From Candidatus Zixiibacteriota bacterium (GTDB lineage: Bacteria; Zixibacteria; MSB-5A5; GN15; JACZUZ01), in assembly GCA_024280775.1 (NCBI GenBank), contig JAJRPM010000015.1, positions 1-64,000 of the forward strand: a DNA stretch of 64,000 nucleotides, written 5' to 3'. The position numbers and the translations under genes are program-made. The notes beneath the pieces are model-generated. The model saw only the letters and a program-made list of their open reading frames with translations. It searched no databases and was not told the DNA's origin. Positions 1 to 64,000 of the stretch are shown here, piece after piece. How positions within the stretch are numbered: position 1 is the first letter of the stretch; each line of letters begins with the position of its first letter.

Positions 1-105
1 AAGATTGTGCGAAGCTGGAAAACCGAAGATGGTGGCGGTGGTGGCTTGTATGAGAAAACTACTGCTGATAATACAGGCAATTATCAAAAAACAACAACCA
101 TTTAA
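1..105 (+). CDS. 3' end of an unidentified gene (partial)
   Basis: The first frame is open from base 1 to a TAA at 103-105 and gives 34 residues with a run of five glycines followed by a Thr/Asn/Gln-rich tail. The start lies outside the window. Nothing in the tail identifies a family. It precedes the VOC-fold gene by about 80 bases on the same strand. The frame could also be chance, since it is short; the only support is an uninterrupted frame up to the window edge. Confidence 0.35.
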   Translation, partial: KIVRSWKTEDGGGGGLYEKTTADNTGNYQKTTTI

Positions 106-185
106 CCCAAATTACGCTTGACCAACAAGACGGTATCTACCATAGTGAAGCGCTGTTCCGATACTACAAAATGAGGCAAACTGAG

Positions 186-536
186 ATGACTAGCAAGACT
201 AACACCATCAACTACATAGAATTCCCGCTCAAGGAAAAAGAGCAGACTAAGAGCTTCTATAGCGCTGTGTTCAAATGGGAATTCACAGAGTGGGGTGAGA
301 GCTATCTTAGTTTTGCCGGGGCTGGTGTCGATGGTGGTTTCAATGGCGAAGCCGCTAGCGCCGCATCGAATACTGGGGTACTTGTAGTTCTGTATTCGAG
401 TGATTTGGAGGCAACTCTTAAAGATGTGCAAAATGCAGGCGGGGCTATCATCAAGCCAATTTACTCCTTCCCCGGAGGGCGTAGATTTCATTTCCAGGAC
501 CCTAACGGTAACGAATTAGCTGTATGGTCGGAGTAA
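186..536 (+). CDS. VOC-fold (glyoxalase/bleomycin-resistance-like) protein
   Basis: Small single-domain protein of 116 residues. It starts with a beta strand of the type 'NYIEFPL', has 'FYSAVFKWEF' and ends 'FHFQDPNGNELAVWSE'; the terminal D-P-x-G-N-E-x-x-x-W/Y is the classic last motif of the vicinal oxygen chelate fold. Such proteins bind a divalent metal and act as lyases, dioxygenases or drug-binding proteins; which one cannot be read from the sequence. An in-frame ATG also exists at 171, but GAGG at 173-176 sits nine bases before the ATG at 186, so the second ATG is preferred. It is followed after 22 bases by the helicase gene and may be co-transcribed with it. Confidence 0.85.
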   Translation: MTSKTNTINYIEFPLKEKEQTKSFYSAVFKWEFTEWGESYLSFAGAGVDGGFNGEAASAASNTGVLVVLYSSDLEATLKDVQNAGGAIIKPIYSFPGGRRFHFQDPNGNELAVWSE

Positions 537-558
537 CCTGTGCAACAGGAGTGAAGCT

Positions 559-2880
559 ATGAACCTTGAACAAATACTAGACCGTTTTCGGAATGACACT
601 GCTATTTCGCAGAATATTGCGCTTTGGAAAACACTTGATCCTGTTGAGGGTAAGTTTGCTGAGTTTCCGGAGTATTTGCATCCGGCGCTGAAACAGGCGT
701 TGGAGAAACGCGGGGTCAAGGACCTGTATTTACATCAGCGTCTGGCGGTTGATTCGGTTAGCGGTGGCGCTGATACGGTGATTGTCACACCGACTGCATC
801 GGGCAAAACTCTTTGCTATAATCTGCCGGTGCTCAATAGCATTCTCGATAATCCTTCGGCGCGCGCGTTATACCTCTTTCCTACCAAAGCGTTGGGACAA
901 GATCAATCAGTTGAACTTAACGAGTTGATAACTGAAATCGGCGCGGATATTAAGACTTACACATTCGATGGTGACACTCCCGGCGCGGTCCGCAGGTCAA
1001 TTCGTAGCGCAGGGCACATTGTTATTACCAATCCCGATATGCTACACAGCGGGATTCTGCCGCATCACACCCGTTGGATAAAACTCTTTGAGAATCTGCA
1101 ATTCATTGTAATAGACGAAATGCATCACTATCGAGGTGTCTTCGGCTCACACCTGGCAAATGTAATCAGGCGCTTGAAACGCATCTGCGAATTCTACGGC
1201 TCCAACCCGCAATTCATACTTAGCAGCGCCACTATCGCCAATCCCGAAGAACTAGCCACACGCATGATAGGGCGTGAGGTAAAGTTGATTACCGAAAACG
1301 GAGCGCCGTCGGGACAGAAGCATGTGATTTTGTACAACCCGCCGGTGATTGATGAGCGTCTTGGCGTTCGCAAATCGGCGCTGAATGAAACTCGACGACT
1401 TGCTGAGTGGTTCTTACGTGAGAAAATCCAGACTATCATATTTGGCCAATATCGAACACAAGTGGAGACGTTACTGTTATACTTGCGCGAATCTACCGGC
1501 AAAGCTTTTGGTCGCGGGATTAAAGTTGCCGGTTATCGTGGCGGATATTTGCCGAATGAACGACGAGCAATCGAGCGCGGCCTGCGCAATGGCTCTATTA
1601 CCGGAGTGGTTTCTACTAATGCGCTGGAACTTGGCGTAGATATCGGCTCGCTGGATGTGTCAATTATACTGGGCTACCCGGGTTCGATTTCGTCACTATG
1701 GCAACAAGCTGGACGCGCCGGACGCAGGCGCGGAACCTCGGTGACAATTTTCGTAGCCACTAGCGCAGCTATCAATCAATTCCTCTGCAAACATCCCGAA
1801 TACATATTCGAGCGCTCGCCGGAAATGGGAATTGTTGACCCTGACAATTTGATAATTCGCTCCAGCCATTTGAAATGCGCGGCCTTCGAGATGCCAATGC
1901 GGGTCGATGAAGAATTTGGCCCCGACGGCACACTTGCAATTCTAGAGTATCTTGAAGACGCAAAAATACTGCGTCGCTCCGGCAACAAGTTCCATTGGTC
2001 AACTGAGATTTATCCGGCGGAGAATGTTTCGTTACGCTCGGCCTCACCTGAGAATTTCGTGATAATGAACATGACTGACAACGACCGCGCAATCGGCGAA
2101 GTGGATTATTTCTCCGCGCCATATTATTTGCACGAAGAAGCAATCTACATTCACAACGGCGCAACTTACCAGGTAGACACACTCGACTGGGACGGACGCA
2201 AAGCCTATGTCAAAGAAGTGCGCATCGACTACTACACTGACGCCGAAACCAAAACAGATTTGCATGTGCTGGCAATCAACGACAAAATCCCCGGGGCTGA
2301 GGGTAGTCCCGATTTTGGAAGTCGTTGCGTCGGCGAGGTTACAGTGCGCTCAGTGACTACCATGTATAAGAAGATCAAATTCCACACGCATGAAAACGTC
2401 GGCTTCGGTCAGCTCAATATGCCAGAGATGGAAATGTCAACCGAGGCATTCTGGTATGCCTTCCCTGATAATCTGCGCGAGCTTATGGGTTTTACCGGAG
2501 AGGAACTAGGGGGCGCATTGCGCGCCACTGCAAGTGTGCTGGGTAAAATAGCGCCGTTGTGGGTAATGTGCGACCCGCGTGATTTGCGCAGAGTCTCACA
2601 AGTCCGCGCGCCCTTCACCGAAAAACCAACTATCTACCTATATGAAAACATCCCCGGCGGCGTAGGGCTTTCACAAAAGCTCTTCACTGTTTCCGATGAT
2701 CTCTTTCTGGCCTGTGTTGACCATATCAAGAATTGCGCCTGCACAAGCGGATGTCCGTCGTGTGTCGGCCCCTCGCTGGAAGTAGGCGCCAGCGGCAAGC
2801 AAGGCGCTGTGAAACTTCTGGAGCTTATGCGTGGAGTAGTTATGGTAGAGGAGACAAGCTCCGGAATTGAGACTTGTTAG
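559..2880 (+). CDS. MrfA/YprA-type DExH helicase with C-terminal zinc-binding region
   Basis: Superfamily 2 helicase of 773 residues. Motif I is TPTASGKT (residues 77-84), motif II is DEMH (186-189) and motif III is SSAT (222-225). Motif VI is QQAGRAGRRRG, near residue 390. The last 60 residues carry a four-cysteine cluster (C-A-C-T-S-G-C-P-S-C), as in the DUF1998 domain of MrfA, the 3'-5' helicase that helps repair mitomycin C damage in Bacillus. The order helicase core, DUF1998-like region, Cys4 and the length fit that family. DNA repair is inferred from the family only. It sits alone on the plus strand between the VOC gene and a convergent methyltransferase; no partner nuclease (MrfB) is nearby. 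Confidence 0.9.
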   Translation: MNLEQILDRFRNDTAISQNIALWKTLDPVEGKFAEFPEYLHPALKQALEKRGVKDLYLHQRLAVDSVSGGADTVIVTPTASGKTLCYNLPVLNSILDNPSARALYLFPTKALGQDQSVELNELITEIGADIKTYTFDGDTPGAVRRSIRSAGHIVITNPDMLHSGILPHHTRWIKLFENLQFIVIDEMHHYRGVFGSHLANVIRRLKRICEFYGSNPQFILSSATIANPEELATRMIGREVKLITENGAPSGQKHVILYNPPVIDERLGVRKSALNETRRLAEWFLREKIQTIIFGQYRTQVETLLLYLRESTGKAFGRGIKVAGYRGGYLPNERRAIERGLRNGSITGVVSTNALELGVDIGSLDVSIILGYPGSISSLWQQAGRAGRRRGTSVTIFVATSAAINQFLCKHPEYIFERSPEMGIVDPDNLIIRSSHLKCAAFEMPMRVDEEFGPDGTLAILEYLEDAKILRRSGNKFHWSTEIYPAENVSLRSASPENFVIMNMTDNDRAIGEVDYFSAPYYLHEEAIYIHNGATYQVDTLDWDGRKAYVKEVRIDYYTDAETKTDLHVLAINDKIPGAEGSPDFGSRCVGEVTVRSVTTMYKKIKFHTHENVGFGQLNMPEMEMSTEAFWYAFPDNLRELMGFTGEELGGALRATASVLGKIAPLWVMCDPRDLRRVSQVRAPFTEKPTIYLYENIPGGVGLSQKLFTVSDDLFLACVDHIKNCACTSGCPSCVGPSLEVGASGKQGAVKLLELMRGVVMVEETSSGIETC

Positions 2881-2910
2881 GCGTGTTGCCGAGACCACTC
2901 TCAACCGGGT

Positions 2911-3591
2911 TTACTCAATTTCGCTTTTCGACTCTACCGAATTAGCGACACGGAACATATTTCGCCAAGCTCCAGCTTTTGGGAAAAAGCGCGGCGTAAC
3001 AGCGGCATATGCCTGATACGCCGGGCCAAACTTTTCTGCAACTTGGCGTTCCTCTTTCAATGCCAACCGGTAGTACATAAAGAATACCAACGGCGCAAGA
3101 ATCAAAGAAGGCAATGTCGGCCAATGCACAAGTTGCCCGAACACCGCAATGAAGATGCCTGTGTATTGCGGGTGCCTGACGTACTGATATAATCCGCCAG
3201 TGACCAACTTTTCCTCTTTGACACCCTGGTATATTTGTCGCCAGCCAGCGGCAAGGAGCAATATCCCGCTGAACATAATCGCATAACCCAAAACCATCTC
3301 AAAAAGAGCCCCGACATCGCCTAGTCCCAGCAATGAACTCCATAAGTGGCCGCGCATATGCAACCACGGAATATCAATACCGAAATAACTAGTCAGAATA
3401 TAGATAGTCAGGGGAAATCCATACATCTCAGCATAAAGCGCAATGATGAACGCTTGAAGAATACCAGCGGCGCGCCACTCTTTCCATCCTTTAGGAACCA
3501 GATAGCGAAATACAAACCAGCCAACAAGGACTATCATAAAAGCCGCAATTATCCATTGTCCGCCTAAACCACCGGCGTCTGTGTCATTCAT
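2911..3591 (-). CDS. isoprenylcysteine carboxyl methyltransferase/PEMT-like membrane protein
   Basis: Protein of 226 residues with about five hydrophobic segments. The motif GGLYQYVRHPQYTG near residues 132-145, followed by a hydrophobic helix and a late KEER...FG...Y stretch, is the cofactor-binding signature of the ICMT/phospholipid methyltransferase family, which uses S-adenosylmethionine at the membrane. The bacterial substrate cannot be inferred: lipid, isoprenoid tail or small thiol are all possible. An AGGAGAAG ribosome site lies just before the ATG. It is 50 bases downstream of the lycopene cyclase-domain gene on the same strand, so both may form one transcript. Confidence 0.8.
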   Translation of the reverse strand: MNDTDAGGLGGQWIIAAFMIVLVGWFVFRYLVPKGWKEWRAAGILQAFIIALYAEMYGFPLTIYILTSYFGIDIPWLHMRGHLWSSLLGLGDVGALFEMVLGYAIMFSGILLLAAGWRQIYQGVKEEKLVTGGLYQYVRHPQYTGIFIAVFGQLVHWPTLPSLILAPLVFFMYYRLALKEERQVAEKFGPAYQAYAAVTPRFFPKAGAWRNMFRVANSVESKSEIE

Positions 3592-3642
3592 AGTAGCTTC
3601 TCCTTGTCAAAATATAGTCCACCTGCTATCCAGCTTTCCAAG

Positions 3643-4335
3643 CTATGCCAATTCTCTCCAGGTGAAGTGCTCATAGACACCTGACCAATACATCCCGAAT
3701 CCAAAAGCGAATAAAAGCTCTTCGAGCGGCATACCTAGCAGTAATAGCCCTGAGAGGGCTTCAAGGTTCCAGACACTTTCAATATACCCCGGAGCGGAAA
3801 TTCTAATACCTTGTAAAAATACGATGTAAAAAACCAAGAACAGCGCCCCTCCAACCCAGGTCTTTTTCTTCAAATCCGGTCGACAGAGTATATTTGAAAA
3901 TCCGCCCACAAACATGGCGATTATTGCCGGATAGATCGGGTTCCAGCCCACGAAATAAAGGGCGATGAAGGTAACAAAAAGAGACGAAATAGCCCAGTAA
4001 TGATGTCTGTGGAGCGGCTTTCGTTTTTCACCCGGCGCTAGAGGGCGAGCGCTTTTCTTGGTTATTACATTGTAAAGCACAGCTCCTACTCCACCAATCC
4101 CGAAGCTGAAGATGAAACTCTCGATGTCAAAACCGGTGTTATGCGCCAGGTTGAACAAGCTCGGTGGATTCCAATACTCCGGTACAAACAGTACTTCCGA
4201 TAGGCCAAAAAACGTAGTGAACAAACTCGCCCACCACATTTCCTTACGTTGCCTGGGGAAAAACAAAAAAAGAGCCACCCATGGTATTAGAAATGCGCTA
4301 GCCCAGATTAGCCACAAGTACTGAGGTTGATCCAT
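3643..4335 (-). CDS. lycopene cyclase-domain integral membrane protein
   Basis: Polytopic membrane protein of about 230 residues with six or more hydrophobic segments. The segment 'EYWNPPSLF' followed by 'GFDIESFIFSFGIGG', and the C-terminal 'MPLEELLFAFGFG' resemble the P-x-E-E-x-x-F helices of heterodimeric (CarR/CrtYc-CrtYd type) carotenoid cyclases. An upstream ATG at 4353 is in frame, but the codons of that stretch contain GGAGG placed 11 bases before the ATG at 4335, so 4335 is preferred. No carotenoid synthesis gene is near, so cyclase activity is uncertain; the fold assignment is moderately secure. Confidence 0.6.
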   Translation of the reverse strand: MDQPQYLWLIWASAFLIPWVALFLFFPRQRKEMWWASLFTTFFGLSEVLFVPEYWNPPSLFNLAHNTGFDIESFIFSFGIGGVGAVLYNVITKKSARPLAPGEKRKPLHRHHYWAISSLFVTFIALYFVGWNPIYPAIIAMFVGGFSNILCRPDLKKKTWVGGALFLVFYIVFLQGIRISAPGYIESVWNLEALSGLLLLGMPLEELLFAFGFGMYWSGVYEHFTWRELA

Positions 4336-4443
4336 AATGTATTCTGCCTCCAATCTACTAGTCGGTAAAGGGATTCATTGCTTCAAAAGTAATCTCTCTA
4401 AAGACTACACTACCACATTGCTTTGGCAGGTTCAACCACATAG

Positions 4444-4460
4444 TTCAACTTCCGGTTGAA
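4444..4460. promoter_or_regulatory. inverted repeat TTCAAC-N5-GTTGAA, candidate operator
   Basis: A perfect 6-bp inverted repeat with a 5-bp spacer lies in the divergent region between the lycopene cyclase-domain gene and the copper ATPase. A further TTCAAC occurs at about 4431. The layout suits a dimeric regulator binding between the two genes; no regulator gene is adjacent. Confidence 0.35.
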
Positions 4461-4582
4461 GTGTCCGTCACAATAAGGTTATTCCGCACTACACTGTTCA
4501 AGTGATTGAGTGATTATTGGCGCTTGCTAAAAAGTATTCACATATTCGCATATCTGTATTTTCAGACGGTCAATAGAGAAAA

Positions 4583-4611
4583 TGGACTATCGCCGCAAGA
4601 TTGAGTATAAT
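4583..4611 (+). promoter_or_regulatory. candidate promoter of the copper ATPase with dyad around the -10
   Basis: TGGACT at 4583-4588 (four of six matches to the -35 consensus) is separated by 17 bp from a perfect TATAAT at 4606-4611. The -10 is framed by an inverted repeat, TTGAG on its left and CTCAA on its right (4601-4616), so a dimeric repressor could cover it. The predicted start point is about 30 bases before the gene's ATG, and an AGGGAG ribosome site lies at 4640-4645. Confidence 0.55.
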
Positions 4612-4649
4612 CTCAAAGAACATTATGACGCATTTGCGAAAGGGAGCTT

Positions 4650-7163
4650 ATGTCAGCAGATAATACAGTAGCTAACGAAAATATATGGACGTGCTCGATG
4701 CACCCAGAAGTGCGAGAACCCAAGGCAGGGTCTTGTCCGAAATGTGGTATGACTCTTGAATTGGTTTCGCCACAGATGAAATCAACTGAAACTCACTCGT
4801 CAACGAAAACTGATTCGTCGCCAAAAAATCAATGGACTTGTCCGATGCATCCGGAGATTCTGGCAGATAAGCCGGGGCCTTGCCCGAAATGTGGCATGGC
4901 CCTAGAGCCGACCATGCCTCAGATGAAATCATCAGCAACCGAGTGGACCTGCCCGATGCATCCGGAGATTCTAGAGTCTCAGCCTGGTTCATGCCCCAAA
5001 TGCGGCATGGCTCTTGAAGCGAAGTCTCCTCCTGCATTAGCCACCAAAACTGAGTGGACTTGTCCGATGCATCCGGAAATCGTGAGCGACAAGCCAGGCT
5101 CATGCCCAAAATGCGGTATGGCCCTCGAGCCCAAAACAGTGAGCGTCGACGATGATGAGAGTAATCCTGAACTTGAGGACATGACTCGCCGCTTTTGGTT
5201 TTCCACAGCTTTGACAATTCCACTTTTAATAATAGCAATGGGCGATTTGTTACCCGGGAAACCGTTTTCGAACTTATTCCCGGAAGGTTGGAGGGTGTTC
5301 GTTGAACTTGGACTCGCGACCCCGGTTTTGCTTTGGGGGGCATGGCCGTTCTATGTGCGCGCAATCCAGTCTGTTAAAACGATGAATCTAAATATGTTTA
5401 CTCTCATTGGATTGGGTGTAAGCGTGGCATATATATACAGTCTCATTGCAACTGTATTTCCTGAGATATTCCCGCCAGCATTCCGGGAGGCGTCCGGAGA
5501 AGTTGCAGTCTATTACGAAGCCGCTGGTGTAATAGTAACCCTTATTCTGCTGGGGCAGGTTCTAGAACTGCGCGCGCGCAGTCAGACGAATTCGGCCATC
5601 AAGAAGCTACTAGGTATGCAGGCGGTTTCAGCCAGACGAGTTGCCGCTGATGGCTCTGAAGAAGAAATTCCGTTGGAAGAAGTGCAAGTTGGCGACAGCC
5701 TGCGAGTTCGTCCGGGTGAAAAAACTCCGGTTGATGGAATTGTACTGGAAGGCAATAGCTCAATCGATGAATCCCTAGTAACCAGTGAACCGATTCCTGT
5801 CGAAAAAGTCGCTGGCGATAAAGTTATCGGGGCAACTATCAACGGCCCCGGATCATTCATCATGCGCGCCGATAGAATCGGCGCAGATACCTTGCTCTCA
5901 CGAATTGTCAAAATGGTCTCCGAAGCCCAGCGCAGTCGGGCGCCAATTCAAAAACTTGCCGATATGGTCGCGGGATATTTTGTGCCGATTGTTGTGCTTA
6001 TATCTGTGGTGACATTCATCATTGGGGCTAACTGGGGACCTGAGCCGGCTTTGGCTCTCGCACTCATCAATGCAGTTGCGGTGTTGATAATTGCCTGTCC
6101 TTGTGCGCTAGGACTGGCAACACCTATGTCCATCATGGTTGCAACCGGTAAGGGCGCCTCATTTGGTGTCCTATTCAAGAACGCCGAAGCAATTGAGGTT
6201 CTTCGCAAAGTTGATACTCTTGTAGTTGATAAAACCGGAACACTCACAGAAGGCAAACCGAAATTAGTGACTGTAAAAGCGACAGACGGAGACGACGCTC
6301 GAATGCTCCAACTCGTGGCCTCACTGGAACGAGGTAGTGAGCATCCGTTAGCCGAATCAATTGTCCGTGGCGCAGAAGAGCGCGGCGCAAAGATGATTAA
6401 AGCTGAGGATTTTGAATCAATAACCGGTAAGGGTGTTCTGGGTGTTGTCGATGGCGTGAAGATAGCGCTTGGTAATCACAAGCTCATGAGCGATATCGGA
6501 GCGGATGTCAATTCACTTGTCAAGGAAGCAGACGAGCTTCGCGCCGAGGGGCAAACGGTAATGTTTGTCGCTCTCGACGGAAAAACCGCTGGATTCATTG
6601 GTGTAGCCGATCCCATCAAGGAAAGCACACCAGCGGCAATAAAAGCTCTGCATGCCGAAGGTATCAGAATTGTCCTGTTGACCGGTGACAATGAAACAAC
6701 CGCCAAAGCGGTAGCTGAAAAACTTGGTATCGACGATGTGCAGGCCGAAGCAATGCCAGACACCAAAGCCGAAGTAGTTAAGAGATTGCAAGCCGAAGGC
6801 CATATTGTGGCTATGGCCGGCGATGGTGTCAATGACGCTCCCGCGTTGGCCTCAGCGCACGTCGGAATCGCGATGGGCGCTGGAGCTGATGTAGCAATGG
6901 AGAGCGCCGGAGTGACACTTGTTAAAGGTAACCTCGACGGCATAATACGTGCGCGTGTTCTTAGCCGTAAGACGATGGCGAATATCAAGCAGAACCTATT
7001 CTTCGCCTTTATCTACAATGGAGCCGGTGTGCCCATAGCCGCCGGAGTCCTCTATCCATTTTTCGGAATACTCCTAAGTCCAATAATTGCGGCCGCGGCA
7101 ATGAGTTTCAGCTCACTGTCAGTAGTAGCCAATGCATTACGCTTACGAGGAGTGAAAATCTGA
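4650..7163 (+). CDS. copA: copper-type P1B ATPase with four N-terminal HMBD repeats
   Basis: Heavy-metal pump of 837 residues. The N-terminus has four copies of a 25-residue zinc-ribbon-like metal-binding unit (WTCxMHPE ... CPKCGM) at residues 13-37, 62-86, 99-123 and 136-160. Then come the membrane helices, the actuator domain, the CPC metal-transport motif ([11 protein letters not shown]), the phosphorylation site DKTGT and the hinge GDGVNDAPA. The last helices have YN and MSFSS, which with CPC is the Cu(I)/Ag(I) P1B-1 pattern, so cytoplasmic Cu(I) export at the inner membrane is the likely role. The actuator loop reads TSEP where TGEP/TGES is usual. There is no classical GMxCxxC HMA domain. 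A dyad-wrapped promoter precedes it. Confidence 0.92.
4686..5129 (+). repeat. four in-gene repeats encoding metal-binding units
   Basis: The HMBD units lie at 4686-4760, 4833-4907, 4944-5018 and 5055-5129. Copies two to four are spaced at exactly 111 bases, and they share long identical stretches such as CCGATGCATCCGGA. This indicates tandem duplication of a 111-bp block, while the first copy, with WTCSMHPEV and different spacing, is the most diverged. Confidence 0.85.
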
Positions 7164-7307
7164 TGATACTCTCTGACTATTTGTTTTCCCGAGCAGTGAG
7201 GATTAAGGTTTCGGGCAATAACTATTGATTTGACATATTCAGAATATCTAGCTACTTTTATGAGTAGGTAATGACCCGAGTTTGAGCTCATAGGAAGGTA
7301 GCGGATA

Positions 7308-8390
7308 GTGGTAAAGTTTCGATGTCAGCTAAAAGTAGTTTTTGTGGCGGTTTTCGCATTCGTCGCCTTTTCGTCATGCTCCAATGAAACTGACAATCCT
7401 GTCAATCCATCATCGGATGTTGAATATTTCCCGAACCAAGTCGGCAATACCTGGACATACCAAATCCCAATCGAAGCCGACACAGCAACCGGCCAGGCCG
7501 CAGGATTTGCAAGAAGTGTCGTTTCAATAACAGGGGAAACCGAGATCCTCGATGGAATCCCTGTATCTATTTGGGTTCGCACTTCACCAGATTCAAAGAT
7601 CTGCCCGGAATGTCAGGACACTACATTCGTTTTTGCCAATGAAACCCGCGCCAAGTTTATCGAGCGGGTTGAAGTATCTAGAGATTCTCTGGAGCTACAA
7701 GTAGTCGCCGAGTTCAAATTTCCCTTCCGCGCCGACGAAACTTGGGACTGGACCCCATTCACCGATGAGAGAGAACCTCCGATCATTGCCTCAACCGGCA
7801 AGACTCTAAGAACCACTACAATTGAGGTCGGCGCAGGAACTTTCACGAGCGCTCATTTGATTACGTTAGAATCGGGTGGAATTAACTCTACGATTATTCC
7901 GGGTAAGAATGGATTCTACTGGTTCGCTCCTCAAATTGGCATCATCAGTTTTGTGAAAGGGACCGGCGCAAGTGGTGGTGGAGCTTACTCAACACCGGAC
8001 GAGTTCGCAGATAGAATTCCGAAAGCTTTTACAAGTATTGCAGATCTTGGCCCTCCAGAATTCAAGTTCACCGACTTAACCATGGATTGCGATTCTATTC
8101 ACGACCTCAACGGAAATGGATTCCTGGATATAGATGACCTTGCAAGTTGCGATTTCTTTAGACCTTCCACGTCCAACGCTGGCTCAGTTTACTATGGCAG
8201 AACTTGTGACACATTGTTTGACCAAAACGGAAACGGATTTTTCGACGAAGCTGACGCTATAGGCTGTGACTTCTTCACCTCTCCACTCTTCTATGATATA
8301 GAGGATACTTTCGTTGACCCAAACGCTATCCCCAGGACGCTACCGCAATTGTGGGAACTACAAACTTTCAATGTGGAAGGCGAGAAATAG
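7308..8390 (+). CDS. lipoprotein with two EF-hand-like calcium loops
   Basis: Predicted outer or inner membrane lipoprotein of 360 residues, function unknown. The signal peptide ends in FSSC with C24 as lipidation site. Residues 39-52 read EYFPNQVGNTWTYQ, the entry to a beta-rich domain shared with the next gene. Near the C-terminus are two calcium-loop-like segments, DLNGNGFLDIDD (266-277) and DQNGNGFFDEAD (305-316), each followed by a Cys-Asp-Phe-Phe step. A CPEC pair at 99-102 could bind metal or form a disulfide. The start is a GTG with AGGAAGG at 7292-7298, nine bases upstream. It lies 145 bases after the copper ATPase; a functional link is possible but unproven. Confidence 0.75.
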   Translation: MVKFRCQLKVVFVAVFAFVAFSSCSNETDNPVNPSSDVEYFPNQVGNTWTYQIPIEADTATGQAAGFARSVVSITGETEILDGIPVSIWVRTSPDSKICPECQDTTFVFANETRAKFIERVEVSRDSLELQVVAEFKFPFRADETWDWTPFTDEREPPIIASTGKTLRTTTIEVGAGTFTSAHLITLESGGINSTIIPGKNGFYWFAPQIGIISFVKGTGASGGGAYSTPDEFADRIPKAFTSIADLGPPEFKFTDLTMDCDSIHDLNGNGFLDIDDLASCDFFRPSTSNAGSVYYGRTCDTLFDQNGNGFFDEADAIGCDFFTSPLFYDIEDTFVDPNAIPRTLPQLWELQTFNVEGEK

Positions 8391-8391
8391 T

Positions 8392-9147
8392 ATGCTCATA
8401 CACTTCAGATACTTTACGTCGCGCTTGTGGATACCTTTAGCGCTAACAGCTATGCTCATTGCCTCCTGTTCCAATTCATCCGGACCGCAAGATGCAGATA
8501 ATCAACCTGAGTATTTTCCGAATAGAGTTGGAACGACGTGGGACTATGATTTTCCAAACGCCAGTAGTACATCGCCTAGCTTACACAGATCTGTACGGAT
8601 AGTTGATAAAGCGACAATACTTGACGGCATGAAAGTTTCGGTGGCGCAGAACACCTATTCATTCCAGGAAACACGATTTGCGGACACGCAATTTGTGTTC
8701 GTTGACCAAGACAGCTTGGTGATTTTCAAAAAATCAACAACATCAAATGCGCTGGTGCGAGAGCACAAATTCTTGTTCCCCTTGAGAGTAGGTGACAAAG
8801 TTAGCTGGAGTAATACTGTTAGACTTCTGCCGGACGGTTCAGACTTTATTGGGACTGCCTACCCTGGAATCGGTGAAGTCGTAGGTAAAGACTCAATGCT
8901 TGTTCGTTCCAACTTCTACACAGAGGTCTATGAAATCCTTAACGTTAGCAGAGCCTCTGTCTCAAATTCGACCATGAACCGGGAGACGACTTTTTGGATT
9001 TCTCCCGAGGTGGGAATTATCAAGCGTTCTGAGATATTCTGTCCGATAAGACCCTACAATGGTGGTGGTCCCAAGGAAATTCCACGCGGCTGTTTCCGTG
9101 ATAACGGATTGTGGGAGCTCTCAGAATTCAGCCCACCCACAAAATAG
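8392..9147 (+). CDS. lipoprotein, paralogue of the preceding gene
   Basis: Protein of 251 residues with a lipoprotein signal (IASC, C26). EYFPNRVGTTWDYDFPN, then 'DGMKVSV', 'DTQFVFVD', 'FLFPLRVGDK' and 'ETTFWISPEVGII', match the domain of the gene at 7308 in the same order. It lacks that gene's EF-hand-like tail. The ATG at 8392 begins one base after the previous stop, with GGAAGG at 8375-8380, so the two are translated from one message. A longer frame opening at 8314 overlaps the previous gene and lacks a signal peptide, so it was not used. Function unknown. Confidence 0.8.
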   Translation: MLIHFRYFTSRLWIPLALTAMLIASCSNSSGPQDADNQPEYFPNRVGTTWDYDFPNASSTSPSLHRSVRIVDKATILDGMKVSVAQNTYSFQETRFADTQFVFVDQDSLVIFKKSTTSNALVREHKFLFPLRVGDKVSWSNTVRLLPDGSDFIGTAYPGIGEVVGKDSMLVRSNFYTEVYEILNVSRASVSNSTMNRETTFWISPEVGIIKRSEIFCPIRPYNGGGPKEIPRGCFRDNGLWELSEFSPPTK

Positions 9148-9158
9148 CGATAGTTGAT

Positions 9159-10058
9159 TCAACGAGCGCCAAGTGAACAAGTATAACTGACCCATTCGCC
9201 ATCACTGGCTTTTGACCAATTTGTCACACCACATTCGCGCAACGCATTCTCAATAGATTTAGTGTCAGGTTTCGTTATACCCGAAAGTATGAGAGTTCCT
9301 GACTGGCTAACTAGCTGAACTAGATCAGATAGAATCTCCAGCAGAATTCTGCTAATCATATTCGCAACAACAATATCATAACTTCCCGCTTCCCCACTGA
9401 AAACATCAGTAGAGCCCAGGGCTATTTCTGCATTCTCACTTACACCATTGAGTCGGCAATTCTCTTTACTGTTTTCAATCGCGACTGGATCATTATCGAC
9501 TGCTTTAACAAATGATGCGCCAAGCTTCACAGCTAAGATAGACAGTATCAAAGAACCACAACCAACATCAGCCACTCGCATCCCCGGCTTGAGAGTATCC
9601 TTTAAGGCGCACATCGCCAGTTTCGTTGTCTCATGTGAGCCAACACCAAAGGCCATTTTGGGGTCAATTACAATGTCAGTTGTAATTGTTGGAACCTGAA
9701 TACTCTCACGCTCCACCCAGGTGGGCCGGACTAGAATTGTATCTGCAATGATTACTGCTTTGGTCTCGCGACGGAATTTTTCCTGCCAGTCGATTTCCGG
9801 GATGAACTCAATTGCAAATTCTGGCGCAGGCGTTGAAAGGGTATCCTGATAGAAACTAATCCAAATTTCACGGAACTTGCCCACTTCAGATTCAGATAGA
9901 TAGAACCGTAGTGTAACTTGTGAATCAGAACTGCCAAGCTCCTGAAACCCGTCGGAGAGGCGCCTTTGCAAGAAATCATTAACTAGACCATACTCAGACC
10001 GAGCGATTGAAGCGGTGATTTGCGAATGGCCAGCTTGAGCAGAGTCGCTGGTGTTCAT
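9159..10058 (-). CDS. prmA: ribosomal protein L11 methyltransferase
   Basis: Class I methyltransferase of 299 residues that trimethylates ribosomal protein L11. The N-terminal substrate-binding region is followed by PKMAFGVGSHETTKL (the PrmA motif P-x-x-AFGxGxHxTT) and by DVGCGSLILSILA, the S-adenosylmethionine site; the usual second glycine is a leucine here. 'VANMISRILLEI' matches motif IV (N-I). Its ATG directly follows the dnaJ stop codon, so translation is probably coupled. The dnaJ-prmA pairing is common in many bacteria. It converges on the lipoprotein gene, 11 bases away. Confidence 0.93.
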   Translation of the reverse strand: MNTSDSAQAGHSQITASIARSEYGLVNDFLQRRLSDGFQELGSSDSQVTLRFYLSESEVGKFREIWISFYQDTLSTPAPEFAIEFIPEIDWQEKFRRETKAVIIADTILVRPTWVERESIQVPTITTDIVIDPKMAFGVGSHETTKLAMCALKDTLKPGMRVADVGCGSLILSILAVKLGASFVKAVDNDPVAIENSKENCRLNGVSENAEIALGSTDVFSGEAGSYDIVVANMISRILLEILSDLVQLVSQSGTLILSGITKPDTKSIENALRECGVTNWSKASDGEWVSYTCSLGAR

Positions 10059-11222
10059 CTAAACGCCAAGCGAGTCACGGAGTTTTTGCAGGAATGATTT
10101 GTCGTGCTTCGGAGGATTGAATGATTCAGATTGTCCCATTTGCTCCAGCAACTTCTTATCGGCGCTAGAAAGCTTTGTCGGAGTCCACACAGTAAGCAAA
10201 ACAATTTGATCGCCTCGACCGTAACGTCTCAAGTGGGGGATTCCTTCACCGCGAAGCTTAATAGCTTTTCCGCTTTGCACACCAGCGGGAATCTTGATTG
10301 TCTCGCTACCGCGCAATGTCGGGACTTCAAGTTTGGTTCCCAGCGCCGCAGTAGTGAATGAGATCATCTTCTGGTAAATTACATCGTCACCCTGACGCAC
10401 AAAATGTTCATGCTCTTTTTCTTCAATGACAACTTGCAAGTCACCGGGATGCCCACCTTGCGGGCCGAAATTCCCTTCGCCCTCAACAGTAAGGTAATTA
10501 CCTTCGCTAACCCCAGCAGGAATCTCAACTTCAGTCTCGCCGGAGATTTTGCTACGTCCCTCACCACCGCAATCATCACAAGGAGAAGCAATCACTTTGC
10601 CACTGCCCTGACATTGCGGACAGGTTCTAACTTGCTGAATCTGCCCGATAAAAGTGCTGGTGACAGTTCGCACCTGCCCTGCTCCGCCACACTGGCGACA
10701 GGTCTCCGGTTGCGAACCTGCCGCGGCTCCCGAACCGTTACAAGTCTCGCAGGCGCCAAGTCGATTTACACGAAGTTTCTTGGTGGCGCCCATGGCGATT
10801 TCTTCGAGTGTCAACGATATGCGAATCCGCAAATCTTCGCCACGATTGGATTGGCCGCGTCTTCCACCGCCAAACATATCTTCGAATCCACCACCGCCAC
10901 CACCACCGAAGTCACGCATAAAAGATCGCAGAGCCTCGTTAATGTCAAAACCGCCGAAGCCCGCATGACCACCACCAAAGCCTCCACCGGCTTGGCCGTT
11001 GAATGCCGCATGTCCGAATTGGTCATAGCGCTGACGTTTCTCCGCGTCCTTCAATACTTCATAGGCTTCAGTGGCTTCTTTGAACTTGTCCTCAGCAGAT
11101 TTGTCATCCGGATTTCTATCAGGATGATACTTCATCGCCAACTTACGATAGGCGGTCTTGATTTCAACATGACCAGCCCCGCGCTCTACAGAAAGAATTT
11201 CGTAATAATCTCGTTCAGTCAT
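10059..11222 (-). CDS. dnaJ: chaperone DnaJ (Hsp40)
   Basis: Co-chaperone of 387 residues that stimulates DnaK ATP hydrolysis and delivers unfolded protein. The J domain holds YHPDRNPDD, followed by a Gly/Phe-rich linker. Then come four CxxCxGxG zinc repeats (CETCNGSG, CRQCGGAG, CPQCQGSG, CDDCGGEG), and the C-terminal substrate-binding domains. A GTG at 11237 is also in frame, but the ATG at 11222 gives the usual start M-x-x-x-DYYE. Neither start has a strong ribosome site. The gene is the fourth member of the hrcA operon and lies 63-78 bases after dnaK. Confidence 0.96.
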   Translation of the reverse strand: MTERDYYEILSVERGAGHVEIKTAYRKLAMKYHPDRNPDDKSAEDKFKEATEAYEVLKDAEKRQRYDQFGHAAFNGQAGGGFGGGHAGFGGFDINEALRSFMRDFGGGGGGGFEDMFGGGRRGQSNRGEDLRIRISLTLEEIAMGATKKLRVNRLGACETCNGSGAAAGSQPETCRQCGGAGQVRTVTSTFIGQIQQVRTCPQCQGSGKVIASPCDDCGGEGRSKISGETEVEIPAGVSEGNYLTVEGEGNFGPQGGHPGDLQVVIEEKEHEHFVRQGDDVIYQKMISFTTAALGTKLEVPTLRGSETIKIPAGVQSGKAIKLRGEGIPHLRRYGRGDQIVLLTVWTPTKLSSADKKLLEQMGQSESFNPPKHDKSFLQKLRDSLGV

Positions 11223-11300
11223 ATATATTAGATGCACTCTAGCAACGGTCCCGCAACAGCTTCTCCTATTGCTTCTCAGCTATAGCGCTAATGTCTAAGG

Positions 11301-13238
11301 CTATTTCTTTTCCTCATCAACAACTTCAAAATCTGCATCTACAGTATTGTCAGCTGCGCTACCTGCATCGGATGACTCGGTAGAGTCTCCTCCGCCTGTA
11401 TCCCCGGCTTGTCCCGCCTCTGCCGCTTTCTCAGCTGTAGCCGCTTTGTACATCTCTTCGGATAGCTTATGCGAGGCGGTTGTCAGCTCCTCTTTGGCGG
11501 AATTGATTTCTTCGATTGATTCGCCTGTCAGAGCTTCTTTGAGTTTGTCCAGCGCCGCTTGAACCTTGGTCTTCTCGTCATCATCGATTTTATCACCGTG
11601 ATCTTTGAGAGTCTTCTCGGTTTGGTAATGCAGTTGGTCAGCCTCATTGCGCGCTTTGACCAGCTCCTCGCGAGTCTTATCTTCCTCAGAATGCGCTTCT
11701 GCGTCTTTCACCATTCCATCGATTTCGTTATCTGAGAGTCCTGATGAAGCCTCAATGCGAATCGACTGTTCTTTGCCGGTTGCACTATCTTTAGCGCTGA
11801 CATGCACAATACCGTTTGCGTCAATATCGAATGACACTTCAATTTGCGGAATCCCACGAGGCGCAGGAGGAATACCCACCAAATCAAAACGTCCCAGTGT
11901 CCTACTATCGGAGGCCATCTTCCGCTCGCCCTGCAGAACATGAATGTTCACCGCAGGCTGATTGTCAGAAGCAGTTGAAAACACTTGCGACTTCTTGGTC
12001 GGAATTGTGGTATTGCGCTCAATCAGCGGAGTCATTACACCACCAAGAGTCTCAATGCCCAATGTCAGAGGTGTCACATCCAACAGGACCACATCTTTAA
12101 GGTCGCCAGCGAGTACGCCGCCCTGAATCGCCGCGCCAATAGCTACCACCTCATCAGGATTCACACCCTTATGTGGCTCCCGACCAAATATCTCTTTTAC
12201 TATCTCATGAACCTTCGGCATACGAGACATACCGCCAACGAGCACCACCTCATCCATATCAGAGGCTTTAAGCTTAGAGTCAGCAAGCGCTTTTTTGCAA
12301 GGGCCGATAGTTCGTTGCAGAAGTTCATCAGTTAACTGCTCAAGTTTGGCGCGTGAGAGTGTCAGGTCCAAATGCTTTGGGCCATCCTGGTCCGCAGTCA
12401 CGAAAGGCAAATTGATATTGGTCTGCATTGCGCTTGATAGCTCGATCTTCGCTTTTTCCGCCGCCTCACGCAAACGCTGAAGCGCGATGCGGTCTTTACG
12501 CAAGTCTATGCTGTTGGTCTTTTTGAACTCCTCTGCCATCCAATCAATTATCTTCTGGTCAAAGTCATCGCCACCCAAATGAGTGTCACCGGAGGTGGCA
12601 TGCACTTCAAAAACACCGTCGCCGATTTCAAGAACTGAAACATCAAACGTACCACCACCGAGATCGAAAACCACTATCTTCTTGTTGCCGCCCTTATCAA
12701 GTCCATAGGCCAGTGATGCGGCTGTCGGCTCGTTGATAATACGCAACACTTCAAGCCCGGCAATTTTGCCAGCATCCTTAGTGGCCTGACGTTGTGAGTC
12801 ATTGAAATATGCAGGAACTGTGATTACCGCTTTCGTCACTTCAGAGCCAAGATGATTCTCTGCCGCTTTCTTCAGATACTGCAGAACCATCGCTGATAGT
12901 TCAGGTGGAGCATAAGTTTTGTCACCGACATGAACCACGACATTGTCGTTACCATCGCCTTGAACATCATAGGGAACTAGTTTCTCTTCAGAGGAAACCT
13001 CAGCGTGCTTACGGCCCATGAAACGCTTGATAGAATACAGAGTGTTTTCCGGGTTAGTGACAGCCTGACGTTTCGCCGCCGCGCCGACTAGCCTTTCGCC
13101 GGTTTTTGAAAAAGCCACCACCGAAGGAGTCGTGCGTGCGCCTTCCTGATTCGGGATAACTGTCGGCTCATTTCCTTCGAGGACTGCGACACAACTGTTT
13201 GTTGTCCCCAGATCGATTCCGATTACTTTGTTTGACAT
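11301..13238 (-). CDS. dnaK: chaperone DnaK (Hsp70)
   Basis: Hsp70 chaperone of 645 residues. The nucleotide-binding domain begins with [11 protein letters not shown], contains [12 protein letters not shown] and '[10 protein letters not shown]', and is followed by the linker [13 protein letters not shown] and the substrate-binding domain. The C-terminus is acidic and Gly/Ser-rich, ending VDEEKK. A TTG nine bases upstream is in frame, but the ATG at 13238 with GGAG 11 bases before it is the better start. It follows grpE after 117 bases. Confidence 0.97.
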
Positions 13239-13355
13239 CTTGGGCAAAACTCCAATCTACATATTGTTACTGGACGCAAAGGCTCTCTGCGACTCTGGTA
13301 TTATTTTCTATCAACAAATCTCTAGCAATAACTCTTTATATAATAACCGCAATTT

Positions 13356-13934
13356 CTAATCTTGTGTCTTCTTCCTGGATGCCACACCGACTTTCGAGTG
13401 ACGTAACACTCTATCGCCGCGTCTATACCCCTTGGAGATTACCTGTGAAATATGGTCCTCGGGGTGTTCATCAGTTTCGATTTGCACTACCGCCTCGTGA
13501 AGTGACGGGTCAAATTGTTTTCCCTCAGTCTCAATTTCTTCAACACCCTGCGACTTTAACACACCAAGTAACTGCTGGTGTATCATTTTCGCGCCTTCAT
13601 GAAGAGAGCTGTAAAGTTTCTCGGGGTTTTCATCGCCTTGCCCTCTTTCTGCCGAGGCAAGCGCGCGTTCAAAATTATCCACTGTCTCAAGCATTTGCAA
13701 CAGCAGTCTGTCATTGGCGGAATTGATTAAGTCATTTCTTTCGCGAGCAGTGCGTTTCTTGAAATTCTCAAATTCAGCCGCCAAACGCATGTACTTATCC
13801 TGAGCCTCTTGCAACGCCGTTTCCGTTCCGGTAGTATCTGCCTGCCCGGACGATACCTCACTTGCTTGCGATTGTTCATTCGCGGATGAAGTCTTTTCTG
13901 TATCTGCAAATGGTTCTTTTGATTCAGTCGTCAT
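13356..13934 (-). CDS. grpE: nucleotide exchange factor GrpE
   Basis: Nucleotide exchange factor for DnaK, 192 residues. A disordered acidic N-terminus of about 40 residues is followed by the long helix (YMRLAAEFENFKKRTARER, the GrpE signature start) and the beta domain with 'FDPSLHEAV' and 'GYRRGDRVLRHSKVGVA'. It lies 23 bases after hrcA in the heat-shock operon. Confidence 0.96.
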   Translation of the reverse strand: MTTESKEPFADTEKTSSANEQSQASEVSSGQADTTGTETALQEAQDKYMRLAAEFENFKKRTARERNDLINSANDRLLLQMLETVDNFERALASAERGQGDENPEKLYSSLHEGAKMIHQQLLGVLKSQGVEEIETEGKQFDPSLHEAVVQIETDEHPEDHISQVISKGYRRGDRVLRHSKVGVASRKKTQD

Positions 13935-13957
13935 ACTACTTTGCTTCTCTTATTATT

Positions 13958-15034
13958 TCAGTTCTTCAACTCATCTGAGTCTGCGAGACTCTCGGAAATT
14001 GATTTGGCCGCGTATTCGACCATAGAAAGCAACTTAGAGTAACGCATCCTGGTTGGTCCGATTACTGCGATTTTGCCCTCTATAGAGCCAACTTTGTAAC
14101 TGGCGCTAACTACCGAACAGCGTTTCATCTCTTCAAGGTTGTTCTCATCACCTATTTTGACAATGACTCCGGTACTTGTAGTTCCATCACCGTTGTCACA
14201 CTTAAGCTCCTGCGAAAGTTTCTCCTGGTTTTCTAAAGTGCGTACAAATTGCACTAGTTGCTTACGGTCTGCAAACTCCGGTTGTCCGAGCAAATTCTCG
14301 GCTCCAACTACATGCAATTGAATATCTGAAACTCCCTCCCAGATTCCAGACTCCGGATCAATAAACAGCTTCAAAAGTCGTGCATTGCCAGTTACATTCG
14401 CCAGTCGGCTGGTGATAGTCCTGCGGATTTCACCTAATGTCAGCCCGCATAATTTCTCATTGAGAATCTGCTCCAACGTTCGCATATCCTCATCAGGCAA
14501 TGAAGCCTCAACTTCAAGAATCACCGAACGCGCCAACCCAGATTTGACTACCAGAACCACCAAAGCCTTATCGGAATTCAACGGAACCAATTCCAATCGT
14601 GTCAAAGTTCCTTCGTCAAATCGCGGGGCAATTGTAACTCCCATTTGCATCGCGATGTCCGCCAAGGCGCGTGTTGATTGCCCGAGAATCGCATCGATGG
14701 ATTTACCCGAGTTAAACAGAGAGTTGCGAATTTTCTTACGTTCGGCGGCGCTCAAGGATTCGGGTTTCAAGAGGCTATCTACATATAGCCTATAACCAAT
14801 ATCAGTTGGCACCCTACCAGCGGAAGTATGCGGCTGAGAGATAAAGCCCATATCCTCCAAATCCTGCATGGTATTGCGGATAGTGGCCGACGAGAGGCCC
14901 ATGCCAAACTTGGTGGCAATAACCCGCGAACCAACCGGGTCGGCGGTTGCGACATAGTGGTCGATTAGATTCTGGAGAACCTCTCGCTCCCGGGTATTTA
15001 GATTTTCAAATGCCATATTTTTTTCGTTCTTCAA
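13958..15034 (-). CDS. hrcA: heat-inducible transcription repressor HrcA
   Basis: Repressor that binds CIRCE operators and is kept active by chaperonin. The winged helix contains 'SSATIRNTMQDLEDMGFI', and the phrase 'PHTSAGRVPTDIGYRLYVD' is the family's signature. The rest is the GAF-like dimer domain, ending in 'VIGPTRMRYSKLLSMVEYAA'. The frame can start at TTG 15034, which has AGAGGG six bases upstream, or at ATG 15016 with a weaker site; the choice is open. First gene of the operon with grpE, dnaK, dnaJ and prmA. A promoter and CIRCE-like site precede it at 15090-15145. Confidence 0.95.
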   Translation of the reverse strand: MKNEKNMAFENLNTREREVLQNLIDHYVATADPVGSRVIATKFGMGLSSATIRNTMQDLEDMGFISQPHTSAGRVPTDIGYRLYVDSLLKPESLSAAERKKIRNSLFNSGKSIDAILGQSTRALADIAMQMGVTIAPRFDEGTLTRLELVPLNSDKALVVLVVKSGLARSVILEVEASLPDEDMRTLEQILNEKLCGLTLGEIRRTITSRLANVTGNARLLKLFIDPESGIWEGVSDIQLHVVGAENLLGQPEFADRKQLVQFVRTLENQEKLSQELKCDNGDGTTSTGVIVKIGDENNLEEMKRCSVVSASYKVGSIEGKIAVIGPTRMRYSKLLSMVEYAAKSISESLADSDELKN

Positions 15035-15082
15035 ATTGTCCCTCTCGCTTCGGCCTGCCGTTTCAGAGTCAGAAGCGCAGAT

Positions 15083-15108
15083 AAAAAAACTGGCAGTCCT
15101 TCTGCCAG
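15083..15108 (-). terminator. intrinsic-terminator-like hairpin in the nadK-hrcA gap
   Basis: Read on the minus strand, CTGGCAG, a five-base loop and CTGCCAG are followed by seven T residues. This is a complete intrinsic terminator by shape. It lies downstream of nadK but also just downstream of the predicted hrcA start point, so it may terminate the nadK transcript, attenuate hrcA, or both. Confidence 0.6.
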
Positions 15109-15116
15109 AGCGCTAA
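15090..15116 (-). promoter_or_regulatory. CIRCE-like operator of hrcA
   Basis: On the minus strand the site reads TTAGCGCTC, nine bases, GACTGCCAG. Against the CIRCE consensus TTAGCACTC-N9-GAGTGCTAA, the first arm matches eight of nine bases and the second six of nine. The spacing is exact, and it starts immediately after the -10 of the hrcA promoter, the usual place for HrcA to block initiation. The weaker second arm is shared with the terminator-like hairpin. Confidence 0.55.
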
Positions 15117-15117
15117 T

Positions 15118-15145
15118 AATTTACACGCCAAAGCTTATATGTCAA
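15118..15145 (-). promoter_or_regulatory. promoter of the hrcA heat-shock operon
   Basis: Minus strand: a perfect TTGACA at 15145-15140, a 16-bp spacer and TAAATT at 15123-15118 (four of six matches). The predicted start point falls inside the first arm of the CIRCE-like site. It lies about 85 bases before the hrcA start. Confidence 0.6.
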
Positions 15146-15214
15146 CTAATAAGCCTAAGTTCCCTACTTCAATATGTGTGGCGTTTTGTGTGGAAATATG
15201 GATTTTCGGGGAGA

Positions 15215-16084
15215 TTATTCAGGAGCAACCATCGGAGCCCGGCCCCAATGCAGTTTTTGCCTGATAACTTTGTAAAATGAGCTATTTTTGAATCTGAGCA
15301 ATCTCACCGAATTTTTCCCTTTTCGCACGACAAACTCGGCGGATTCAGGCAATTCGATTGTAAATTGGCCATCGATAGTCAATGCGCTACATCCGTGACT
15401 GGAGTATACCCTGACAACAAGCTCGGTCTCATCAGAGAACACAAACGGCCTGCTGAAAAACCCGAATGCAGAAATCGGTGAAACTACCAATGCGCGCATT
15501 TCAGGAGCTAAAATCGGTCCCCCGACTGATAACGAATAAGCGGTAGAACCTGTCGGAGTGGCGACAATTAGTCCATCAGCGCGGTAATTTGCGATCGGAC
15601 GATCCCCGCTAAAGAGGTCAATTGTGATAATCCTACTAGTGGCGCCCCGGTCGATAACCACTTCATTGAGAGCCGGCGGTGTCTCAACGCCATCAAGAAC
15701 GGTTTCGAGAGTCATGCACTCATCGATATGATAATCCCCTGCGACTATTCGTTCTAGATTTGCTTCCATTTCAGCCAGCGAAGACTCGGTCAGAAACCCC
15801 AGAGTGCCAACATTGACCCCAAAAATAGGAACCCCCGATCCTGCGACCAAACGAGCAGAAGTGAGTATTGTGCCGTCCCCGCCAAGTGAAACCAAAATAT
15901 CAATTGATTCACGTAATTCATTGTCTGGCAGTGCATTTTCCGGCTGGCCCAAAAGTTCCGCTGCGGATTGAGAGAGTTTTATAGCATGACCGGTGCGTTG
16001 CCCCCAGCCGATAATCTGCCTGGCGGTTGGCCCAGTTTCGGGGCGTTTCGATTTAGGATTGAGATTAAGGCCGAAGGTCAGCAA
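15215..16084 (-). CDS. nadK: NAD kinase
   Basis: Phosphorylates NAD to NADP. 289 residues. The signature 'LGGDGTILTSARL' lies near residues 65-77, with 'VNVGTLGFLTE' and the second family motif 'DGLIVATPTGSTAYSLSVGGP' region further on. It is 59 bases downstream of dxs and probably co-transcribed; NADPH is needed by the next step of the same isoprenoid pathway (DXR). The sequence ends in a proline-rich short tail. Confidence 0.95.
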   Translation of the reverse strand: MLTFGLNLNPKSKRPETGPTARQIIGWGQRTGHAIKLSQSAAELLGQPENALPDNELRESIDILVSLGGDGTILTSARLVAGSGVPIFGVNVGTLGFLTESSLAEMEANLERIVAGDYHIDECMTLETVLDGVETPPALNEVVIDRGATSRIITIDLFSGDRPIANYRADGLIVATPTGSTAYSLSVGGPILAPEMRALVVSPISAFGFFSRPFVFSDETELVVRVYSSHGCSALTIDGQFTIELPESAEFVVRKGKNSVRLLRFKNSSFYKVIRQKLHWGRAPMVAPE

Positions 16085-16143
16085 TGGACTATGTCCGAAG
16101 GGTAGGGCTAGATTCGCCGGTTAGAATATCACTTCGTGGAAGC

Positions 16144-18174
16144 TTATGAGCCAGCTGAAGATGAACGCCCAGGTGTAGTCAGGTCAGAAACCAGCGTCTC
16201 AGTCTCAGCTGTCTTGTGAATTCTTGGCCGCTGGCCTTGTTTGCCAAATCCGAGCCGGTCAAGAATGCCTCGTTTGCCATTCGTTCTGGTAGTATGGCTG
16301 GAATCCTTTAGAGCTGTTATCATCTTCTGAGCCAGTGAATCGGAGTCAAGACCAATATCGCGCCACAATTCCTCGACTCCGCCATGCCAAATGAATTCAT
16401 CAGGAATACCGCAATTGATTACCTGCCCCGAATATCTCGATTCATGCATCATTCGTGAAATAGTCGAGCCAAATCCGCCTAGTAACGCATTCTCTTCAAT
16501 AGTCATTATAGCCGCATGAGAATCGGCCACCTGCTTCAGCGTTTCGGTATCCACAGGTTTGACGAAGCGCGCGTTTATCACAGTTATAGATTTGCCGGTT
16601 TCGGCCAGGACTTTGTTAGCGGCCGCCAAAGCGTTGATAACCATAGTGCCAACAGCCAAAATACACAGCTCGCTACCTTCGCGTAAGACTTCCCATTTAC
16701 CCCAAGCGATCGGCTCAAACCCGGGTTTGATTTCGGTCGGCACGCTACCTCGAGGATAGCGAATCGAAATTGGCCCGCCAATATCTTCTTCTATAGCGTA
16801 ACGAAGCAAGGAGCGAAGTTCATTCCCATCTTTAGGAGCAGTGACGGTGAAATTCGGAGCGGTTTGCATATAGCTCAAGTCAAAGACCCCATGATGTGTC
16901 GGTCCATCGGCTCCGACAATTCCCGCTCTATCGAGACAGAGAATCGCCGGGAGATTTTGCAGGGCGATATCGTGCATGACCTGATCATAGCCGCGCTGTA
17001 AGAAAGATGAATACACAGCAAACAACGGACGCACACCTCCGGCGGCCAGACCGGCGGTGAAACAAACGCCATGCTCTTCGGCTATTCCTACATCATGGTA
17101 ACGCTTCGGATACTTTTCGCCGAAAGGCAACACGCCAGAGCCAGTCGGCATAGCGGCGGTAATTACATTTAGATTCTTGTTCTTTTCACCAAGCTCTACA
17201 ATAGCATCGCCAAAAACCGAGGTATACGCCGGTAGAGATTTGGGCTTCGGGTGCATTTTGCCGGTCTTCAAATCAAAGGGAGTAACCGCGTAGAACTTGA
17301 GCGCATCTTCCTCTGCGCGCGGATAGCCTTTGCCTTTTTTGGTAAAGACATGTAGCACCTTCGGGCCGCTCATCTCGCGCAACTCTGTAAGAGTCTTGCG
17401 CAACAACGGAATGTCATTTCCGTCAATCGGCCCGAAGTAACGCAGTCCCAGATGCTCGAAAAGCGCCCCGGGTTGTACTAGGGTTTTGAATGATTTCTCA
17501 AGACGACGAACTGTTTCGCGTATACTTTCGCGACGTTTGAATTTACCTGTTAAATCCCAAACCTCCGAGCGGAGTTTGTTGAAACGCTCGTCGGTCATAA
17601 TTCCTGTCAGATATTTTGACAGGGCGCCAACAGTTCTTGAAATCGCCCAGCTATTATCATTGAGAATAATCAGCATATCTTTCTTGGCGCCACCGAGATG
17701 ATTCATGCCTTCGTAGCAAAGACCGCCTGTCATGGCTCCATCACCGACGACCGCCACAACTTTGTGATCCTCGCCGCGCGCATCACGAGCGCAGGCAAAA
17801 CCCATTGCCGCCGAAATTGAAGTGGAAGCGTGTCCGGCGATGAAGGAGTCATACTCGGACTCTTCGCGGCGAGTGAAGCCTGAGAGTCCGTTCTTCTGAC
17901 GGATAGTGTTCATCCTATCGGCGCGACCAGTCAGAATCTTATGCGGATAGGATTGATGGCTGACATCCCAAATGAGCTTGTCGGTCGGGGTATCATAGAC
18001 CGCATGGATAGCCACAGCTAATTCCACTACGCCCAAATTGGAGGCAAAATGTCCACCGGATTCGGAAACTGATTCCAGCAATTTGACACGCACTTCATCT
18101 GCGAGCTGGATTAACTGCTCATCGGTGAACGTCTTGAGTTCCGAGGTGGCTTTAAGGTCTTCTAGTAATGACAT
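16144..18174 (-). CDS. dxs: 1-deoxy-D-xylulose-5-phosphate synthase
   Basis: Thiamine diphosphate enzyme that joins pyruvate and glyceraldehyde-3-phosphate, the first step of the MEP isoprenoid pathway. 676 residues. The thiamine-binding motif GDGAMTGG...NDN is near residues 142-175 ('VVGDGAMTGGLCYEGMNHL'), and the pyrimidine domain has 'VGIAEEHGVCFTAGLAAGG' and 'DRAGIVGADGPTHHG'. After the last domain there is an extra tail of about 45 residues rich in Arg, Gly, Thr and Ser with no recognisable fold. The usual neighbour ispA is present but a SIR2-domain gene lies between. Confidence 0.96.
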   Translation of the reverse strand: MSLLEDLKATSELKTFTDEQLIQLADEVRVKLLESVSESGGHFASNLGVVELAVAIHAVYDTPTDKLIWDVSHQSYPHKILTGRADRMNTIRQKNGLSGFTRREESEYDSFIAGHASTSISAAMGFACARDARGEDHKVVAVVGDGAMTGGLCYEGMNHLGGAKKDMLIILNDNSWAISRTVGALSKYLTGIMTDERFNKLRSEVWDLTGKFKRRESIRETVRRLEKSFKTLVQPGALFEHLGLRYFGPIDGNDIPLLRKTLTELREMSGPKVLHVFTKKGKGYPRAEEDALKFYAVTPFDLKTGKMHPKPKSLPAYTSVFGDAIVELGEKNKNLNVITAAMPTGSGVLPFGEKYPKRYHDVGIAEEHGVCFTAGLAAGGVRPLFAVYSSFLQRGYDQVMHDIALQNLPAILCLDRAGIVGADGPTHHGVFDLSYMQTAPNFTVTAPKDGNELRSLLRYAIEEDIGGPISIRYPRGSVPTEIKPGFEPIAWGKWEVLREGSELCILAVGTMVINALAAANKVLAETGKSITVINARFVKPVDTETLKQVADSHAAIMTIEENALLGGFGSTISRMMHESRYSGQVINCGIPDEFIWHGGVEELWRDIGLDSDSLAQKMITALKDSSHTTRTNGKRGILDRLGFGKQGQRPRIHKTAETETLVSDLTTPGRSSSAGS

Positions 18175-18329
18175 ATATATTTTGCGTCGACGACCAATGT
18201 CGTCTATTTCACTTATACTAAAGATGTGTACGATAGGTCAGAAATGGCAAATAAAAATATATTCGCCTGTGGGATGATAGTGTGATTTGTGCGTAGGGGC
18301 AAGTTTGCACATAGGACATTCGAAACACA

Positions 18330-19448
18330 TCAATCCCAAGAAATGCTGGCCCCGTCCCAATGCACTCTTTCAATTCTTGTGCCTGCAGCGAGCATTCGTG
18401 AATCTGGGACTACTAGATTACCGTTGCTATCCTCTTCTCGACAATCTAGAGCTGTTCGAAGAAAATCGTACGCCTCTAGGAATTCCCTTTCAAGTTCCTT
18501 CGCGTTCGGGTCAACTATAACCACTCTTCTGTCCTTGGAGCCTTCCAGCCAATGGACAATTAGATTGTTGACGCCCAAATCGCCAAATCCATAACCGATC
18601 GAAAGTAGCTTTGAGCTTTCTCTAAGTGAATTCGCTAATAGCTGCAAGCCACTGAAGTATATCCCTTGGGTGTACTCGAAATACTTGTTTAGAGTACCCA
18701 AAAGCAGTTCCGGAGGGCCGTAACCTGGCACTTCTGCGTCTATCTTTCTAATAGCTTTGAAATAGTTTGGCCCAGAGGCCTTGCGCCAATCGATAGAACC
18801 GTGCAGTTTTACCAACCAAGGAAGTTTTGAATCTTGGAACTGGCGTACATCCCACACGTACTCTCTTCCTTTCGTGAAGTTGAAACCGTCCACATAGTCT
18901 TGATCTATTTCCCTGAAGATTCGCTCCAACACTAGATCATGATTAGTTGTAAATACTCTTACCCCCGCCGGTGAGAGATCTCTCAACATTGCACAGAAGT
19001 GCTCGAGTGGTGAAACAGAGGTTATCCTGCGATTCAGATCTCCGTGAACAATGTCAAGAATCGACTCCATCATTACATGAAGAACTCCATCAGCACAATC
19101 ACCTCCGCATTTGTGCCCAAGCGTGCTCTCCAACTGAGCGTGAAACTCCTTTCTTGCGATACTTGCGTTTGCATCGTGTATGGGATCAGCGTATGCTCGA
19201 CTTATCGTAGTAGAGTAATAGTAGATTTCTTCGTAGTTAGGCCGTTGCTTCAACTTCCACTCTCTAGGTAGCACAGTTGAGTAAATGGGCTCAAGAGTAT
19301 TGAGTATCGCTCGGAGAGCGTCTGAAGCATTGCCTTCCATGCTTCTAGTTCTTTGAGTAAGCTCATCTACACTCGGAAACTTGAGTGCCCTAGAGAAACC
19401 CGATCCGATCAGCATTACCCCAGAGTCTTTGACCAGTATTTCAGGCAA
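18330..19448 (-). CDS. SIR2-like NAD-binding domain protein, possible defence effector
   Basis: Protein of 372 residues. Motifs of the bacterial SIR2-like NADase family appear in order: LIGSGFSR (residues 13-20), VFTTNHD (165-171), LVKLHGSIDW (212-221, with the conserved His at 216), GYGFGD (285-290) and VIVDPN (310-315). Such domains serve in several anti-phage systems (Thoeris ThsA, DSR, SIR2-HerA), where they destroy NAD on infection; the same fold also occurs in proteins of other roles. No second domain and no partner gene is visible. The start is TTG with AGGAG seven bases upstream. It sits between dxs and the polyprenyl synthase, within an otherwise metabolic operon. A defence role is inferred. 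Confidence 0.8.
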   Translation of the reverse strand: MPEILVKDSGVMLIGSGFSRALKFPSVDELTQRTRSMEGNASDALRAILNTLEPIYSTVLPREWKLKQRPNYEEIYYYSTTISRAYADPIHDANASIARKEFHAQLESTLGHKCGGDCADGVLHVMMESILDIVHGDLNRRITSVSPLEHFCAMLRDLSPAGVRVFTTNHDLVLERIFREIDQDYVDGFNFTKGREYVWDVRQFQDSKLPWLVKLHGSIDWRKASGPNYFKAIRKIDAEVPGYGPPELLLGTLNKYFEYTQGIYFSGLQLLANSLRESSKLLSIGYGFGDLGVNNLIVHWLEGSKDRRVVIVDPNAKELEREFLEAYDFLRTALDCREEDSNGNLVVPDSRMLAAGTRIERVHWDGASISWD

Positions 19449-19474
19449 TGAATCTCTCCTATGAGTTTAGTTTC

Positions 19475-20374
19475 TCAACTCTCACGTTGCGCAATATATC
19501 GCGCCAACTCAGTTAGACGCTGGGTTGGGAAGTCGCAGTTGCTTAGGGCGGCTATGGCTTCTTTGATTAGATTGTCTGCTATGCGGTGGGATTCGGGTAG
19601 GCCTACTGCGGCGGGGTAGGTGGCTTTGCTGTTTTTTTCGTCGGAGCCGATTTCTTTGCCGAGTTTGTCCTGGTCACCCTCGATATCGAGAATGTCATCG
19701 ACAATTTGGAACGCCAGGCCTAGCTTTTCACCGTACAATGTGAGCGCTTCCATGCAGGGAGCTTTGGCGCCAGCTAGAATCGCTCCGAATCTCAAGGAAC
19801 AACGGATTAATGCGGCGGTTTTTCGGGTGTGAATGAATTCGATTTCCCCGGCGGTTACCGGACGACCTTCGGCCTCCATGTCGGCAACCTGACCGCCTAT
19901 CATTCCATAAGAGCCGGTGGCAATTGCGAGTTCATGCACCAATTCGATCTTGCCACTGCGCGCAGTCCATTGGAACGCCAAATCATGCAGAGCATCGCCG
20001 GCAAGAACCGCGATTCCTTCGTCGAATTTCTTATGCACAGTCGGCAAACCACGACGCAAGTCATCATTGTCCATGCAAGGCAAATCATCATGAATCAGCG
20101 AGTAGGAGTGTAATAACTCAAGCGCGCAAATCGGCGGCAGAGCCATTTCGAAATCACTTCCGCCAAGCGCCTCATAGGCTGTCAGCGCCAAAATCGGACG
20201 CACGCGTTTGGCCTTCGCCAGCGCTGAGTAGCGAATCGCCTCGTGAAGCTCCCGAGGATGTTCGGTTACTTTCGGAAGTAGGCGGTCGATTTCACCATCT
20301 ACTAGTTTGCGTTTTTCCGCGAGGTAATTCTGGAAGTCTGTCATTGGCTCAACCAACTCGGCGCTCTTATTCAT
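19475..20374 (-). CDS. ispA: polyprenyl (farnesyl/geranylgeranyl) diphosphate synthase
   Basis: Chain-elongating prenyltransferase of 299 residues. The first Asp-rich motif is DDLPCMDNDDLRRG and the second is DDILD in 'LAFQIVDDILDIEGD'. The four-residue DDxxxxD form of the first motif and the LHSYSLIHDD entry are typical of short-chain IspA-type enzymes. An internal ATG 11 codons in could also serve as start. Its ATG is eight bases after xseB, an arrangement (xseB-ispA-dxs) common in many bacteria. Confidence 0.93.
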   Translation of the reverse strand: MNKSAELVEPMTDFQNYLAEKRKLVDGEIDRLLPKVTEHPRELHEAIRYSALAKAKRVRPILALTAYEALGGSDFEMALPPICALELLHSYSLIHDDLPCMDNDDLRRGLPTVHKKFDEGIAVLAGDALHDLAFQWTARSGKIELVHELAIATGSYGMIGGQVADMEAEGRPVTAGEIEFIHTRKTAALIRCSLRFGAILAGAKAPCMEALTLYGEKLGLAFQIVDDILDIEGDQDKLGKEIGSDEKNSKATYPAAVGLPESHRIADNLIKEAIAALSNCDFPTQRLTELARYIAQRES

Positions 20375-20382
20375 TTTCGCTA

Positions 20383-20640
20383 CTACTCATTATCAATAAA
20401 ATCTTTCTCAACCATCTCGCCGTTCTCTTCAACTAAGAGCTTGATTTTCTGCTCGGCCTCAGAGAGTTTTTCCCGGCAAAATTTCGCGTTTTTCATGCCC
20501 TCAGTGTAAAGAGCAATCGCATCATCGAGTGTAGGCTCTCCCTCTTCGAGCTCTTCACTAATTACTGTCAGACGAGCCAAAGACTCCTCAAAATTCTGAT
20601 TATTATCTGATTCGTTTGTTTTCTTTTTTGCTGTTGCCAT
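20383..20640 (-). CDS. xseB: exodeoxyribonuclease VII small subunit
   Basis: Small helical subunit of 85 residues. NFEESLARLTVISEELEEGE followed by LDDAIALYTEGMKNAKFC is the family signature. Several small subunits bind the large subunit XseA, encoded 27 bases upstream, to give the single-strand DNA exonuclease. The final acidic tail is typical. Confidence 0.95.
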   Translation of the reverse strand: MATAKKKTNESDNNQNFEESLARLTVISEELEEGEPTLDDAIALYTEGMKNAKFCREKLSEAEQKIKLLVEENGEMVEKDFIDNE

Positions 20641-20667
20641 ATTTTTATTCCTTATCGAGGGAGGACG

Positions 20668-21921
20668 CTATTCGGAGGTCGAAATCACCTGCGTCACGGC
20701 CTTCCCCTTGTTAAGTATAATCTCAATTTCGTCGTCTTTGCGCAACTGCGCCGCCTCACGAATCACCACTCCTGGGCTAACTTTTTCAGCCTTCAGCGCC
20801 CGGGCCACAGAATATCCTCGCGCCAGAGTTTTCAGAGGCGAAAGTGAATCCAGCCTTTGGACAGCTAAGGCCAATGCGTTTTGTTTGTCTCTAAGGTTAT
20901 TGGTGGCCGCCAAGGCGAATCTGCGGCTTTGATGATCAAGCTCCTGTTCGCGACGCTGGACAATTTGATATGGGTCGGCAAAAACTCCCCGGCTTAGAAG
21001 ATTTGACAGATCATCTCGCCCACTGGCTACCAGCCGTTGCAGTGATTCAGCCATCTCACTGGCGATATTCCGCACACCTTCCCGCGCTCGGTCTAGCTCC
21101 CAGGCTACCACCTCAGCGGCGGCGCTGGGAGTTGGGGCGCGAAAATCCGCCACAAAATCCGCCAGTGTCCAGTCGATTTCATGTCCCACTCCGGTAACTA
21201 CCGGCTTGACTGAGCGCTCGATGGCCCGCACAACAGTCTCGGTGTTGAAGCGCCAAAGGTCTTCCAGAGAGCCACCGCCTCTACCTGTGATAATCAAGTC
21301 AATATCTGCGCGTGTGTTGAAATAATCAATCCCGCGTTCAATCTCGAATTCCGCGCCCTGCCCTTGTACCGCGGCGGGATATATCACCAGCTTGATCAGA
21401 GGATTGCGACGAGTGAAAATATTTATCATATCGCGTACTGCCGCGCCGCTTGGCGAGGTGACAATTCCCACCGTAAATGAATACTGAGGCAGAGCCTGCT
21501 TGCGCTCGGGTGCGAAAACACCCTCGGCATTTAGCTTTTCATATAGTTGACGGAAAGCGATTTCCAACTCGCCTACACCCAGCGGTTCGACTCGACGGAT
21601 ATTCAGTTGATACTGTCCACGCGGTTCATATAGCGCCAAAGAGCCATAGGCCCGGATTTTCATTCCGTCCTCAAGTTTGAATTTCAATGAGGCCGCATTG
21701 CCTTTCCACACTACCGCGCTTAGTGTGGCGCCTGCGTCTTTGAGCGAAAGGTAATGATGGCCCGAGGGGCCGTAGAGTTTGTGGTTGGAAATTTCACCCT
21801 CCACAATCACCTGTGCGAAATTACCCTCTAATACCCCTTTAATACTGCGGGTGATTTCAGTGACTGAGAAGACTCGCACATCGGAGGGTTTGGATTGACT
21901 ACCAGCTTGTGAGTATTGCAT
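20668..21921 (-). CDS. xseA: exodeoxyribonuclease VII large subunit
   Basis: Catalytic subunit of exonuclease VII, 417 residues. The N-terminal OB fold has 'VIVEGEISNHKLYGPSGHHY', and the nuclease core has 'VGIVTSPSGAAVRDMI', 'IITGRGGGSLEDLW', 'VVTGVGHEIDWTLADFVAD' with 'RAPTPSAAAE', all hallmarks. A coiled-coil region follows, and the C-terminus has the 'LARGYSVA' strand. No ribosome site is visible and a promoter -10 ends only six bases before the ATG, so the message may be leaderless. Confidence 0.96.
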   Translation of the reverse strand: MQYSQAGSQSKPSDVRVFSVTEITRSIKGVLEGNFAQVIVEGEISNHKLYGPSGHHYLSLKDAGATLSAVVWKGNAASLKFKLEDGMKIRAYGSLALYEPRGQYQLNIRRVEPLGVGELEIAFRQLYEKLNAEGVFAPERKQALPQYSFTVGIVTSPSGAAVRDMINIFTRRNPLIKLVIYPAAVQGQGAEFEIERGIDYFNTRADIDLIITGRGGGSLEDLWRFNTETVVRAIERSVKPVVTGVGHEIDWTLADFVADFRAPTPSAAAEVVAWELDRAREGVRNIASEMAESLQRLVASGRDDLSNLLSRGVFADPYQIVQRREQELDHQSRRFALAATNNLRDKQNALALAVQRLDSLSPLKTLARGYSVARALKAEKVSPGVVIREAAQLRKDDEIEIILNKGKAVTQVISTSE

Positions 21922-21927
21922 GAGGGT

Positions 21928-21956
21928 ATAATACTGCCAATGAGCGAGTGCGGCAA
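21928..21956 (-). promoter_or_regulatory. candidate promoter of xseA giving a leaderless message
   Basis: Minus strand: TTGCCG at 21956-21951, a 17-bp spacer and TATTAT at 21933-21928. The start codon at 21921 is where transcription would begin. The six bases between the -10 and the ATG contain no ribosome site. Confidence 0.5.
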
Positions 21957-22004
21957 CTGATTCGGAAACTGTTTCTAGAGTGACTAGTCGGATTCTATCG
22001 TCCT

Positions 22005-22056
22005 AATAAACAAAGAAGCGGACCAGTGGTAGATCGCTCTACAAATAGTCCGCTTC
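22005..22056 (-). terminator. terminator after uvrC
   Basis: A 9-bp perfect stem (GAAGCGGAC at 22015-22023 with GTCCGCTTC at 22048-22056) encloses a second 5-bp stem (GTAGA with TCTAC). On the minus strand it is followed by TTTGTTTATT. It begins 17 bases after the uvrC stop and separates the uppS-uvrC operon from xseA. Confidence 0.75.
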
Positions 22057-22073
22057 ACTCACAGGTAAAAGAT

Positions 22074-23945
22074 TCAGGAGGTTGCGAGGCTGGCCTTAAT
22101 CTGCTCGGCCAACGTAGTTGATACACCGGAGGTCTCGGCAAGTTCCATAATTGAGGCCTCGCCTATTTGTTTCACCGAGCCAAATTTCTTCAGCAACGCC
22201 GCGCGTTTCGCGGGGCCAATCCCCGGGATTTCATCCAGCTTTGAAGTGATTGTGCGCTTCTTACGAATAGCGAGATTATACTTAACTCCAAACCGATGCG
22301 CCTCGTCACGAACCTGTTTCAACAGCGCCAGCGCTGGCGCGGCTTTCGGAATAGTTATCGGTTCGGAATGATCGGGAAAATAGACCTCTTCAAGCCGTTT
22401 GGCTAATCCAATAATCAATTGGTTCTCAATCCCCAACGATTTCAATTCCTTTACGGCAGTGTTCAATTGTCCTTTACCGCCATCAACCACAACCAGGTCT
22501 GGGAATTCCTTCTTCTCTTCTTTCAAGCGGAAAAAATAGCGGCCGATAATCTCACGCATCATCGCAAAATCGTCCTGACCGGTTACACCCTTGATTTTGA
22601 ACTTGCGATACTCACGTTTGAGCGGTTTGCCTTTGCGGAAATAGGACATTGAACCGACTGCGTCGGTCTCTCCGGTGTTGGATATATCAAAACAGCAAAT
22701 AGAATTTGGGGCTTTCTTCAATGATAATTCTTTCTGTAAAGACGACACCATCGGGGCGATCTTCTCTCGATAGCCGTGCTTTTGCACTAGAACTTCACCA
22801 AGGAGCAATCTCGCATTCGATGCCGCCATCTCAACTAGACGGAGCTTCTCCCCTCTCTGCGGCGATGCGACTTTGACTTTTTTCCCGCGTTGTTCCGAGA
22901 GCCAATCAGCAATCAAAGACTCATCTGGCAGTGCGAACGGCAAATACACTTGCTCAGGCAAATTAGGCTGGTGATTGTAATACTGACTGAGGAATTCGCG
23001 TAGCACTTCCTCACTGGTCGCCAACTCACCCGGCTTGATGCGAATATCCTGACGACCAATCATAGCGCCTTCGCGGATTTGTAAGACAACCGCTACGGCT
23101 TCACGTTCACTTTCATCATAGGCCAGAGCGACAATGTCACGATCGACATTCTCACCGCTATCGACCTTTTGTCTCTCGGTTATGGTTTTGATTCCGGCGA
23201 TTTGGTCGCGCAGTTCTGCGGCGCGCTCATACTCTGAAAGTTCAGCGGCTTCGCTCATCTTAGCTTCCAGATCACGCACAAGCTTATTGCCTTTACCCGA
23301 TAGGAACAGCAACAACGCATCGACTGATTCCTGATAACTCTCAACTGACTGAAAATCCTCACAGGGACCACCACAACGCCCAATTCGATAATCGAGACAT
23401 ACTTTGTATTTGCGCCCCTTGGGATGCGGTATCACCAAATCGCAGGAACGAATTTTCAGCAATCGGCTAATGAATCTGATAGTCCGACGCATCGACATCG
23501 CAGATGTATAGGGACCAAAATATTTTGCGCCATCATTATCAATTTTACGCACCACTACAATTCGGGGAAACGCCTCCTGCACTGTCACTTTGATATAGGG
23601 ATAATGTTTGTCGTCTTTTAGCGCGATGTTGTAGCGTGGCTTGTGTTCCTTGACGAGATTCGCTTCAAGTATCAGCGCCTCCATCTCGTTGTCAGTGACG
23701 ATGATTTCGAGATCGGCGATTAGTGACATCAGGCGAGCAGTTTTTGTCTCACGGGAGCCTTTGCTTTGGAAATAGGTGCGTACCCGGTTCTTTAGTGACT
23801 TGGCTTTACCAATGTAAATCACTTTGCCGGCTTTGTTCAGGAAGAGGTATACGCCCGGTCCGCCTGGAAGGTTTTTGAGCTTTTCCCTGACGAGCTTGTC
23901 CTGCGAAGAAGGCTTCTTAGATGTAGATTCGGAGGTGGATTCCAT
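22074..23945 (-). CDS. uvrC: excinuclease ABC subunit C
   Basis: Dual-incision nuclease of nucleotide excision repair, about 623 residues. The GIY-YIG domain (GVYLFLNKAGKVIYIGKAKS) makes the 3' cut. Next come the UvrB-binding UVR helix ('SEYERAAELRDQI'), the RNase H-like domain for the 5' cut ('CFDISNTGETDAVGSM', 'LVVVDGGKGQL') and helix-hairpin-helix motifs ('IPGIGPAKRAALLKKFG'). A longer frame up to 24071 would overlap the upstream NlpC gene and adds only low-complexity residues; the ATG at 23945 avoids this. Confidence 0.95.
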   Translation of the reverse strand: MESTSESTSKKPSSQDKLVREKLKNLPGGPGVYLFLNKAGKVIYIGKAKSLKNRVRTYFQSKGSRETKTARLMSLIADLEIIVTDNEMEALILEANLVKEHKPRYNIALKDDKHYPYIKVTVQEAFPRIVVVRKIDNDGAKYFGPYTSAMSMRRTIRFISRLLKIRSCDLVIPHPKGRKYKVCLDYRIGRCGGPCEDFQSVESYQESVDALLLFLSGKGNKLVRDLEAKMSEAAELSEYERAAELRDQIAGIKTITERQKVDSGENVDRDIVALAYDESEREAVAVVLQIREGAMIGRQDIRIKPGELATSEEVLREFLSQYYNHQPNLPEQVYLPFALPDESLIADWLSEQRGKKVKVASPQRGEKLRLVEMAASNARLLLGEVLVQKHGYREKIAPMVSSLQKELSLKKAPNSICCFDISNTGETDAVGSMSYFRKGKPLKREYRKFKIKGVTGQDDFAMMREIIGRYFFRLKEEKKEFPDLVVVDGGKGQLNTAVKELKSLGIENQLIIGLAKRLEEVYFPDHSEPITIPKAAPALALLKQVRDEAHRFGVKYNLAIRKKRTITSKLDEIPGIGPAKRAALLKKFGSVKQIGEASIMELAETSGVSTTLAEQIKASLATS

Positions 23946-23964
23946 TGAAGTAGGCGCCTTTTTC

Positions 23965-24579
23965 CTAGCGGCCTGTATGCTTGGAGCTCTTGGATTTTGA
24001 TTCTTCGACGAATACGACTCTGCGGGCGCTATGGTAGTATTTGCGCCAGTAGGAAGCGCCGAGCTTGGCAATTACCACGCCACGACTCGAGGAAGCATGA
24101 ATAAAACGTTCATCACCAACATAGATACCGACATGCGATACAGTCTTACCGCCAATAGCAAAAAACACAAGATCGCCATAGCGCAAATGACTACGAGTGA
24201 CAAGCTCACCTGCCCCAGCTTGGTCACGCGCCACTCGCGGTAGTCTTAGTCCGTTGTAGCGACGATAAACTTCTGACGTAAACCGACTGCAATCGAGCCC
24301 CTCCTGGTATTTTGAGGCTCCCTGATAGGGCGCGCCCAAATACTCCTGTAGCAATCTCCCGAATTTATCCTGCTCAGTTGTACTCCATGGCCCAATCGAA
24401 TACGGTCCCGAAAGCGGGCTGGCTGGAGTTTGCTTGCGCATAACTTTTCTCTTGGGCTCTTCATTGCGTCCTGAATCGGAAACTCTACGACAAGAGACAA
24501 CACCAGTGAGCGCAAGCGCCAATACTGTCACTATTACAGTTGTACTAAATATCTTGTTCTCAGCTTTTTCCATATCCAT
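23965..24579 (-). CDS. NlpC/P60-family cell wall hydrolase, lipoprotein
   Basis: Peptidoglycan endopeptidase of 204 residues. A signal with lipobox VVSC (C30) is followed by a basic linker and the NlpC/P60 domain. The catalytic Cys is in GLDCSRFTSEVYRRY, the His in VSHVGIYVGD and the third polar residue in RFIHASSSRGV. It would cleave D-Glu-to-diamino acid links in stem peptides from a membrane anchor. It is co-oriented with cdsA/ubiA upstream and uvrC downstream. Confidence 0.88.
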   Translation of the reverse strand: MDMEKAENKIFSTTVIVTVLALALTGVVSCRRVSDSGRNEEPKRKVMRKQTPASPLSGPYSIGPWSTTEQDKFGRLLQEYLGAPYQGASKYQEGLDCSRFTSEVYRRYNGLRLPRVARDQAGAGELVTRSHLRYGDLVFFAIGGKTVSHVGIYVGDERFIHASSSRGVVIAKLGASYWRKYYHSARRVVFVEESKSKSSKHTGR

Positions 24580-24609
24580 TCTCTCATATCAAAAGCATCT
24601 CATCACGAA

Positions 24610-25548
24610 TCAAGCAAGTTTCGGATAGACTATCCCAAAGCGCTTCTGGTAATAAAGGCGCGTAAGAGCCACCAGAGCAAGCAGAAAAACACCATACGCA
24701 GGATGCTGATAGGCCACAAACGCGCTTAAGACCAAAATAGGAGCTTTCGCGGCCAGAAGCATATGGCCCGACTTGCCAGTTAGAAGAGCTACAACTGATA
24801 AGGCTGTCGCAAAAGCGGCAGTGACGTATAGGGCCATTGAATCCGCAAGGACTCCGAATAGTAATGAACCAAATAACAGCCCGACAGCTCCCTTGAGAGC
24901 CACTCGGGGGCCAAAGCGCACTGCTATGGTCTGCTTGTTCGTCTTAGCGTCACCGCTCATATCTGGAATCGTCGTAATCAAGTATATTCCCCCTAAGGCG
25001 CACACCAATGAGCTCAACGTTTGCGCGCTGGTAGGACTCATTAGCGCAAATGCCTCAATAGCCCCGCGCTCTTGGGCGACTAAAGCCCACCAAATAATCA
25101 CACTGTAGGGGATTGCATTAAGGACCAGACCTGCAAACGGCCTGTCCTTGCCGCGAAATAGCGGAGCTGAATACAATAATCCGACTATCACCGAAGCGCT
25201 AAAAGGCGCTAGTAATTCTATGTGATTGAAAGCGAAAACGTAAGAGCTCAATATGAGAGCCGCATACAAAGTCCAGGCAAAGCTCAGCTTCAACGAAATC
25301 GGAGGTTCAAGAAAACCTAACTTATTATTTATGCTGTCGCTACGGCGGTCAAAAATCTGATTGATGACATAGCCCGAAGCAGTAAGACTACTTATCAGTG
25401 TCAAATTTAGCAATTGTTCAAATGTGAAAGGGGAGTTGGAATACTCAAAATCATACAGCAGTAGAAACACAGTCCATACAGGAATCAAAAGCAATGGGCG
25501 ACAGAAGAAAATATATCGAGCGCTCGCATAACAAGATTTGTGTGCCAT
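24610..25548 (-). CDS. UbiA-family prenyltransferase
   Basis: Polytopic membrane enzyme of 312 residues with about eight hydrophobic segments. The two Asp-rich sites of the UbiA superfamily are present: NQIFDRRSDSINNK near residues 63-76 and DMSGDAKTNKQT near residues 196-207. Members move a prenyl chain onto quinone precursors, haem, chlorophyll or lipids. Neither motif allows a substrate call. The gene starts 9 bases after cdsA in the uppS-cdsA operon, so a lipid- or polyprenol-related substrate is plausible. Confidence 0.85.
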   Translation of the reverse strand: MAHKSCYASARYIFFCRPLLLIPVWTVFLLLYDFEYSNSPFTFEQLLNLTLISSLTASGYVINQIFDRRSDSINNKLGFLEPPISLKLSFAWTLYAALILSSYVFAFNHIELLAPFSASVIVGLLYSAPLFRGKDRPFAGLVLNAIPYSVIIWWALVAQERGAIEAFALMSPTSAQTLSSLVCALGGIYLITTIPDMSGDAKTNKQTIAVRFGPRVALKGAVGLLFGSLLFGVLADSMALYVTAAFATALSVVALLTGKSGHMLLAAKAPILVLSAFVAYQHPAYGVFLLALVALTRLYYQKRFGIVYPKLA

Positions 25549-25557
25549 TTTCCTGCG

Positions 25558-26397
25558 TCATTTGTTGAACATCAAAACCAAATACCCATAAAGCGCTGGC
25601 GCCGCGAAGGCAAGTGAATCAAATCTATCCAACACACCACCATGCCCCGGAATTATCGACGAGGAATCTTTCACTCCAACTGAGCGCTTCCAAAGTGATT
25701 CCACCAAATCACCAAGTTGGCCGACCAGTGAAATCAAAAACGCAGCGCCTACAACTAGCAGAACAGAAGTATCGGGAAATACAGTAAGTTGCAATACATA
25801 GCCAGTTATCCCCGCTGAAACAACCCCCCCCAGGAATCCCTCCACTGTTTTGTTAGGCGAAACTGTCGGGGCCAGTTTGTGTTTGCCCAGAGCCATCCCC
25901 ACACCCATCGCGGCTGTATCACTAATCCAAATTATCGCCAGGAGCGCAATAATCCAGTGGAAACCATCAACCGCTGGAAACTCTCGCACGTGATACATAA
26001 ACGGATACAACATAGAAACTGAAAACACTCCCCAACCCAATTCACACAATTCACCGAATAGAGTCTCAGGTGTTTCCTTACCTAAGGCCTGCGCCATACC
26101 CAGAAACAGAAGCGCAACAACCAGCGCAGTCAGCGCCACGGAGATTCCAAACCAAAGATGAAGCGCCGCTATTGCAACAGTAATCGCCCAGGCAAAAGCG
26201 CCAAGCGCAGAACCGACACCCTGACGAGCAGGAGATTTCCGTCTGCGGAAAACCACCCGAATATATTCATAAGCCCCAAGCGCCGTCACCAATAGCAGAA
26301 ATCCTCTCAGCCAGTCGCCGCTTTGGTAACAAATCCAAACGACAGCCGGAATCCCTATCAGGGCGACTGTGATTCTCTGTAGGAGATTCTTGCTCAT
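25558..26397 (-). CDS. cdsA: phosphatidate cytidylyltransferase
   Basis: Makes CDP-diacylglycerol from phosphatidate and CTP in the inner membrane. 279 residues, multiple hydrophobic helices. The C-terminal signature KDSSSIIPGHGGVLDRFDSL, plus 'SPNKTVEGFLGG', is diagnostic. It begins four bases after the uppS stop, the usual pairing in bacteria. Confidence 0.94.
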   Translation of the reverse strand: MSKNLLQRITVALIGIPAVVWICYQSGDWLRGFLLLVTALGAYEYIRVVFRRRKSPARQGVGSALGAFAWAITVAIAALHLWFGISVALTALVVALLFLGMAQALGKETPETLFGELCELGWGVFSVSMLYPFMYHVREFPAVDGFHWIIALLAIIWISDTAAMGVGMALGKHKLAPTVSPNKTVEGFLGGVVSAGITGYVLQLTVFPDTSVLLVVGAAFLISLVGQLGDLVESLWKRSVGVKDSSSIIPGHGGVLDRFDSLAFAAPALYGYLVLMFNK

Positions 26398-26401
26398 AGA
26401 G

Positions 26402-27169
26402 TCAGGAGGTTACTTTTCCAAATCGTCGCTCGCGCCCCAAGTAATCTTCTACTCCATCGAGAAACTCATCTTCGCCGAAATCCGGCCAAAGGGTGTCTGT
26501 CAGGTATAGCTCAGTGTAACTGGTCTGCCAAAGCAGAAAATTGGAAAGCCTTCGCTCACCTGAGGTGCGAATCAGTAAATCCGGATCGGGTAGCCCTGCA
26601 GTATAGAGGAACTCGGAAAACTTGCTTTCGTCAAGCTGGTCAATATCGACTTTGCCATCAAGCGCGGCCTTGCAAAGGGCCTTGACTGCATCAAGAATCT
26701 CAACCCTTCCTCCGTAGCTCAAAGCCAAATTCAAAGTTAAACCATCGTTAGAAGCCGTCCTTCGGATTGCATCCTGCAGAACTTTGCGCCGAATGTAAGG
26801 AATATCCTGAAACCTGCCAGTGACTATCAACCTGACATTATTCCTCACTAGATCATCGATTTCCTGCAATGTAGACCGGGAAAGAAGCGACATCAGAGCC
26901 TCTACTTCCTCTTTGGGGCGCTTCCAGTTCTCCTGAGAAAATGTAAATAGTGTCAAGTACTTCACACCCAACTCCGAAGCCACTTGCACAACACGCTTAA
27001 CAGCCTTGACTCCAGCCTCGTGGCCGTCCTTGCGCTGAAGACCACGCGCGCCAGCCCACCTGCCGTTGCCATCCATGATAATAGCCACATGCGCCGGTAT
27101 CTTATCCACCCCGCCAGCGGCTTTCAAACGAGCGATTCGCTCAGCGTGTTTTGTCTGAACTTCAACCAT
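26402..27169 (-). CDS. uppS: undecaprenyl diphosphate synthase
   Basis: cis-Prenyltransferase that makes the C55 lipid carrier of cell wall synthesis. 255 residues. Motifs: HVAIIMDGNGRWA (catalytic Asp and phosphate loop), 'YLTLFTFSQENWKRP', 'LNLALSYGGRVEI' and 'PDLLIRTSGERRLSNFLLWQ'. The ATG at 27169 is directly preceded by five 13-bp tandem repeats, whose last copy supplies the only ribosome-site-like purines (AAGAGA). Confidence 0.95.
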   Translation of the reverse strand: MVEVQTKHAERIARLKAAGGVDKIPAHVAIIMDGNGRWAGARGLQRKDGHEAGVKAVKRVVQVASELGVKYLTLFTFSQENWKRPKEEVEALMSLLSRSTLQEIDDLVRNNVRLIVTGRFQDIPYIRRKVLQDAIRRTASNDGLTLNLALSYGGRVEILDAVKALCKAALDGKVDIDQLDESKFSEFLYTAGLPDPDLLIRTSGERRLSNFLLWQTSYTELYLTDTLWPDFGEDEFLDGVEDYLGRERRFGKVTS

Positions 27170-27390
27170 ATTCTCTTACAGCATTTTCTTATAAAATTTT
27201 CTTGCAGAATTTTCTTGTAGAATTTTCTTACAACTACGTATTCTCTATCTAAAGGCAATTCGACTTCCACCGGCCGGAATCTCCCGCCGATTTCACACTT
27301 CAAATAGTAGTCTCCCAAACCAACCGGGGCAAGGCAAAACCCCCTGTTGCTGTCGCTTTTGATCTTGAATTTACCATTTCCATCATGGCT
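27124..27390 (-). pseudogene. remnant of an unidentified coding region
   Basis: After an in-frame TAG at 27391-27393 the minus strand encodes a protein-like stretch: HDGNGKFKI, then APVGLGDYYLKCEIGG, then VELPLDREYVVVRKF. Its pattern resembles the end of a carboxypeptidase-regulatory-like beta domain. There is no ATG or GTG; only a TTG at 27318 could start it. The frame runs through the 13-bp repeats, which are not a multiple of three, and ends inside uppS. I read it as a decayed 3' part of a gene, or a sequence shift product of the exported protein gene upstream. Confidence 0.45.
27170..27234. repeat. five tandem 13-bp repeats abutting the uppS start codon
   Basis: On the plus strand the units are ATTCTCTTACAGC, ATTTTCTTATAAA, ATTTTCTTGCAGA, ATTTTCTTGTAGA and ATTTTCTTACAAC. 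They fill the 65 bases immediately upstream of the uppS ATG without a gap. Each unit read on the minus strand carries AAGAAAAT, and the last one acts as the leader of uppS. Confidence 0.9.
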
Positions 27391-27412
27391 CTACTCGATG
27401 CGCGAGAATCTC

Positions 27413-28204
27413 TCATAATTCATCTAGAAATTTTAGGTTAAGGAGAATAGTCTCGCGGATTTCATATCGATTCTCCCAAAAACCTATTTCGCTAAACTGC
27501 TCAACAATCTTCGCCGGAATAGTGTAGCCCATGATAGTCTGATAGGATGTCTCTCTTGAATATCTAGTGTTGCTGTTCTGGGAACGAATGAGCAATGTCA
27601 CATAGCAAAGGACACCTGTAGTCCTGTCCAATGTCAAAACACCGCTGGAACCAAGTTGACTAAGCCCCCCGCTCTCAGAAAGAGAATCATAAGAAACCGC
27701 AATATCACCGGTTCCGGGATCATTGGGGAACAATGAATACACGAATTTGCCTTCCCATGACGGTTTGGTGAAACAAGCCGGCAACACTGGCTTATCATCG
27801 ACAAAAGAGCTGCGCAACACGATCATCGAATCCGGAGCTAGCGAGTCCGATAACGCACTGGCGTTCGGTGAGAAAAATAGACGAACAACAGCTGTGTCCA
27901 ATTGTAAAGTATCTAAATTCGCCGCCAGTGTATAGCGACGGACAATCACCGTAATCCCGAAAGAACTATCAGCAAACCGGACATCGCGCTTGTGAAAGAC
28001 TTCACTTGCTGTCTCCACATAGTAACGCGCTAACGCTTCGGTGTGACTCTCCTCTGCGAAAGCTGACGATGAGGCGCCCACAACAAGCAAGAGATATGCT
28101 GGCCCCTTCACCATTCCAGCGAGGCTGAACAATCGCGCAAAAACGGAATTACTTTTGGTTTTTCTTCTAATATGAAGCAACAAAATCACCTTCTCTATTG
28201 CCAT
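27413..28204 (-). CDS. exported protein of unknown function
   Basis: Protein of 263 residues. A hydrophobic stretch ends in SSAFA, a plausible signal peptidase I site near residue 50; an internal ATG at residue 31 would give a standard-length signal peptide and may be the real start. The remainder is beta-rich, with paired strands such as 'SGVLTLDRTTGVLCYVTLLI' and a closing segment 'GYTIPAKIVEQFSE'. That rhythm recalls LolA/outer-membrane lipoprotein-sorting folds, but no motif is decisive. It is transcribed away from the CBS gene and toward the uppS remnant. Confidence 0.65.
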   Translation of the reverse strand: MAIEKVILLLHIRRKTKSNSVFARLFSLAGMVKGPAYLLLVVGASSSAFAEESHTEALARYYVETASEVFHKRDVRFADSSFGITVIVRRYTLAANLDTLQLDTAVVRLFFSPNASALSDSLAPDSMIVLRSSFVDDKPVLPACFTKPSWEGKFVYSLFPNDPGTGDIAVSYDSLSESGGLSQLGSSGVLTLDRTTGVLCYVTLLIRSQNSNTRYSRETSYQTIMGYTIPAKIVEQFSEIGFWENRYEIRETILLNLKFLDEL

Positions 28205-28604
28205 TGACGCAGACTAATTAACGCGCAACACCATGCGTTACAGCTCTTTATACACTCTAACAGTTCAATTGACCCCTGTAAATAATTCAGCGGCGCTCAA
28301 GAAAAGTTTTATATTGCGCGTCGCATTTGCGAATTATTAGTTATATTAACATAAAGGAGGAGGTCTACTCCCTTCCGCGAATCATATCTTGTATTGCAAC
28401 CTTGACGTGTGGCCAGTTTAAGTGAGCGGGTGAGTTGGGCATTTCTTGATGCGCCATATTTCTCGGCGCTCTTCTTTGTGTTCGCGCCATGTTCACGCTC
28501 TCTTGTGCGCATAGTGTTGTACTTTTGTTGTACGAATACGAGTCGAAAAACAAGCCCATGCTGTTGCAATACGCGCGCAAGCGCAAAACCCTCTGGAGAT
28601 ATTT
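28205..28604. other. divergent intergenic region
   Basis: This 400-base gap separates two divergent genes. It holds an orphan AAAGGAGGAGG at 28351-28361 with no start codon at a usable distance, and a direct repeat GTTGTAC at 28514-28531. Open frames crossing it on both strands are short and lack ribosome sites. I see no RNA gene or convincing promoter. Confidence 0.4.
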
Positions 28605-29054
28605 ATGCAAGTCAAAGATGTCTTGAAGAACAAAACCCTTCGATCTATTACTATCCATCCGGAAAAAACTCTTAGGTCTGCAATGGGATTGATGATTGAG
28701 AACAAGATCGGCGCTTTGCCGGTGATGTGTGACGATGGCGGACTTGTCGGAATCGTCACCGAGCGTGATTTGTTTCGCTACTGTTACCATAACAAAGGGC
28801 TGGACTCAAGCGCTGTCGTCGCTGACACAATGACCCAGGAACTAATAGTCGGTGTGCCTGATGACAACTTGGACTACATCGCCAGAATCATGACTAAGAA
28901 TCGTATTCGCCACGTACCTATTGTCGAAGAAGAGCGATTGGTCGGAATCGTTTCAATTGGCGATGTCATCAAGGCCAGACTCGAAGATGTTTCTGTTACG
29001 AATCGCTACTTGATGGAATACATCAACGGCGGACCGGCGCTGGGCCTTTTCTAA
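28605..29054 (+). CDS. CBS-domain pair protein
   Basis: Protein of 149 residues made almost entirely of two CBS motifs: residues 1-65 ('MQVKDVLKNK' to 'GIVTERDLFRY') and 70-130 ('VADTMTQELIVG' to 'GIVSIGDVIKARL'). Such stand-alone pairs bind adenine nucleotides and act as energy sensors or regulatory subunits. No effector domain is fused, and the partner cannot be inferred from the neighbours. GGAG lies eight bases before the ATG. Confidence 0.9.
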   Translation: MQVKDVLKNKTLRSITIHPEKTLRSAMGLMIENKIGALPVMCDDGGLVGIVTERDLFRYCYHNKGLDSSAVVADTMTQELIVGVPDDNLDYIARIMTKNRIRHVPIVEEERLVGIVSIGDVIKARLEDVSVTNRYLMEYINGGPALGLF

Positions 29055-29142
29055 ATAGACACCAGAGACAAAAAGACTCAAGAAAGGAAACAACATTCTC
29101 TTAAAAAACCCCGAAGATTCGCAAAGGTTCTCTAGGATTCGC

Positions 29143-29700
29143 TTAGACCGACATTACTTCTTTTTCTTTTGAGTTCACCAATGCGTCTAGTGTCTCGCAA
29201 TGTCCATCAGTGACCTTTTGCACATCGTTCATCGCATCATGCATCAAGTCGCTGGTTATATCTTTATCTTTTTCCAACTTCTTAAGATTGTCGTTGGCGT
29301 CACGTCTGATATTGCGAAGCGCAACCTTGCCGTCTTCGGCAACCTTCTTCGCGAGTCTCACCAAATCACGACGTCTTTCTTCATTGAGAGGCGGAACCGG
29401 AACACGCACTACTTCGCCTTCGACCTGCGGATTCAATCCCAGGTCTTCCTGCTGAATTGCCTTGACAATATCCCCAATCAACGACTTATCCCAGGGCTGA
29501 ACAACCAACGAATGTGCATCCGGCGCCGAAACCGAGGCAACCTGATTTAGAGGGCTTTGCTGGCCATAGGATTCTACTCGCACAGTCTCCAACAAATTCA
29601 CACTGGCCTTACCCGTACGAATCGCCGCTAGCTCATGTTTGACAGACTCAACTGTCTTGTCCATCCGAGCTTTGCTTTCCGCTACTATTTCCTTTTGCAT
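29143..29700 (-). CDS. frr: ribosome recycling factor
   Basis: With EF-G it splits post-termination ribosomes. 185 residues, the normal size. It has 'KHELAAIRTGKASVNLLETVRVESYG' region in pieces and 'PPLNEERRRDLVRLAKK', the conserved helix-beta junction. Final gene of the rpsB-tsf-pyrH-frr series; it follows pyrH by 63 bases. Confidence 0.96.
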   Translation of the reverse strand: MQKEIVAESKARMDKTVESVKHELAAIRTGKASVNLLETVRVESYGQQSPLNQVASVSAPDAHSLVVQPWDKSLIGDIVKAIQQEDLGLNPQVEGEVVRVPVPPLNEERRRDLVRLAKKVAEDGKVALRNIRRDANDNLKKLEKDKDITSDLMHDAMNDVQKVTDGHCETLDALVNSKEKEVMSV

Positions 29701-29763
29701 CGCGTCCTCCTGTCAGTTCGGTTTTGCTTTGAAGAAGTTCACTACAACTTGCTGTTTACAATC

Positions 29764-30489
29764 TTAGTGTTTTTCGCTTGAAACAAGAGTCCCGATTTGT
29801 TCACCTTGAATCAAACGCATCAAATTTCCTTCTCGCAACATATTAAAAACTAGAATCGGTGTATTGTTCTCGCGGGCCAATGAAATCGCAGTGGCGTCCA
29901 TTACTCGCAAATCATTCTTGAGAACATCCATAAATGTCAGATTAGTATACAACTCAGCGCCAGAATCTTTCTCCGGATCACTGGAGTAGACACCATCAAC
30001 CCTTGTACCCTTAATCAGCACATCGGCCTCAATTTCGGCGGCTCTTAGTGATGCCGCTGTATCAGTAGTAAAAAACGGGTTGCCGGTTCCGGCTACAAAT
30101 ATTATCAAACGGCCCTTTTCAAGATGTCGCATTGCGCGACGCTTGATATAACCCTCAGCTAATTCCTCCATACGAATAGCGGACATAACACGCGTTGGCA
30201 CCCCCATGGATTCAAAAGAACTCTGCAGGGCCAAACCGTTCATTACCGTTGCCAGCATTCCCATTTGGTCACCGGTAACCCGGTCTATGCCGTTCTTGGT
30301 GGCCGCTAGTCCACGGAAGATATTGCCACCACCAATAACAATTGCGATTTCGACACCCCAATCACGAACCGCTTTGACCTGCTGGCAAATTGAAGTCACC
30401 GTTTGCGGGTCAATATTGATACCGCGCTCACCAAGGAGCGCTTCACCTGAAAGTTTGAGTAAAACTCGCTTAAACCTAACTTTGGACAT
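29764..30489 (-). CDS. pyrH: uridylate kinase
   Basis: Hexameric UMP kinase of the amino acid kinase fold, 241 residues. [12 protein letters not shown] at the N-terminus, '[12 protein letters not shown]' and '[14 protein letters not shown]' are the family's ATP and UMP sites. It sits between tsf and frr as in most bacteria, but a 181-base gap with a 10-bp hairpin separates it from tsf. Confidence 0.96.
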
Positions 30490-30577
30490 AGGCTCCGCCT
30501 GTTAAACGCATTAGCTGTAAAAGAATAGCGCGAAATAAACACGCCACTACCTGACGCATGATTCGCTCTATATATAG

Positions 30578-30609
30578 CAAGACCGGCCTGATATTTCAAG
30601 CCGGTCTTG
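30578..30609 (-). terminator. hairpin between tsf and pyrH
   Basis: CAAGACCGGC (30578-30587) pairs perfectly with GCCGGTCTTG (30600-30609) around a 12-base loop. There is no T-run on either side, so it may be a processing site, a pause site or a weak terminator between tsf and pyrH rather than a canonical intrinsic terminator. Confidence 0.4.
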
Positions 30610-30670
30610 AAGCAAATCAATGATTTGCGAATCCGAATCAGTAATCTGAGATGTAAAAGTAATGTTGCTC

Positions 30671-31555
30671 TTACGATACCTCGCCTAGAACAAATCGAGC
30701 AAACCTGGTGACAGTAACTCCCTCACCCACTTCCGCCGATTTGCTCTTTAGCAGTTCGCTAACAGTCACATCCGGGTCCTTAACAAAGGACTGCTCAAGC
30801 AAACTGACTTCCCCGAAAAACTTGTCGATTTTGCCGTTGACAATCTTATCGACAATTTTCTCCGGCTTGCCCTCGTTGAGAGCCTGTTGACGATAGATTT
30901 CACGCTCTTTTTCAATCACTGCTTGATCAAGCTCATCACGACTCACCGCCTGAGGGCCGGTTGCCGCAACATGCATAGCAATATCGCGTGAAAGCGCCTT
31001 GAAGGTGTCGGAATCAGAAGAAGTTACATTTGCGAACTCGATTACAACACCGAGTTTATCACCGGGGTGCACATAGGTCGACAAGGCGCCATTTTCCGGC
31101 GCCTCGAATTTCGCAACCCGTCGGACAAGCATATTTTCACCAAGTTTGGAGAAAAGCTCTTTCAAAGCGAATTCCACTGAAATTTCGGGCTTATTCTTGA
31201 ATGGGCGGGCCAAGAACTCCTCTAAGCTCTCGGGGACCTTCTCCTCAGCGACCTGATTGGCAAGGGTTTCGCAGAACGCCACGAAATCATCAGTACGCGC
31301 TACAAAATCGGTTTCACAACCAACTTCGACCACAGCGCCACTGCGAGAATCTGACGATATAACAGTGGTAACCCGGCCTTCGGTAGTTTCGCGACCGACT
31401 TTTCCAGCAGCCTTGGCAATACCTTTTTCACGAAGGAAGTCCACTGCCTTATCAAAATCACCATCGGTCTCTACCAGAGCCCTCTTGCAATCCATCATCC
31501 CCGCGCCTGACCTCACGCGCAGGTCTTTCACCATACTCGCTGTAATTTGAACCAT
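30671..31555 (-). CDS. tsf: translation elongation factor Ts
   Basis: Guanine nucleotide exchange factor for EF-Tu, 294 residues. The N-terminal UBA-like helices hold 'VKDLRVRSGAGMMDCKRAL', followed by 'DFDKAVDFLREKGIAKA', both Ts signatures. The core has 'VEVGCETDFVARTDDF', and the dimerisation subdomain is present. It lies 161 bases after rpsB. Confidence 0.97.
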   Translation of the reverse strand: MVQITASMVKDLRVRSGAGMMDCKRALVETDGDFDKAVDFLREKGIAKAAGKVGRETTEGRVTTVISSDSRSGAVVEVGCETDFVARTDDFVAFCETLANQVAEEKVPESLEEFLARPFKNKPEISVEFALKELFSKLGENMLVRRVAKFEAPENGALSTYVHPGDKLGVVIEFANVTSSDSDTFKALSRDIAMHVAATGPQAVSRDELDQAVIEKEREIYRQQALNEGKPEKIVDKIVNGKIDKFFGEVSLLEQSFVKDPDVTVSELLKSKSAEVGEGVTVTRFARFVLGEVS

Positions 31556-31716
31556 AATATGCGCTGCTTTCTCAAAAAATGTTTTGTTTCTCGACTATCC
31601 TGTTGGCTTGGACTACTGCTAGCTTCGCCTAAAGACTACAAGGCGACATACAGTCTAATCGTTGCTTCAAATTGCTATTACTGCAATATCTTTACGAACA
31701 AGTTGTTGATTCAGAA

Positions 31717-32490
31717 TCAACCGGTTTGCTCTCCACCGGCGGGAGCGGAAGTCGCGGCGACTGAAAAGCCGTTCTCACTTTCCTCGCTAACCATCTCTTC
31801 AACGCTAGTCTTATTCTTTGCGGCCAGCGCGGCGTCAACTAATTCGTGGAGAATCACCCGAATTGACTTGATAGCGTCATCATTCGCGGCAATTGGAAAA
31901 TCAATAGGGTCAGGATCAGCATTGGTGTCAAGAATCGCAATAATAGGGATTCCCAAACGACGGCCCTCGGCGACAGCAATACTTTCCTTCTTAGCGTCCA
32001 CTACCAAAATCAAACCCGGCAGGTGAGTCATTTCTTTGATGCCACCGAGCACACGCTCAAGCTTCAAATACTCGCGCTCTTTGATAGCGCGCTCTTTCTT
32101 GGTGAATTTTTCCAGCGTACCATCTTCTTTCATTTGCTCGAACTCTTTGAGCTTTTTGATGGAACGCTTAATGGTGTCAAAATTGGTGAGCATACCGCCC
32201 AACCAACGATGAGCGATAAAATACTGTCCGGCGCGTATAGCCTCTTCTTTGACTACCCCGGATGCCTGTTTCTTGGTGCCTACGAAAAGCACCGAACGGC
32301 CACGTTGTAAAACTTCGGTAATCTTGCGCTTGGCTTCATCGATTGCCACAAGAGTTTTCTTGAGGTCAATAATGTAAATGCCGTTGCGGGCTGTGAAGAT
32401 GAAAGGCTTCATTTTCGGATTCCAGCGACGTGTCTGGTGACCGAAATGAACTCCTGCTTCCAAAAGAGTCTTAATCCTCGGATCAATCAT
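31717..32490 (-). CDS. rpsB: 30S ribosomal protein S2
   Basis: 257 residues. LLEAGVHFGHQTRRWNPKM at the N-terminus, 'RWLGGMLTNFDTIKRSIKKL' and 'GIPIIAILDTNADPD' are diagnostic. The C-terminal tail after residue 225 is acidic and low in complexity. It has its own promoter and a leader with hairpins at 32491-32690, which may serve autoregulation as for S2 in other bacteria. Confidence 0.97.
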   Translation of the reverse strand: MIDPRIKTLLEAGVHFGHQTRRWNPKMKPFIFTARNGIYIIDLKKTLVAIDEAKRKITEVLQRGRSVLFVGTKKQASGVVKEEAIRAGQYFIAHRWLGGMLTNFDTIKRSIKKLKEFEQMKEDGTLEKFTKKERAIKEREYLKLERVLGGIKEMTHLPGLILVVDAKKESIAVAEGRRLGIPIIAILDTNADPDPIDFPIAANDDAIKSIRVILHELVDAALAAKNKTSVEEMVSEESENGFSVAATSAPAGGEQTG

Positions 32491-32560
32491 GTGTTACACC
32501 TACGATTTGTGAAACGGTTGTTTACTTTGCTCCCTCAATCTTCCTTTAGCGGGACCCACG

Positions 32561-32588
32561 GTCACTTGGAGAATAACATTCAAGTGAC
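32561..32588 (-). promoter_or_regulatory. hairpin in the rpsB leader
   Basis: GTCACTTG (32561-32568) pairs perfectly with CAAGTGAC (32581-32588) around 12 bases. It lies in the predicted 5' leader of rpsB, about 70 bases before the ATG. Ribosomal protein S2 represses its own operon by leader binding in other bacteria; a similar role here is only an inference. Confidence 0.35.
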
Positions 32589-32635
32589 GCAATGAGCACC
32601 TCCGCGCAAAGTCCCGAAGAAGCGCCTATTTTGCC

Positions 32636-32671
32636 GAGCGCCATATACAAACCATATATAATATGGCGCTC
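32636..32671. promoter_or_regulatory. 11-bp inverted repeat across the rpsB promoter
   Basis: GAGCGCCATAT (32636-32646) and ATATGGCGCTC (32661-32671) form a perfect inverted repeat. The second arm covers part of the spacer and -10 of the rpsB promoter, and the first arm lies just past the predicted start. It could be a repressor site, or the transcript-ending hairpin of rpsI, although no T-run follows on the minus strand. Confidence 0.45.
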
Positions 32672-32685
32672 TGCCTCTATTTCAA
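32658..32685 (-). promoter_or_regulatory. candidate promoter of rpsB
   Basis: Minus strand: TTGAAA at 32685-32680, 16-bp spacer, TATTAT at 32663-32658, each with five of six consensus matches. The predicted leader is about 160 bases long. Confidence 0.55.
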
Positions 32686-32758
32686 CTCTTAGGCCAGCCG
32701 ATTTAGCTCAGAAAACTGAACCCGGCCAACCCAACAGGTGATCTCAATTCTAAACGGC

Positions 32759-33151
32759 TTAACGCTTGGAGAACTGGAATTTCTTACGCGCTTTCGGCTG
32801 TCCGTATTTCTTACGCTCAACCTCACGAGCGTCACGAGTCAAAAACCCGCCAGACCTCAGCTTCGGACGTAAATCCGGGTCAATCAAACTCAACCCGCGA
32901 GCCAAAGCTAAAGAAATAGCCCCGGCCTGACCGGCAAGTCCACCGCCGTTTACGCTGCAGATAATATCCAGTTTTCCCATCGTCTCAGTCACTTCCATCG
33001 GACGTTGACTGAGATCAACTAATACCTGGCGTTTCAGATACTGCAACGGCTCACTTCCATTGATGCTAAATGAACCGGAGCCGACTTTTATCCTCGCGCG
33101 ACAAACCGACGTCTTGCGTCGACCTGTTGCCTCTGATGCAGTGGTACTCAT
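32759..33151 (-). CDS. rpsI: 30S ribosomal protein S9
   Basis: 130 residues. It contains GRRKTSVCRARIKVGSG, 'GGGLAGQAGAISLALARGL' in part, and ends with the conserved 'KKYGQPKARKKFQFSKR', whose terminal Lys-Arg reaches the P-site tRNA. It is downstream of rplM, as usual, with a 125-base gap that contains a 16-bp tandem duplication. Confidence 0.97.
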   Translation of the reverse strand: MSTTASEATGRRKTSVCRARIKVGSGSFSINGSEPLQYLKRQVLVDLSQRPMEVTETMGKLDIICSVNGGGLAGQAGAISLALARGLSLIDPDLRPKLRSGGFLTRDAREVERKKYGQPKARKKFQFSKR

Positions 33152-33202
33152 ATTCTGTTTCTTGTCCTTCTTATATACTTAGCGGCGACCATTAAGGCGA
33201 GC

Positions 33203-33234
33203 GCCTACTTCTTATTCTGCCTACTTCTTATTCT
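33203..33234. repeat. perfect 16-bp tandem duplication
   Basis: GCCTACTTCTTATTCT occurs twice without a gap (33203-33218 and 33219-33234) between rplM and rpsI. It lies 52 to 83 bases before the rpsI start and appears to be a recent slippage or duplication event. Confidence 0.85.
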
Positions 33235-33276
33235 CTAGTATCGTCTTTGAACAATCCGCAATCATCGAACCATCGC

Positions 33277-33735
33277 CTAGGCGAAAGTCAGCTTCTCTGG
33301 CTGTTGAGCCTCATGCGGATGATCAGTCCCGGCGTATACATGCAATTTCCTGAACATGCTACGACCCAGCCTGGTCTTCGGAAGCATACCACGCACTGCA
33401 TGCTCAAAAATACGCTCAGGGTGCTTAGACCGCATTTTCTCAAGAGCAACTTCAGACAGTCCACCCGGATAACCTGAATAGCGATAGTACTTAATGCTCT
33501 TTTCTTTATCGCCACTCACTTTTACTTTTTCGGCGTTTATCACTACAACATGATCGCCCACATCCATATGCGGAGTATAAATAGGCTTGTTCTTGCCGTG
33601 CAGAATATCTGCGACCTTGGTAGCTGTGCGGCCAAGGGTGACTCCTTCTAAATCGACAATCCACCACTTTTTGTTATTGTGATCGACTTTCGGCAAAAAT
33701 GTTTTGCCTGATTTTGTTGCGACGCTTGAACTCAT
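33277..33735 (-). CDS. rplM: 50S ribosomal protein L13
   Basis: 152 residues. WWIVDLEGVTLGRTATKVA, 'DVGDHVVVINAEKVKVSG' and 'GMLPKTRLGRSMFRKLHVYAG' are the family's conserved blocks. First gene of the ribosomal series that includes rpsI, rpsB and tsf. A strong promoter lies 170 bases upstream. Confidence 0.97.
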   Translation of the reverse strand: MSSSVATKSGKTFLPKVDHNNKKWWIVDLEGVTLGRTATKVADILHGKNKPIYTPHMDVGDHVVVINAEKVKVSGDKEKSIKYYRYSGYPGGLSEVALEKMRSKHPERIFEHAVRGMLPKTRLGRSMFRKLHVYAGTDHPHEAQQPEKLTFA

Positions 33736-33900
33736 AATTTCTTACCTGATAACCACTTAAGTAACTTGTCCCCGGCTCATAAAACGTCAGTCCGTGGACA
33801 TATTTCCACATCTATTTCTTCTTAATTCTGATATGGCCTGCAGAGTCGAAATACTCCATACCACACCATCTCCTCGACAAGACACCCCGTCAGAGGAACG
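33736..33900 (-). promoter_or_regulatory. long 5' leader of rplM
   Basis: About 160 bases separate the predicted start point from the rplM ATG. The leader contains a short hairpin GTGGA-CATATT-TCCAC on the plus strand around 33795-33810. Leaders of this length before rplM can hold an L13 autoregulatory site; no published structure could be matched by eye. Confidence 0.3.
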
Positions 33901-33903
33901 CCA

Positions 33904-33931
33904 AATATATAGTGAAATCTTTGCCTGTCAA
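33904..33931 (-). promoter_or_regulatory. promoter of rplM
   Basis: Minus strand: perfect TTGACA at 33931-33926, 16-bp spacer, TATATT at 33909-33904 (five of six). It is among the best sigma-70 matches in the window, as expected for a ribosomal protein operon. The remaining upstream part of the gap, to 34057, shows nothing else. Confidence 0.65.
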
Positions 33932-34057
33932 GGGATTATTGCGCTAATAGCCATAACATACGCTTTTTCTTAGCTCAAGAGTAAAAACGCTATCCGGCGC
34001 CAGCTCTCTTCGCGCTAATCCAGTATACATCAGCAGATTACAGCACATTTGCGGAAT

Positions 34058-34789
34058 CTAAGCTGAGATCGCTTCGAACATGCCCCCGACCTTCTTGTCC
34101 TGTGCATTGCGCACCAGGTGTAGTTTGAATCGTGAATCAAAAGCCCCGCCGGAGCATGAACCGCAGGAAGTCTCCCGCAGACGCTTCTGACGCGGGTATT
34201 GGGCCTTGCAGGCTGGACATTGATATAGATAGCGAGGCTCCCGCTTCAAATCGGGATGAAACTTGGCATGAACCGAGACTCCCAGCTCCGCGGCCTTGGC
34301 CTTGAAGCGTTTGTCATGATGAAAATGAACTAAATGGATCATCTCATGTTTGAGCGTGTCCTCTAACTCCTCACGGAAAATCCGGTGATAACGAACGCCA
34401 ATCTTGATCCTGCGCCGCACAGGTTCACACGAACCTGCGGCAAGCATTCGAGTTGAATACTCAATAGTCGGTTTCGGCAGAGCGCTGTCAAAATGGATAG
34501 AGTTATATAGGTCAAAGAGTCGATACAATTCCTCAATAGTGGGCAACTCGCCAAAACGATGAGTAGATTGCGGCCTAGGGTCGGGAGTTGATGGAACAAC
34601 ACGCAACTCTTCACGGACTTTGGCCAATTCAGCCGCTGGAATATCCGGCGAATCCGAGCGAACCCATTGGATATTCTCAAACAAGTCATAGTTGATAAGC
34701 CGCGACAGATTGCGTAGGATCCCCGCCTTGCCTCTCTTGCGCGAACTAGCCGGGCTTGATGTTCTTCTTTTCCTGGTGACCTTTATCAT
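34058..34789 (-). CDS. SprT-like zinc metalloprotein
   Basis: 243 residues. A basic N-terminal tail is followed by the SprT-like core, with the zinc-protease motif HEMIHLVHFHH (HExxH) near residues 145-155. A C-terminal zinc ribbon has 'YQCPACKAQYPR' and 'SCGSC'. Eukaryotic relatives (Spartan) cleave DNA-protein crosslinks; bacterial members are largely uncharacterised. It ends the same transcript as mtnA, starting five bases after that gene's stop. Confidence 0.85.
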   Translation of the reverse strand: MIKVTRKRRTSSPASSRKRGKAGILRNLSRLINYDLFENIQWVRSDSPDIPAAELAKVREELRVVPSTPDPRPQSTHRFGELPTIEELYRLFDLYNSIHFDSALPKPTIEYSTRMLAAGSCEPVRRRIKIGVRYHRIFREELEDTLKHEMIHLVHFHHDKRFKAKAAELGVSVHAKFHPDLKREPRYLYQCPACKAQYPRQKRLRETSCGSCSGGAFDSRFKLHLVRNAQDKKVGGMFEAISA

Positions 34790-34794
34790 TGCGA

Positions 34795-35826
34795 CTATTT
34801 CCTCCCCCCGGGAATCACTCCCCTGTCGGTGATGAATGCGCTAATCAATTCCTTGGGCGTGATATCAAAGGCCGGCGAATAAACATCAATCCCCTCCGGC
34901 GCCGTCTGTGCGCTAAACCCGCAGGTGACTTCCTTTGAGTCACGGAGCTCAATCAGCTCATCAGACAATCGGGGTAATGACCTATCAAAAGTTGTCTCTG
35001 GAGCCGCGATGTAGAAGGGTATCCCATGCGCTTGCGCGAGTATGGCCAAAGTGTATGTGCCAATCTTGTTGGCCGTGTCACCATTCTCGGCAATCCTATC
35101 GGCTCCCGCAACAACAAAATCTATCTCCCCTTTTTTCATCAAGGCGCCTGCGACACTATCTACAATCAGTGTCACATTGATTCCCGCCTGTTGTAACTCC
35201 CAGCAAGTTAGCCGCGAGCCCTGCAACAAGGGTCGCGTTTCGCAAGAGTAAACCCTTTTCAACTTCCCCTGCTCTTTAGCGACATACAAAACCCCCAAAG
35301 CAGTTCCTATCCCTCCGGTGGCCAGCGCTCCGGCGTTACATATAGTCAAAGCTGTCGAACCGTTTGGAATCAGCTCTGCGCCAAAGGAGCCAATCGCATC
35401 GCACATTTGACGGTCTCTTTCATGAATCTCACTAGCTGACCCCAAAAGACGCGCCACAAGTTTTTCATCGACTATATCACCGGCGACGATTCTGTTTTCT
35501 GCAAATATCTCACGCTGGACCTTCACCGCATAAGAAAGATTCACAGCCGTAGGACGCGCCGATTCAATCTCATCGAGCGCTTTGCCCAGGAACTCACAAC
35601 GTAGCGCCGCATCCAACTTCAACGATTCTACAGCGACCAAAACCGCCGCATAAGCCCCTGCAATCCCAATTGCCGGAGCCCCGCGCACAGCCAAAGTCTT
35701 TATTGCCTCTATCACACCGTGGTAAGACTCCAACTCAAGATGCACCAGCTCCACCGGTAACATAGTCTGATCGACAATTCGCAACTTCTCATCAGACCAT
35801 TCAATGGCCTTTACTACATCTCTCAC
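34795..35826 (-). CDS. mtnA: S-methyl-5-thioribose-1-phosphate isomerase
   Basis: Converts methylthioribose-1-phosphate to the ribulose form in methionine salvage. 343 residues of the eIF2B-like fold. Motifs: RGAPAIGIAGAYA, 'ICNAGALATGGIGTALGV' (with the catalytic Cys) and 'VVAGADRIAENGDTANKIGTY' in parts, holding the catalytic Asp. The start is GTG with GAGG eight bases upstream. The rest of the salvage pathway is not in the window. Confidence 0.95.
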   Translation of the reverse strand: MRDVVKAIEWSDEKLRIVDQTMLPVELVHLELESYHGVIEAIKTLAVRGAPAIGIAGAYAAVLVAVESLKLDAALRCEFLGKALDEIESARPTAVNLSYAVKVQREIFAENRIVAGDIVDEKLVARLLGSASEIHERDRQMCDAIGSFGAELIPNGSTALTICNAGALATGGIGTALGVLYVAKEQGKLKRVYSCETRPLLQGSRLTCWELQQAGINVTLIVDSVAGALMKKGEIDFVVAGADRIAENGDTANKIGTYTLAILAQAHGIPFYIAAPETTFDRSLPRLSDELIELRDSKEVTCGFSAQTAPEGIDVYSPAFDITPKELISAFITDRGVIPGGRK

Positions 35827-35949
35827 CAGTCACACCTCAAAACAATATTCATATCCATCGACACACGACTAACTACAACTAGAGTATATCATCACGATTC
35901 AATAGAATCACCAAAAAACCACACAACACCTCACCGCACGGCGCTTCCA

Positions 35950-36054
35950 GTCATTGCGAGGAGAAAGGCGCAAAGCGCCTATCGACGCGGCAATCCCGTC
36001 GATGCAAAGCAGTTCTACGAATCCAAGGGATTGCCGCGCTTCGCTCGCAATGAC
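35950..36054. repeat. palindromic dispersed repeat, full copy (A)
   Basis: A 105-bp element with perfect 11-bp ends (GTCATTGCGAG at 35950-35960 and CTCGCAATGAC at 36044-36054). Inside is a second perfect 12-bp inverted repeat, CGCGGCAATCCC (35986-35997) with GGGATTGCCGCG (36027-36038). The single-strand form would fold into a long hairpin. It resembles REP/MITE-like elements seen in many bacterial genomes and has no coding content. Confidence 0.85.
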
Positions 36055-36080
36055 TTCTAGGTGCCCGTTTCCACCATTGA

Positions 36081-36128
36081 GTCATTGCGAGGAGTCATGC
36101 GCAAAGCGCGAGACGACGCGGCAATCCG
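36081..36128. repeat. palindromic dispersed repeat, left half (B)
   Basis: GTCATTGCGAGGAG at its left end and GACGCGGCAATCC at its right match the first half of copy A in order, with the internal GCGCAAAGCGC also shared. The right half is missing, so this is a truncated copy. Confidence 0.75.
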
Positions 36129-36160
36129 GCAGACTCAAGTCAACTCTCATCTTCGCAACC

Positions 36161-36239
36161 TGTCACTCTGAGCGAAGCCAAAGAGTCTTCTTCCGGTTCA
36201 TCCTGCTAACACCCGTCAAGATACTTCGCTACGCATGAC
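36161..36239. repeat. second type of palindromic repeat (C)
   Basis: The ends TGTCACTCTGAGCGAAG and CTTCGCTACGCATGACA are imperfect inverted repeats (13 of 17 positions pair). The sequence differs from copies A, B and D but is of the same general kind (stem ending in a TGTCA-like terminus). Confidence 0.6.
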
Positions 36240-36268
36240 ATCAGTTTGCTATTTTGCATGGTATCAAT

Positions 36269-36337
36269 GCGGCAATCCCGTCGATGTTAGGCAGTCCCTT
36301 GAATCAACGGGGATTGCCGCGCTTCGCTCGCAATGAC
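36269..36337. repeat. palindromic dispersed repeat, right part (D)
   Basis: GCGGCAATCCCGTCGATG, then GGATTGCCGCGCTTCGCTCG, then CAATGAC match the inner and right parts of copy A. The outer left arm is lost. Together with copies A to C it fills most of the 618-base gap between mtnA and the flagellin gene; the remaining bases show no gene. Confidence 0.75.
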
Positions 36338-36365
36338 TCGTGTTCAGGAGGGCGAAAGATAGGCA

Positions 36366-36400
36366 CAAAAAAAGGAAGCTCTCAAGTGAGAGCTTCCTTT
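36366..36400 (-). terminator. terminator of the flagellin gene
   Basis: A near-continuous 13-14-bp stem (36371-36384 with 36387-36400) with a four-base loop is followed, on the minus strand, by a T-run. It lies 45 bases after the flagellin stop and is the strongest terminator in the window, as expected for a highly expressed gene. Confidence 0.9.
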
Positions 36401-36444
36401 GTGAAACTATGCTACTATTCAAATAATGATTATCTGAACAATGC

Positions 36445-38622
36445 TTATCTGAACAATGACAAGACTCCCTGAGGAATCTGGTTTGCCTGGGCAAGCATCG
36501 CGGTGCCGGCCTGGACCAGAATCTGGTTCTTGGTGAACTCAGACATTTCCTTGGCGATATCAGCGTCACGGATATTCGACTCTGAAGCGGTCAAGTTCTG
36601 TGAAGCGATACGCAAGTTACGCAAGTTGGATTCCAGAGTGTTTTTCTGGAAACTTCCAAGCGTTCCACGTGTGGTGGAGACTTCGTCAATCGCGGCGTCG
36701 ATGATAGCTAGGGCGTCTTGCGCTCCGGCTGTTGATGTGACATCGATGTTGGAAAGGCTTCCAAACATGTTACCGGCGATATCCTTACCAAGAGACTTGG
36801 CAGCCATACCACGGAGACCGATTGAAGCAGTCTGACCAACTGATCCACCAATTTGGAAGACAAGTGACTGGTCAGTGTTAAAGATGGTTTCGGTTCCACC
36901 AGTTGAAGCCAGGCCATATCTCAACTTTATTGATTGAGTGCGGTCGGCAGTAAAGATAACTGAATCTTTACCAGCGGTGACTGAAGTCGCCGGGCCGGCG
37001 TCCAAACGAACGTCAAACTTTGCGGCTTTGGCGTCGAGCAACAAGTTACCGACGTTGATACCGGTCTGACCATTGGCAATCGCCATCTTGACAGTGCCCA
37101 TATTGGCTGTGCCAGTTGCCGCATCCTGCAAGGTAACGGTGCCGGTGGCGCCATATTTGACAGAACTGATTGTGTTAGTGAAGTTGTTGAAACTCACCAA
37201 TGCGTCAGTTCCGGAATTTGCAGTAGTATCGTTAGTCAGATTCAACACATTCTCAAGATCGCCAGTGGCAAGGCCAAGAGCATTATGCTTGATGGTGTAT
37301 GATGAACCCTCGTCACGAGTGGCAAACTCAATCTTATCGCTAGAGGCGCCTGTGACTGTCGAAATGATGTCGTTGGCTGTGTTATCACCCTGTACTTTTG
37401 CGAAAGCTGTTCCCAACGCGGTGTTAATGGCAGTGTTGAGCGCCGCCACTGAGGTATATGCGCCGTTTGCAAGAGTTACAGCAGATGTAGCTCCTGAGTT
37501 TGAGGCGGTGCTGACTGTGAAGTTCAAAGTATTGTCTGAAACACCACGGTCGGAGGTATTCGCGGCAAAAGTGAAGTAGTTGGCAGTTGCATCATTGGAA
37601 GCTGATGAAACTTTGAAGGAGTAATTGGCTCCTTCATTAACTGCTTCAAAACGAAGGCTGTTGGTGTTGATTGCTGCGGAAACCTTACCCTGCAATGATG
37701 TATTAGCAGTGATAGCGGTTTGGAACTTGGCGGCAACCTGGGCTGAAGTGTCACCAGCTACGAGGGCTACTGTCAAAGTCTGGTCACCAGTGGTGGCTTC
37801 GCCATTCTCCTGATAGTTGATAACGACGGTATAGTTACCGGCGGTTGAAGCATCAACTGTAGCGGCGCCAACTGTAGCGGCTGAATCAACATTGGCTTTG
37901 TCCGCTGTGGCGGCCAAGGTCAATGTATTTGCGAACGCATCAGTGATTTTCACTGAGCCGGAGGTTTTCTTGGCGACATCGGAGGCCTGAAGTACGTCGA
38001 TATTGTGAATCTTCTCTTCAAGGTTTATCGGTGTGCCATTGCCGACCAAAGACAGGCCGAGCGACGTGGTGTTCAATGTCGCGGTAGCGTCAGAGGTTTT
38101 GGTGGCAGTGATAGAATGTGTGCCAGATTTCAAACCGGACTGCACAACTGAAATACCGGCGCTGTTTGCGCTGGTGATGGTTGCGATATTGTCTTTGGAA
38201 CCGTCAAGCAACTTCTTGGTGCCAAACTCAGTATTCGCGGCGATACGATCGATCGTCTTCAAAGCGTTTCCAATTTCAGCCTGATCAGCGGCGAGCTGAT
38301 TGACATCGTTGAAACCTTCGTTAGCGGCATGAATCGCCAGCTCTCTCATGGAGACGAGCAATGAGTTGATTTCAGTCAATGCGCCCTCAGCAGTTTGGAT
38401 CATGTTGATTGATCCCTCTGAGTTGTCAATCGCACGGTTGAGACCGGCAATCTGAGCGCGGAACTGTTCGGAGATAACGAGACCAGCCGGGTTATCGGCG
38501 GCTCTGTTGATGCGGAAACCTGAGGACAATTTCTCCATTGATTTGGAGAGCATGTTCGATGAATTTGCGAGGTTTCTGTTCGCGTTTAACGCGGCTATGT
38601 TGTTGTTAATACGAAGCGCCAT
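36445..38622 (-). CDS. flagellin, extra-long
   Basis: Filament protein of 725 residues; typical flagellins have 280-550. The N-terminal D0/D1 part (MALRINNNIAALNANRNL to about residue 170) and the C-terminal part (about 620-725, with 'LRNLRIASQNLTASESNIRDADIA' pieces and the ending IPQGVLSLFR) are well conserved. Between them is a Thr/Ser/Ala/Asn-rich variable region of about 450 residues, likely exposed on the filament. AAGGAGGA eight bases before the ATG is a strong ribosome site and also a possible CsrA target. No second flagellin is in the window. Confidence 0.95.
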   Translation of the reverse strand: MALRINNNIAALNANRNLANSSNMLSKSMEKLSSGFRINRAADNPAGLVISEQFRAQIAGLNRAIDNSEGSINMIQTAEGALTEINSLLVSMRELAIHAANEGFNDVNQLAADQAEIGNALKTIDRIAANTEFGTKKLLDGSKDNIATITSANSAGISVVQSGLKSGTHSITATKTSDATATLNTTSLGLSLVGNGTPINLEEKIHNIDVLQASDVAKKTSGSVKITDAFANTLTLAATADKANVDSAATVGAATVDASTAGNYTVVINYQENGEATTGDQTLTVALVAGDTSAQVAAKFQTAITANTSLQGKVSAAINTNSLRFEAVNEGANYSFKVSSASNDATANYFTFAANTSDRGVSDNTLNFTVSTASNSGATSAVTLANGAYTSVAALNTAINTALGTAFAKVQGDNTANDIISTVTGASSDKIEFATRDEGSSYTIKHNALGLATGDLENVLNLTNDTTANSGTDALVSFNNFTNTISSVKYGATGTVTLQDAATGTANMGTVKMAIANGQTGINVGNLLLDAKAAKFDVRLDAGPATSVTAGKDSVIFTADRTQSIKLRYGLASTGGTETIFNTDQSLVFQIGGSVGQTASIGLRGMAAKSLGKDIAGNMFGSLSNIDVTSTAGAQDALAIIDAAIDEVSTTRGTLGSFQKNTLESNLRNLRIASQNLTASESNIRDADIAKEMSEFTKNQILVQAGTAMLAQANQIPQGVLSLFR

Positions 38623-38641
38623 TTCTGACTTCCTCCTTGAA

Positions 38642-38655
38642 TGACTCGCTAGTCA
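38642..38655 (-). promoter_or_regulatory. hairpin in the flagellin leader
   Basis: TGACT and AGTCA pair around a four-base loop about four bases before the AAGGAGGA ribosome site (38631-38638). CsrA represses flagellin by binding GGA in such leaders in other bacteria, and csrA and fliW are in this same cluster. A further possible stem, ACTCTT with AAGAGT, lies around 38694-38720. In the rest of the gap to 38886, only a dyad GTTG-TAAA-CAAC at 38799-38810 stands out. Confidence 0.4.
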
Positions 38656-38886
38656 ATTTAGTTTATTGTTAATTGCGAGTGCGCAGACAAATAACTCTTT
38701 GTGATGCTTTCTTTAAGAGTCATCTTTTCTAAAACAGTCTACGCAGGAACATCCATGTTCACTTCGGTCCGATCGTGTGACTAATGTAATGATGCAGTGT
38801 TGTAAACAACTATCGTAATCAACAACCTCTGCTTTGTGCTCTCCAAAATGACGCAGTCACGACGTCAAATTGTTGTTCTCCCCCTC

Positions 38887-39075
38887 CTATTTTCTATTGG
38901 TTCTCTCAGTAATATTCTTAGTATTTTCAGCTCTTAGCTTTTCAATTACATCGCTGAATCGACACACTCGCATATGCAATGGGATTTCTCCAACTCCATA
39001 GAGAGGTATGTATTTATCCGTTATTTCGACAAATGCCCTGGAATCTTCACTGTTATAGCGATTGATTTTGCTCAT
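38887..39075 (-). CDS. small protein of unknown function upstream of flagellin
   Basis: 62 residues from the ATG at 39075, or 66 from 39087. AGGAA lies 12 bases before the first and one base before the second, so 39075 is preferred. The sequence is charged, with 'RAFVEITDKYIPLYGVGEI' in the middle and a Lys/Arg/Asn-rich end; no membrane segment and no known family. It is co-oriented with flagellin, 264 bases away, and with the glycosyltransferase gene behind it. Confidence 0.5.
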   Translation of the reverse strand: MSKINRYNSEDSRAFVEITDKYIPLYGVGEIPLHMRVCRFSDVIEKLRAENTKNITERTNRK

Positions 39076-39265
39076 TGTTGTGGACATTTCCTATTTGAAC
39101 ATAGACCATACTCGCTCGAAAACGATAAGTGACACCAAACGGTTTCAAATTGAACATCATTTTGCGCTTGTTTCAAAACAAGACACAATACTAGAGGATG
39201 ATTGTGTTGATGGAAGGCGGCAAAACCTGTGTCGAGAGTACAACGTGCGCGAAATCACACAGTTA

Positions 39266-41815
39266 TTAGCTAACCGGGCTTTGCTGAGTTTCGATCGCGG
39301 TCAGGCGCTCTTTGGCGATAGCATGATTCGGATTAGCCTGTAAGAGGCGCCTATAGCCTACTTCGGCCGCTTGAATGCCGCCCAGGGACAGATAGCAATC
39401 AGAAAGAGCCAAGAGCGCGTTCTGGTCCTCAGGCTCTTCTCGCAGCAGCGTTTCATAGACAGCCAGCGCCTCGGCGCCGCGTTCTAACTTCAGGAGCAGG
39501 GCCCCCAAAATGAAACGTGACTCGCGATCATCAGGGGCTATTGGCGCATAGTTGGCCAATCCTTCCACCGCCGCCTCCAGTTGACCGGTTCTTGCTAGAG
39601 CGATTGCATGATTCCGCATCAAATGGGCAGAATGCGGATCCTTCTGAAGGGCGCGCATGTACCATTCGCAAGCCTCTGCATTATTCTCAAGCATCAGATT
39701 TGCATCAGCCAATCCAGTAAGAACTTTGCAATCACCTGGAGATTTTTTCTCGGCGACAGTGAGCGAATCCAGAGCTTCGGCGGTTTGACCGACTTTCAGC
39801 TCGACTCTGCCACGCGAGGCAAGATAGTCAGCTCTATGGGATAGCGAGTTGCGATGCTTGTTAAGCAAATCCAGAGCCTCACTTGCTCTGCCGGTTCCTA
39901 GAAGCAGATCACTATATCGCGAGCATATGTTTCCAGAATTATTGGTAGCTTGCATAGCATTCCGCAAAGTGGCTTCTGCCGCTGAATAGTCGCCGACTTC
40001 CTCAAAAGTCTCAACCATACCCAGGTAGGCCGGTTCACGTTCAGGATACACTTCGATTTCACGACGGAAGAACTTTTGCGCAAGCGCTCGATTAGACAAT
40101 TTGTAACACATCCAACCGGCGCGAGCCGAAGCATCCAAATAGTCTGGCTCTTCTTGCAAGGCTTTCTGGTAGGCCGCCAGTGCGGTCGCATAGTTTTCCA
40201 GGGCCTCGGCGGCTATACCGATATTGTAATGAGCATTAGCCCGGGAATTCAGGTGTACGATAATCAGTGTACTAGTTTGCTGATGCTCGGAGTAGTTCTC
40301 TTGTAACTTCAGATATCTGTTGTAGCTTTCTATAGACTCAGTGAATCTCTTTTGAGCTCTTTGGATATGCGCCAACATTATGACACAATCGAGATATTCA
40401 CTGTCATTATCCAGCGCTTGCAAACACGCTTCTTCAGCGAGATGGTATTCCTTGAGCGAATAGTTTGCGGTCGCTAGTTGATGATGAGCCATCAAGTGAA
40501 TGCTGCCAAATTCCAAAGAAGACGGTTCGGTAAGCTCTATGACGCGAGTCGCGTGTTTTATTACTTCTCTACAGTCGGCGTCATTGTTGAGATTGCTTTT
40601 CGCGCGGATTAGTTGCGCAAGGTTAAAATGTGCAAAAGCGTTGTTATCGTCCTGCTTAATTTGCTCGCGCAACAATGTCATTGAGCGCTGATGTTTGAGT
40701 TTCATTTTCTCAGGGGCGAGATCATAGCCATGATGAATCAGCCCTACCGGACAGCGCAACTCTTTCATATCAGTTGCAAAATTCAAACGATTGTGGACAA
40801 TCCCCTCATATTGCAATCCCAATTCACGCCGGAATATCCTGACAGAAGGCAACACTGTGGTTTCCTTGCCAGATCGCTCCGCGACATTGTAGACAGTCAA
40901 TGAAAGTAAATCGAATTCTGTCCTTTGCAGACATTCTTTCAGTTTGGGAATGTCTTTTTCTACCAGTCGCTCGTCGGCATCGATTACAAACAGCCAATCT
41001 GAGGACGCCTGCTCAAGAGAATAGTTTCTGTGCTTGGAAAAGTTCCCTTCCCACTTCTGGTGGAATATCTTACAGCCGAATGACTCCGCTATCTTGATAG
41101 TCCTGTCCGTTGAGCCAGTATCGACAAGGATTATTTCGTCGGCGATGTCCCTCACTGAAAACAAACAGCCTTCAAGGAATTCCTCTTCGTCCTTGACTAT
41201 CATGCACACAGACACAGTCGGACGATTCGTTACGGCTTGCTGATACATGCGTAACTCCGGAGAGCTTTCTATCTTCTGCAACCCTGCGGCAACTATGCGC
41301 GAGGATAATTCTCGCATGCCAAGCCGCTGAGACAATTCTGCCCAATGTAGATAGGCGTCCTGCATCAAAGGATTGACTTCGATCGCTGTTTCAAAGCATA
41401 GAGCCGCGCGTTGATATTCTCCAAGCTGAACATAGGCTTGGCCCATTAGCTCAATGAGATAACCAGCGTTTGTGTGGCATTGTGTGCGCAATGACTTATT
41501 ATCAGCCTCGGCTAAGACATTATCAATCCCGGACATGAAGGTTTCACCAATCCGGCACACATCTGACCAGCGCTTCAATTTGTGGTAAAGGATTGAGGTC
41601 AGCAGAGCATCTTCGCAATGATGCAACTTGGCGAACTCTGATTCCGCTCCATTTTCGAGCCACTCTGCGAGTTCACTAACTCCTGCACTCCGCAAGCGGC
41701 TGTGAAGTTCAACAGCGTTATCACTAGTAAGAACTGGCGGACGTTGGACAACACGCTTCTGCCCTGTAGCTTGCTTCTTTACTGACTTGCTTTTCGTCTG
41801 CTTTTTCTTCACCAC
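39266..41815 (-). CDS. TPR protein with embedded family 2 glycosyltransferase
   Basis: 849 residues. An N-terminal basic tail and TPR-like repeats (about 80-190) are followed by a GT2 domain (about 200-420). The latter begins 'VSVCMIVKDEEEFLEGC', has the nucleotide-sugar motif 'LVDTGSTDRT' and DXD-like 'VIDADERL'. At least eight further TPR units follow to the end. TPR-bearing GT2 enzymes often modify surface or flagellar proteins, the TPR holding the acceptor. Being between fliW and flagellin, it is a likely flagellin glycosyltransferase; the sugar is unknown. Confidence 0.85.
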   Translation of the reverse strand: MVKKKQTKSKSVKKQATGQKRVVQRPPVLTSDNAVELHSRLRSAGVSELAEWLENGAESEFAKLHHCEDALLTSILYHKLKRWSDVCRIGETFMSGIDNVLAEADNKSLRTQCHTNAGYLIELMGQAYVQLGEYQRAALCFETAIEVNPLMQDAYLHWAELSQRLGMRELSSRIVAAGLQKIESSPELRMYQQAVTNRPTVSVCMIVKDEEEFLEGCLFSVRDIADEIILVDTGSTDRTIKIAESFGCKIFHQKWEGNFSKHRNYSLEQASSDWLFVIDADERLVEKDIPKLKECLQRTEFDLLSLTVYNVAERSGKETTVLPSVRIFRRELGLQYEGIVHNRLNFATDMKELRCPVGLIHHGYDLAPEKMKLKHQRSMTLLREQIKQDDNNAFAHFNLAQLIRAKSNLNNDADCREVIKHATRVIELTEPSSLEFGSIHLMAHHQLATANYSLKEYHLAEEACLQALDNDSEYLDCVIMLAHIQRAQKRFTESIESYNRYLKLQENYSEHQQTSTLIIVHLNSRANAHYNIGIAAEALENYATALAAYQKALQEEPDYLDASARAGWMCYKLSNRALAQKFFRREIEVYPEREPAYLGMVETFEEVGDYSAAEATLRNAMQATNNSGNICSRYSDLLLGTGRASEALDLLNKHRNSLSHRADYLASRGRVELKVGQTAEALDSLTVAEKKSPGDCKVLTGLADANLMLENNAEACEWYMRALQKDPHSAHLMRNHAIALARTGQLEAAVEGLANYAPIAPDDRESRFILGALLLKLERGAEALAVYETLLREEPEDQNALLALSDCYLSLGGIQAAEVGYRRLLQANPNHAIAKERLTAIETQQSPVS

Positions 41816-41886
41816 AAATGGACTCTCGATCTCTATATCACTTCACAATATGTCACTTTACAGTATGTCAGTTACAATACCTGCCC

Positions 41887-42855
41887 CTAAACTAATGCCG
41901 GTACGCGCTCGATGATTTTTGATTTATCCTGTTGCGGAGCGTCGATGCCATACTCTTGTCGCATCCAGTCGATAGTGCGTGGGACACCCTCTTCGAGAGT
42001 GGCGTTCAGCTGATGATCGAATTCATCCTGCGCCAGCGCAATCGCCGGGCGCTTGTTTACCACATTGTGTTTGTCTTCTGGCATGTAGGTCACCAGTGAC
42101 GGATCAGCGCCAGTGTAGTTTAGGATGATATTTGATAGTTCTTTTACTGAACGGTACTCGGTTCCGCCAATGTTGTAGACTCGTCCGGGAGTGAAACGTT
42201 CACAGACATTTGCCAAGGTGGGAATGAAATCATCGATGTACATGAACACCCGATGATACCCCTCAAAGACCTCATAGGGAATCCCCATCAAAGCGCGATA
42301 GCAAAACAGACACACGACAGAGCGGTATCTATGGTAGTGCTCACCGGGACCATAGGCGTTGAAGAAGCGCAAGCGCACAATCGGTGACTCGAAGCGCTTC
42401 TCGAAATTCATTATTTGCACTTCATTCACCCACTTGGTGATTGCGTAATCATTGTGTTGCATGATCGGCTTCTGTAGCGGCAATTCTTCGGAGAGAATCG
42501 GCTCTTCACTCTCACCGTATATCTCTGATGAAGATGAAAAGATGAGTTTGAAGCCTTTGCGCTTTTGCCATTCGAGGATGTTTCTGGTTCCGATTACATT
42601 TGTCGCCCATAGGGTGTCGTAGTATTCTTCACCATTGATGCGACCAAACTCAGCGGCAAGGTGATAGACGTAGTCGTAGTCGTTTTCGAAAACTCTTTCC
42701 AATTGACGATGATTGCTAACATCAGCGCGGATATAGTTGTCGAGTCCATGATGCTGTAAGTCACAGCCCCATACTTCATGCCCGCGTCTCTGCAATTCTG
42801 CCATCAGCGGCTTGCCTAGGGTGCCCATGCACCCGGTGATTAGTATCTTAGCCAT
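41887..42855 (-). CDS. NAD-dependent sugar epimerase/dehydratase
   Basis: Extended short-chain dehydrogenase of 322 residues. The NAD site is ITGCMGTLG (GxxGxxG) at residues 6-14, the catalytic pair is in DYAITK (YxxxK), and 'SSSEIYGESEEP' supplies the Ser/Thr. It would act on a nucleotide-linked sugar (4-epimerisation or dehydration). Its place in a glycosyltransferase block suggests it makes the donor sugar. Confidence 0.88.
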   Translation of the reverse strand: MAKILITGCMGTLGKPLMAELQRRGHEVWGCDLQHHGLDNYIRADVSNHRQLERVFENDYDYVYHLAAEFGRINGEEYYDTLWATNVIGTRNILEWQKRKGFKLIFSSSSEIYGESEEPILSEELPLQKPIMQHNDYAITKWVNEVQIMNFEKRFESPIVRLRFFNAYGPGEHYHRYRSVVCLFCYRALMGIPYEVFEGYHRVFMYIDDFIPTLANVCERFTPGRVYNIGGTEYRSVKELSNIILNYTGADPSLVTYMPEDKHNVVNKRPAIALAQDEFDHQLNATLEEGVPRTIDWMRQEYGIDAPQQDKSKIIERVPALV

Positions 42856-42895
42856 CTTCTCTACACTCCTTGTATTGATTCTTTCTGTTTCTTTT

Positions 42896-43489
42896 CTATA
42901 GTCTGCGAACCGCTACAATCGCTCGCGAATCGCATTCCGGTTTGTCGTCGAAAAATCCATCTATCACTACAGTAGCAAAACCGATTTCCTCTAACTCCTC
43001 AGGCTCCCAAGAACTCCTGTGCAACTGGAACTCCTCACCGCCCATACCGAATGCATCACCTTCTTGGGGATGATTGCCTGCCGGGCAGTGAACGAAGATA
43101 TTCTTTCGTGCGATGCGCTCGACATCCTCCAAAAGCTTCAGGGCCACAGGCTTTGTCAGATGCTCAATGAAATCAACTAGCATCACACCATCGAAACTAT
43201 CCCGGGTAAACAAGTCTGCGACTTTTGTTGCGTCATAACGAACCGCAACCACACTGCTGTCACATATTCTGCGTTTGATGTACGGCTCATGTATTTCAAC
43301 ACCTACACGCACTGGAGCTTTCAGCGCTCCAATCATTTCGAAATGCCCGGCGCCAAGCTCCAATACAGATTTACAGTCTTTTAACTGCTCCTGAAGGACC
43401 TGAATGATTTGGCCTCGTTTGGAATCAGCGGCCGCATGCGACGCTACGACTTTTCCAACTCGTGATGGTTGTGTAATTACTGTTGGCAT
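42896..43489 (-). CDS. SAM-dependent methyltransferase
   Basis: Class I methyltransferase of 197 residues. Motif I is VLELGAGHFEMIGAL and the acidic motif II is GVEIHEPYI; then 'FDGVMLVDFIEHL' (motif IV/V) and 'KNIFVHCPAGNHPQEGDAFGM'. Methylation of a sugar is plausible given the neighbours: it starts six bases after the large glycosyltransferase gene and is followed by the epimerase. No substrate motif is known. Confidence 0.8.
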   Translation of the reverse strand: MPTVITQPSRVGKVVASHAAADSKRGQIIQVLQEQLKDCKSVLELGAGHFEMIGALKAPVRVGVEIHEPYIKRRICDSSVVAVRYDATKVADLFTRDSFDGVMLVDFIEHLTKPVALKLLEDVERIARKNIFVHCPAGNHPQEGDAFGMGGEEFQLHRSSWEPEELEEIGFATVVIDGFFDDKPECDSRAIVAVRRL

Positions 43490-43495
43490 AGATTG

Positions 43496-46400
43496 CTATT
43501 CTCCCAATATTGCCGAGGTCAGATGATGCACCAAGCGCGAAGGGCGCCAATACTCTCGCATCCAATCATAGGTTTCCTGTTGTAGCTGTAATAGCTTGTC
43601 GGGCGCTTTCAGTAGCGCCTCTATTCCAGCCTTCAGTTCAGATTCATTTCTCACTATTCGCCAGGGCAAAGTGTCGGTACGTAGTGTCTCAGCGATTTTG
43701 TTTCTGCCGAACTTATCTACATAGACGAAATTGACTAATCCCAGCGCCGAGTTTTCCAGTGATGACATGCAATAGTAGCCATCATTAACTTGCATTTGAT
43801 CCAGGGCGATTTGTCCCTGACGCTTGAGGTTCAGCGATTCTTCGTAGGATAAGCCGGTCTTTATGGCTAACGCTACATTGGTATATCTTGAGCTAAGCTC
43901 ACGAACCACTTTTTCCAGCTCCGCAGAGTTTTTGATTGGCGGATCAGTAGGCGTTTGGACCACTAGTGTTTTCTTTGACGGCTCAATGATTCTCTTGTAG
44001 CGTTCTGCGTCTATATCGAGCCAGGTCGGAACATAACTGGCATCATCCCAGCGACGTTTCAAATCTAGTTGCCCTGTTGCGATGCGCCACTTCTTATCAT
44101 TCACGAAGTGATTATGGTACCAATCAGCATTCATCCTAGTTGCGGTAGACCCGAAAAAGAAGGCCACGCAAGGTTTTTTAGCTGAATAGTCGGCCCAATC
44201 TAGCTTGCCCCAGAGCATGCCATCGGTGTCATCGACAATACTATTGCCACTTGCTGAACCGGCATAAGTCGAAGCGCTGAAGACCAGGACATCCGCTTTC
44301 TCCGCTAAACTTCTCAGGCGCTCATCCTCTGAACGAGTCAATTGGTTATTGATTGGGTCATTGCCGGCTGAGTCATGCAATCTCAGCGCTATGTCTCTGT
44401 CGAATCCACGCGTTTCCTTGAAAGTAACCACGCGGCAAAGGTGTTCGGTGTGTCGGTTTATCGCTCTAGCATACATTGCGGCGTTGCCACAGGGATCTGC
44501 GGTTCCTATCCAGAGGATGCGCTTTCCGCCGGGCTTTTCTTCCGGGAAATCAGGATCCACTTCATAGCCCAAACGCTCGGTTGAGCCCATAGAACATTCT
44601 CGCGGACCAGGTTGCGCTATTGTCGTTTGTTGCGCTTGGCTCTGCCTCTCAAAATAGTCCTGCATGTATTGCTGGTATTCTTTTTGCGATTTTGGAATAT
44701 CGGCTTGATGAGTCACCTGACCGGGATGCAATCGGTAATACACCAGGGCTTTAGGAATAAACTCAAATTCAAAGTGATAGCCCATCTTGTGCCACAAGGC
44801 TCCATCGGCTCCGTAGCCAATCTTGCCGCCCAATGACTCGTCGAAGTAGTCGGTTTTATCCAAAACACTCTTGCGGAACATCACCGAGCAACCATGAATC
44901 GGGTTGCCCTTGAACATGTCATCGACAAAAGTGGCATTTTCTAACGGGGTCACATTGGCTCTATCCTTGAGCTGTGATTGCGCGGTCATATAGAAGAAAT
45001 CGCCATATACCCAACCCAATTGAGGCTTATTGGCCAGAACTTTAATGTTCTCCCATACTTTATCAGGATGGTACGCATCATCGGATGATAGCCAGGAAAT
45101 GTATTCACCTTTTGAATGCTTGATTGCGCTATTGAGCGCCGCTGAAACGCCTTTGTTTTCCTGGGTGATAATCGTGATCTTATCAGGATATTCTGATTTG
45201 TACTTCGCGAGAACTTCCTGCGTATTATCAGTCGAGCCGTCATCAACTACTACTATTTCGCAATGGGGATAGGTTTGAGACAGAGCTGATGAAAGCGCTT
45301 CGGGCAGATAGTCCGCACGATTGTAAGTGGGAATCACTATTGACACTAAGCCCAGATCCACAGACTTATCTATTGAGGCATCCGGTGACTCGATCGTCGA
45401 CTTGATGACATTGGCAATTTCTTTGACCTGTTTTTGCAGTCCGAAGTTTGATTCTATGTGCGCACGATAAGCCTTTGCTTGCTCTGCTCTGTCACCTTCT
45501 ATGCTCTTCTTTACAAGTGACAAGCAATCTTCGGGGGTCAGATAGCGGCATGTATCAGGATAAATGTTGTCAGCTCCAAACCAATCATGTACTAAAGGAA
45601 TCACACCGCTGGCCATGCCTTCGGCAATTGACAAATGAAAAGATTCAAACAATGAGGTTGAGATTACGTAATCCATCTCCTGATAGAAAGCTGGCATATC
45701 CTCTATCCAACCGTGATAGTGAATATCAATTCCTAGTTTTTGCGCCATATCTCGCATGTACAGCTCAATACGAGAGTCCTGATGTTTACCAGCGATGTGC
45801 AATTCGAATTCAGGATCCCAGTCATGGATAGCTTTGAAGCAATACAACAGTAACTGGGGATTCTTCTTGTAATTGATATAGCCAACCGAGGCGATTTTCT
45901 TGCCGTACTTTTTCCCTGCCGGTATTTGAAACTTCTTCAAATCGACAGCATTGTGGGCTATGCTACAAACTACTGAAGATGGAATCCGGCCGGTCATTAG
46001 ATGCTTTACAGATTCATTTACGAAGACAAGGTTATCTACCTTGCTCCAATCTACTTGTGAGGGCATTTCGGTGAACGCTTCGTAGCTATGCAGTCGGCAG
46101 ATTATCGGGCAGAGCTTCGGAAGATGATTTGTCGCCTGAATCAATAGCGAATCACACCAATCGAACCATGCAACATCGCACCATTCCAGCATGCGTTTCA
46201 TATCACCGACACTGCCCTGCTGGAATGAGCGTGTTTCATTGTTGACGCTTAGATCGGTGATAATCTCGGCCAGGAAAGAAGGTTGCGTAGCGAAAAATGC
46301 TATTTTCTTGCCTGTTACAATGCTACTCGAACTGTCATCCGACTTTTTCTGCGCTCCTGCGTCAAGTAGCTCTGAAATAAGCCCAGAATTGACTCCCTTG

Positions 46401-47074
46401 ACAGTTGTGGTTTTTGATTCAGATATATCTATGCTACTCGCTTGGTCAACACGCGTTTGCCACTGAGAAAACTCCTGTTCAGGTTGCGCTTTGCGCCATA
46501 CTTTCAAGTATCTCTTCGCCCTGCGCGATTCTTTGGCATCGAAGCACAACTCCATTAGCGCCGTAAAACTCTCTTCGGGATTCTCAGCCAGGCGAATTGA
46601 CTCGCAAATGGAGTCCAGCGCGGGTTTGAATTGCGCTAGTTGCGCGAATGTGACACCTAAGTCTCGAAGCATCGCAGAGTCTGCAACCCCGATATCGTAA
46701 GCGGCGCCGAATACCTCTGCGGCAACTGCATACTGCCCTTGTCGGAAATACACTAAGGCTAGATTGTGATAGGCATTGGGATTTGTCGGATCGTTTTGTA
46801 ATGCGATTTTGAACCAATCGACGGCTTCGTCCTGTTTGTCCAATGTTACAGCTAGACAACCGGCGAGCATCATTTGTTCATCGGTAGCGTCACTTCGCTT
46901 GGCTATGGCGCAAACCAATGGGTAGGCCTCTGCTGGCTCTCCACTTACCAGTAGAGCATTTGCTTCAACCGCCTTCTTGGTGTATGCCGTATCAGAGTGT
47001 TTGGAACTGCTATTATCTAATAGGGCTGAATCTGAAGATTGGGTGTTTTCAATACTTGTTGATGCGGGTTCCAT
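43496..47074 (-). CDS. multidomain glycosyltransferase (TPR, GT4, GT2 and a third GT-like domain)
   Basis: About 1192 residues. From the preferred start: TPRs at 30-200; a GT-B (GT4-like) domain at 255-560 with 'IASVGYINYKKNP' and 'SLFESFHLSIAEGMASG', the E-x7-E type donor motif; a GT-A family 2 domain at 575-770 with 'VSIVIPTYNRADYL', 'VVVDDGSTDNT' and 'WLSSDDAYHPD'; and a further region at 850-1192 with 'RILWIGTADPCGNAAMYARA', which resembles another GT-B unit. A longer frame to 47227 overlaps fliW and lacks the protein-like character, so the ATG at 47074 was chosen. Three transfer modules on one chain suggest that it builds an oligosaccharide. Confidence 0.85.
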   Translation of the reverse strand: MEPASTSIENTQSSDSALLDNSSSKHSDTAYTKKAVEANALLVSGEPAEAYPLVCAIAKRSDATDEQMMLAGCLAVTLDKQDEAVDWFKIALQNDPTNPNAYHNLALVYFRQGQYAVAAEVFGAAYDIGVADSAMLRDLGVTFAQLAQFKPALDSICESIRLAENPEESFTALMELCFDAKESRRAKRYLKVWRKAQPEQEFSQWQTRVDQASSIDISESKTTTVKGVNSGLISELLDAGAQKKSDDSSSSIVTGKKIAFFATQPSFLAEIITDLSVNNETRSFQQGSVGDMKRMLEWCDVAWFDWCDSLLIQATNHLPKLCPIICRLHSYEAFTEMPSQVDWSKVDNLVFVNESVKHLMTGRIPSSVVCSIAHNAVDLKKFQIPAGKKYGKKIASVGYINYKKNPQLLLYCFKAIHDWDPEFELHIAGKHQDSRIELYMRDMAQKLGIDIHYHGWIEDMPAFYQEMDYVISTSLFESFHLSIAEGMASGVIPLVHDWFGADNIYPDTCRYLTPEDCLSLVKKSIEGDRAEQAKAYRAHIESNFGLQKQVKEIANVIKSTIESPDASIDKSVDLGLVSIVIPTYNRADYLPEALSSALSQTYPHCEIVVVDDGSTDNTQEVLAKYKSEYPDKITIITQENKGVSAALNSAIKHSKGEYISWLSSDDAYHPDKVWENIKVLANKPQLGWVYGDFFYMTAQSQLKDRANVTPLENATFVDDMFKGNPIHGCSVMFRKSVLDKTDYFDESLGGKIGYGADGALWHKMGYHFEFEFIPKALVYYRLHPGQVTHQADIPKSQKEYQQYMQDYFERQSQAQQTTIAQPGPRECSMGSTERLGYEVDPDFPEEKPGGKRILWIGTADPCGNAAMYARAINRHTEHLCRVVTFKETRGFDRDIALRLHDSAGNDPINNQLTRSEDERLRSLAEKADVLVFSASTYAGSASGNSIVDDTDGMLWGKLDWADYSAKKPCVAFFFGSTATRMNADWYHNHFVNDKKWRIATGQLDLKRRWDDASYVPTWLDIDAERYKRIIEPSKKTLVVQTPTDPPIKNSAELEKVVRELSSRYTNVALAIKTGLSYEESLNLKRQGQIALDQMQVNDGYYCMSSLENSALGLVNFVYVDKFGRNKIAETLRTDTLPWRIVRNESELKAGIEALLKAPDKLLQLQQETYDWMREYWRPSRLVHHLTSAILGE

Positions 47075-47145
47075 TTGCGTTCCAATCGCATTTAGTCCAA
47101 GCGTATGCCGGTTGGCCCACGCTTTGGCGCTCAACTTCCTGTGAG

Positions 47146-47688
47146 CTATACACTGACTGCTTCGTGTCTTGCTGACGTTTTCTTTGACTGTGTTTCTATT
47201 GTATCTGAAGCAAACAGTGGTTGGCAAACCGAATGACGCGAGTTGGCCAACACCAGTTGCTTGGCTTGTTTGGTGTTTGTGTTTATTACAATTGGTCCCT
47301 GAAGATTGGCTGTCATTTTTCGCGGATCTCCGGGGGCTGTGACTATTACAAAGGTTTCTACTTCTGAGCCGTCAATTACACCGATGTCCTCAACTTCTCT
47401 GGGATTGACTTCAATACTGTAGTCCTCGAAAAACAACGCAGGGTTAATCATCAGGAAAGCCAGCTCAGGCTCATCCACGGCTTGTAGCCAAATAAACGGC
47501 GCCATTTCCTCATTCTCAACGAGGATGAAGCGCTTGTAGTTTTCAAATCCTAAGACCGGTTTTTCCAAGTCGATGATTCGGTCCACTCCGACTTTCAAAT
47601 CTCCGAATCGTGTAGTTACCACTACTTTGATTAGCATCTCTGATACATCACCTGTAGCGGTTTGTGTGTTTTCTTTCAACATTCTCAT
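47146..47688 (-). CDS. fliW: flagellar assembly factor FliW
   Basis: Antagonist of CsrA that is displaced by free flagellin. 180 residues. The core has 'GFENYKRFILVE', 'PFIWLQAVDEPELAFLMINP' and 'VIVTAPGDPRKMTANLQGPI' in parts, all typical. The last 35 residues are an extra tail with Cys and Ser. csrA is two genes upstream and flagellin is in the same cluster, so the FliW-CsrA-flagellin loop is very likely present. Confidence 0.93.
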   Translation of the reverse strand: MRMLKENTQTATGDVSEMLIKVVVTTRFGDLKVGVDRIIDLEKPVLGFENYKRFILVENEEMAPFIWLQAVDEPELAFLMINPALFFEDYSIEVNPREVEDIGVIDGSEVETFVIVTAPGDPRKMTANLQGPIVINTNTKQAKQLVLANSRHSVCQPLFASDTIETQSKKTSARHEAVSV

Positions 47689-47710
47689 ATCCTATATGTT
47701 GTCGCTGTAT

Positions 47711-49645
47711 TTATCTCAGAAAGTCCAATAATGACGGTTGTATTATCTTTGCTGACGCTATTAGTCCTGCGCGATAGTTATTTTCATGCGATGCTAGTTT
47801 TGTCACCAGCTCAGTAATGTCTGCGTCTTCAATCTCACTCATTTGCCTGATAGCTTCGAACTCGGTGTTGCCTAATTGGGCAGCTGTCGCATCGAGCCTT
47901 TTTTGCTTTGAGCCGATACCACCACGCAGGTTCAACAACTCACTCATGCCGGCCTTGATGACTGCCATAACTTTATCCAAGTCATCTTTGCTGATACTGT
48001 CGGCGCCGGTCTTCTCAAGCTCGTGCTTGAGTAGTATCATCGAGCCGACTAAATCCGCCGCACCGAAGATTCCCAGAGCGCTAGCTGTATCTGTGTTGTC
48101 AGCATTTTCTACAGTGAATGAATCAGTCGGACTATTGGAGATTATTTGAATACCCCCATTTGTTGCATTGATTGATGCAGTCACATTCAATCCGCTGGTA
48201 TTGATAGCGTTTAGTGCATCCCCTACCGTTACGATTGTCGGGGCTGAAAGATCGACTATTCGTGAATCCATGCCTTGGGTAAGTTTGATTGACCCGAGAG
48301 TCAGGTCGTTTGCATTGTTTAACCTTGAGAGTGGTGTATTCAATGTCAGATTCGCATTTACATCAGTTCCTGCCATCTCGCCTACGAAAGATCCGGCAAT
48401 CCCCAGGTTAGCGGCAGTTGAGCCAGCGCCTTCGGCGATTGTGAATGCATCGGCGGGAACTAGCGCACCACCGCTAAGAGTCGGTGCTGCAAGACCTGCT
48501 ATACCTAGACTGGAGGCTCCGGTTGAGCCTGTGTTGTTTTCGAACACTAAATCCAATGGAGTTCCATTGGTGTCAGTTATATCTATTCCTGTTCCGGCAG
48601 AATTGATTGCGGCGGTCACATTGCTGACACCGTTTGAAGCTAGTTGAGTGTTTATGGCCCCAATGATATCACCTAGTGTGCTTGAACCGGAGGCGTCGAT
48701 TTGGAAGTCAATAGCCCCGGATTGACTGCGCACGTGAATTCCGCCTTGCAGATCTACTCCGGCGCCACCATTTAGGTTGGCCACCGAGGTGGTCAAAGAC
48801 ACTTGCCCTGTGGGCGTGGCCTTGAAGACTATATTGTTACTTCCACCGATACTGGCCGTTAGGTTTGTTATCCCTCCGGCGGTTAGGGCATTGTTTATTT
48901 GTGTAATAGCATCATTAACGGTAGTCGGCGCTGATGGGACGCTTAAATCTATGGCAACAGTGACACCCAGGTTGTCATCAGTGACGCTGAAGGTATTTAT
49001 GTCCACCCCTGTTCCACCCTGCAGGTCCGCTAGTAGTGTTGCTCCGTCAATTCCAACCTGTAAATCGCTGTCGGAGCCCTGAATCGACAAGCGCTTCAAA
49101 AGTGTTTCCTGCGCATTCAAGTTCATCTGAACAGTGACACCATCATCAATCTCGACAGACATCGCCCCATTATCGCCGACATATCTGATTCCATCGGGTG
49201 AGTTTATTATTGGCGAGGTATCGGTGCGGTGCCCGGCAAAGACTTTTCTGCCGTTTTGCTCGGTGTTGACCAATTGGAGCATACGCTCAATTACAGATTC
49301 TACTTCATTGAGAAACGCAGGCCTAGCTTCCGGGGAATCATTGCTTTCGTTTGAGACAGCCAGCGCTATGTCCATTGTCTGTCGCGCGAGGTTGTTCATA
49401 TCGGTCAGGATAGTTTCATAACCTGCCAATTGGCTACCACCCAGGCTGATATTGGTATTGAATTGCTCAATGCGTGATAGCTGACTGCGAAACTCCAATG
49501 TTCTTTGCAAGCCAAGTGGATCATCGGACGGACGGTTCATACGTTTACCGGTCGTCATCTTCTCCTGAATATCCATAAACGCAGAAAGAGAACGTTGTAG
49601 ATTCACCAAAGTCAGATTGGCTATCATGTTATTTGTTACACGCAT
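47711..49645 (-). CDS. flgL: flagellar hook-filament junction protein FlgL
   Basis: HAP3, 644 residues, twice the usual 300. 'MRVTNNMIANLTLVNLQRSL' at the start and the C-terminal helices ('ITELVTKLASHENNYRAGL') are flagellin-like and conserved. The large middle part holds repeated Ala/Gly/Thr/Asn-rich units ('VGDALNAINTSGLNVTASI') like those of the long flagellin. That the two filament-end proteins share expanded outer domains suggests a thick or decorated filament. Confidence 0.92.
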   Translation of the reverse strand: MRVTNNMIANLTLVNLQRSLSAFMDIQEKMTTGKRMNRPSDDPLGLQRTLEFRSQLSRIEQFNTNISLGGSQLAGYETILTDMNNLARQTMDIALAVSNESNDSPEARPAFLNEVESVIERMLQLVNTEQNGRKVFAGHRTDTSPIINSPDGIRYVGDNGAMSVEIDDGVTVQMNLNAQETLLKRLSIQGSDSDLQVGIDGATLLADLQGGTGVDINTFSVTDDNLGVTVAIDLSVPSAPTTVNDAITQINNALTAGGITNLTASIGGSNNIVFKATPTGQVSLTTSVANLNGGAGVDLQGGIHVRSQSGAIDFQIDASGSSTLGDIIGAINTQLASNGVSNVTAAINSAGTGIDITDTNGTPLDLVFENNTGSTGASSLGIAGLAAPTLSGGALVPADAFTIAEGAGSTAANLGIAGSFVGEMAGTDVNANLTLNTPLSRLNNANDLTLGSIKLTQGMDSRIVDLSAPTIVTVGDALNAINTSGLNVTASINATNGGIQIISNSPTDSFTVENADNTDTASALGIFGAADLVGSMILLKHELEKTGADSISKDDLDKVMAVIKAGMSELLNLRGGIGSKQKRLDATAAQLGNTEFEAIRQMSEIEDADITELVTKLASHENNYRAGLIASAKIIQPSLLDFLR

Positions 49646-49683
49646 TGTTTTACCTGTATTGAGGCTAGACGGATTATCTTGAT

Positions 49684-49857
49684 TTAGTCTTCGTGGTAGA
49701 CAAAACCGGAGTCGTATCCGTTTTTCTTAAAACGCTCCATGATTGTCTCACGCTTGCGCCGTTTGTCATTGTCATCTTGCTTGCGCCTGCGGTCATCTTT
49801 ATTATCCTCCGCGCTTTGCGAATCACGACCGTCAAGCTTGCTTTTCTTCCCAAACAT
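49684..49857 (-). CDS. small highly charged protein between csrA and flgL
   Basis: 57 residues, too short for usual gene callers. It begins MFGKKSKLDGRDSQ, is rich in Asp, Lys and Arg in the middle (DDRRRKQDDNDKRRKRE) and ends 'FKKNGYDSGFVYHED'. GGGAG lies nine bases before the ATG. The stop is 38 bases before flgL and the start 18 bases after csrA, so it lies inside the flagellar transcript. It is likely disordered and could bind RNA or an assembly factor. I recognise no family. Confidence 0.75.
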   Translation of the reverse strand: MFGKKSKLDGRDSQSAEDNKDDRRRKQDDNDKRRKRETIMERFKKNGYDSGFVYHED

Positions 49858-49875
49858 TCTCGTATCTCCCGTTAC

Positions 49876-50196
49876 TTACTTTTGCTTGCCTCTGTCCTCG
49901 GCTCCCGGGTTGTTGCGCTTGCCTTTTTTCAGCGAGACTCGCGCTTTGTCGGACGTTGAACCTGTAATTTTCCCTTTGAGCGAGGAAACCACACTCAGGA
50001 TGTCATCCTTAAGTGTCTTCGAGGCTTTACGGTTTTCCTCTTGAATCTTGACATAGATTTCCTCTCGATGTACGATTACATCAAGAGGAGCATCAACTCC
50101 CAAACGAACCTGTCGACCATATACGCCAAGCACAGTGACTTTGATATTGTCACCGATGGTGATTGACTCACCCAACTTCCGTGTTAAAATCAGCAC
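49876..50196 (-). CDS. csrA: carbon storage regulator CsrA with basic extension
   Basis: RNA-binding translational regulator. The first 55 residues are canonical ([19 protein letters not shown], '[18 protein letters not shown]'). The remainder, to residue 106, is a Lys-rich tail ('[19 protein letters not shown]'), while typical CsrA has 60-75 residues. It starts with GTG, with GGAGG five bases before. It stands between flgK and the small charged gene. Confidence 0.95.
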
Positions 50197-50313
50197 CTCA
50201 CCCTCCGTGGTGGTTTGCCGTTATCGTTTGAATTGCAACTTCTGCAATTCGCTGTTTATTGTAATGCTAAATCTATTTGCTACTTTGTTTATTACTCTGT
50301 ATTAGGATGCGCT

Positions 50314-51723
50314 CTATCTACCAACGATACCCATAGTCTTGATTACTGTTTCGAATGCTTGATCTACGGTAGTGATAACACGCGCGGCGGCGTCATATGC
50401 ATGTTGCGCTTTGATTAGATTGGTCATCTCTTCGTCAAGCGACACACCCTGCACTGCTTCTTTGCTTGCGGTTATCTGCTCTACTACTAGCTGGAAGTTA
50501 GCGCGGAAATTCTTAGCCTGGCGTGTCTCAACACCTACTCCGCCAACCATTGCTCCATAGAATTCGTTGAAAGTTCGAGAACCACCACCCAAGAGACGAG
50601 TTGAACGCATTCTTGATAGCGCCAACGCATTTGAGGCGTCACCGGGCTCGCCGGATTGCGATGCCGCGATTAATGACACATCGTTAAGCACACCGATATC
50701 AACCGCAAACGTTTGGGCGCTCACTGAGGCAGGGTCAAAGAAATTGTTTCCTGTTGGAGCGTTCGCCGCTCCAGCGGACTTCAGTCCAAAACCGGTAGAA
50801 TGCACTTTGTTAACTTCGGTCGCTATGGTGCGAGCCAATTCGTCCAGTTGATTGATGTATTTGGGAATGACTTCATCCCTTGTTTCAACGAGTCCTTTTA
50901 TCTCACCGTTAAGGTTTTTTATCTTAACATCTGTCCCTTTCAGAACAATTGAACTCTTTTGCCGACCATTTATGGTTTCGGTCTTGGTGGCAATTTCATA
51001 TTGGACGTTGCCATCCACTAGCGCCATGCTACCTATGTAGACACGCGCGGCGCCATTGGTGTCCTCTACCACATTGACATCCACCAAATCTGAGAGCTTG
51101 TCTATCAGCAGGTCTCTTCTGTCACGAATATCGTTGGCCCGGTTTCCACCTAGCTCCATGCGTGCAACTTGTTGATTGAGGTCTGCTATTTCAGAGCTGA
51201 GTCGATTAACTTCACCTACACGATTACCTAGATCACGATCCACTGAGTCTCGCAAAGAGTTTAGCTGAGCGCTGAGCTGTCTGAAATCATTGGTGAGTGT
51301 CACTGCTTTGGCGACTATGTCGGTGCGAGCGGTATTTGACTCCGGCGCATTTTCGAGTTGGGCAAAAGAGTTGAAAAGATCATCCAGATGGGTTCTCAGT
51401 GAAGTCTCTCCCGGCTCGTTAAACATGGTTTCCATTTGAGAAACTATCTTTTCACGAAACTGCCATCTGCCAAGTGACTTGTTTTCTTGACGCAACTGAT
51501 CCCCCAAGAACAAATCACGCACTTGCCTGATATCCTGAACCTGCACACCCGTGCCTATCAGCCCGAGGCCGGTTTTCAACGGTTGTGACGCCGCCAGACT
51601 AACCCTTTGCCGTGAGTATCCTGGAGTGTTTACATTGGCGATGTTCTGGCCAATCGTACTTAGTGTCAACTGATGGCTTAGAAGAGCGCGTTTGCCGGCT
51701 TCTAATGTTTGGAAGAGACCCAT
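50314..51723 (-). CDS. flgK: flagellar hook-associated protein FlgK
   Basis: HAP1, 469 residues. The N-terminus 'LTLSTIGQNIANVNTPGYSRQRVSL' and the C-terminus 'DEEMTNLIKAQHAYDAAARVIT' are the conserved rod-type ends; the middle has 'NDIRDRRDLLIDKLSDL', the family signature. It starts five bases after flgN, its likely chaperone. Confidence 0.95.
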   Translation of the reverse strand: MGLFQTLEAGKRALLSHQLTLSTIGQNIANVNTPGYSRQRVSLAASQPLKTGLGLIGTGVQVQDIRQVRDLFLGDQLRQENKSLGRWQFREKIVSQMETMFNEPGETSLRTHLDDLFNSFAQLENAPESNTARTDIVAKAVTLTNDFRQLSAQLNSLRDSVDRDLGNRVGEVNRLSSEIADLNQQVARMELGGNRANDIRDRRDLLIDKLSDLVDVNVVEDTNGAARVYIGSMALVDGNVQYEIATKTETINGRQKSSIVLKGTDVKIKNLNGEIKGLVETRDEVIPKYINQLDELARTIATEVNKVHSTGFGLKSAGAANAPTGNNFFDPASVSAQTFAVDIGVLNDVSLIAASQSGEPGDASNALALSRMRSTRLLGGGSRTFNEFYGAMVGGVGVETRQAKNFRANFQLVVEQITASKEAVQGVSLDEEMTNLIKAQHAYDAAARVITTVDQAFETVIKTMGIVGR

Positions 51724-51727
51724 ATTG

Positions 51728-52249
51728 CTATACTCTCCTATCCAATGTCAGGCTTAGTCGTCTTGCGCCTGCGCCTGTTCTAGTATGTGTCGCGCCTTTG
51801 GCGCTATATTCGGCGCCCTTTTGTGATGAATTGCCCATTCTGTTTATCATCTTGAGAGTCTCGGAGACTAACACACGTGATTTTTCAATTAGAAATGAAT
51901 TGCGCTGACGTCCTTCTTCGATCTTTTCATTTAGATCCAGAATAGTGTCACGCATCATACTCAACTGAGCGCCCTGCTCAGCTGAAACTGACTCCAGTAA
52001 ACGACTCACTGTCACATCACCCTCAATATCATTTTGTCGGGCGACTTCCTGAATCAAATTGCGACGGCGTACATCCAGGATTCTACTAAACGCGAGTTTT
52101 TCTCTTTGCTCTGCTGTAACCTGGTTCAGACCGTCGATGTTATTTGTAACCAGCATTTCCTTCTGCCGGTCAAGCAAATCCAGGAAGGAGGCGAATAGTC
52201 CCGCCTCTTGATTCAATACTTGTATTAGTTCACTCACATCGACCGCCAT
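51728..52249 (-). CDS. flgN: FlgN-like export chaperone
   Basis: Helical protein of about 173 residues, chaperone for the hook-associated proteins FlgK and FlgL. It has the FlgN pattern 'LIQVLNQEAGLFASFLDLLDRQKEMLVTN' in pieces, then 'LNQVTAEQREKL' and a long C-terminal helix. The first codon of the longer frame is a TTG at 52273; the ATG at 52249 is preferred. It is directly upstream of flgK, the usual place. Confidence 0.85.
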   Translation of the reverse strand: MAVDVSELIQVLNQEAGLFASFLDLLDRQKEMLVTNNIDGLNQVTAEQREKLAFSRILDVRRRNLIQEVARQNDIEGDVTVSRLLESVSAEQGAQLSMMRDTILDLNEKIEEGRQRNSFLIEKSRVLVSETLKMINRMGNSSQKGAEYSAKGATHTRTGAGARRLSLTLDRRV

Positions 52250-52315
52250 AATTGTTAACTCGTTTTTGTTCAATTTAGCCAGCGTAACGTCTTAACTACG
52301 TCAGTCTTTGGCTGT

Positions 52316-52336
52316 AATATGGGTTTCGGCCCATAT
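52316..52336. repeat. hairpin-forming repeats before flgN
   Basis: ATATGGG and CCCATAT pair around TTTCGG at about 52316-52336, and the following bases repeat GGCCC-ATATGGGGA-like words twice. It lies in the 133-base gap between flgJ and flgN and may be a pause site, or an mRNA processing signal within the operon. Confidence 0.4.
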
Positions 52337-52406
52337 GGGGATGGCCCAATATGGGGAGTTTCCCCTACTTCTTGTGTCGGTAACTGCTTGACTTCCTTTA
52401 GGTATT

Positions 52407-52805
52407 CTAGTCCTTAGCGCCTACTGCGCTTTGCCGGGCGCTCGCTTGCACATCGCTGGCGTGCTTCGTTTCTATTCTCTTGACGAGGTTTTGGTACAGA
52501 ATATCAGCGAGTCCGCCGCGAGAACCATCGGCCATTTTGCGCGATAGTTCCTCGTCGAACATTGATTGATAGATATCTTTACCCAGTCCAGAATCACCTA
52601 CTCCCTGCTCTGACTCAACTTTGGGAATTGTTTGGCGCATAGATTTCAACATTGAAGACATGAAAAACGCCTCAAATTCATGAGTCGCTTTCTTTAACTT
52701 GACTTTGTCCCGCTCCAATTCACTGAGCTCAACTTTCTTTGGAAGCAGAGCTTTTTGTTTTGATTCATTGAGCTGAATCACTGGAGTGTTTTGAATTGGC
52801 TTCAT
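52407..52805 (-). CDS. flgJ: FlgJ rod-binding domain protein (no muramidase)
   Basis: Only the N-terminal rod-cap domain, 132 residues: 'KATHEFEAFFMSSMLKSMRQTIPK' in pieces and 'YQSMFDEELSRKMADG'. The C-terminal peptidoglycan hydrolase domain of enterobacterial FlgJ is absent, so wall passage needs a separate enzyme (perhaps the NlpC/P60 protein or one elsewhere). Confidence 0.88.
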   Translation of the reverse strand: MKPIQNTPVIQLNESKQKALLPKKVELSELERDKVKLKKATHEFEAFFMSSMLKSMRQTIPKVESEQGVGDSGLGKDIYQSMFDEELSRKMADGSRGGLADILYQNLVKRIETKHASDVQASARQSAVGAKD

Positions 52806-52834
52806 AATAACTTTCTCAGTTACGCAATCTTCAA

Positions 52835-54001
52835 CTACAGAATCACTAACTCAGCTCGAAGCGCTCCGGCTTGTTTCAAGGCCTGGAAGATTGCTATGAT
52901 ATCTCGCGGGGCGGCTCCGATAGTGTTCAACGCCTGCGCAACATCCGCAATCGAAACAGCTTCATCCATGTACATTACACGCGCCGTTTCATCCTGAATC
53001 GAAATCTGAGACTCGGAAGTGACTACTGTCTCGCCTTGCGAGAACGGTTCCGGTTGTGAAATAACCGGTGTCCTTTGAATGTTTACCGTTATGGTTCCAT
53101 GAGCTATTGCAACCGGAGCTATTGAAACATGCTCTCCTGCTACGATGGTGCCGGTTTTTTCATTGATTACCACTCTGGCGGCTACATCCGGATTCACTCT
53201 AAGTTGACCCACCGTTGAGATGAACTTGATTCTCTCGTTTGGTCCGCTTAGTGAATCAGGTAGATCGATGCGAATGTTTGCATCATCAAGTGGAAACGCT
53301 ACGTCACCATAGATCAGGTTAATTTTTTGCGCTACTCGCGAGGAGGTCGTGAAGTCCGGAGAATTCAAAGTGAGACCGATTTCATTCGCGGTTTGGACTC
53401 CCTCGATAGGTTGCGGCAGTTTTGCAGTTATTCTTGCCCCATTAGGCACACGACCCACGAGTGTGTAATTATTAACGATTCGGTTGCCGTCATCTACTGA
53501 GACATTAAAGCCACCAATGGATACTGGTCCTTGCGCGATGCCGTAGGTTACTCCTGTTACATCTGAGAGCGGCGTTAAGAGAAGCGTACCTCCCTGCAAC
53601 GACGTTGCATCACCAATCGAGCTTACTGTCACATCCACCAGCGAACCTGGCTTGGTGGTGTTGCTGACCCTTGAAGTCACAATGACAGAGGCTACATTTT
53701 TGACCTTGATAATATTAGGATCTACTGTCAAGCCCATGCGCTCAATCATATTGGCAAGTGATTGCGTTGTGAAAGTTGCGCTTTTGCCATCACCACTACC
53801 GTCGAGACCGATTATTAGTCCGTATCCGATAAGGTCTATTGTCTGTTGGTTTTTTATTGAAACGATATCTTTGATACGCACAGATGCATTAGCTGTAGCG
53901 CTGGCAACTATCACTATTGCGGATACTATCAATGTTATGGTTTTCATTCTCCGTTTCATACGGCTCTTTCGGTCTTGCGATTGTTCCATCGTGGTTATCA
54001 T
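52835..54001 (-). CDS. flgI: flagellar P-ring protein FlgI
   Basis: Periplasmic ring protein, 388 residues. A signal peptide with a long basic start ends near SATANA. Core motifs: 'RIKDIVSIKNQQTIDLIGYGLIIGLDGSGDG' in parts, and the ending 'IGAAPRDIIAIFQALKQAGALRAELVIL'. GAAGAG lies before the ATG. Its presence, with flgH, indicates a diderm flagellum with L and P rings. Confidence 0.95.
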   Translation of the reverse strand: MITTMEQSQDRKSRMKRRMKTITLIVSAIVIVASATANASVRIKDIVSIKNQQTIDLIGYGLIIGLDGSGDGKSATFTTQSLANMIERMGLTVDPNIIKVKNVASVIVTSRVSNTTKPGSLVDVTVSSIGDATSLQGGTLLLTPLSDVTGVTYGIAQGPVSIGGFNVSVDDGNRIVNNYTLVGRVPNGARITAKLPQPIEGVQTANEIGLTLNSPDFTTSSRVAQKINLIYGDVAFPLDDANIRIDLPDSLSGPNERIKFISTVGQLRVNPDVAARVVINEKTGTIVAGEHVSIAPVAIAHGTITVNIQRTPVISQPEPFSQGETVVTSESQISIQDETARVMYMDEAVSIADVAQALNTIGAAPRDIIAIFQALKQAGALRAELVIL

Positions 54002-54019
54002 CGTGTGTTCTTCTCTTCT

Positions 54020-54607
54020 CTAGAACAACCACCCCAAGACACGAGAAACAATCCCCGGCTTGGTGGCATGTTGACTGGGACCAACTCCGTCATAGGTAAT
54101 TGTCGCATCTGCTATCAAATATGAATCGACTGTGTTATCGGCTTTAACATCACGTCTGCGCACAACGCCGTCTAGAGTCATTGTTTCAGTATTGGGTCCC
54201 ACACCAACGCTACGAGAACCCTGGATAACTAAATCGCCGTTGGACTTTAGACCCACCACAGTAACCGTCATTTTGCCTCGCAATGATTGATTTTTTCGCA
54301 CCTCACCCTTGCCGTCGTATGCGTGGGAATTCTTGGTACTCATTCCAAATAGTGGAATAAAATCCAAGACTCCGGTGCCCGGGCTACCACTGACAGACGC
54401 ATCAACAGTTTCTTCATTGATGGTTTTTGATCGATTGGTTGCATTCGTCAGTTCAAAAATCAGAACCGTTAGGTTGTCACCTATATTGGTGGCTTTGATG
54501 TCGGTGAATAATGATTGCGAACTACCGAAGTCTGAGCCGAAAACCTTCACAGTAAATGGCAACAACGTCAAAACTGCCGCCAGCAATAGTATTCTTCCTA
54601 ATTTCAT
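54020..54607 (-). CDS. flgH: flagellar L-ring protein FlgH, without lipobox
   Basis: Outer membrane ring protein of 195 residues. The core ('IGDNLTVLIFELTNATNRS', 'GEVRKNQSLRGKMTVTVVGL', 'DTVDSYLIADATITYDGVG') is clear. The signal peptide (MKLGRILLLAAVLTLLPFTV) is not followed by a cysteine, whereas FlgH of proteobacteria is a lipoprotein. Ring insertion must therefore rely on another anchor. Confidence 0.9.
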   Translation of the reverse strand: MKLGRILLLAAVLTLLPFTVKVFGSDFGSSQSLFTDIKATNIGDNLTVLIFELTNATNRSKTINEETVDASVSGSPGTGVLDFIPLFGMSTKNSHAYDGKGEVRKNQSLRGKMTVTVVGLKSNGDLVIQGSRSVGVGPNTETMTLDGVVRRRDVKADNTVDSYLIADATITYDGVGPSQHATKPGIVSRVLGWLF

Positions 54608-54612
54608 AGTGA

Positions 54613-55410
54613 CTACCTGCTCCCGGCGCCTGGCGCCATTAGTGACACAATGCCGACTCCGGATATTGTGCCTGTTATGATTTTCTGCGAGGACAGATTC
54701 TTGACGCGAATTGTTTCACCGACGATACCTTTGCCCAGCGACCTGCCGCGCATTTGCAAAAGCAATCCACCTCTTTGATATTTGATTACCACTTCATCGC
54801 CGGGCAGAATATCAGGAATGTCTTCCAGCATTTCTGCGGTCATGATTGCTCCGACTCGCGCCACCCTGCGAAATTGTTTGTTGTCCAGTTCAGAGCGCGA
54901 CTTCAGCGGCGTTTCAATTATCTTCGTGATATCGCTAAATTCACTTTTGGGTTTAGATACTATTCCGGGTTGACCGCGTCTCGCGGATGAGCCAATTACT
55001 AGTACCGAATCAAATCTCTGGGCATAGAGGGTAACTTGCCCGTGAATTTCTGTTCCATCAGACTGATGCAAATACGCTACTATCGGATACAGACCCTTCG
55101 GTGGCGTTGTCAGCAGTAATCGTACGCCAACTGAATCCAACTCTATTCCTTCAATTGCGCTTTCTGCAAAAGAATTCCGATGGACTGTGAAGACACAGTG
55201 CATTCTGTCGACTTTTGTGTCGATGTACACTTGATCGATGATTTCAGTCTCAAGAGCGTTCATGGTCAGCTCGCTCTTTGCGATTGTGGGCAATGCCACC
55301 AGCGCCAATTGCAGAGCAATAATCAGTAGGAGGGTGAGGCGTTTGTACAGACTTGGGATGTGACTTTCCTGCTGTTGGCGCCTTGCGTTGATTTCAGTTG
55401 ATGTAATCAT
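54613..55410 (-). CDS. flgA: P-ring assembly chaperone FlgA
   Basis: 265 residues with a long basic N-terminus, a hydrophobic signal segment and, at the end, a SAF domain: 'DIPDILPGDEVVIKYQRGGLLLQMRGRSL' in parts, followed by 'IRVKNLSSQKIITGTISGVG'. It helps FlgI polymerise in the periplasm. It is encoded just before flgH and flgI. Confidence 0.9.
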   Translation of the reverse strand: MITSTEINARRQQQESHIPSLYKRLTLLLIIALQLALVALPTIAKSELTMNALETEIIDQVYIDTKVDRMHCVFTVHRNSFAESAIEGIELDSVGVRLLLTTPPKGLYPIVAYLHQSDGTEIHGQVTLYAQRFDSVLVIGSSARRGQPGIVSKPKSEFSDITKIIETPLKSRSELDNKQFRRVARVGAIMTAEMLEDIPDILPGDEVVIKYQRGGLLLQMRGRSLGKGIVGETIRVKNLSSQKIITGTISGVGIVSLMAPGAGSR

Positions 55411-55431
55411 TTGGTTCGTCTCGCTAAGAGG

Positions 55432-56220
55432 TTAGCGTTTAAGATTATTCGCTATTTGCGTCATGTCTTCACTGGTTTGAATAGCCTTGGAGTTAATCTC
55501 GTAGGCTCGTTGCGCGATAATCATATTGACCATCTCATCGACTACTTCGACATTAGAAACTTCCAAAGTTCCCTGGTCTATTCTTCCCATTCCATCAAGC
55601 GTCGGTGTGCCGGTGATTGCCTGCCCTGACGCGGCGGTTGTGATAAATAGATTGTGTCCAACAGCGCTTAATCCTGCGGGGTTAATGAACCTCGCTAGTT
55701 CAATTTGCCCCAGTGATTGCGGATCCTGATTTCCAGGAACTAAAACAGTGACCTCGCCGTCAAGGCCGATTGCTATTGAGCTCGCGTCCTGCGGAATCGT
55801 GATGTCCGGAGTCAAAAAGAATCCATCACTGGTGACAAATTGTCCATCAGCGCTGATTTTGAATGCTCCATCACGTGTGTAGCCGGTTGAACCGTCGGGC
55901 ATTCTTATTTGAAAGAACCCATTGCCGGAAATTGCCAAATCCAACGGATTGCCGGTGGCATTCAAGTCACCCGGGGAATAGTCACGAACTGTTGCGACCG
56001 CTCGGGCGCCATATCCAACCGCTAGATTTGTCGGGGCTTTTGAACCAACTGATGTAACCGATCCGGCCCTGCGATAGTTTTGATACAGCACATCCTGAAA
56101 CTCCACCTTGGAACGCTTGAACCCTGTGGTGTTAACGTTTGCAAGGTTGTTGGAGATATTATCAACATTCAACTGCTGGGCCACCATACCTGAGGCCGCT
56201 GTGCGCATTGCCTTAATCAT
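55432..56220 (-). CDS. flgG: flagellar distal rod protein FlgG
   Basis: 262 residues, the standard length. 'AASGMVAQQLNVDNISNNLANVNTTGFKRS' pieces at the N-terminus and 'LEVSNVEVVDEMVNMIIAQRAYEINSKAIQTSEDM' pieces at the C-terminus are the rod signatures. It lies between flgF and flgA. Confidence 0.96.
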   Translation of the reverse strand: MIKAMRTAASGMVAQQLNVDNISNNLANVNTTGFKRSKVEFQDVLYQNYRRAGSVTSVGSKAPTNLAVGYGARAVATVRDYSPGDLNATGNPLDLAISGNGFFQIRMPDGSTGYTRDGAFKISADGQFVTSDGFFLTPDITIPQDASSIAIGLDGEVTVLVPGNQDPQSLGQIELARFINPAGLSAVGHNLFITTAASGQAITGTPTLDGMGRIDQGTLEVSNVEVVDEMVNMIIAQRAYEINSKAIQTSEDMTQIANNLKR

Positions 56221-56282
56221 TATCTTTACTGCTCCTGTCTATAACTTTTCCGTACTCTACAGCCATAATCTACAACCATATT

Positions 56283-57017
56283 CTACAGCTGAGTTCTACC
56301 CACATCATTGATGAGCCTTCCAAGCGACTCATCCTGAGTCTGAAGAGCTTTCGAGTCTGCTTCATAGTTTCTATAGCTCGAAATCATCTCCACCATTTGC
56401 ATTACTACATCTACATTTGAGGATTCTATGTATCCTTGACGCACTGCGAAATCCAGCGCCGCGGTTAATTCGACTCCTTCGGGGGCCTTGTATTTGCCCG
56501 GACGGACTTTCTCAAGCGTTGTAGGATCATCGACTATTACCACTGACAAACGACTTATCTCTTCGCCATCAACTGACACTATTCCATCGTCTGAGATACT
56601 CACTTCACCTTGCGGCAACTGAATCGGCCCGCTATCACTTTGAACCATCTCTCCGTCGGTCGTTACGAGAAACCCTAATCCATCACGAGTGAAGACACCA
56701 TCGCGAGTCAAAGCGTTTTCTCCTGCGGCGTCCTGAGTTACGAAGAAACCGGGACCGTCAATGGCGATATCCATCGGATTGCCAGTTTGGTCGAGCGAAC
56801 CCTGTCCGTAGTCTGTGTAAACTTGATCCAGCATCGGTCTTTCCCAATCAGACTTACGTGGCAGGTTGTTGATCTGCGCCCTTCCTAATTCTGACATGAA
56901 GACTGAGTCTTTCTTAAAACCCGGTGTGGAAGCATTCGCTATGTTGTTGGCGATTACTTCCTGTTGCCTGATGCGCGGTATCATCGCTGATGCGCTATTG
57001 TATATTCCTTTTATCAT
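56283..57017 (-). CDS. flgF: flagellar proximal rod protein FlgF
   Basis: 244 residues from the ATG at 57017, which has GGAGG nine bases upstream; an earlier in-frame ATG at 57113 adds an Arg/Cys-rich stretch with no rod character. 'ASAMIPRIRQQEVIANNIANASTPGF' and the ending 'VEMISSYRNYEADSKALQTQDESL' in parts mark the flagellar basal-body rod family. First gene of the flgF-to-fliW transcript. Confidence 0.92.
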   Translation of the reverse strand: MIKGIYNSASAMIPRIRQQEVIANNIANASTPGFKKDSVFMSELGRAQINNLPRKSDWERPMLDQVYTDYGQGSLDQTGNPMDIAIDGPGFFVTQDAAGENALTRDGVFTRDGLGFLVTTDGEMVQSDSGPIQLPQGEVSISDDGIVSVDGEEISRLSVVIVDDPTTLEKVRPGKYKAPEGVELTAALDFAVRQGYIESSNVDVVMQMVEMISSYRNYEADSKALQTQDESLGRLINDVGRTQL

Positions 57018-57154
57018 ATAGACATTCCTCCGGCGAGTTGTAATGCAAGGAGGGCGCCGACATTGCGTAATTGTAGCTATGGCGTTGTGTAAGTGGCGGT
57101 TACACGAATCCAAAAAGAGGCGTTCAGACTAGATATCTCCGGGAGACGGAAATA

Positions 57155-57180
57155 TTTTCGGTTGAGTCAGGAAAACTCTA
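57155..57180 (-). promoter_or_regulatory. candidate FliA (sigma-28) promoter before flgF
   Basis: Minus strand: TAGAGTTT (57180-57173), 10 bases, then ACCGAAAA (57162-57155). Compared with the TAAAGTTT-N11-GCCGATAA consensus this gives seven of eight and six of eight matches, with a spacer one base short. It lies 138 bases before the flgF start. Confidence 0.4.
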
Positions 57181-57237
57181 CCAAGGGGTGGATTGGATGT
57201 ATTGATTGGGTGAATTGCTTGTAGTTGTAAGACGGGA

Positions 57238-57552
57238 CTACTTCAGAGCCAGGTTTTGGTCTTCGGCTCGCACTTTGTCGATCAGAGAATTCATCGCGCG
57301 ATCAAAATCCTCGTCCGATAGCATCTCTCGGTTTGAACGCAGATACAAAGCGCAGTCAGCTTTGAATCCGTAGCAGTTTAGCGCATCAGCTAAATAGCAA
57401 CAGCGAATATAGGCGCAACGTTCATGACGTTTAGCAATGGTTGGATTGGCTCGGACCTGTTCCATACTTAGAATTATCGGCCTCTTCTCTACATTGTTGA
57501 GGTTTTGTTGATCTTCAAGTTTGGAGATGTGCTGGGCTATCTGAATACGCAT
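57238..57552 (-). CDS. small Cys-rich protein of unknown function
   Basis: About 104 residues from an ATG at 57552 (a longer frame begins with TTG at 57597). The middle has six or so cysteines in 'CAYIRCCYLADALNCYGF' followed by 'KADCALYL', with a helical end rich in Asp and Asn. The cysteines suggest metal binding or a redox role. No ribosome site is clear. It lies upstream of flgF, on the same strand. Confidence 0.55.
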   Translation of the reverse strand: MRIQIAQHISKLEDQQNLNNVEKRPIILSMEQVRANPTIAKRHERCAYIRCCYLADALNCYGFKADCALYLRSNREMLSDEDFDRAMNSLIDKVRAEDQNLALK

Positions 57553-57597
57553 GGATTTGCAGAGTAAAATCTGTGGATTCGCAGACTGCTCCAGCAA

Positions 57598-57924
57598 TGA
57601 GATATTTTAGCCATTTTTCTCCCAGAATCTCATGGGCTAATAGGTTATGAGACTTGCACTTAGCGAGCCTGTTGAAAAATGTGCCGCGATATGGCGTGAA
57701 ATCCTTCGAAATAGCGCTATCTTTGCTCTGAGGGTCTCCGAAGTCCATCGCGTGGCTGCCTGAATTGTCGCGGTAATTGCCAATATTTTTTCTGATTGCC
57801 GTTAGAATCAATGCCGCCACGCCAAAATACAATGCTTCAATTTTGCTGGAGAGATGTATTCCGTTGATACAGACGGAATCAGAACGAATGGGAGATCGCA
57901 AGTGTTGAGCAACGAGGAATCTTT
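57598..57924. other. gap before the type IX cargo gene
   Basis: No gene is convincing here. A minus-strand frame (57515-57901) overlaps the Cys-rich gene, lacks a ribosome site and has no recognisable pattern. GAGG at about 57914 is the ribosome site of the next gene. No clear promoter was found. Confidence 0.4.
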
Positions 57925-59343
57925 ATGGTAGGACCGACATCAAACTACAATATTGGCCCAAAGGCCGCGCGCTCTGAGGCTCATGAGGCTTCGCCGCATA
58001 AGACAATAGCGTTTGTCTTTGCGTTGTTGAGCTTCGCACTAGCATTGGTCAGCTTCCCTATTGACGCCAGCGGGTCTGTTCTGGGTGGAAACGTTTCAGA
58101 CCCGGGGATTCCTGATACAGTCAGAATTGACTCAGTGGATGGCCTTCGCGGTGGAGCTGTTGTCGTTCCGGTGAATTTCTTCGCAGACGAAACTCTCGGA
58201 GGACTCACTCTCGTTTTGCGCTTTGATCCGGTAGCGCTGATTCTTGACTCTGTATCGTTGGCGGGGACGCTTGCCGAACCATTTTCGATTAGAATCTTCA
58301 ACATTGATTCAACGACCGGTATTCTTGATGGAGCCGCTCTAAGTTTTGACAGCGCCAATGTAATACGACCCGGCTCTGGGGTTTTGGCAAATCTGCATTT
58401 TACTGTGTCAGATTCAGCGGCGGCAGGGGTCTACCTCATTGACACTACTACAGTAGACCCACCGGGGCCTGCTTTTTTGCAGACATCTTTCAGCACAGTT
58501 CAAACTGATTCTATTAACGGCAATGAGACAGTGCTGCCGACTTTTGTAGCCGGCTCTATTACAGTTGCAGACCGCGCCGCGACTTTCGATTCGGTTTGGG
58601 TAGACACAGTCACTGGCGCTCAGGGCGAGACAGTCACTGTGGATGTGTTTCTACACAACGAGTTGCCACTGACTATAATTAAGATTCCTCTGAGATACAG
58701 TTCGCCCAAGCTTCTTTTTGACACGGTTCTTTTTGCAGGCACACGCGGGATTCTTGCCGGGCAATCACGTCAAAGCCAGGTCAATACTGATTCGCAGGAG
58801 GTGCTCATCACACTAGAGTACCTGGATAGCTCCCCATTGACACCGGGTGACGGCCCGATAGCGCGTCTGAGGTTCACAATTGACAATACTGCCCCTAATG
58901 ACACTTTCTCGATTGACAGCGCCGCTTACCTGGGAATTGTGCCACTCGAGCTAACAACAACCATCGCTGACGGATCTTTTCGATTTACACCATTTTTCCA
59001 TCCAGGAGCGATCATCGTTGACTTTAGAACTGATGTGGATGACGGCGAGAACCCCAATCTTCCGACTGAATTCAGACTTAGGCAGAATTTTCCGAATCCT
59101 TTCAATCCGACTACTAAGATAGGATTCTCATTGCCGCGAGGCTCAGAGGTGTCACTCGAAGTATATAACTTGTTGGGGCAAAAGGTTCGTACTTTGGTAA
59201 ACGGGTATCGCCAAGCTGGGGACTATACAGTGGAATTTGATGGCTTGAGTGACAGAGGCTCAACCGTCGCATCAGGTATGTATTTCTATCGAATCAAAAC
59301 CGCCGCTAGAACCGAAACGCGCAAGATGACACTGTTGAAATAA
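57925..59343 (+). CDS. secreted protein with two cohesin-like domains and type IX sorting domain
   Basis: 472 residues. A signal-like hydrophobic stretch (residues 27-45) is followed by two cohesin-type beta sandwiches: about 55-210 ('VDGLRGGAVVVPVNFFADE', 'LRFDPVALILDSVSL') and 215-360 ('QGETVTVDVFLHNELPLT'). The C-terminus has QNFPNPFNP at 387-395, 'VYNLLGQKVRTLV' and 'ASGMYFYRIKT', the type A sorting domain of the type IX secretion system, so the product should be exported and anchored at the surface. It is a plus-strand island between two flagellar operons. Its ligand (a dockerin-like or carbohydrate partner) is unknown. Confidence 0.88.
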   Translation: MVGPTSNYNIGPKAARSEAHEASPHKTIAFVFALLSFALALVSFPIDASGSVLGGNVSDPGIPDTVRIDSVDGLRGGAVVVPVNFFADETLGGLTLVLRFDPVALILDSVSLAGTLAEPFSIRIFNIDSTTGILDGAALSFDSANVIRPGSGVLANLHFTVSDSAAAGVYLIDTTTVDPPGPAFLQTSFSTVQTDSINGNETVLPTFVAGSITVADRAATFDSVWVDTVTGAQGETVTVDVFLHNELPLTIIKIPLRYSSPKLLFDTVLFAGTRGILAGQSRQSQVNTDSQEVLITLEYLDSSPLTPGDGPIARLRFTIDNTAPNDTFSIDSAAYLGIVPLELTTTIADGSFRFTPFFHPGAIIVDFRTDVDDGENPNLPTEFRLRQNFPNPFNPTTKIGFSLPRGSEVSLEVYNLLGQKVRTLVNGYRQAGDYTVEFDGLSDRGSTVASGMYFYRIKTAARTETRKMTLLK

Positions 59344-59404
59344 ATGTATGGCCGTGAAGATATTGAAACAGGGAATGCGAGAGTTGCATTTTCTGAATGG
59401 CAAA

Positions 59405-59869
59405 CTAAAACGAATCAGGTAGGTTCGTTCTGCGCATGAACTGAACAGCTCCAAGCTCATCAAGCTCCTTCTGCTCCACTTTTTCCATCTCCTGCAAATG
59501 CCTCAACTGAAGTTTTTCTTTGAATTGCTCCAAGGTTTTCTTCTCTCTTGATGACTCAACCAGCTCCAATCGTTTGACCTCCGCCTTTTGTTGCAAAGAG
59601 CGTTTGATTTGAGTGGTCATCATCTTTTGCCCTCGCAGATGATGGAAATAACGAGAATAAGTTCTTAGCTTTTCAACGTCGACTCCCTCGCCTATCAGAT
59701 GCTCCTGTGCGGCGTCGCAATGATGTAACCGCTCTGCTTCAAGTGAATCCAGGGCTTGCGCACGGTCACTGACGCGCCGTAACGCTGTTCCATATTCACC
59801 GCGCTTTAGAGACTCCATTCTCTCTTTTAATCCCAATAGTTTTTCAAGACGAAACGAGAACTTCTTCAT
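59405..59869 (-). CDS. fliJ: flagellar export protein FliJ
   Basis: Coiled-coil chaperone-escort protein of 154 residues, centred on the export ATPase. 'MKKFSFRLEKLLGLKERMES' is the standard start, and long Glu/Lys/Gln helices follow. Its first 26 bases overlap the end of fliI, consistent with coupling. It converges with the type IX cargo gene. Confidence 0.88.
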   Translation of the reverse strand: MKKFSFRLEKLLGLKERMESLKRGEYGTALRRVSDRAQALDSLEAERLHHCDAAQEHLIGEGVDVEKLRTYSRYFHHLRGQKMMTTQIKRSLQQKAEVKRLELVESSREKKTLEQFKEKLQLRHLQEMEKVEQKELDELGAVQFMRRTNLPDSF

Positions 59870-61271
59870 TGTTCTTACGACTCATTTCTGAGGATTTGGG
59901 GCTGGTGGTGGTCATTTTGGGATTTGCAGTATTGGCTTTGTTTTCCTGAGTCACATGAGAGTCCTCGATGATTTCCTTGAGCTCATGGATGACTTCTTCG
60001 TATGTTCCCCGCTCTTCGATACCCTGTTTGAAAAAAGTGTTAAGCTTGTCTATGGCGCTAATTGCGCGGTCAATTTTCGGAGACGAACCGGCAGTGTATG
60101 CTCCAACGTTTATCAGGTCTTCAGCCTCACTGTATACAGCATAGATTTCTCTCACCGCTCCAGCTAGTTCCCGCAACTCAGAGTCAGCCACTCGCGTCAT
60201 GAGCCTACTTATCGATTGTAATATATCGACGGCGGGATATTGATTGCGCGCGGCCAATCTCCGGGAAAGCGTAATGTGTCCGTCAAGGATTGAGCGAGAC
60301 AGATCAGAAATCGGCTCGTTCATATCGTCGCCCTCAACCAGAACAGTGTAGAACCCGGTGATAGAACCTTTCTCGGTTGTTCCAGCTCTTTCCAGCAGGC
60401 GCGGCAGTAGTGTGTAGACTGACGGAGTGTAACCTTTGGTTGCCGGGGGTTCGCCGATAGCTAAACCGATTTCACGCTGGGCCATTGCGACACGTGTCAA
60501 TGAATCCATCATCAGCAACACGTTCTTCCCCTGATCACGAAAATGCTCGGCGATTGTGGTGGCAACCATGGCTCCCTTCAGGCGCAACAATGGAGCCTGG
60601 TCGGAAGTGACAGCAACTACAACAGAGCGCCTAAGGCCACTCTCCCCTAGCGCATCGAGTATGAACTCCTGCACCTCACGCCCACGTTCGCCAATCAGGG
60701 CTATCACGTTTATATCAGCGGTTGAATTGCGGGCCATCATTCCCAGCGTCACTGATTTACCCACACCTGAACCGGCAAATATGCCGATGCGCTGTCCTTC
60801 ACCACAAGTGCAAGTCATGTCGATGCTTTTGATGCCGGTATAAAGCGCTTTTTGAATCGGAGGTCTTGAAAGTGGCTGTGGGGCAATAGCGTTTACACCG
60901 CGCATATGAAGAGCCATCAATGGGCCTTTGCCATCGATTGGCTTTCCGAGTCCATCGACAACTCGCCCAATTAGCTCATCGCCAACGGGTATGCGAAGTT
61001 GATCACCAGTAGAAATTACAATTGCGCCCGATGTTATGCCTCTTAGATCTCCCAAGGGCATGAGCAAGAGACGGCTTTCCTTGAAACCGACAACCTCAGC
61101 TTCTATGCGATCTCCGCTATCTGGACTTTCAATGTGGCAAAGGTCGCCAATGGAAACCACGGGGCCTTCGGACTCAACGGTGAGACCAATCACGCGACTT
61201 ACTCGCCCTGTCTGAAGGATTGTACGCGCCTGATCAATGCTGGCGCATACATTGTTGTAGTCAATTGCCAT
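59844..61271 (-). CDS. fliI: flagellar export ATPase FliI
   Basis: 475 residues. Walker A is GSGVGKS at 167-173, with 'VIALIGERGREVQEF' and 'VLLMMDSLTRVAMAQREIGLA' in parts, as in F1-like export ATPases. The last 40 residues form a Thr/Ser/Asn-rich extension not present in typical FliI. Confidence 0.96.
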   Translation of the reverse strand: MAIDYNNVCASIDQARTILQTGRVSRVIGLTVESEGPVVSIGDLCHIESPDSGDRIEAEVVGFKESRLLLMPLGDLRGITSGAIVISTGDQLRIPVGDELIGRVVDGLGKPIDGKGPLMALHMRGVNAIAPQPLSRPPIQKALYTGIKSIDMTCTCGEGQRIGIFAGSGVGKSVTLGMMARNSTADINVIALIGERGREVQEFILDALGESGLRRSVVVAVTSDQAPLLRLKGAMVATTIAEHFRDQGKNVLLMMDSLTRVAMAQREIGLAIGEPPATKGYTPSVYTLLPRLLERAGTTEKGSITGFYTVLVEGDDMNEPISDLSRSILDGHITLSRRLAARNQYPAVDILQSISRLMTRVADSELRELAGAVREIYAVYSEAEDLINVGAYTAGSSPKIDRAISAIDKLNTFFKQGIEERGTYEEVIHELKEIIEDSHVTQENKANTANPKMTTTSPKSSEMSRKNNEEVLVSS

Positions 61272-61310
61272 TTGTTAGAGACTCTCTAGTCTGATTATTG
61301 CGCTTGCTAT

Positions 61311-62018
61311 CTAGGTTTCTTCAACTGCCAGGGTTTCCGCTATGACATCCAGTTGCGATTCAAGTCTGGCGTCAATATCACCTGAGGGTGTGTGAATGAA
61401 ACATCCGCCATAGTTTATGCGCGCGTCCGGCTCAATTGATAGTTTCCTTATTTCAGTGGAAAGCGCTCTGAATTCTTCAATACGGCTCTTGAGTTCTTCA
61501 TGATGTTCAGGATTCACTTTGACGTGAATTTCACGACGATCTGCGAGTTGCTCTATTGAACCTTTGATTATCGCCACTGTGACTTCAGTATCTATCTTAG
61601 CCGAATCACAAGTGACCTTGCGGGCGATTTTCAAAATCACATTGAGCGCATTCGATTCTGCGTCACGTAGAATCGACTCTCGTTGGTCAATTGCCGCGGT
61701 AACAGCGCCACTAAAAGAGTCAAACACTTTCTTTGCTTCGGCTTGCCCCTCTTGAAGCCCGGCCGCTTTGCCGGATTCAAAGCCGCTTTGGCGAGCCTGT
61801 TTTTCTCGTTCCAAGCAGACATTCACGATCTTTTCAATTTCTCGAAGTGGAACAAATCGGACTCCATCCAACGCCGTTTCGCAATGTGCATCAGGGAAAT
61901 ATTCCTCGAGCAACTTTCCTCCCCGAAGAGCCTTATCAATATCCTCGCGTCCTTCACCGATACGGCGGGAGCAATTCATAAGTGTCGTGCGAATCACTTT
62001 CACAGTTGCCTTAGACAA
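61311..62018 (-). CDS. fliH: flagellar assembly protein FliH
   Basis: Negative regulator and peripheral stalk of FliI, 235 residues. A Gly/Gln-rich helix with 'FESGKAAGLQEGQAEAKKVF' leads to the C-terminal V-ATPase-E-like domain, 'INYGGCFIHTPSGDIDARLESQLDVI' in parts. Its start overlaps the fliG stop by 8 bases. Confidence 0.9.
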   Translation of the reverse strand: MSKATVKVIRTTLMNCSRRIGEGREDIDKALRGGKLLEEYFPDAHCETALDGVRFVPLREIEKIVNVCLEREKQARQSGFESGKAAGLQEGQAEAKKVFDSFSGAVTAAIDQRESILRDAESNALNVILKIARKVTCDSAKIDTEVTVAIIKGSIEQLADRREIHVKVNPEHHEELKSRIEEFRALSTEIRKLSIEPDARINYGGCFIHTPSGDIDARLESQLDVIAETLAVEET

Positions 62019-63036
62019 TTACATCATCCTTGCCGCCGCCGCGGCCGCTAATTACGATTTGTCCTTCTTCTTCTAGTCTTCTCACCGACTCAACAACACG
62101 TTGCTGTGCGGCCTCGACATCTGATAGTCTCATCGGCCCCATGAACTCCATTTCCTCACGAATCATTACCGCCACACGCTCGGACACATTCGAGAATATC
62201 TTGGTCTTGACTTCGTCAGTTGCGGCTTTCAGGGCGATTGACAGATCCTTAGTTTCGACTTCCTTCAGCACACGCTGGATAGAACGATCATCAAGGAGAA
62301 TCAAGTCGTCGAAGACAAACATCATATTCTTGATTTCGCCGGCAAGGTCAGCGTCCTCAACTTCGATTGACTGAATGATATGCTTTTCTGCACTGGTATC
62401 CATTAGGTTAAGAATCTCTGCTATTGACTTGGCGCCACCTGATACATCAAGCGAGCCTCCCAATCCTGAGGAGAAGTGATTCTGCAAAGTTAGTTCAATC
62501 TCACGGAGCACATCCGGTGAGATTTTCTCCATGGTCGCAATTCGGTATGACACTTCCGACTGCACTTCCGGGTTCAGCTCTGTCAGCACCGAAGACGCCT
62601 GCTCTGGTCTCAGTTGGGTCAGAATCAGGGCTATAGTTTGCGGGTGCTCCATTTGGATATATCCCGCGAGTTGTTTGGGATCAATAGTCTGCAACAGATT
62701 AAATCCTGTTGTGCGCAGTGAACCTTCGACACGAGCCATAATTTCTCTGGCGCGTGTACCGCCCACAACTTTTTGCAGGACATCCATGGCAAAGTCTACA
62801 CCACCTTGTGACACGTATTTCCGGGCCATGAAGATGTTGTAGCAATCCTCAATTACAAGACTCTCAACATCCGGCGGGACATCGCGCAGATTCGCAATTT
62901 CTATTGTCAGAGCCTCAAGTTCCTGCTCCTTCATGCCTTTGAGCACCTCTGCAGAAACTTCAGGGCCGAAGGCTACTAGCGCAATCGCCGCCTTTTGGGT
63001 TGAGTTCAGATCTTCAAATTTTATACTGTCTTCCAT
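62011..63036 (-). CDS. fliG: flagellar motor switch protein FliG
   Basis: 341 residues. 'LNSTQKAAIALVAFGPEVSAEVLK' is the N-terminal FliF-binding part; the armadillo region has 'HPQTIALILTQLRPEQASSVL', and the torque helix near the end includes 'MMFVFDDLILLDDRSIQRVLKEV'. Its Lys/Asp/Glu charges match the torque helix. It begins 16 bases after fliF. Confidence 0.97.
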   Translation of the reverse strand: MEDSIKFEDLNSTQKAAIALVAFGPEVSAEVLKGMKEQELEALTIEIANLRDVPPDVESLVIEDCYNIFMARKYVSQGGVDFAMDVLQKVVGGTRAREIMARVEGSLRTTGFNLLQTIDPKQLAGYIQMEHPQTIALILTQLRPEQASSVLTELNPEVQSEVSYRIATMEKISPDVLREIELTLQNHFSSGLGGSLDVSGGAKSIAEILNLMDTSAEKHIIQSIEVEDADLAGEIKNMMFVFDDLILLDDRSIQRVLKEVETKDLSIALKAATDEVKTKIFSNVSERVAVMIREEMEFMGPMRLSDVEAAQQRVVESVRRLEEEGQIVISGRGGGKDDVIV

Positions 63037-63051
63037 AGTTCTGACTCACAC

Positions 63052-64000
63052 TTATTCGGAACTGCCTACCATCATCGTCTTTATGACCTTTGCCAATTCT
63101 TCGGGTTTCTCCTTGGCGGTCTCTTGCATCTGATCTATCAGCTTCGGAGTTCGTCGCTCCATTTCGTATGAGACAGGTTCATCGACAATTGGTCCGACAC
63201 GTTCCGGCTCGACTTTCGGAGGCGGAGGCGGAGCTATCTTACTCAGCGCCTTGAACAGTTTTGTGGCTTTCTTGCGGAAGTACATCACAAATACGGCAAT
63301 CAATATCCAGCCGCCGAATCTTTTGACCAAATTGACATACATGTAGAGGTCGTTGCTCTTATCAAGCTCATCTTGAATGCGGTTAAAGGCGCTGTTGTCG
63401 AACGGAATATTATAGACTTCTATTTGGTCATTGCGGTCAGAATCAAACCCGATGGTTGACTTTACGATATTGGATAACCTATCTATTTCTTCCTGAGGTC
63501 TAGGCGTATAGCTCTCGGTGATAACTCCGTCGCCGTCCTCTATTTGTTCGGTAGTTCCATCCAACATCACCGCCACCGAGAGTCTCTTTATTACTCCCAC
63601 GTGATTTACGATGTGTTCTATTGTTTTTGGAATCTCGTAGTTAGTTATAGTAGTTTCGACCTTGGAATCGTCTGAACTTTCATCGCTTTTGTCCCCTGAT
63701 TGGTCTTTGGAGTTAGCAGACTGTTCACTACGCTCTTCGCTACGAACTACTGCGCCATTTGCGTCATAAATTTCGTTGGTGCGTTCCGCCTGAGTGAAAT
63801 CCAATTCCGCAGACACCCGCACCACTGCTTTCCCCAAGCCAATAACATCGTTTAGCATACTTTGGGCTTTGTTCTCAAGGTAGCTTTCAACGTCTTTGCG
63901 AACTTGCAATTGCGTTGAAGAAAGTCCGGCCATCGTGTCATTCCCAGAAGGATTAGAAAGCAGATTTCCGTTGTAATCAATTATTGAGATGTTTTCTGTG
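63052..64000 (-). CDS. fliF: flagellar MS-ring protein FliF, C-terminal part (runs off the window)
   Basis: About 316 residues are visible. The frame stays open past the ATG at 63933 to the end of the window, and the residues before that Met (ENISIIDYNGNLLSN) are typical of FliF, so that Met is internal. Then come the ring-building domain, the charged linker, a transmembrane helix ('FGGWILIAVFVMYF') and the C-terminal FliG-binding tail ending 'ELAKVIKTMMVGSSE'. Confidence 0.92.
   Translation of the reverse strand, partial: TENISIIDYNGNLLSNPSGNDTMAGLSSTQLQVRKDVESYLENKAQSMLNDVIGLGKAVVRVSAELDFTQAERTNEIYDANGAVVRSEERSEQSANSKDQSGDKSDESSDDSKVETTITNYEIPKTIEHIVNHVGVIKRLSVAVMLDGTTEQIEDGDGVITESYTPRPQEEIDRLSNIVKSTIGFDSDRNDQIEVYNIPFDNSAFNRIQDELDKSNDLYMYVNLVKRFGGWILIAVFVMYFRKKATKLFKALSKIAPPPPPKVEPERVGPIVDEPVSYEMERRTPKLIDQMQETAKEKPEELAKVIKTMMVGSSE

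What the first reader, a model, noticed from the sequence alone, without database searches (positions are those of the whole stretch)
15083..15145. Terminator-shaped hairpin built into the hrcA operator
A TTGACA promoter runs directly into a CIRCE-like site (eight of nine plus six of nine matches, nine-base spacer). The weak second arm is replaced by one arm of a perfect seven-base-pair hairpin that is followed by seven T residues. The same bases would thus serve as repressor site, as the nadK terminator, and possibly as an attenuator of hrcA itself. The nascent hrcA leader would form a terminator within its first 30 bases.
Basis: partly seen in the sequence, partly recalled or inferred. Interest (0 to 1): 0.6.

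Follow-up and report, generated by a model that had tools for sequence, protein, structure and literature searches.

The report
Terminator hairpin inside heat-shock operator
In one family of uncultured Zixibacteria the switch DNA of the hrcA-dnaK heat-shock genes also spells an RNA stop signal right where the message should begin, which is a small but conserved and testable twist on a well-known switch.

Summary
On the minus strand, TTGACA-N16-TAAATT runs into TTAGCGCTC-N9-GACTGCCAG (a CIRCE-type site), and bases 15108-15090 form a perfect 7-bp hairpin followed by T7. The genome's only CIRCE within 3 mismatches, before groES, is TTAGCGCTC-N9-GAGCGCTAA, so the left arm is 9/9 in the local dialect; the right arm is 8/9 to GAGTGCCAG, used at hrcA in other families. 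In the two other family genomes with a readable hrcA, both arms and TGGCAG are 24/24 identical, all 3 free spacer bases differ, and the stem varies (7, 8, 9 bp) while the T tract stays against it. The exact core occurs in 3 of 132 phylum genomes, all this family. One relative (G003) has a different upstream gene with its own terminator-like hairpin, so it is not just a nadK terminator. Best reading: an intrinsic terminator built into the HrcA operator at the start site, stopping upstream read-through and clipping part of hrcA's own transcripts to about 25-30 nt. Attenuation is untested. In passing: a second palindrome, CTGCCANNNTGGCAG, recurs before hrcA, groES, rnr and Lon-like genes in sister families, suggesting an unknown second heat-shock regulator.

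The parts
15140..15145 (-). -35 element TTGACA of the hrcA promoter
   Evidence: identical in G001 and G003; a TTGAC in the last 220 nt of 99 of 107 hrcA leaders of the phylum
15118..15123 (-). -10 element TAAATT (16-bp spacer); start site inferred about 15113-15109
   Evidence: TAGATT in G001, TACATT in G003; start not mapped
15108..15116 (-). CIRCE left arm TTAGCGCTC, 9/9 in the genome's own groES dialect
   Evidence: 9/9 identical in G001 and G003
15090..15098 (-). CIRCE right arm GACTGCCAG; bases 15096-15090 are also the 3' strand of the hairpin
15090..15108 (-). Hairpin CTGGCAG-AAGGA-CTGCCAG, 7 bp, -10.5 kcal/mol
   Evidence: 8 bp in G001, 9 bp in G003
15083..15089 (-). T7 tract abutting the stem
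   Evidence: T7 in G001, T6 in G003
13958..15034 (-). hrcA (start TTG 15034 or ATG 15016), followed by grpE, dnaK, dnaJ
   Evidence: Pfam HrcA and HrcA_DNA-bdg; grpE, dnaK and dnaJ named from their translations, not by a family search
15215..16084 (-). nadK, upstream co-directional gene
   Evidence: Pfam NAD_kinase and NAD_kinase_C

Best explanation
The block 15145-15083 is the promoter and operator of the hrcA-grpE-dnaK-dnaJ operon, in which the CIRCE operator has been reshaped so that its right arm pairs with the first six spacer bases (plus the last left-arm base) as an intrinsic-terminator hairpin directly followed by a T tract. As DNA the bases bind HrcA over the start site (inferred from CIRCE identity). 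As RNA they stop transcription near 15083: read-through from upstream cannot enter the heat-shock operon, and a share of the operon's own transcripts ends after about 25-30 nt. Full hrcA-dnaK mRNA then needs both release of HrcA and escape past the hairpin. Shown: sequence, position, conservation, restriction to one family. Inferred: start site, HrcA binding, termination in vivo. Not shown: any signal that controls read-through.
For: Strict hairpin+T criterion: 0 in 20 shuffles. Kept in 3 of 3 f1 genomes with a readable hrcA: 24 of 24 arm/TGGCAG bases identical to both relatives while the 3 free bases differ 3 of 3 in both, upstream flank 38/69 and 22/69, downstream leader 26/63 and 19/63. The stem is 7/8/9 bp (-10.5, -11.4, -16.4 kcal/mol) and the T tract always starts at the stem's end, even where two bases (AG, pairing with CT) stand after the right arm in G003. 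The upstream gene differs in G003 and has a terminator-like hairpin of its own, so upstream termination alone does not explain it. Exact core only in f1 among 132 phylum genomes. CIRCE ancestry of the site across the phylum.
Against: Only three genomes carry it and the stem core shows no compensatory change, so conservation of CIRCE arms and of the hairpin cannot be fully separated. A strong terminator within 30 nt of the start would throttle a chaperone operon; no antiterminator, second conserved promoter or Rfam family was found. HrcA binding, start site and termination are not measured. CIRCE score alone is within chance for 64 kb, and a loose terminator scan shows no excess.
Confidence: 0.55

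Rival explanations
1. Insulator only. The hairpin stops transcription arriving from upstream (nadK in this genus), but polymerase starting within the left arm escapes it, because the 5' strand is incomplete or the early complex is resistant. The overlap with CIRCE is economy of space.
For: In G000 and G001 no other terminator-like site lies within 250 nt upstream of the -35; in f4, 26 of 43 leaders examined have one there.
Against: G003 keeps a stronger hairpin although it has another terminator-like hairpin upstream of its promoter. The predicted start precedes the whole stem.
Confidence: 0.2
2. DNA-level double operator. TGGCAG and CTGCCA are half-sites of a second DNA-binding regulator overlapping CIRCE; RNA hairpin and T tract are by-products.
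For: The related palindrome CTGCCANNNTGGCAG sits at hrcA in 37 of 48 f4 leaders, upstream of the groES CIRCE in 5 of 27 f4 loci, and before rnr in f2, f3, f4, f16 and f17. The everted TGGCAG-N5-CTGCCA also occurs in 4 of 48 f4 hrcA leaders.
Against: f1 hrcA has the half-sites everted and lacks the third one. G000 and G001 have no exact CTGCCANNNTGGCAG, and none of their TGCCANNNTGGCA sites was seen ahead of hrcA, groES or rnr. f1 does not group with f4 in the HrcA tree (weak 74/70). It does not explain the T tract placed at the stem's end in all three.
Confidence: 0.15
3. The hairpin is a 5'-end structure that protects the hrcA-dnaK mRNA from decay, rather than a terminator.
For: f4 leaders carry a 6-8 bp CUGCCA/UGGCAG hairpin near the 5' end, mostly without a T tract.
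Against: Does not explain the stem-abutting T6-T7 in all f1 genomes and in no other leader (inside the leader) of the 51 scanned by the strict rule.
Confidence: 0.08

Closest known systems
HrcA/CIRCE operator (consensus TTAGCACTC-N9-GAGTGCTAA)
   Same: Position over the start site ahead of hrcA-grpE-dnaK-dnaJ, arm spacing N9, left arm; variants with GCC in an arm are in print (Desulfovibrio vulgaris groESL cTgGCACTC-[N9]-GAGTGCcAA; passage of PMC545781). HrcA covering the start site is shown in Campylobacter jejuni (passages of PMC7464140).
   Different: Here the spacer is complementary to the right arm and a T tract follows, which makes a terminator; asymmetric, 14/18.
Intrinsic (Rho-independent) terminator
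   Same: Short G+C-rich stem of 7-9 bp, 3-5 nt loop, T6-T7 directly after it.
   Different: Lies after a promoter, beginning about 1-5 nt from the inferred start, and shares bases with a repressor site.
pyrG-type leader attenuator of Bacillus subtilis (mechanism mostly recalled; passages on it in PMC4448216; the primary paper is not held)
   Same: Terminator in the leader close to the start site, so bases at the transcript's 5' end matter.
   Different: No run of identical bases at the start for reiterative transcription, no known signal; here the element is also a CIRCE.
HspR/HrcA dual control in Campylobacter jejuni (PMC7464140, passages)
   Same: CIRCE over the start site plus a second palindrome upstream at groE, like the CTGCCANNNTGGCAG sites of f4.
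   Different: The second motif is not HAIR (CTTGAGT-N7-ACTCAAG); its regulator is unknown.

Membership tests
CIRCE operator | Two 9-base inverted arms close to TTAGCACTC/GAGTGCTAA with 9-base spacer | tested here: met
   14/18 to consensus and to own dialect; 17/18 to TTAGCGCTC/GAGTGCCAG. Weak by score alone (shuffles)
CIRCE operator | At promoter/start site of hrcA-dnaK or groE operon, with hrcA in the genome | tested here: met
CIRCE operator | Bound by HrcA; derepressed on heat | not testable with these tools
   needs footprint and reporter
Intrinsic terminator | G+C-rich stem of at least 5 bp, loop 3-8, T-rich tail directly after | tested here: met
Intrinsic terminator | Kept in relatives with tail abutting the stem | tested here: met
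   3 of 3 f1 leaders
Intrinsic terminator | Transcript 3' ends at the T tract | not testable with these tools
   no RNA data
Regulated leader attenuator | Alternative antiterminator structure, or a sensed signal, that changes read-through | tested here: inconclusive
   none found: no Rfam match, the 38-nt leaders fold only as the terminator hairpin, the downstream leader is not conserved. A factor-dependent signal is not excluded

The most novel reading that the evidence does not exclude
A heat-shock operator that is its own attenuator: in this Zixibacteria family the CIRCE right arm doubles as a terminator strand, so HrcA occupancy and hairpin-dependent termination act on the same bases within 30 nt of the start, making a tiny RNA in place of chaperone mRNA. 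The dyad arose on the same CIRCE arm where sister family f4 built another palindrome (CTGCCANNNTGGCAG) for a second, still unknown, proteostasis regulator that also marks groES, rnr and Lon-like genes.
Probability: 0.2. Interest if true: 0.7.

Novelty: new variant of a known kind. Interest (0 to 1): 0.47.

Why it matters
Repressor operators and intrinsic terminators are normally separate modules. A conserved overlap at the very start of the hrcA-dnaK operon would mean that one stretch is under selection both as DNA and as RNA, and asks whether polymerase can be terminated efficiently within 30 nt of its start in vivo. It also shows how a very conserved operator can drift: the phylum goes from textbook CIRCE (16-18 of 18 in f5, f9, f18, f19) to 14 with a terminator in f1 and to sites as low as 9 with another palindrome in f4. 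That second palindrome points to an undescribed heat-shock regulator in Zixibacteria.

Tried and rejected
Known RNA family: none at E up to 1 in 14900-15400. 'Just the nadK terminator': rejected as the whole story because G003 has another upstream gene with its own terminator-like hairpin and keeps the element; kept as part of the function in G000 and G001. Hairpin as a general feature of hrcA leaders: rejected; with a looser rule 9 of 89 non-f1 leaders also show something terminator-like after the -35 that the script chose, among them CIRCE sites folded as long stems, hairpins at or before the real promoter, and one f4 leader (L215, G076) with a GACTGCCA/TGGCAGTC stem and TTTTA. More family members: genome contigs returned one locus only, the same contig as in G001 by its length; G002 shows no hrcA in its incomplete genome. 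No covariance model was built, because the f1 set is three sequences. No structure prediction was run.

Rows dropped: 107 leaders from the 112 genomes with an HrcA match were used; not taken were G049, G112, G098, G120 and G121 (contig ends or partial hits). L224 (G051) is a partial hit whose leader position is inferred. L169 to L224 were stretches of 129-654 nt. The strict hairpin scan covered 51 of the 107 leaders; the looser comparison used 92 leaders with at least 350 nt and a TTGAC in range. The HrcA tree used 26 of the 30 first loci; L006, L009, L016 and L029, whose frames hold an internal stop, were not entered.

Papers: passages only for PMC4245973, PMC545781, PMC4448216, PMC7464140; the rest were search listings. 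Searches for a CIRCE overlapping a terminator listed no paper that by title or abstract start describes it; for the second motif; for Zixibacteria heat shock, (none of the ten listed papers holds the word Zixibacteria).

Full report
What is there. On the minus strand nadK (16084-15215) is followed by a promoter with a perfect TTGACA (15145-15140) and TAAATT (15123-15118), then TTAGCGCTC (15116-15108), TGGCAGAAG, GACTGCCAG (15098-15090), T7 (15089-15083), and hrcA (TTG 15034 or ATG 15016), grpE, dnaK, dnaJ (hrcA and nadK by Pfam). The hairpin CTGGCAG-AAGGA-CTGCCAG spans 15108-15090.

Chance. A strict hairpin-plus-T criterion finds 2 sites in 64 kb and none in 20 shuffles, although the loose scan shows no excess of terminator-like sites (12 against 12.2). 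In the whole own genome the perfect form CTGGCAG-N5-CTGCCAG occurs only here; the other 15 sites have 2 mismatches, against 9 for the reversed control pattern. By contrast a 14/18 CIRCE score appears in 9 of 20 shuffles of the window, so the CIRCE label needs other support.

That support is comparative. The genome's only site within 3 mismatches of CIRCE is TTAGCGCTC-N9-GAGCGCTAA ahead of groES, so the left arm here is a perfect match to the local dialect; G001 and G003 each hold one site of the same dialect (their genes were not checked). The right arm GACTGCCAG differs by one base from GAGTGCCAG, found at hrcA in G022, G016, G019 (f2) and G093 (f9). In 107 hrcA leaders of the phylum, CIRCE sits at the same place with 16-18 of 18 matches in f5, f9, f18 and f19, 14-16 in f2, 15-17 in f3, 14 in f1, and 9-16 in f4; f6-f8, f12 and f14-f17 show no clear CIRCE (8-12), and f10 and f13 a variable one (12-17). 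The organism belongs to Candidatus Zixiibacteriota, judged by a relative in the same genus (84% identical HrcA).

The hairpin is a family trait. G000, G001 and G003 are the f1 genomes with a readable hrcA. Against G000, both relatives keep 9/9 left-arm, 6/6 TGGCAG and 9/9 right-arm bases, while the three free spacer bases differ 3 of 3 in each; the flanks are 38/69 and 22/69 identical upstream and 26/63 and 19/63 downstream. The stem is 7, 8 and 9 bp and the tail T7, T7 and T6, always starting where the stem ends (energies). In G003 two bases after the right arm pair with the left-arm CT, and the tail begins after them. Among 132 genomes searched for the core, exact matches occur only in these three. 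Among the 51 leaders scanned by the strict rule only these three have a tail with 6 or more T directly after a stem of 6 bp or more inside the leader; two f3 leaders have such a site just upstream of the promoter.

What it does. Two observations bear on the target of termination. In G000 and G001 there is no other terminator-like site within 250 nt upstream of the -35, so the hairpin is the best candidate end of the upstream gene's transcripts. In G003 the upstream gene is a different, lysine-rich one, followed by an 11-bp terminator-like hairpin upstream of the promoter, and still the in-operator hairpin is kept and is the strongest of the three. I therefore prefer a terminator that works on whatever crosses it, hrcA's own transcripts included. 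With the start expected at 15113-15109 the RNA would be about 25-30 nt. Nothing here shows how, or whether, read-through is regulated; the leader downstream is not conserved and no known RNA family matches. Start, binding and termination are inferred.

A second motif. f4 leaders do something similar but different: the same right arm pairs with a downstream TGGCAG, giving CTGCCANNNTGGCAG (37 of 48 exact, 44 of 48 within 2 mismatches; 0 exact in the 59 other leaders). This exact palindrome also begins 86-111 nt before the groES CIRCE in 5 of 27 f4 loci (30 loci looked at, groES not recognised in 3), lies about 40-70 nt before the rnr start in f2, f3, f4, f16 and f17 loci (21 loci seen; one protein confirmed by Pfam as an RNB-domain protein, the rest by N-terminal resemblance), and upstream of two LonC-like protease genes. 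By my addition one search lists 56 sites in 60 genomes against 38 for the reversed pattern, so the total is only mildly raised and the case rests on where the sites lie. Some sites lie inside genes and are chance (for example inside an open frame of L240). In f1 it is absent in exact form and only imperfect versions precede rnr. In the HrcA tree f1 falls outside f3+f4, weakly supported and rooted only by midpoint, so the f1 terminator and the f4 palindrome look like separate elaborations of the same CIRCE arm.

Known or new. CIRCE and intrinsic terminators are known; C. jejuni HrcA is known to sit on the start site (PMC7464140, passages). I found no description of a CIRCE arm serving as a terminator strand in the listings. 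I call it a new variant of a known kind.

Noticed in passing
hrcA leaders of f4 (e.g. L008, L010, L022), groES loci L053, L055, L057, L066, L075, rnr loci L138-L147, L237-L239, L241, L242: Palindrome CTGCCANNNTGGCAG recurs upstream of hrcA, groES, rnr and LonC-like genes in Zixibacteria; possible operator of an undescribed second heat-shock/proteostasis regulator.
   Followed up: partly
L031 (own groES); sites of the same dialect in G001 and G003: Family f1 has shifted the CIRCE dialect at position 6 (A to G, with T to C in the other arm) at groES, and the hrcA left arm follows it, suggesting co-evolution with its HrcA.
   Followed up: no
window 36373, minus strand: The only other strict terminator in the window: a 12-bp stem AAGGAAGCTCTC/GAGAGCTTCCTT with loop ACTT, then T5.
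   Followed up: no
L230, L231 (f10), L244 (f19): The same palindrome lies about 100-180 nt upstream of a gene (in L230 beginning MITHSDTKLIIGKEEYAPYAAEMHYFRI) which looks like a family-35 glycoside hydrolase (recalled, not tested).
   Followed up: no
window 15034 / 15016: hrcA start is ambiguous: TTG 15034 has GAGAGGG a few bases before it; ATG 15016 begins the MAFENL that relatives share but has a poor ribosome site.
   Followed up: no
L215 (G076, f4): One f4 hrcA leader has an 8-bp GACTGCCA/TGGCAGTC hairpin followed by TTTTA, a near-terminator on the other side of the CIRCE arm.
   Followed up: no

Follow-up and report, generated by a model that had tools for sequence, protein, structure and literature searches.

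GmaR of Listeria monocytogenes transfers GlcNAc to flagellin and is bifunctional, acting both as a flagellin O-GlcNAc transferase and as the MogR antirepressor (PMC9638930), and TPR-bearing GT2 proteins of Clostridium have been proposed as flagellin transferases (PMC13317340). For the type B flagellin of Clostridioides difficile, GT1 attaches GlcNAc, and GT2 both attaches and methylates two rhamnoses; the locus combines a conserved first transferase by fliC with variable extension genes, one of them methylating, and its three GT2 genes, one of which is methyltransferase-fused, lie downstream of fliC (PMC5207246). FlmG of Caulobacter has an N-terminal TPR domain that binds flagellin and a C-terminal GT-B domain, and it transfers pseudaminic acid, being sufficient alone (PMC7591256). 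Enterobacterial islands beside flagellin are variable and hold glycosyltransferases as well as methyl-, formyl-, amino-, and acetyltransferases; the part of that study used here counts 43 distinct glycosyltransferases and does not report a common one (PMC4875605).

We analyzed a stretch of 64,000 nucleotides (the window) from a Candidatus Zixibacteria genome of 3.17 Mb, in which a block of candidate glycosylation genes lies between fliW and the filament flagellin gene. The 849-aa TPR-GT2-TPR protein of this block, here called T, shares with GmaR a role tied to flagellin and a chain that also carries TPR-type helical repeats; the two GT2 domains are homologous over about 194 residues, and their DXD regions align. 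However, T is 849 aa long with TPRs on both sides of GT2, whereas GmaR has 637 aa. The locus also resembles that of C. difficile type B in its conserved first transferase and variable extension genes but differs in having a TPR-GT4-GT2-GTB fusion, a separate methyltransferase, and a short-chain dehydrogenase/reductase-type sugar enzyme (SDR), all between fliW and flagellin. In domain layout, the only feature compared, the TPR-GT4 part of the 1,192-aa fusion enzyme is similar to FlmG; in contrast to FlmG, it is followed by two further modules. The enterobacterial islands are similarly variable in the portion of the study cited, but Zixibacteria keep T in most of the phylum. Islands for flagellin glycosylation, transferases like GmaR, and fused transferases have all been described before. 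What is new in Zixibacteria is the combination of a single conserved initiator with extension cassettes that can be exchanged and with the TPR-GT4-GT2-GTB fusion. Among 13 papers retrieved on the phylum and flagella, none, judged by title, was devoted to flagellin glycosylation in Zixibacteria.

Gene order and flagellar setting

The minus-strand gene order is flgI, flgN, flgK, csrA, flgL, fliW, the 1,192-aa enzyme, the methyltransferase, the SDR, T, and flagellin, and the flagellar neighborhood further includes flgH, flgA, and a flagellar rod gene. The gene layout and Pfam matches bear out an earlier note on this DNA, which had placed the genes of the block at these coordinates and in a single orientation between fliW and flagellin. 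The fliW gene (47146..47688, minus strand, as are all genes of the block; Pfam FliW, 6e-39) is followed by the gene for the 1,192-aa protein (43496..47074, counted from ATG), with matches to Pfam TPR, Glycos_transf_1, and Glycos_transf_2; its mechanical open reading frame (ORF) extends to a TTG at 47227, within fliW. Next is a putative class I SAM methyltransferase of 197 aa (42896..43489) with motif I LELGAGHF and weak matches to Pfam MetW (E 5e-5) and NCBIfam MftM (3e-6), both far under full-family level. The SDR (41887..42855) is a predicted NDP-sugar epimerase/dehydratase (Pfam Epimerase, 6e-39) with a YAITK catalytic motif, and its closest solved chains are 8w3u/9ar1 (E 5e-83). T (39266..41815; Pfam GT2, 2e-20, plus TPRs) precedes the filament flagellin, the proposed substrate (36445..38622; 725 aa; Flagellin_N, 6e-35, and Flagellin_C, 5e-25). 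The intergenic gaps from fliW through T are only about 6 to 71 bp, so these genes look like one operon. T and flagellin are spaced by 643 bp, of which the flagellin-proximal 160 bp alone is conserved in a same-genus relative, and a search of this interval by simple pattern found no sigma-28-like promoter.

The left edge of the block had been set at 38887 by a 62-codon ORF (38887..39075, minus strand). A tblastn search of the relatives, the same-genus genome among them, found no match to this ORF; it is probably no gene. The Ser/Thr richness of the flagellin, which had been offered as support for glycosylation, is also no longer used as evidence, as the central Ser plus Thr content of 23.1% is ordinary for the phylum (19 to 26% in 48 flagellins). 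No Pfam or NCBIfam match to Maf transferase or NulO synthesis genes was found among the block's proteins. By gene content, the locus is a candidate flagellin glycosylation island, in that glycosyltransferase and sugar-biosynthesis genes adjoin flagellin and this adjacency is kept phylum-wide.

A GmaR-like transferase linked to flagellin

The GT2 domain of T spans residues about 198 to 391, with TPR arrays on both flanks. Against the PDB, it matched GmaR (22ao) end-to-end with an E value of 2.9e-31 (2.7e-32 for the domain alone). Residues D232, D279-A280-D281, E282, R326, and H341 are invariant across 53 relatives, which fits a functional GT2 enzyme. By sequence homology, T is thus GmaR-like: it has a homologous GT-A/GT2 domain with a DXD motif and carries TPRs on the same chain. 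We regard T as the key enzyme and as the likeliest candidate for attaching the first sugar, which may be GlcNAc.

We examined the occurrence of T and filament flagellin in 132 genomes of the phylum. Both were present in 88 and neither in 32, while 4 had flagellin alone and 8 had T alone; several of the genomes with only one of the two are incomplete assemblies. This co-occurrence gave a Fisher p of 7e-19, a value that ignores shared ancestry among the counted genomes, which are related. Where a single contig carries both genes (76 genomes), T lies directly upstream of flagellin on the same strand in 73. In family f17 (G119 to G122), T and flagellin are together on a contig separate from fliW, indicating that T tracks flagellin rather than fliW. 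A block lying far from flagellar genes was searched for among the relatives and was not found; T stays beside flagellin. The linkage across relatives, a check that the earlier note had proposed, favors flagellin glycosylation, and T is retained in most of the phylum as a core enzyme.

One genome, G060, is a natural near-knockout. It has kept flagellin, but the GT4 gene is absent and T is a 320-aa remnant in which an in-frame deletion has removed the whole GT2 domain and the middle TPRs, so that the N-terminal TPRs (43% identical to those of a cousin) are fused to the last 92 residues (55%). This is evidence from a single assembled genome, and misassembly is possible. Because both transferase activities are missing together, G060 supports one shared pathway. 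It also shows that flagellin can persist without these enzymes, which counts against the proposed explanation. The reading frame of the remnant stays open, suggesting that the TPR shell of T, having survived the GT2 deletion in this genome, may have a second, noncatalytic role. Together, the homology of T to GmaR, its co-occurrence and adjacency with flagellin, and the joint transferase loss in G060 lend strong support to the filament O-glycosylation that the earlier note had proposed.

Modular candidate extension enzymes of the variable island

The content of the island between fliW and T was compared at the 74 loci where T was reached. T follows straight after fliW at 35 of these, and a TPR-only ORF precedes T at 5. 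A TPR-GT4 protein of about 545 aa is present at 21 loci, TPR-GT4-GT2 at 1, TPR-GT4-GT2-GTB at 5 (the window included), and TPR-GT2-GTB at 2. At the remaining 5, a TPR protein carries a module distantly related to the third one; the members scanned also have an SDR, an aminotransferase of the DegT type, a formyltransferase, and a hexapeptide transferase, the genes expected if an amino sugar is to be N-formylated or N-acylated. Extension transferases thus occur at 34 loci, invariably with T; the 5 loci at which T was not reached end at contig ends. Closely related genomes differ in content: in family f10 the sister genomes G095, G096, and G094 have three modules, two, and one, respectively, and in f1 G073 carries one module. 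The 1,192-aa enzyme is an optional, modular unit, proposed to extend the glycan, and such cassettes come, go, and fuse across the phylum.

A single origin of the multimodule enzyme was rejected, as the tree of GT4 modules, in which many deep branches are poorly resolved, needs 5 label changes, at least 3 of them forced by well-supported branches. Fusion and loss have therefore probably been repeated. A pattern scan for the full enzyme across 84,980 species, built from a single protein and reaching close relatives only, returned three Zixibacteria contigs only.

We then consider the modules of the window's enzyme. The full-length AlphaFold2 model has four well-folded modules (mean pLDDT, 80.6; pTM, 0.45) whose arrangement is uncertain, with disordered linkers at about 216 to 250 and 815 to 839. 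The GT4 module (residues about 241 to 571; 45362..46354) matches Pfam Glycos_transf_1 (1e-14); by sequence and predicted structure it is a GT4 member, with a GT-B fold and an EX7E motif formed by E477 and E485, both invariant in the family alignment. The GT2 module (residues about 571 to 800; 44675..45364; Pfam, 3e-35) has intact SSDD, YGADGALWHK, and YYRLHP motifs, and its sequence assigns it to the GT2 family, with a GT-A fold, a DXD motif, and a catalytic-base motif (SSDD, GADG). Judged by these motifs, both modules look complete. The GT2 module is degraded in relatives G129 to G131 and G124, with loss of the DXD motif in G129, G130, and G124.

The third module, M3 (residues 841 to 1192; 43496..44554), had no Pfam match, and its sequence profile found nothing significant among solved structures, so a fold comparison was needed. 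Its AlphaFold2 model (pLDDT, 85.5; pTM, 0.85) was most similar in Foldseek to GT4-type GT-B enzymes, among them a methylmannose polysaccharide mannosyltransferase (E 3.7e-13) and PimA (2.3e-11), and M3 has a GT-B fold by this prediction. However, its EX7E motif is incomplete: the second Glu is kept (E1107), but the first is replaced by G1099, in a motif register that comes from a weak profile alignment to the GT4 module (probability, 8%). Gly is at this position in all seven relatives that reach the M3 motif. Structure prediction, put forward earlier as a means of counting complete active sites, thus yielded a third transferase-like fold without its first Glu, and three active sites in one polypeptide are not established. 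M3 could be an atypical transferase, or it could serve for binding. The suggestion that one polypeptide builds a whole oligosaccharide holds up in part, as GT4 and GT2 look complete, but the M3 motif is altered and the first sugar is likely attached by a separate enzyme, T.

The accompanying genes vary with the modules. An SDR of the window type is present in six of six genomes with canonical GT2-module motifs and absent from GT4-only genomes and from G129, G130, and G124, whose GT2 modules have no DXD. In G123, GT2 is partly intact and the SDR is absent, which counts against an SDR-GT2 pairing. A methyltransferase accompanies M3 in the window genome, G074, and G072 but not G073 (f1), in G095 but not G096 or G094 (f10), and in G129 and G130 but not G128 (f19), and the methyltransferases of these three families belong to different types. 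Family f18 is an exception, with an M3-bearing protein and no neighboring methyltransferase. The GT2-SDR and M3-methylation pairings, drawn from few related genomes, are at the stage of hypothesis. A methylated filament sugar, as suggested earlier, is plausible, since the three-module enzyme occurs with a methyltransferase in several families and the type of methyltransferase differs between them.

Proposed pathway and alternative explanations

We consider it probable that the locus makes an O-glycan and attaches it to the filament flagellin, with T starting the chain and the 1,192-aa enzyme extending it. This explanation draws directly on the domain content, the phylum-wide linkage of T to flagellin, the optional modularity of the large enzyme, and the catalytic motifs seen in T and in the GT4 and GT2 modules, from which we infer the substrate, the identities of the sugars, and the following order of events. 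The glycan would be placed on flagellin in the cytoplasm, ahead of export. T would bind flagellin by its TPRs, and its GmaR-like GT2 domain would link a first sugar, which may be GlcNAc, to Ser or Thr. The N-terminal TPRs of the 1,192-aa protein would hold the extender near the substrate, so that the GT4 module could add one sugar to the T-attached sugar and the GT2 module could add a sugar supplied by the SDR. M3, if active, may add a further sugar, which the methyltransferase may methylate or cap.

It is unlikely, in our assessment, that T alone glycosylates flagellin with one sugar while the 1,192-aa protein, the methyltransferase, and the SDR serve another surface glycan from a tolerant insertion site. 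T has no extension transferase beside it at 35 loci and hence is independent of the extenders, and the site is variable and takes in differing genes. However, extension transferases at this site always come with T and carry TPRs, like flagellin transferases. In addition, the extension transferase and the catalytic domain of T are missing together in G060, and neither a glycan export gene nor a polymerase gene was seen in the island of the window.

The open frame left for the TPR shell of T in G060, the TPR-only ORFs that precede T at 5 loci, and the combination of both functions in GmaR would also suit a T that acts chiefly in regulating or chaperoning flagellin, comparable to the antirepressor half of GmaR, with glycosylation secondary. 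We think this very unlikely, given that the catalytic residues of T are invariant across 53 relatives and that its C-terminal half matched, at an E threshold of 1e-5, only TPR proteins and no GmaR antirepressor structure in a library of solved structures that may or may not include the GmaR 141-637 chain. SunS, which like GmaR aligns along the whole GT2 domain, is the second-best solved structure for T (E about 1e-18), which raises the thought of another exported protein or a small peptide as the target, by SunS-like S-glycosylation. This is scarcely credible: the GmaR match is much better, T scored 84.7 bits against the NCBIfam SunS model, below its cutoff of 350, the context is flagellar and not bacteriocin, nothing resembling a bacteriocin precursor was seen next to T, and T accompanies flagellin through rearrangement of the locus.

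Within the preferred explanation, that of initiation by T and extension by the 1,192-aa enzyme, a further reading is possible but doubtful. The large protein could be a TPR-anchored, flagellin-bound oligosaccharide synthase whose modules turn over with sugar-supply and modification genes, always atop the conserved GmaR-like initiator. The pairs turning over together would be GT2 with the SDR, GTB with the methyltransferase, and the GTB variant with the aminotransferase and formyltransferase.

The locus suggests that Candidatus Zixibacteria have a system for glycosylating flagellin, with a clean split between one initiating enzyme that is conserved and extension cassettes that can replace one another. 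G060 and the natural module losses make it a good system for assigning modules to sugars and for following the evolution of multidomain protein glycosyltransferases. If the large protein is indeed such a synthase, gene content would reveal the order of filament sugars in uncultured bacteria.

Variants of T and of the fused enzyme

An in-frame internal deletion in the relative G060 leaves T, the TPR-GT2-TPR protein proposed to initiate flagellin O-glycosylation, as a 320-aa TPR-only protein (locus L109, 2911-3874). With flagellin retained, the adjoining GT4 gene missing, and T shortened, this locus is a natural near-knock-out. In G054 (L144:1343-5743) and G053 (L150:3030-7421), T is duplicated within a single chain of about 1,465 aa that has a pair of GT2 domains along with several arrays of TPRs. 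Degraded modules are retained in the fused multi-module enzyme, as its chain is intact in the relatives L089, L090, L091, and L087 despite the loss of DXD from the GT2 module.

Linkage of fliW, T, and flagellin

T and flagellin lie together on one contig and fliW on another in four genomes of family f17 (G119-G122). fliW is retained even in families without detected flagellin, as at L108 (G106), where the genes that come after it encode an S46 peptidase and, ahead of the peptidase in the report's order of listing, a radical SAM/SPASM protein. Within the flagellar gene cluster of the window, an ORF on the strand opposite to the cluster (57925-59343, +) encodes a cohesin domain and a FlgD-Ig/secretion-tail-like C terminus.

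Genes between fliW and T

At L146, L149, L130, L095, and L120, TPR-only ORFs of 208 to 244 aa, flanked by fliW and T, occupy the position of the TPR-GT4 gene; these short ORFs are possibly adaptors or remnants. The islands L113, L121, L123, L126, and L159 (families f15 and f16) carry a protein resembling M3, the third module of the fused enzyme, with TPRs, as well as an SDR, a DegT aminotransferase, a formyltransferase, and a hexapeptide transferase. This f15/f16 gene set suggests a formylated amino sugar on flagellin.
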